A DNA stretch of 13,223 nt from Verrucomicrobiota bacterium (lineage in GTDB: Bacteria > Verrucomicrobiota > Verrucomicrobiia > Limisphaerales > AV2). This document shows, one piece after another, positions 1 to 13,223 of the stretch. The translations under genes and the position numbers were made by a program. The stretch is taken from contig QHPA01000356.1 of NCBI GenBank assembly GCA_003218935.1, forward strand, positions 1 to 13,223. The letters run 5' to 3'. The notes beneath the pieces are model-generated. The model was not told where the DNA came from, ran no database searches, and saw only the letters and a program-made list of their open reading frames with translations. Each line of letters starts with the position of its first letter. Position 1 is the first letter of the stretch.

Positions 1-28
1 TATAGAAGCAGTGCTCGTTAGGCGCACT

Positions 29-688
29 ATGCCCACCACGTTCAGAGCAATTTTGCGTCCGGCAGAGATTTGGCTGCTTCTCACCGCCACATTTTTGGGT
101 TTGGTTCTGCTGGGCGGAGCGCAAGGGCCTTGGAACTACTACTGGCTATTCGCGATGGTTTGCTGGGCGGTTCTTGACATCTATTGGGCGCTGGCAGCGC
201 GCGACGCAAAGCCCCCCGTCACGGTCAGGCAGAACCGTTTGGCGTTGCTGACTACGATGTTGATTTACGCGCTCTACTGTCTGCCGCTCAGTTCGATTCC
301 GTTACTGGGACAGCGAGTCGTGCCCCGTTTCGCCGCAGTGGAGATAGTGGGCGCGTTCATGTGCGCATTCGGCATTTGGTTTGCCATCCGGGCGCGGCAC
401 GTTCTGGCCAAGAGTTGGAATGCGGCGGTCACGCTTCAAGAAGGTCATGCGCTAGTGCAGGACGGGCCTTACGCGATTGTCCGTCACCCGATTTATTTTG
501 GATTTTTAGTGGCGGCAGTCGGGATGATTCTTGTCCTCGGAGAGGTCAGAGCCTTGGTATTGTTGTTTGTCATCGAAGTACTCTTGAAGAAGATGGGGCG
601 CGAGGAGAGTATTCTCCGGACGACATTCCCCGATCAGTATCCAGAGTATGAACGACGAGTTAAGAGATTATTGCCTCACGTTTGGTAG
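29..688 (+). CDS. Isoprenylcysteine carboxyl methyltransferase-like membrane protein
   Basis: About 219 aa from ATG 29. The frame is also open from a GTG at position 11, near the window edge, so the start is not certain. Around five hydrophobic segments are visible (roughly residues 10-32, 38-56, 70-94, 104-122 and 160-182). The C-terminal half has the signature of the ICMT/PEMT-like family: GPYAIVRHPIYFG at about residues 146-158, with the His-Pro pair at 153-154, then an acidic GREES stretch at about 190-194 and a closing FPDQYPEYERRVKRLLP. Known members are integral-membrane S-adenosylmethionine-dependent methyltransferases; the HP motif and distal Glu residues form the SAM pocket. The substrate of bacterial members is usually unknown and cannot be read here. 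No partner gene lies next to it; it converges on the following minus-strand gene. The family call is secure, the substrate is not. Confidence 0.85.
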   Translation: MPTTFRAILRPAEIWLLLTATFLGLVLLGGAQGPWNYYWLFAMVCWAVLDIYWALAARDAKPPVTVRQNRLALLTTMLIYALYCLPLSSIPLLGQRVVPRFAAVEIVGAFMCAFGIWFAIRARHVLAKSWNAAVTLQEGHALVQDGPYAIVRHPIYFGFLVAAVGMILVLGEVRALVLLFVIEVLLKKMGREESILRTTFPDQYPEYERRVKRLLPHVW

Positions 689-864
689 CCGTGCGCCTAC
701 GAAGAACGCTTGAGGCAACCGGCGTCAGCGCCAGGGGTTGGCTCTTCGAGCGCGGCCAGGTGGGTTTTTGAACGGCCGCGATTCGGCTGCTTGTTTCGAA
801 CTCCGAATAGCGTGAAATAGTCGGACCCAATCTCAATTTACGATGCCGAAATATCATGACTTTT

Positions 865-1284
865 TCATCTTATCACCGAATCGCGGTTCACTTGTGCGGA
901 CTCCGATCTGGCGCCGCGAAAATACACCGAAGCCGACCGGCGAAATAGAAAATAGGCAACTACCACGAGCAACAAACTGTGGATTATCAACTCAAACGCC
1001 GAGTGAAAGGCGCTCAGGATGACGTGGTAGGCGATCCAAATCACCAGAAGCCAGCGCGCCCAGTTGCCGGCGCGGAGCATAAACACCGCGCAAATAATCG
1101 CGAGAAGCCGGACGAGGCAAACCCAGACCAGGTCATATTGAAACGGACCCTGTGTCTTGAACTCGGTGGCGTGGTATGCGAGTCCGACAATGCCCGCCAG
1201 CAGAAATATGCCACTGATCACGGTGACTGAGTGCGGGCGTTTGTTCATGGTGTCAGGCGACGGCCCCGGTGGTTCAATTTTCAT
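865..1284 (-). CDS. Small integral-membrane protein, unknown function
   Basis: A 139-aa protein that I do not recognise. It has a short charged and proline-rich N-terminus (MKIEPPGPSPDTMNKRPHS), then about four hydrophobic segments (near residues 20-40, 50-70, 73-92 and 96-116), and a polar, arginine-containing tail. This suggests a four-helix inner-membrane protein with both ends on the same side. An internal ATG (codon 13, at 1248) is an alternative start; neither start has a strong ribosome binding site (an AAGAA-like stretch precedes the first). It is read divergently from lexA across about 150 bp and convergently with the methyltransferase. Hydrophobic periodicity and a frame without rare-looking residues support it as a real gene; no function can be assigned. 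Confidence 0.6.
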   Translation of the reverse strand: MKIEPPGPSPDTMNKRPHSVTVISGIFLLAGIVGLAYHATEFKTQGPFQYDLVWVCLVRLLAIICAVFMLRAGNWARWLLVIWIAYHVILSAFHSAFELIIHSLLLVVVAYFLFRRSASVYFRGARSESAQVNRDSVIR

Positions 1285-1401
1285 GATGGTTCTTGATCAA
1301 CAAAACGGCAACTAACCCGCGTAGCGAGCAAGTTTCAATCAATATAGTGACCCTTGATGTCACCTTGCTTTGGATAGCCCGCTACCCACTGCGGAGTAGG
1401 A

Positions 1402-1430
1402 TTGACAATTTCGGGGTAATACTGTCCATT
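1402..1430 (+). promoter_or_regulatory. Probable lexA promoter
   Basis: A perfect TTGACA hexamer lies at 1402-1407. A 17-bp spacer puts the -10 element at 1425-1430 (TCCATT), a weak match that lies inside the operator palindrome. This would start transcription at about 1437-1439, on the lexA ATG, giving a leaderless or nearly leaderless mRNA and explaining the lack of a good ribosome binding site. TAATAC at 1417-1422 looks better as a -10 but is only 9 bp from this -35 and has no matching -35 at 17 bp. The exact promoter is therefore uncertain. Confidence 0.35.
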
Positions 1431-1439
1431 TGGACAGTA
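1420..1439. promoter_or_regulatory. LexA operator (SOS box) palindrome
   Basis: TACTGTCCATTTGGACAGTA is a 20-bp palindrome with 9-bp arms, broken only at the central TT. Its core, TGTCC-N4-GGACA at 1423-1436, has the 14-bp architecture reported for the Verrucomicrobia LexA site (TGTTC-N4-GAACA) with one symmetric change per half-site. It ends on the A of the lexA ATG and covers the likely -10/start-site region, the expected place for autorepression. Binding itself is inferred. Confidence 0.8.
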
Positions 1440-2062
1440 TGCGCTCGCTCACCGACCAACAGCAGGCCATCCGCGACTTTATTGAACGTGAAGTCGCCGC
1501 CGGGCGCCCGTGTCCGAGCCAACGGGAGATTGCCGGGCACTTCGGTTTTGCCAGCAAGACCGCTGCGGCCTGCCATGTCCGGGCGCTGGTGAAAAAGGGT
1601 GTCTTGGCGGTGGACGCTGGAAAGGCGCGGTCGCTGCAGTTGGTGAGCCTGGCCCGCGCGAACCGGCGGGCCGCCGTTGAGATTCCCCTCTTTGGCTCCA
1701 TTCCTGCCGGCTTTGGCCGCGACCGCGAAGAGGAGGCCGACGAGTGCATTCCGGTGACGATTGACTCCATCGGGTTCAAGCCGACGCGGAACACGTTCGC
1801 CTTACGCGTCAGCGGCGATTCAATGATGGGGAAGCACATTCTCGATGGCGACATCGTCGTGCTGGAACACGGGCCGGAGCCGCGTCCGGGGCAGGTCGTA
1901 GCGGCGCTCATCGACCGCAAGAGCACGCTGAAAACGTTTGTCGTGAAGAACGGCAAACCATTTCTCAAAGCGGAAAACCCAAAATATCCCGACCTCATTC
2001 CGTCCGACGAATTGATGATCCAGGGTGTCGTTCGAGCCGTGCTTCGCCGGTTCGAAAAGTAG
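1439..2062 (+). CDS. lexA: LexA-family SOS repressor / self-cleaving S24 peptidase
   Basis: 207 aa from ATG 1439; a TTG nine bases upstream is in frame but lies inside the operator. Residues 1-62 form the winged helix-turn-helix: SQREIAGHFGFASKTAAACH at 27-46 with the recognition helix at about 39-50. Residues 80-207 are the S24 autocleavage domain. The scissile Ala-Gly is A90-G91 (in IPAGFG), the catalytic serine is S128 (SGDSMMG) followed by the typical ILDGDIVVLE, and the general-base lysine is K165 (STLKTF). Length is close to the family norm (202 aa in E. coli). Known role: represses damage genes until RecA filaments trigger self-cleavage. The polymerase gene downstream marks it as the LexA of a mutagenesis cassette; a second lexA elsewhere in the genome is possible, so it may be a 'lexA2'-type copy. 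Confidence 0.93.
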   Translation: MRSLTDQQQAIRDFIEREVAAGRPCPSQREIAGHFGFASKTAAACHVRALVKKGVLAVDAGKARSLQLVSLARANRRAAVEIPLFGSIPAGFGRDREEEADECIPVTIDSIGFKPTRNTFALRVSGDSMMGKHILDGDIVVLEHGPEPRPGQVVAALIDRKSTLKTFVVKNGKPFLKAENPKYPDLIPSDELMIQGVVRAVLRRFEK

Positions 2063-2069
2063 GGGCAAA

Positions 2070-2138
2070 ATGATGAGCGCAGAAAAAGAATTGAAACCGC
2101 GAACGAAGGAGTTCAGCAAGCGTGCTCGCGGGGACTGA
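2070..2138 (+). pseudogene. 22-codon ORF resembling a four-helix-bundle protein N-terminus
   Basis: Starts seven bases after the lexA stop codon, preceded by AGGGG at a good ribosome-binding distance. It encodes MMSAEKELKPRTKEFSKRARGD and then stops. KELKPRTKEF followed by a basic helix resembles the start of S23/four-helix-bundle ('intervening sequence') proteins that are common as small genes in this kind of genome, which normally run to about 120 aa. The likeness is from memory and rests on about a dozen residues. It may be a truncated remnant, a short translated leader coupling lexA to the polymerase, or chance. Confidence 0.35.
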
Positions 2139-2180
2139 TCAGTTTGTTCATTCTGCATTCTTCCTTCTTACTTGTTCGCT

Positions 2181-5100
2181 ATGCGGACCCTTGTTCATCT
2201 GGATGCGGACGCTTTCTTCGCTGCGGTCGAGCAGGCGTCCGACTCGAGGCTGCGCGGCAAACCGGTTGCCGTGGGCGGCGAGAAGCGCGGCATCATTGCG
2301 TCGGCGTCGTATGAAGCACGGAGCTTCGGCATCTACACGCCGATGCCGACCAGGCAGGCCCGCAGGCTTTGTCCGAAGCTCATTGTTCTGCCCGGCGATT
2401 TCGAGCGTTACGAGCAATTCTCCAACTGGATGTTTGGCTACTGCTACGATTTCACGCCCGAGGTTGAGCAAACTTCAATTGATGAAGGCTACTTCGACCT
2501 CTCTGCCGTGCCTAAACCCCCGGTCGAAATCGCGCTGACGATCCGCAAGGCCATCGGCCAAAAGCTTAAAATTACCGTCAGTGAAGGCATCGGGACGAAC
2601 AAGCTGGTCAGCGCCGTCGCGTCGAAGCTGACCAAGCCCGCCGCGTTCAACGAAGTCCCGCCCGGCCGCGAGGCGGCATTTCTGCACCCGCTGCCCAACC
2701 ACTGGCTTCCTGGCGTCGGGCCGAAGACGAGTGAGCGTCTCAACGCAGCCGGTCTGGCGCGGATTTGCCACGTTGCGGCGATACCGTTGGAAATGCTGGA
2801 ACTATTGCTCGGCAGCCAGGCCGCGAGTGTCCGGCAGTTCGCCCACGGGATTGACGAGCGCCCGCTGATTCCTGCGCGCCAACCGCAGAAGTCGTTCAGC
2901 CAACAGGAGACTTTTGCCATCGACCTGACTGACGAGGAATATGTCAACGCCACTCTGCGGCGCATGGCGGACAACCTGTTCTCCAAAGTGCGCGAAGAAG
3001 GTCGATGCATCCGCACACTGACCGTCAAAGTCCGCTACAACGACATGGCGGAGGATCAAGCGAGCGAAAGCCTGATCGAGCCGACCGACCTCGAAACCGA
3101 CGTGTACGGCCGTCTGCACGCCATGCTGCGGCAAGCGTGGAAACGTCGCGTGAGTCTGCGCCTTGTGTCGCTGAAGCTGTCGAACGTCTATGACGGCCGT
3201 TTTCGGAGCGAGTTGGCTCTGGAGGTTTCGGCCCAACGGCAGGACGCCCGGGGGCGGCTGGCACTTGTGATTGATGAACTCCGCCGATCGCGGGGGCACT
3301 CGGTTGTTTTGCGCGGGCATGACTTCCGGCTGCGTGACGCGCCGCGCGAAACCATAGCCGCCGAGGTAACGAGGCTCACGGTTCACAATCGCCGATCGCC
3401 AATCGCCAATCGCCAATGGGCTGACTGTTACGTGCCGTTGCGGACGCACAGTCACTACTCGTTTCTCGATTCCACACTCTCGCCGCCGGCCATCATCGAG
3501 CTGGCCAGGCATCACGGTCTGCCCGCTGTCGCGCTCACTGACGCGGGCAACCTGCACGGCGCGGTTGAATTCGTGCAGGCGGCAAGGCGTGCGGGCGTCA
3601 AGCCGATCCTTGGCGCTGAAGTGCGCGTCGGCGATAAGGCGTTGCTCCTCTACGTCGAGTCGGCGCAGGGGTATAACAATCTCTGCCGTTTGCTGTCGCG
3701 CCATGCGGAACTGGCAGCGGCCAATGACGAAGCCTCAGTTCCGCGCCGATTCTACCAGATAGCCACGAAACAAACGGTTCAAGCCTCAACGACCGAATCG
3801 GCCAATCCCGTTGCAGCGTGTCCGCCGATCCACTACGCGACGCCCGATGACCGGCAGAAATACGACATCGTGCAAAGCATTCGTACGCTGACGCTGCTGC
3901 GACAGGGTCATCCCGAGAAGCGGCGCGGGGGCCGATTTCATTTCCGCACACCTGCCGAAATGGCGGCTGCCTGCCAGGAACATTCGGACTGGCTGCGCCA
4001 CACGCGCGAAATCGCCGAGCGATGCAACTTCGACATGCCCTTTGGCAAGCCGCAGTTTCCGGCGTTCTCGCCGCCGGACGGTTCACCGCCGAGTGAGTTC
4101 CTGCGGCGGCTTGTCCTTGAAGGATTCCGTCGTCGTTACCCCAGACCCCAGACCCCAGACCCCAGACCCCAGATCGAAACGGAACTGGGCATTATTGACG
4201 AAGTAGGCTACGAGGAATACTTCCTTATCACCTGGGATTTTCTTCAGGACTGCCGGCGGCGCGGCATTGAGTGGATTACGCGCGGCAGCGCGGCAGACAG
4301 TCTCGTCTGCTACTGCCTTGGCATCAGCAGCGTTTGCCCGATCCGCTTCGATCTCTACTTTCGCCGCTTCCTCAACCAGGAGCGCATGGCGCTGAACAAA
4401 CTGCCGGACATCGACATTGATTTCGCGCACGACTTCAGGGACGACGTGGTGAAGCTCATCTTCGAGAAATATGGCCGCGAACATTGCGCCGTGGTCGGAG
4501 GGTTTTCGACGTTCCAGGCTCGCAGCGCCTTCGCCGAGGTTGCCAAGGTGCTGGGCGTCAGTGAACGCGAAGTGCGGAAGTTCACCGACCATTTTCCCTG
4601 GAGTTTTGGCGGCGGTTGGATACCCGATGAACCGACGCCGAGCGGCGGCGCTGGTTTGATTGAAATGCTGCGCGCGAGTCCTGAAAACCGAGACCTGCCC
4701 TTTGACGAAGAGCCTTACCGGACGGCCCTGCAAATGGCGGAGTTCCTTGACGGCGTGCCGCGCTACCCAAAGATGCATCCGTGCGGGCTCGTGCTCTCAC
4801 GCCAGCCGCTGCACCAGTTGACGCCGACCTTCATCGCCCACAAGGGCTACGCCACGACGCACTTTGACATGGACGCGGTGGAAACCATCGGCCTCGTTAA
4901 GATGGACATTCTCGCGCAGGGCGGACTTGCGGCCATGCGCGACGTGAAAGCGATGCTCGGCGAGCGCGGCATCGAAGTGGACCTGGACCGGTGTATTGCG
5001 CGGAACAAATCCGATGGCCGCTTGCTGCTCGGCGACCCGCAAGTGCCCGAACCGTGGCGCGACCCGAATGTGTGGGAGATGATCGCCAGCGGCAGCGCGC

Positions 5101-6101
5101 GGGCAGTCCATCACATCGAAAGTCCGGCGATGACAAGCCTCTGCCGGATGTGCAACGTGCGCGAAATTGACGGGCTGATCGCCATCGTCAGCGTCATTCG
5201 GCCCGGCGCGGCCAACGAAGGCAAGAAGCTGGCCTTCACACGGCGCTATCAAGGTCTTGAGCCGGTCACCTATCCGCATCCGTCACTGGAAGCATGTTTG
5301 CGGAGCACCTATGGGCTGGTGGTTTATGAGGAACATATCCTGCAACTCTGCGAAGCGTTCGCCGGCCTGCCGCCCGGTCGGGCGGACGTGCTCCGGCGCG
5401 CCCTCAATAAACAAAAGCGCGCTCTCATAGAGGAAATTCGCGGCGAATTTTTCGAGTCCGCCCGGGCGCGCGGCCATTCGTCCGAGAAGACCGCCGAAGT
5501 GTGGGGACTGGTCACCGGCTTTGCTGGATACGCCTTCTGCAAAGCGCACAGCACCGCTTACGGCGTCGAAGCGTATCAATCGGCGTGGCTCAAACGCTAC
5601 TTTCCCGCCGGGTTCATGGCCGCCGTGCTAACCAACGGCAAGGGCTTTTACCATCCGATTGTTTATGTCCTCGAATGTCATCGGCTCGGATTGAAGTTGT
5701 CGCCGCCATCGGCCAACGAACCCGGACCGGCCTTCGTGCCGCAGGGCAACTCCATCCGCGTGCCATTGACGCGGGTGAAAGGGCTCACGACGCGCACGAA
5801 GGACGCGATCCTCGACGCACGCGAGCGCGGGCCGTTCGACTCATTGGCGGATTTCTTTCATCGAGTCGCTCCCGCGGGAGAGGAACTGGAAGCGATGATC
5901 CGCGTCGGCGCGTTCGACGAGTTCGGTGAAATGCGCACGCGCCAGTTCTGGCAAGCCCAGCATCTTCTCAAGACCTGCGGCGCAGGTGTAGAGCCGAACC
6001 AGGGCTGGCTCATTCCACCGCCCGGCTGTCAGCGGACACCCGCTGGAATTATTCGCGGACGTTGCCTGGGACACGTACTGTCCCGTGAATCGTCTCGGTG
6101 A
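2181..6101 (+). CDS. Y-family DNA polymerase fused to DnaE2-like C-family polymerase
   Basis: One open frame of 1306 aa from ATG 2181; a TTG three codons upstream is less likely. Residues 1-345 are a DinB-like Y-family polymerase: LDADAFFAAVE with D8 and the FF steric-gate position, SIDEGYFD with D101/E102, a helix-hairpin-helix (PGVGPKTSERL, from 177), then the little finger. The usual clamp-binding motif is replaced by ELALEVSAQ. After a linker coded by a 7-bp tandem repeat, residue 413 onward is DnaE: a shortened PHP domain, the palm with PDIDIDF (D743, D745) and KMDIL (D909), the fingers (NKQKRALIEEI, AFCKAHSTAYG), and a helix-hairpin-helix region near 1210-1240. Both polymerase active sites look intact. 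The DnaE part is about 894 aa against about 1050 for typical DnaE2. The last 25 or so residues are out-of-frame sequence after a deletion that displaces the OB-fold. Role inferred: LexA-controlled translesion synthesis. Unlike ImuB, the Y-family part keeps its catalytic residues. Confidence 0.85.
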   Translation: MRTLVHLDADAFFAAVEQASDSRLRGKPVAVGGEKRGIIASASYEARSFGIYTPMPTRQARRLCPKLIVLPGDFERYEQFSNWMFGYCYDFTPEVEQTSIDEGYFDLSAVPKPPVEIALTIRKAIGQKLKITVSEGIGTNKLVSAVASKLTKPAAFNEVPPGREAAFLHPLPNHWLPGVGPKTSERLNAAGLARICHVAAIPLEMLELLLGSQAASVRQFAHGIDERPLIPARQPQKSFSQQETFAIDLTDEEYVNATLRRMADNLFSKVREEGRCIRTLTVKVRYNDMAEDQASESLIEPTDLETDVYGRLHAMLRQAWKRRVSLRLVSLKLSNVYDGRFRSELALEVSAQRQDARGRLALVIDELRRSRGHSVVLRGHDFRLRDAPRETIAAEVTRLTVHNRRSPIANRQWADCYVPLRTHSHYSFLDSTLSPPAIIELARHHGLPAVALTDAGNLHGAVEFVQAARRAGVKPILGAEVRVGDKALLLYVESAQGYNNLCRLLSRHAELAAANDEASVPRRFYQIATKQTVQASTTESANPVAACPPIHYATPDDRQKYDIVQSIRTLTLLRQGHPEKRRGGRFHFRTPAEMAAACQEHSDWLRHTREIAERCNFDMPFGKPQFPAFSPPDGSPPSEFLRRLVLEGFRRRYPRPQTPDPRPQIETELGIIDEVGYEEYFLITWDFLQDCRRRGIEWITRGSAADSLVCYCLGISSVCPIRFDLYFRRFLNQERMALNKLPDIDIDFAHDFRDDVVKLIFEKYGREHCAVVGGFSTFQARSAFAEVAKVLGVSEREVRKFTDHFPWSFGGGWIPDEPTPSGGAGLIEMLRASPENRDLPFDEEPYRTALQMAEFLDGVPRYPKMHPCGLVLSRQPLHQLTPTFIAHKGYATTHFDMDAVETIGLVKMDILAQGGLAAMRDVKAMLGERGIEVDLDRCIARNKSDGRLLLGDPQVPEPWRDPNVWEMIASGSARAVHHIESPAMTSLCRMCNVREIDGLIAIVSVIRPGAANEGKKLAFTRRYQGLEPVTYPHPSLEACLRSTYGLVVYEEHILQLCEAFAGLPPGRADVLRRALNKQKRALIEEIRGEFFESARARGHSSEKTAEVWGLVTGFAGYAFCKAHSTAYGVEAYQSAWLKRYFPAGFMAAVLTNGKGFYHPIVYVLECHRLGLKLSPPSANEPGPAFVPQGNSIRVPLTRVKGLTTRTKDAILDARERGPFDSLADFFHRVAPAGEELEAMIRVGAFDEFGEMRTRQFWQAQHLLKTCGAGVEPNQGWLIPPPGCQRTPAGIIRGRCLGHVLSRESSR
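3388..3415 (+). repeat. Heptanucleotide tandem repeat at the polymerase fusion junction
   Basis: Four tandem 7-bp units, ATCGCCG followed by three ATCGCCA, inside the long polymerase frame between the end of the Y-family part and the start of the DnaE PHP domain. Gain of one unit would bring ATG-GGC-TGA (3416-3424) into frame and end the protein here. Loss of one unit would read on in the wrong frame to a TAG at 3760. Confidence 0.9.
4139..4173 (+). repeat. Perfect heptanucleotide repeat (CCCCAGA x5) inside the DnaE part
   Basis: Five exact copies of CCCCAGA. They encode a Pro/Arg/Gln/Asp-rich linker (about residues 653-664, RYPRPQTPDPRPQIE) between the end of the PHP region and the palm, about 80 residues before the first catalytic aspartate. 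Adding or losing one unit puts a stop in frame almost at once (TGA 4196 or TAG 4204), removing the whole C-family active site. Confidence 0.92.
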
Positions 6102-6399
6102 ATTCGTCGGCGAGACCGTCACCACCTGCGGACTCGTCGTCGAGCAACGCACTCACCACCAGATAACCGGCGAGCCGATGAAGTTTCTGTCACTGGCCGA
6201 CTGGACGGGCATCGTCGAAACCGAACTATTCGCGCAGACTTACAAGAGTTACGGCCTGGCAACCGTGCGCTATCCCGTGTTGGAAATCGAGGCTCGGGTT
6301 GAGCATTTCGACAATGGTCGCGGGTTCACGCTGCGCGTGTTGCGCGCCGGCAAACCCCGGCGGTCGCGGGAACACGCGAGAGCGGTTAAGACAAGATAG
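6025..6399 (+). pseudogene. Displaced DnaE C-terminal OB-fold fragment
   Basis: In the frame one base ahead of the polymerase gene, from about 6025, the translation reads AVSGHPLELFADVAWDTYCP, then an OB-fold-like segment (TVTTCGLVVEQRTHH, KFLSLADWTGIVETELFAQT) and ends at TAG 6397. SGHPL followed by an OB-fold is how the 3' end of DnaE-type polymerases normally continues. The preceding gene stays in the old frame from IPPPG onward and stops at 6101. The roughly 30 residues usually found between the two are missing, so a deletion whose length is not a multiple of three has separated the ssDNA-binding OB-fold from the polymerase. A GTG at 6085 could start a 104-aa product, but no ribosome binding site precedes it. 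A sequencing or assembly error could mimic this. Confidence 0.75.
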
Positions 6400-6501
6400 G
6401 GCGCGTCGGACAGAGACTGACAGAAGAAACAGACGGATGCTTACGGAAAGATCAGACGGCCACTGATTCCTGTACGGAGGTGAGGACTTCAATCTCAGCG
6501 C

Positions 6502-9500
6502 ATGAGAATTGAAGTTTCTGTTTACCGGCTTGCGTTACTCATCCTGAGCCTGGGCGTTGTCAGTGTCCGAGCGGCTGATTTCTATGTATCCACGCAAGGC
6601 AGCGATTCGAACCCCGGAACATCGGCGCAGCCTTTTCGGACGATTACCCGTGCTTACAGCCTTGCCAGTGCCGGCACCACCATCATCGTAATGCCGGGGG
6701 TGTATACCGATCATACCAGCGGCTGGGGGCTTCGGCTCGGCGCCAGCGGTAGCGCCTCCAGTCCCATCGTGCTGAAATCCCAGGTCAGAGGCGGGGCAAT
6801 CATTGATGGACAGAACGCCTCGGATCGCAACGAGGGGATCTATATTGACGGCAGTTACAATATCGTCGATGGATTTGAAATCAGGGGAGGCCCCAACGGC
6901 GGCGTCACCATCTGGGGCAATTCCAATCAAATCATCAACAACGAAATTCATCATAACGGCAACCCCGCCAGCACCAGTACCAATGGCAAAGATGGCGTCT
7001 ATTCCAACGAAGGCACCCGCAATAATATCTATACGGCGAACTACATTCACGACAACGGACGCCCGGGCAGCAATCTCGATCATGGATTGTATCTGTGCGG
7101 CGCCAATGAGATCGTCCTCAATAACGTGTCGGTCCGCAATGCGGCCACCGGCCTGCAGATCGCCGGCTACACCACGGTGAGCAACATGAAAGTTTACAAC
7201 AACGTGGTGGCTTTTAACGGGACCAGCGGGGTCATCCTCTGGCAGGCTCTGAACGGCGTGGACATCAAAAACAATATCATTTACCAGAACGGCAGTTACG
7301 GGATCAACTCCTGGGATGCCCATGGCAGCGGCGTCGTCATCGATCACAATCTCTTGTTCGGGAATGGCTCCGGCGACTACAATTTCGTCAATGGAGGATC
7401 GGATTACGCCTACACACGGGGTACGACTATCTCGGTCGCGCCGCTCTTCGTGAATTCCAGCTCAGCGGGTTTCGATTCGCACCTGGGAGCCGGTTCACCG
7501 GCCATCAATTCCGGACTGAATCTTTCCTCATTCTTTACCACCGACAAAGACGGCGCAGCGCGAGCGGCCTCCGGAGGGTGGGACCTGGGCGCTTATCGAT
7601 ATGGCAATACCGACACGATCCCCCCCACGGTTTCCTTGAGCGCCCCGGCGAACAACGCGACGGTGTCGGGCTCGTCGGTTACGGTTTCCGCCAACGCCAC
7701 GGACAACGTCGGCGTGGCGGGAGTGCAGTGCAAACTGGACGGGGCCAATCTGGGTGCCGAGGACACCGGCGCGCCGTACAGCGTTATGTGGAACACGACG
7801 ACGATTCCGAACGGTACGCACACTTTGACGGCGGTGGCCCGGGACTCGGCCGGCAAACAAACGACAGCGAACTCCGTGTCCGTGGTGGTGAGCAACTCGA
7901 CTCCGACGCCACTACCAACGGTGACGATGAGCAGCGCGGATACGACGGCGACGGAAGGGCCGGCCGACACGGCCTCGTTTACACTCGCTCGCACGGGCAG
8001 CACGGCCGGCGATCTGGCGGTTAGCTTGGCGTTCAGCGGCACAGCGACCAAGTGGGATGATTACCGCCGTCCGGCGCAAGGAGACATGCCGGACACGTTC
8101 ACGATTCCGGCCGGCGCCAGCACAGCGACCATCACGGTCATGGCGGTGGCCGACAACATTGTCGAAGGCACTGAGACGGCGACGCTGGCGATTCAACCCG
8201 GCGCCAACTACAGCGTAGGCACGCCGAATTCCCTCAGCTTGATTATCCTCGACAGCAACGGCGGGCCGCCGCCCGGTGACACGAACTCACCAACGGTTTC
8301 GCTCACCGCACCCGCGAACAACGCGACGGTGGCCGGCTCGTCGGTTGCGGTTTCAGCCGACGCCAGCGACAACGTCGGCGTGGTTGGAGTGCAATTCAAA
8401 CTGGACGGAGCCAATCTGGGCGCCGAAGACACCGGCGCGCCGTACAGCGTGACGTGGAACACGACGACGATTGCGAACGGTACGCACACGCTCAGTGCAG
8501 TGGCGCGGGATGCCGCCGGCAATCAGGCGGCGGCGATCGCCCTCTCCGTCGTCGTCAACAACCCGAACACGGCGCCAAAAATCTCGCGCATTGCCAATCA
8601 AACCATCAACGCGGGCACCCTGACCGCGCCGCTTGCTTTTACAGTGAGCGATGCGGAGACAGCGGCCAGCAGTCTCACGGTATCGGGCAGTTCATCCGAC
8701 CCTGCGTTGGTTTCCAAAAGCAACATTGTCTTCGCTGGATCAGGTTCCAATCGAACTGTTGCCGCCATCCCCGCAGGAACTCAGTCCGGCACCGCAACCA
8801 TCACCGTGACGGTCAGCGATGGCATTGCCACGACCAGCACGAGCTTTTTGTTGACGGTTAACCCAGCCACAGTTCCCACGTACGTCTATCTGCCGTTCGA
8901 GGCCGAGTCAGCCGGATTGGTTCCTCCCATGGCCGTAGCCTCTGATCCGAACGCCGGTCAGGGCCAATTCATTCTGTCCTCCATCTCTGATTCAGGCAGT
9001 GTCACATTTGACGTAAACATTCCAGTTTCCGGTGTTTATTCCATCTGGAGTCGGGTGCTTTCACCGGACGACAGTCGCGATTCCTTTTACGTCTCTGTGG
9101 ACGGCGGAAGCGAAGATATCTACGACACCGCCGAAGGCACCAGGACGAATGCGTGGCAGTGGACGGTTGTCAATGGACGGGGCGGTACTAATTTCACAAC
9201 TGCACTCGCAATCAACCCTCGAACGTTTCGGTTGGGTGCGGGACTGCACAGCATTATGTTTCGGGGGCGGGAATCAGGCACAGCGCTGGATCAGATCCTC
9301 GTCACGAACGATCCCGATTACGTTCCAAACGTCGTTTTTTCAACCACAACACCGCCCGTCAGAATTTCCTCAATTGCATTTGGCACAGCCGGCTCTGTCA
9401 CGCTCGCCTGGCCGACGATGCCGGGCAAAACCTATCGAATCGTGTACAAGACGAATCTAACCGATGTTGCATGGGAGACTTTGGGTGCTGACCAGACCGC

Positions 9501-9573
9501 TACCAATACAATCACCTCTCGGTCTGACTACGTGGTTGGGAATCGGTTTTACAGTGTGATAACGCGTCCCTGA
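6502..9573 (+). CDS. Secreted multidomain parallel beta-helix protein
   Basis: 1023 aa. Residues 1-24 are a signal peptide (likely cut after VRA). Residues 25-370 form a right-handed parallel beta-helix opening with DFYVSTQGSDSNPGTSAQPF, with Asn-rich rungs (NQIINNEIHHNG, NNIYTANYIHDNG). Next come an Ig-like module (373-463), a Calx-beta module (472-585; ends near DNIVEGTETATLAI), a second Ig-like module (596-687), a cadherin-like module (689-792), a CBM6-like jelly-roll candidate (794-944; FEAESAG opening, LDQILVTND end) and a C-terminal beta domain (952-1023, WPTMPGKTYRIVYKTNL) common on exported verrucomicrobial proteins. Such beta-helix folds occur in polysaccharide lyases and epimerases, but no catalytic set can be pinned down, so binding or structural roles remain open. 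A purine-rich GGAGGTGAGG at 6476 is 16 bases from the ATG, too far for a standard ribosome binding site, yet no closer in-frame start exists. Confidence 0.85.
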   Translation: MRIEVSVYRLALLILSLGVVSVRAADFYVSTQGSDSNPGTSAQPFRTITRAYSLASAGTTIIVMPGVYTDHTSGWGLRLGASGSASSPIVLKSQVRGGAIIDGQNASDRNEGIYIDGSYNIVDGFEIRGGPNGGVTIWGNSNQIINNEIHHNGNPASTSTNGKDGVYSNEGTRNNIYTANYIHDNGRPGSNLDHGLYLCGANEIVLNNVSVRNAATGLQIAGYTTVSNMKVYNNVVAFNGTSGVILWQALNGVDIKNNIIYQNGSYGINSWDAHGSGVVIDHNLLFGNGSGDYNFVNGGSDYAYTRGTTISVAPLFVNSSSAGFDSHLGAGSPAINSGLNLSSFFTTDKDGAARAASGGWDLGAYRYGNTDTIPPTVSLSAPANNATVSGSSVTVSANATDNVGVAGVQCKLDGANLGAEDTGAPYSVMWNTTTIPNGTHTLTAVARDSAGKQTTANSVSVVVSNSTPTPLPTVTMSSADTTATEGPADTASFTLARTGSTAGDLAVSLAFSGTATKWDDYRRPAQGDMPDTFTIPAGASTATITVMAVADNIVEGTETATLAIQPGANYSVGTPNSLSLIILDSNGGPPPGDTNSPTVSLTAPANNATVAGSSVAVSADASDNVGVVGVQFKLDGANLGAEDTGAPYSVTWNTTTIANGTHTLSAVARDAAGNQAAAIALSVVVNNPNTAPKISRIANQTINAGTLTAPLAFTVSDAETAASSLTVSGSSSDPALVSKSNIVFAGSGSNRTVAAIPAGTQSGTATITVTVSDGIATTSTSFLLTVNPATVPTYVYLPFEAESAGLVPPMAVASDPNAGQGQFILSSISDSGSVTFDVNIPVSGVYSIWSRVLSPDDSRDSFYVSVDGGSEDIYDTAEGTRTNAWQWTVVNGRGGTNFTTALAINPRTFRLGAGLHSIMFRGRESGTALDQILVTNDPDYVPNVVFSTTTPPVRISSIAFGTAGSVTLAWPTMPGKTYRIVYKTNLTDVAWETLGADQTATNTITSRSDYVVGNRFYSVITRP
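7627..7860 (+). repeat. Intragenic direct repeat, copy 1 (Ig-like module)
   Basis: About 234 bp encoding the first Ig-like module. It pairs without indels with the segment 666 bp downstream. Long stretches match exactly at the protein level (KLDGANLGAEDTGAPYSV, then WNTTTI and NGTHTL). This indicates duplication of one module, with Calx-beta between the copies. Confidence 0.9.
8293..8526 (+). repeat. Intragenic direct repeat, copy 2 (Ig-like module)
   Basis: Second copy of the Ig-like module, exactly 222 codons after the first. Most differences from copy 1 appear synonymous or conservative (for example QCKLDG versus QFKLDG, SVMWN versus SVTWN), as expected for a fairly recent duplication under protein-level constraint. 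Confidence 0.9.
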
Positions 9574-9578
9574 TCTCC

Positions 9579-9952
9579 TTAACGCGGGCCACCGCATTTG
9601 GGACAACTCGATTTCAATCCGTCGCGATTCGGGAACTCAAACTCCGAAGACAGCGGGGCACGCCGGATTAACCCCAGCTTTTTCTGTTCTGCTTCCGTCG
9701 AAAGTCAACATCCTGCGGCGGCATTTGTTTCTGCTCGTCCGTTTCACGCGGGGCGTAAGCTTCATCGGAGATGTATTTGTAGGACGGCAACTCATCAGGG
9801 GTGATCGCTTTCTGAAATCGGGAGCAGCGTTGGTGGAAAAAGGCGTGCAAGGTTTTCTGTTCCTGCTGCGAAGTCACTAACCTTACGCTGCGAGTCGTGG
9901 CGTCTCCGTCGAATGGCTTCCAGCAACCTGCTGACAGAAAATATACGGTCAT
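9579..9952 (-). pseudogene. Frameshifted remnant of an unrecognised gene with a CPKCGG tail
   Basis: From 9952 down, one frame reads VRLVTSQQEQKTLHAFFHQ, then ITPDELPSYKYISDEAYAPR and DEQKQMPPQDVDF, and runs into a stop at 9668. Adding one T to the TTT run at 9701-9703 joins it to STEAEQKKLGLIRRAPL, EFEFPNRDGLKSSCPKCGGPR and a TAA at 9579-9581. The joined product looks like real protein, with a CxxC zinc-ribbon-like C-terminus, so I read this as a gene broken by one base. The 5' end is also open only from 9952 (a TGA lies just upstream), and sequence before VRLVT looks unconvincing, so it is probably truncated too. Its end lies five bases from the end of the beta-helix gene, tail to tail. Function unknown. 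Confidence 0.5.
9776..9798. repeat. 23-bp dispersed repeat, copy 1
   Basis: Begins TTTGTAGGACGGCAACT and matches 10310-10332 with one mismatch (position 18, C versus A). On the minus strand this copy encodes the DELPSYK part of the gene remnant. No similarity extends beyond the 23 bases. Confidence 0.6.
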
Positions 9953-10015
9953 TACCCGATGTCGATTTCAGGTCGCGACTGTTGTTTGTGGGGCGTGGTG
10001 GACCCACTGCGAAAT

Positions 10016-10245
10016 AAGGAATAAACCCCATAGATACCAGTAACCCACTGTCTTACGCTCCGGGTAGGCCGAAGGTTCTCCATGGGATAGGTTCCCGGCG
10101 TAGTTCGAGCAAGGACGATCCAGGATATGGGCCGAGGCCAAAATCCAAGCCGATGCGAAAACCGAGACGGAAGCAACTTCCTCGCGAAGTGCGGAGCTTT
10201 GCGCTTGTCGAAGAAAGCCAGCTTGGTTTTGCATCCGTACGGATT
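10016..10245 (+). pseudogene. Truncated copy of the nusG-like 5' region
   Basis: About 230 bp that aligns with 10863-11093 at an offset of 847-848 bp, with a single net indel. It covers the leader and the first roughly 26 codons of the NusG-like gene. In the matching frame it reads ACG (in place of the ATG, at 10167), then EATSSRSAELCACRRKPAWFCIRT, parallel to MEVTSSPVAELCTCRTDEAW of the intact gene. Similarity stops just after the AWxCIRT motif that opens the NGN domain. With no start codon and no NGN body it is a dead fragment, probably left by duplication or gene loss among nusG paralogues. Confidence 0.7.
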
Positions 10246-10250
10246 CGACG

Positions 10251-10860
10251 GTGTTCTATAAGGACTTTTCCGTTGACTCATGGTTTGGCTTTATGCCGAC
10301 CGTTTGGCCTTTGTAGGACGGCAACTAATCAGCCGTCTGCAACGATTTTCTGTCACTGTTTCAGATCCTCTGAAGCCTGATGTTTCACCTGCGCTGAACT
10401 GCGCCCGCGACACCAAACTTTGTTCAACCAAGTTGAAGAGGTTCACGCACAAGTTTGTGATTTGTGGTTCCTTCAACAAAGCGAGTGAACGACATGGGGT
10501 CATCAGCCCATTTCTGCGTCGGGCGTTTTCCTCCCGGATGGAATGTATCTATCACACGGCGATTGAACAGCGGGAAGGTAGAGGCGTCAGTAATTCTGAA
10601 GGTATTGATGTTTATGAGGACGTACTCCACGGTCCACAACGCAACGGACTGGATTCACGAGCCGCGCCGATGGTTTTTCAAGACCTGTGCCTGCGTCATC
10701 TCGAGGTCGAGATTTCCGTGGGCTCTGTCCATTCGCAACCATGCGGGCGCGATTGACGGCTGGCTGGAAGGTCACCGCGTTGCCAACTCCAGTGTTGGCG
10801 GGTTCCGGAAGGCCGACCCGCTGTCGAGCTGCAACAGTTCTGTAACCGGATTTTTACGAA
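10251..10860. other. About 600 bp without a recognisable gene
   Basis: Both strands have frames of 60-150 codons, but their translations show no domain, no membrane or signal pattern, and irregular use of Cys, Trp and His as expected of non-coding DNA. The only structure I see is the second 23-bp repeat at 10310-10332. With the broken copies on its left, it is best read as decayed intergenic DNA. Confidence 0.5.
10310..10332. repeat. 23-bp dispersed repeat, copy 2
   Basis: Matches 9776-9798 with one mismatch. In the minus-strand frame equivalent to copy 1, the DELPSYK codons here carry a stop (D*LPSYK). It may be a trace of the same ancestral sequence or a small dispersed intergenic element. 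Confidence 0.55.
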
Positions 10861-11013
10861 GAATAGGGAGAGACCCCATAGCTACCAGCAATCCGCTATT
10901 TTAATTTACGCACCAGCCGCCGAGCCTCTGGCCATCGATTCCCGGTCTGGTTCGAGCCGGGACAATCCTGGGTGGTCCGAGGCAACAAAACGAAAGCCGA
11001 TGTGAAAACGGAG

Positions 11014-11646
11014 ATGGAAGTCACTTCCTCACCAGTTGCGGAGCTTTGCACTTGTCGAACGGATGAAGCCTGGCGTTGCATCCGTACGCATCCGAAGCGC
11101 GAGCACATTGCCGCAGCCCATTTGCGGCAGATTCGTGGCGTGGAAGTGTTCAATCCGCAACTGCGGCTTTTGCGCTCGACGCGGCGTGGCCGCAGATGGA
11201 GCACGGAATCTCTGTTTCCCAATTACCTGTTCGCCCGCTTCGCTTTGAAGTCCATGCTGGAGAAGGTCAGGTACACGCCGGCAGTCAAGATCGTGTTGCG
11301 TTTTGGCGATCGGGTGCCGGAAATACCGGACGCGGTGATTGCGGACTTGCGGCAGGGACTGAACGAACTTGGTTCCATGGTATTCCTGCCGGGTAAACAG
11401 CGAGCGCGAATTCTCGTGGACGTTATGGGCCGCTCGGTGCCTGCCGAACTGAGTCTGAACTTCGTGCTGTTTAACAGGCGGAGTGCCGCCGGGATCGCGC
11501 TCCGGCGGGTTGAATCGGTTTCCGTGGACGAGCCGATGGTTCAGAACCCGGTTTTAGCGACCGGAGTGTTGCCGCTTGACAACGCGAACATGGCTTTAGT
11601 AGATGGTCCGCGGACGAGTCCGGTGGTCAACGACGGTCGAGTGTAG
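11014..11646 (+). CDS. NusG/RfaH-family transcription regulator lacking the KOW core
   Basis: About 210 aa from ATG 11014; in-frame GTGs at 10972 and 11002 are alternatives and no clear ribosome binding site decides. Residues 20-115 are an NGN domain: AWRCIRTHPKREHIAAAHLR, VEVFNPQLRLLR, then LFPNYLFARF, YTPAVKIVLRFG and IPDAVIADLRQG. NGN domains bind the RNA polymerase clamp; specialised paralogues (RfaH, UpxY, LoaP) act as antiterminators on polysaccharide or surface-structure operons. After LNELGSM the sequence jumps to VFLPGKQRARILVDVMGRSV, the second half of the usual KOW domain. The Gly-rich KOW strand and its lead-in (about 40 residues) are absent, apparently by an in-frame deletion. 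A 55-residue unrecognised tail follows FNRRSAAGIALRR. It precedes a secreted beta-helix gene by 187 bp. Whether it still works is unclear. Confidence 0.75.
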   Translation: MEVTSSPVAELCTCRTDEAWRCIRTHPKREHIAAAHLRQIRGVEVFNPQLRLLRSTRRGRRWSTESLFPNYLFARFALKSMLEKVRYTPAVKIVLRFGDRVPEIPDAVIADLRQGLNELGSMVFLPGKQRARILVDVMGRSVPAELSLNFVLFNRRSAAGIALRRVESVSVDEPMVQNPVLATGVLPLDNANMALVDGPRTSPVVNDGRV

Positions 11647-11833
11647 AAGAGCTGGGTGACGGCTTTTAACGCGTTCAATTCAGGAACGCGGCGTTTCGCT
11701 TTCGATTCTGAGTCACCAGAGCTTTTGCTGAAACAGGATAGAGCGGAACTTCTGCTCGGCGTCCGATCGAAGGCTCGAGGCTGCGTCCGGCAGTTCAATG
11801 TTGCTCCGATTCTATTTAACTGCGGACGTGACC

Positions 11834-13223
11834 ATGGTCCACGCTGCCCTCGGCGCGCGCTTATGCGTTCTCTGCATTCTGCTCATTCCGCTCGGTATCC
11901 TGGGGAATGATTTGTATGTTTCCCCCGACGGAACTCCCCTGGGTCCCGGGACGATGGCGCAACCGTACGACCTGGACACGGCGCTGTCAGGCCAAGTGGG
12001 ACAAGCGGGTGATACGGTCTGGTTGAGCGGCGGCAACTATGTGATCGGACACATCGACACCAAAATCGAAGGAGCGCCCGGACAGCCGATCACGTTCCGC
12101 CAAATGCCTGGAGAGTGGGCGCGCGTTGACGGTTCGCTGACCTTCTATTCAAGCGCGGGAAATGTGGTCCTCAGAGATTTTGAACTGTACAGCTCGGACA
12201 CGAACCGCCTTAGCTCTCAAATCGGCGTCGGGTTCGATCCGACCGACATCAAGATCATTCCCGGAGTCGCGTCCTATGTGCCGAATATGAGCTTCATCAA
12301 TCTCGTGGTTCATGATCAGACCCGCCACGGTTTCTACATTTCGGAATACGCGACGAACAATCTTGTGTATGGGTGTCTGGTTTACAATAACGGCTGGGCT
12401 TCGCCCGACAACGCCGAGGGTCACAACTTTTACGTTCAAAGCAACCGGGGGACGAGAGAGATAACGGACAACGTGGCCTTCAACGCATCGGGGGCCAATT
12501 TTCAGATTTATGAAAACGCCACCAACATGCGCCTGGTGGGAATCACGCTGGACGGCAACGTGGCCTTCAATGCAGGGGCGATCCAGGCGGTGCGGAACTA
12601 TCGAGACTGGATCGTTGGGGTGGACGCTCCGGCGCTGGGCGCGGACGGTATTATTTTGAAGAGCAACATGGGTTACTACGCGCCGGGATCGGGCGCACTC
12701 GAGCAGGTGCAGATCGGTCGTGAAGGAGTGAACGGCAGCGTGGCTCTCCTGAACAACTACCTGCCGCAGGGGCTGGTGATGAACAACTGGACCATTGCCG
12801 CGGTGGCCGGGAATCTCTTCGCGGCGCAAAACTCGAGTTACATCGTCAATTTGAACCAGACGCAGGTCCCGTTGGCGACTGCCTGGAATGACAACAGTTA
12901 CTTGCGTTCGGGATCGGGCGGGGATTTTCTGGGTAATTCGACCGAGTACGGCTTTTACGATTGGCAGGGCGACACGGGCTATGACAGCCACAGCACCTAC
13001 AGCGCGGCCAAGCTGACCGGCACAAAGGTGTTTGTGCGCCCCAACCGGTACGAGGCGGGGCGGGCGAACATTATTGTTTACAACTGGGACAAACTGAGCG
13101 ACGTGACCGTTGATATCAGCTCGGCCTTGGCGCCAGGCGCGGCTTACGAAGTGCGAAACGCTCAGGATTTCTTCGCTCCGCCAGTGTTGACCGGCGTCTT
13201 TGACGGCCAGCCGCTGGACCTTC
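11834..13223 (+). CDS. Secreted parallel beta-helix protein (3' end outside window)
   Basis: Open from ATG 11834 to the window end, at least 463 residues. The first 23 or so form a signal peptide (MVHAALGARLCVLCILLIPL, then GILGNDLYVS). An in-frame ATG at 11798 would add 12 residues before it and is less likely. Mature sequence opens with NDLYVSPDGTPLGPGTMAQPYDLDTAL, the usual start of right-handed beta-helix proteins; glycine- and Asn-rich rungs follow (GNYVIGHIDTKIEG, ISEYATNNLVYGCLVYNNG, ITDNVAFNASGANFQIYENA). From about residue 395 a different beta-rich segment (TKVFVRPNRYEAGRANIIVY) suggests a second domain. It shares only the fold and opening style with the 1023-aa protein, not close identity. 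Extracellular polysaccharide cleavage, modification or binding is plausible; the catalytic residues are not identifiable. Confidence 0.85.
   Translation, partial: MVHAALGARLCVLCILLIPLGILGNDLYVSPDGTPLGPGTMAQPYDLDTALSGQVGQAGDTVWLSGGNYVIGHIDTKIEGAPGQPITFRQMPGEWARVDGSLTFYSSAGNVVLRDFELYSSDTNRLSSQIGVGFDPTDIKIIPGVASYVPNMSFINLVVHDQTRHGFYISEYATNNLVYGCLVYNNGWASPDNAEGHNFYVQSNRGTREITDNVAFNASGANFQIYENATNMRLVGITLDGNVAFNAGAIQAVRNYRDWIVGVDAPALGADGIILKSNMGYYAPGSGALEQVQIGREGVNGSVALLNNYLPQGLVMNNWTIAAVAGNLFAAQNSSYIVNLNQTQVPLATAWNDNSYLRSGSGGDFLGNSTEYGFYDWQGDTGYDSHSTYSAAKLTGTKVFVRPNRYEAGRANIIVYNWDKLSDVTVDISSALAPGAAYEVRNAQDFFAPPVLTGVFDGQPLDL

Follow-up and report, generated by a model that had tools for sequence, protein, structure and literature searches.

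Organization of the locus

The window, a stretch of 13,223 nucleotides from a Verrucomicrobiota contig, contains a gene in which a Y-family and a C-family DNA polymerase are joined in a single chain (Table 1). LexA (LexA_DNA_bind and S24 domains) is encoded upstream, in the frame 1430-2062 with an ATG at 1439, as the initial annotation had described when placing the fused gene behind LexA. The fused frame is uninterrupted throughout, and the upstream limit of the open frame is a TTG at 2172. In the chain a Y-family polymerase resembling Pol IV is followed by a RecA-NT-like motif, then by a disordered linker and finally by a C-family polymerase resembling DnaE2; the Pfam domains are IMS (residues 7-149), IMS_C (237-336), PHP (420-523), DNA_pol3_alpha (640-912), the finger domain (958-1097) and HHH_6 (1170-1253). 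Scanning the window for tRNAs and Rfam families gave no matches. The source genome is fragmented (82% complete, in 546 contigs).

Table 1. Features of the lexA-polymerase locus (positions in the window).
Feature	Position	Strand	Remarks
TTGACA hexamer, -35-like, upstream of lexA	1402..1407	+	read in sequence
Perfect dyad ATACTGTCCATTTGGACAGTAT spanning the lexA start codon	1419..1440	.	putative LexA operator
lexA	1439..2062	+	PF01726 + PF00717; TIGR00498 140.1 bits, cut-off 110.95
Fused Y-family + C-family DNA polymerase gene	2181..6101	+	1306 codons; C-terminus altered in window copy
Y-family polymerase half, Pol IV-like, D8/D101/E102	2181..3245	+	PF00817, PF11799; PDB Pol IV matches
RecA-NT-like motif, residues 356-378, C-terminal to Y half	3246..3314	+	
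Disordered linker	3315..3425	+	
7-bp tandem array, CAATCGC, 4.6 copies, within linker	3386..3417	+	
PHP domain, metal-binding histidines degenerate	3438..3749	+	PF02811
C-family polymerase core (palm/thumb, fingers, HhH; D743, D745, D909)	4098..5939	+	PF07733, PF17657, PF14579
Second 7-bp array, ACCCCAG, 5.1 copies, within coding frame	4138..4173	+	
QGWLI, clamp-motif-like pentapeptide, residues 1274-1278	6000..6014	+	
OB-fold tail, out of frame in window copy	6028..6399	+	weak DnaE C-terminal matches of ORF 6085-6399

Catalytic residues of the two polymerase halves

In profile comparisons the product scored 567.3 bits with TIGR00594 (C-family superfamily), above the curated cut-off of 434.35. 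The two best NCBIfam Pol IV models (258.6 versus 389 bits and 253.7 versus 256 bits) and the PRK05672 model for error-prone DnaE2 (490.6 bits, curated cut-off 939) were matched below their cut-offs. The Y half shares its fold, Pfam domains and catalytic residues with DNA polymerase IV (DinB), which is a standalone protein. With replicative DnaE1 the chain has the PHP, palm, fingers, HhH and OB-fold elements in common; however, the PHP histidines are lost: when four fused rows were aligned with four of DnaE1, they did not keep the HxHxH and TDHG stretches of the latter. The AlphaFold model (pTM 0.42) does not give the relative arrangement of the halves.

The six catalytic residues previously assigned to one 1306-codon frame (D8, D101, E102, D743, D745 and D909) were verified at these positions. 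All six were intact in 329 of the 341 aligned rows of relatives and, at the level of loci, in 74 of 80 in the alignment. Among the 12 remaining rows, 11 have an alignment gap (several being truncated, at contig ends or in the wrong frame) and one, L143, carries a substitution; in L204, one of the gapped rows, the letters at 101-102 are also changed. The Y catalytic residues were found wherever the aligned row reaches them, with the exception of L143 and L204. Values of dN/dS in six comparisons ranged from 0.08 to 0.16 for the Y half and from 0.04 to 0.17 for the C half; by this sequence-based measure, purifying selection acts on the Y half.

These observations bear on whether the Y half might be mainly a scaffold, which would bind RecA and position the DnaE half, with its own catalysis of little weight. 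ImuB serves as such a scaffold in known mutasomes, according to PMC6511836 and PMC12926913, and the fused chain does carry a RecA-NT motif. Nevertheless, a scaffold role of this kind is unlikely for the Y half, given the purifying selection and the retention of its catalytic residues; ImuB itself is described as catalytically dead in PMC6511836, and a dead, ImuB-like Y half is not supported by the intact rows counted above. The earlier view of two potentially active polymerases, with a Y half that is not ImuB-like, agrees with the conservation of both predicted active sites.

A clamp-motif-like pentapeptide occurs in the C half. Since 43 of the 329 rows lack the GHP anchor, 286 relatives were counted, and the pattern Q-[small]-[WFYLM]-[LIMV]-[LIMFVW] was present in 190 of these, lying 39 residues ahead of the anchor in 182 of the 190. 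It was missing from the other 96; the Prosthecobacter protein P0201 has SDWLF at that place. A QxxLF clamp motif was found in the Y tail of just 1 of the 329 fused relatives.

The joint between the halves

The RecA-NT-like motif, which is short, matched the RecA N-terminus of ten genomes with a profile probability of 62.6 (E 7e-5), versus scores of at most 2.7 for 29 non-overlapping control segments. The structure model places a helix at residues 347-371 with moderate confidence (pLDDT about 57-69), followed by low values (pLDDT < 50) at residues 378-413. Over the aligned stretch the linker was 25-179 residues long in 329 relatives, and its dN/dS, based on only 38-40 codons, was higher than in either half for five of the six comparisons and undefined for the sixth.

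A linker that is disordered and variable, together with a genome (G442) in which the halves are separate genes, could indicate that the chain is made as a fused precursor and then cleaved within the linker to release two ordinary polymerases. This is quite improbable: the frame through the linker is kept despite the weakly constrained linker sequence, and unsystematic inspection revealed no cleavage motif.

The initial annotation had proposed that a different number of heptamers at the joint would leave the polymerases as two genes. The same-genus assemblies G398 and G399 have the same number of units and align across the joint without gaps, and neither outcome named by the annotation as refuting, a differing unit number with separate genes or a lack of fused relatives, was encountered; an assembly artefact at the heptamers is rejected on the strength of the gap-free alignment. 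In G400, of the same genus, a different linker without the array still joins the halves in one frame; the G401 contig begins downstream of the joint. A genome-wide repeat is not supported for the heptamers, as the three-unit pattern occurred once in the window's own genome (G000) and in G399, twice in G398 and in none of seven other genomes.

The C-terminus of the window copy

Most (92 of 120) of the listed homologues are 1440-1470 amino acids long, and in 116 of the 120 the OB-tail motif lies in the fused frame. In the window copy the OB tail sits in another frame, a change that the initial annotation had not noticed, and the 1306-codon frame, while open, is therefore not the whole protein of its family. 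The DNA at 6025-6390 is 97.5% identical to L199, whose tail motif lies in the fused frame, and near 6025-6031 the same-genus assemblies are longer, by about 83 bp in G399 and 305 bp in G398. About 99 bp are absent at 3739 relative to both of these assemblies, with the frame kept. The sister L191 also lacks the OB-tail motif.

The out-of-frame OB fold, the other length differences among same-genus assemblies and the fragmentation of the genome would suit a frame produced by assembly error or a recent accident, the window copy being a decaying gene. As an account of the fusion this is extremely unlikely, in view of the gap-free joint in two sisters and of hundreds of other fused sequences, including the record of a named strain, NBRC 108608 of Prosthecobacter gellanilyticus. 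An artefact is tenable for the C-terminal change only, and is refuted for the joint.

Distribution and origin of the fusion

The search for fused relatives suggested by the initial annotation returned many. Both polymerases were present in one chain in all 120 of the best homologues listed, so the fusion is not due to chance; in a search with the Y half of a distant relative, all 120 long proteins listed (the query relative counted) again carried both halves. The fusion is confirmed as real and conserved. In the window's order, at least 84 of 320 genomes had a match within a frame of at least 1320 codons, which has room for both halves; for some rows of this count just one half was listed. The fused form occurs in many Verrucomicrobiota, and is patchy outside this order.

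Each half formed one clade in its tree, and a single fusion event, with later split, is thus likely; pairwise distances of the two halves were correlated (r = 0.92) in a set that included one bad row (U_L083) and one contig-end half (U_L065). Both of these were omitted from the trees, together with E1_L117 (wrong frame), two rows that were short and several others; L190 was extracted in the wrong frame. In at least one lineage, that of G442, the halves are truly split, so covalent linkage is not indispensable; they fall among the fused rows in both trees. In G443 and G441 the DnaE half is a frame of its own and no Y half was located, and the apparent split halves of G528 and G646 proved to be contig ends. 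In G004, which gave the highest-ranking unfused match when the phylum was scanned, no Y-family domain was found in the two neighbouring frames tested.

Plasmids and phages were considered as carriers of the fused form and rejected. Among 4815 matching plasmid records, 8 reached a query cover of at least 80%, and among 1364 phage records none did; the eight plasmid records have separate genes or frames (H1, H2, H4, H5, H8), are annotated as separate genes (H6, H7) or are without annotation (H3). Five of 10 genomes searched yielded no further Y-family protein, and the genome of the window, itself incomplete, yielded none either; a second DnaE-type protein (frame of 1211-1296 codons) was present in 9 of 10 genomes.

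lexA and its putative operator

Within the order, 29 of 30 loci have lexA upstream of the fused gene, as do 64 of 80 named loci. In the other 16 it was not found within 1.5 kb upstream, 9 of these having at least 700 bp of upstream sequence. In G339 the sole LexA is located elsewhere, and an SRAP gene lies upstream in 10 of the 80 loci. TTGAC(A) recurs upstream of lexA in many relatives (uncounted).

Perfect dyads with arms of at least 7, located from -45 to +15 relative to the start of lexA, were detected in 36 of 47 loci (those usable among the 64 bearing lexA), versus 0 of 47 control stretches. G000, G398 and G399 each contain the TACTGT-N8-ACAGTA core a single time. The dyad over the lexA start is likely the LexA operator. 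Its half-sites differ from lineage to lineage; the LexA motif of Verrucomicrobia was reportedly the subject of Erill 2016.

Relationship to known mutasomes

The initial annotation named no described fusion of these two families. The literature searched yielded no description of a Y-family/C-family single-chain fusion, and the mutasome surveys consulted, PMC12926913 among them, describe the partners as separate proteins. The annotation had also missed a published separate-gene counterpart, DnaE2B-PolY-RecA, presented as a putative mutasome of Bacteroidetes in PMC6511836 and PMC12926913. The fused chain has its catalytically intact PolY and its RecA-NT motif C-terminal to PolY, and both systems appear to share a DnaE2-type polymerase, an SOS-type setting and the same gene order. 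ImuA may be missing as well: an ImuA model gave no match above cut-off in 11 genomes, but also none in 14 controls, so that it may miss true ImuA; in 10 of the 11, a weaker match lay in a RecA-sized frame reading as RecA.

On three Bacteroidota plasmids dinB and dnaE are separate neighbours, overlapping by 4 or 1 bases or lying 13 bp apart. As the same modules form separate neighbouring genes in Bacteroidota, the fused protein amounts, judging from module content, to the published DnaE2B-PolY-RecA idea in a covalently joined version, with one chain in Verrucomicrobiota in place of separate proteins. Three Bacteroidota PolYs have QxxLF in the tail, whereas the fused chain has the clamp-like motif in the DnaE half instead. 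In the DnaE tree, which has long branches and a midpoint root and is without labelled references, the fused C half grouped with Bacteroidota DnaE (SH-aLRT 97), apart from DnaE1 and from the rows of Novosphingobium, Thermomicrobium and Streptomyces; the Streptomyces DnaE2, called B in PMC12926913, stood on the opposite side. The ImuA-ImuB-DnaE2 mutasome likewise couples a LexA-linked Y-family homologue with a DnaE2-type polymerase, but its ImuB is inactive and separate, in contrast to the fused Y half.

Proposed function

The fused gene probably encodes a single-chain, DNA-damage-induced translesion polymerase of Verrucomicrobiota, in which the primer would be handed between two active sites in cis. 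The sequence shows the fused frame, both catalytic sets, their conservation, one clade per half, the place in an operon with lexA and the dyad that resembles an operator, and from these we infer the mechanism as follows. Upon damage, RecA would trigger LexA self-cleavage and the operon would be induced; the chain would then dock at two points, using the RecA-NT motif at its joint to bind RecA and the clamp-like motif of the DnaE half to bind the sliding clamp. Insertion opposite the lesion would fall to the Y half and extension to the DnaE half, in which the metal site of the PHP domain is apparently lost, the primer passing between the halves inside one molecule across the flexible linker. 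The chain would thus replace ImuA-ImuB-DnaE2, or the separate PolY and DnaE2B pair of Bacteroidota, and probably arose through a lost boundary between two coupled neighbouring genes.

The earlier reading of a tethered pair of potentially active error-prone polymerases behind LexA is supported by the predicted features. Some support for its suggestion that the pair could swap at a lesion, with no need to recruit each polymerase separately, comes from the RecA-NT motif where the halves join, from the disordered linker, and from the clamp motif, which is lost in the Y tail while the C half has a clamp-like one.

A further possibility, which we hold only tentatively, is that in part of the clade the entire inducible SOS response is one operon, the genome's one LexA acting at a single operator and controlling only lexA and the chain of two polymerases, which would switch between its active sites in cis. 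A lone target would free the operator to drift, which fits the differing half-sites.

Lesion hand-off from an inserting to an extending polymerase has usually been studied with separate proteins competing for the clamp. The chain described here, likely a single-chain version of a mutasome hitherto only predicted, would offer a natural 1:1 tether of two polymerases of different families with apparently intact sites, so that hand-off in cis could be tested by single active-site mutants.

Database names of the fused protein, among the listed homologues, mostly reflect one half only, and this naming may be the reason why the fusion was overlooked.

Domain organization and active sites of the fused polymerase

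The frame of the fused gene comprises 1306 open codons directly downstream of lexA (Pfam) and encodes a single chain in which Pfam recognizes IMS, IMS_C, PHP, DNA_pol3_alpha, finger and HHH_6 domains. The initial annotation had described two potentially active polymerases in one chain, naming D8, D101 and E102 in the Y-family half and D743, D745 and D909 in the DnaE2-like C-family half. These six residues, established as the catalytic ones of the Y- and C-family polymerases, were found at those positions in the window protein, and all six are kept in 329 of 341 aligned rows, in agreement with that description. In comparisons with six relatives, dN/dS was 0.08-0.16 for the Y half and 0.04-0.17 for the C half. 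Histidines of the PHP domain that are kept in four DnaE1 rows of the phylum are missing in four fused rows.

Coordinates of features in the window
Feature	Position	Remarks
Candidate LexA operator dyad	1419-1440	At the lexA start
Fused polymerase gene	2181-6101	+ strand
7-bp array (CAATCGC)	3386-3417	At the joint of the halves
Second 7-bp array (ACCCCAG)	4138-4173	Within the coding frame
OB-fold tail region	6025-6399	OB fold out of frame beyond ~6030
Gene for large protein	6502-9573	Beta-helix, Calx-beta, two Big_7 stretches (Pfam)
Repeat, first stretch	10017-10244
Repeat, second stretch	10855-11095	Before/in the start of the NusG-like gene
NusG-like gene	10972-11646

Distribution of the fusion

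A whole-protein search scored 2193 relatives, and both polymerases were present in all of the best 120 of these (precomputed Pfam), 92 of the 120 having a length of 1440-1470 aa. A second search gave the same picture: taken alone from a distant relative (genome G339) and run against proteins of ~806-2566 aa, the Y half yielded 1365 matches, and the C-family core was found in all 120 of those listed, the G339 protein itself included. The existence of a real and conserved two-polymerase single-chain enzyme of the Verrucomicrobiota is as good as certain, and we infer that the two polymerases may hand off to each other in cis.

For the window's order, a frame of at least 1320 codons enclosing a match was seen in no fewer than 84 of 320 genomes; this is a count of frames long enough for both halves, because some rows show one half only. 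The fusion is patchy in the wider phylum: outside the order, the best rows listed for 387 genomes showed fused frames in two genomes (G187 and G339) and one interrupted by contig ends in a third (G294). Among named species genomes, 232 relatives were detected, and by record title 79 of the best 80 retained belong to the Verrucomicrobiota, some of the genus placements behind this count being presumed. Among them is the record of strain NBRC 108608, Brevifollis (now Prosthecobacter) gellanilyticus. The remaining one of the 80 is a MAG titled Klebsiella pneumoniae (L192), a title that looks wrong; three public MAG titles reading Akkermansia muciniphila (L149, L163 and L200) are probably wrong as well. 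In the Y-half search, one homologue bears the name Prosthecobacter fusiformis.

The joint between the two halves

The number of 7-bp units at the joint had raised the worry that the two polymerases might be separate genes. The assemblies of two genomes of the same genus, G399 and G398, align there over 230 bp without gaps (98.7% and 96.1%, respectively), which supports the fused frame. In a third, G400, the linker is different and the array absent, and the frame is nonetheless fused; the contig of a fourth (G401) starts past the joint. Across all relatives the aligned linker stretch measures 25-179 residues (median 35), and its dN/dS over 38-40 codons, against the same six relatives, was 0.24-1.03 in five comparisons and undefined in one.

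The stretch of residues 356-378 gave a match to the RecA N-terminal motif, represented by the RecA proteins of ten genomes (probability 62.6, E 7e-5); among 31 control segments, the 29 non-overlapping ones scored no higher than 2.7. When residues 1-618 were modelled with AlphaFold (25 sequences, mean pLDDT 79.7, pTM 0.42), the Y and PHP folds were mostly confident, a helix was placed at 347-371 with moderate confidence and residues 378-413 were disordered. The best PDB matches were of Pol IV type. In three Bacteroidota PolYs a QxxLF motif lies immediately ahead of the RecA-NT-like stretch, whereas only one of 329 fusions has QxxLF in its Y tail. By bare pattern match, with no background control, a Q-G-[WYF]-L-[ILF]-like pentapeptide was present in the DnaE half of 190 of 286 rows and absent in 96; it lies 39 residues ahead of the GHP anchor in 182 of the 190, a position presumably close to that of the E. 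coli DnaE clamp motif. QMSLF or QMMLF was seen in two of the four unfused relatives shown. The motif pattern suggests one clamp contact per fused chain.

Origin of the fusion

The C halves form one clade of 36 fused rows and one split row (SH-aLRT 100), adjoining nine standalone DnaE2-type proteins, two of them named Bryobacteraceae. The Y halves of 38 fused rows and one split row likewise form one clade, separate from nine other Y-family proteins (100/99.8), and the pairwise distances of the Y and C halves correlate (r = 0.92; 120 of 329 rows). Since the split halves of genome G442 group with fused rows in both trees, they probably reflect a later gene fission. The DnaE half was seen as a separate gene in three genomes (L058-L061 in G442, G443 and G441), and the standalone Y half of G442 is on a different contig from its DnaE half.

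In three Bacteroidota plasmids dinB is followed by dnaE, with an overlap of 4 or 1 bases or a spacing of 13 bp. An SRAP gene is nearby in two of these and a divergent LexA-family gene in one. Persicobacter has two frames.

Association with lexA and a putative operator

Within the order, lexA was found on the same strand as the fusion at 29 of 30 loci; 22 of 27 gaps between them were at most 115 bp and the other five 299-694 bp. Of the named loci (best 80 of 232), 64 have lexA within 1.5 kb upstream; among the 72 loci whose upstream sequence reaches 700 bp or more, the number is 63. The lexA query gave no match within flanks of ~1.5 kb at loci L003-L021, 16 of which are unfused DnaE genes. Perfect dyads (arms of at least 7) occurred in the interval from -45 to +15 relative to the lexA start at 36 of 47 loci versus none of 47 control stretches, with half-sites that vary between lineages.

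Exactly one LexA scored above the cut-off in 9 of 11 genomes, and in eight of these it adjoins the fusion, G339 being the exception. The core TACTGT-N8-ACAGTA occurs exactly once each in the window's own genome, G398 and G399, where sites with one mismatch were no commoner than those of the reversed control. In G429 and in G428, the latter a single contig of 97% completeness, their operator occurs once when up to two mismatches are allowed (control 0). The site was single in all five genomes tested, as an exact match in three and with up to two mismatches in two. Since weaker sites would escape such searches, an SOS regulon of one operon is only a possibility.

In the G187 relative (L055, 3063-4318), the gene ahead of the fusion encodes an S24 peptidase domain with no LexA_DNA_bind match, and is itself preceded by an SRAP gene. 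From its domain content it may be a non-canonical LexA-like regulator; Prosthecobacter loci among the named ones were noted alongside L055.

Other polymerases in genomes carrying the fusion

No further Y-family protein was detected in five of ten fused genomes, nor in the window's own (82% complete). Nine of the ten have a second DnaE-type protein (frames of 1211-1296 codons), which was not found in the window's own genome at that completeness. ImuA was above the cut-off in none of 11 genomes and also in none of 14 controls, which makes this a weak test.

Relation to published systems

Two papers (PMC6511836, PMC12926913) describe DnaE2 and the Y-family polymerases that work with it as separate proteins, and this extends to an active pair in Bacteroidetes; in their passages that contain the words "fused" and "fusion", other things are meant. 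No report of a Y/C-family fusion was found in titles, starts of abstracts and passages (among them PMC6511836, PMC12926913, PMC3919608, PMC3765255 and PMC8565304); within this scope the fusion is undescribed. It adds a new, covalently joined form to a kind of mutasome that is already known, though mostly from prediction.

C-terminus of the window copy and further repeats

Same-genus assemblies are longer than the window copy in the tail region by 83 or 305 bp, differing both from it and from each other; of two sister copies, L199 has the OB tail motif in the fused frame and L191 lacks it. Intact copies exist among relatives, and the change in the window copy may be of biological or of assembly origin.

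L199 also has a similar five-unit ACCCCAG array, and L191 about three perfect units by the pattern used. The gene for the large protein contains two 300-bp stretches that are 80-81% alike. The two stretches of the downstream repeat, ~840 bp apart, are 71-72% alike, and the one at the NusG-like gene looks like a decayed partial copy.
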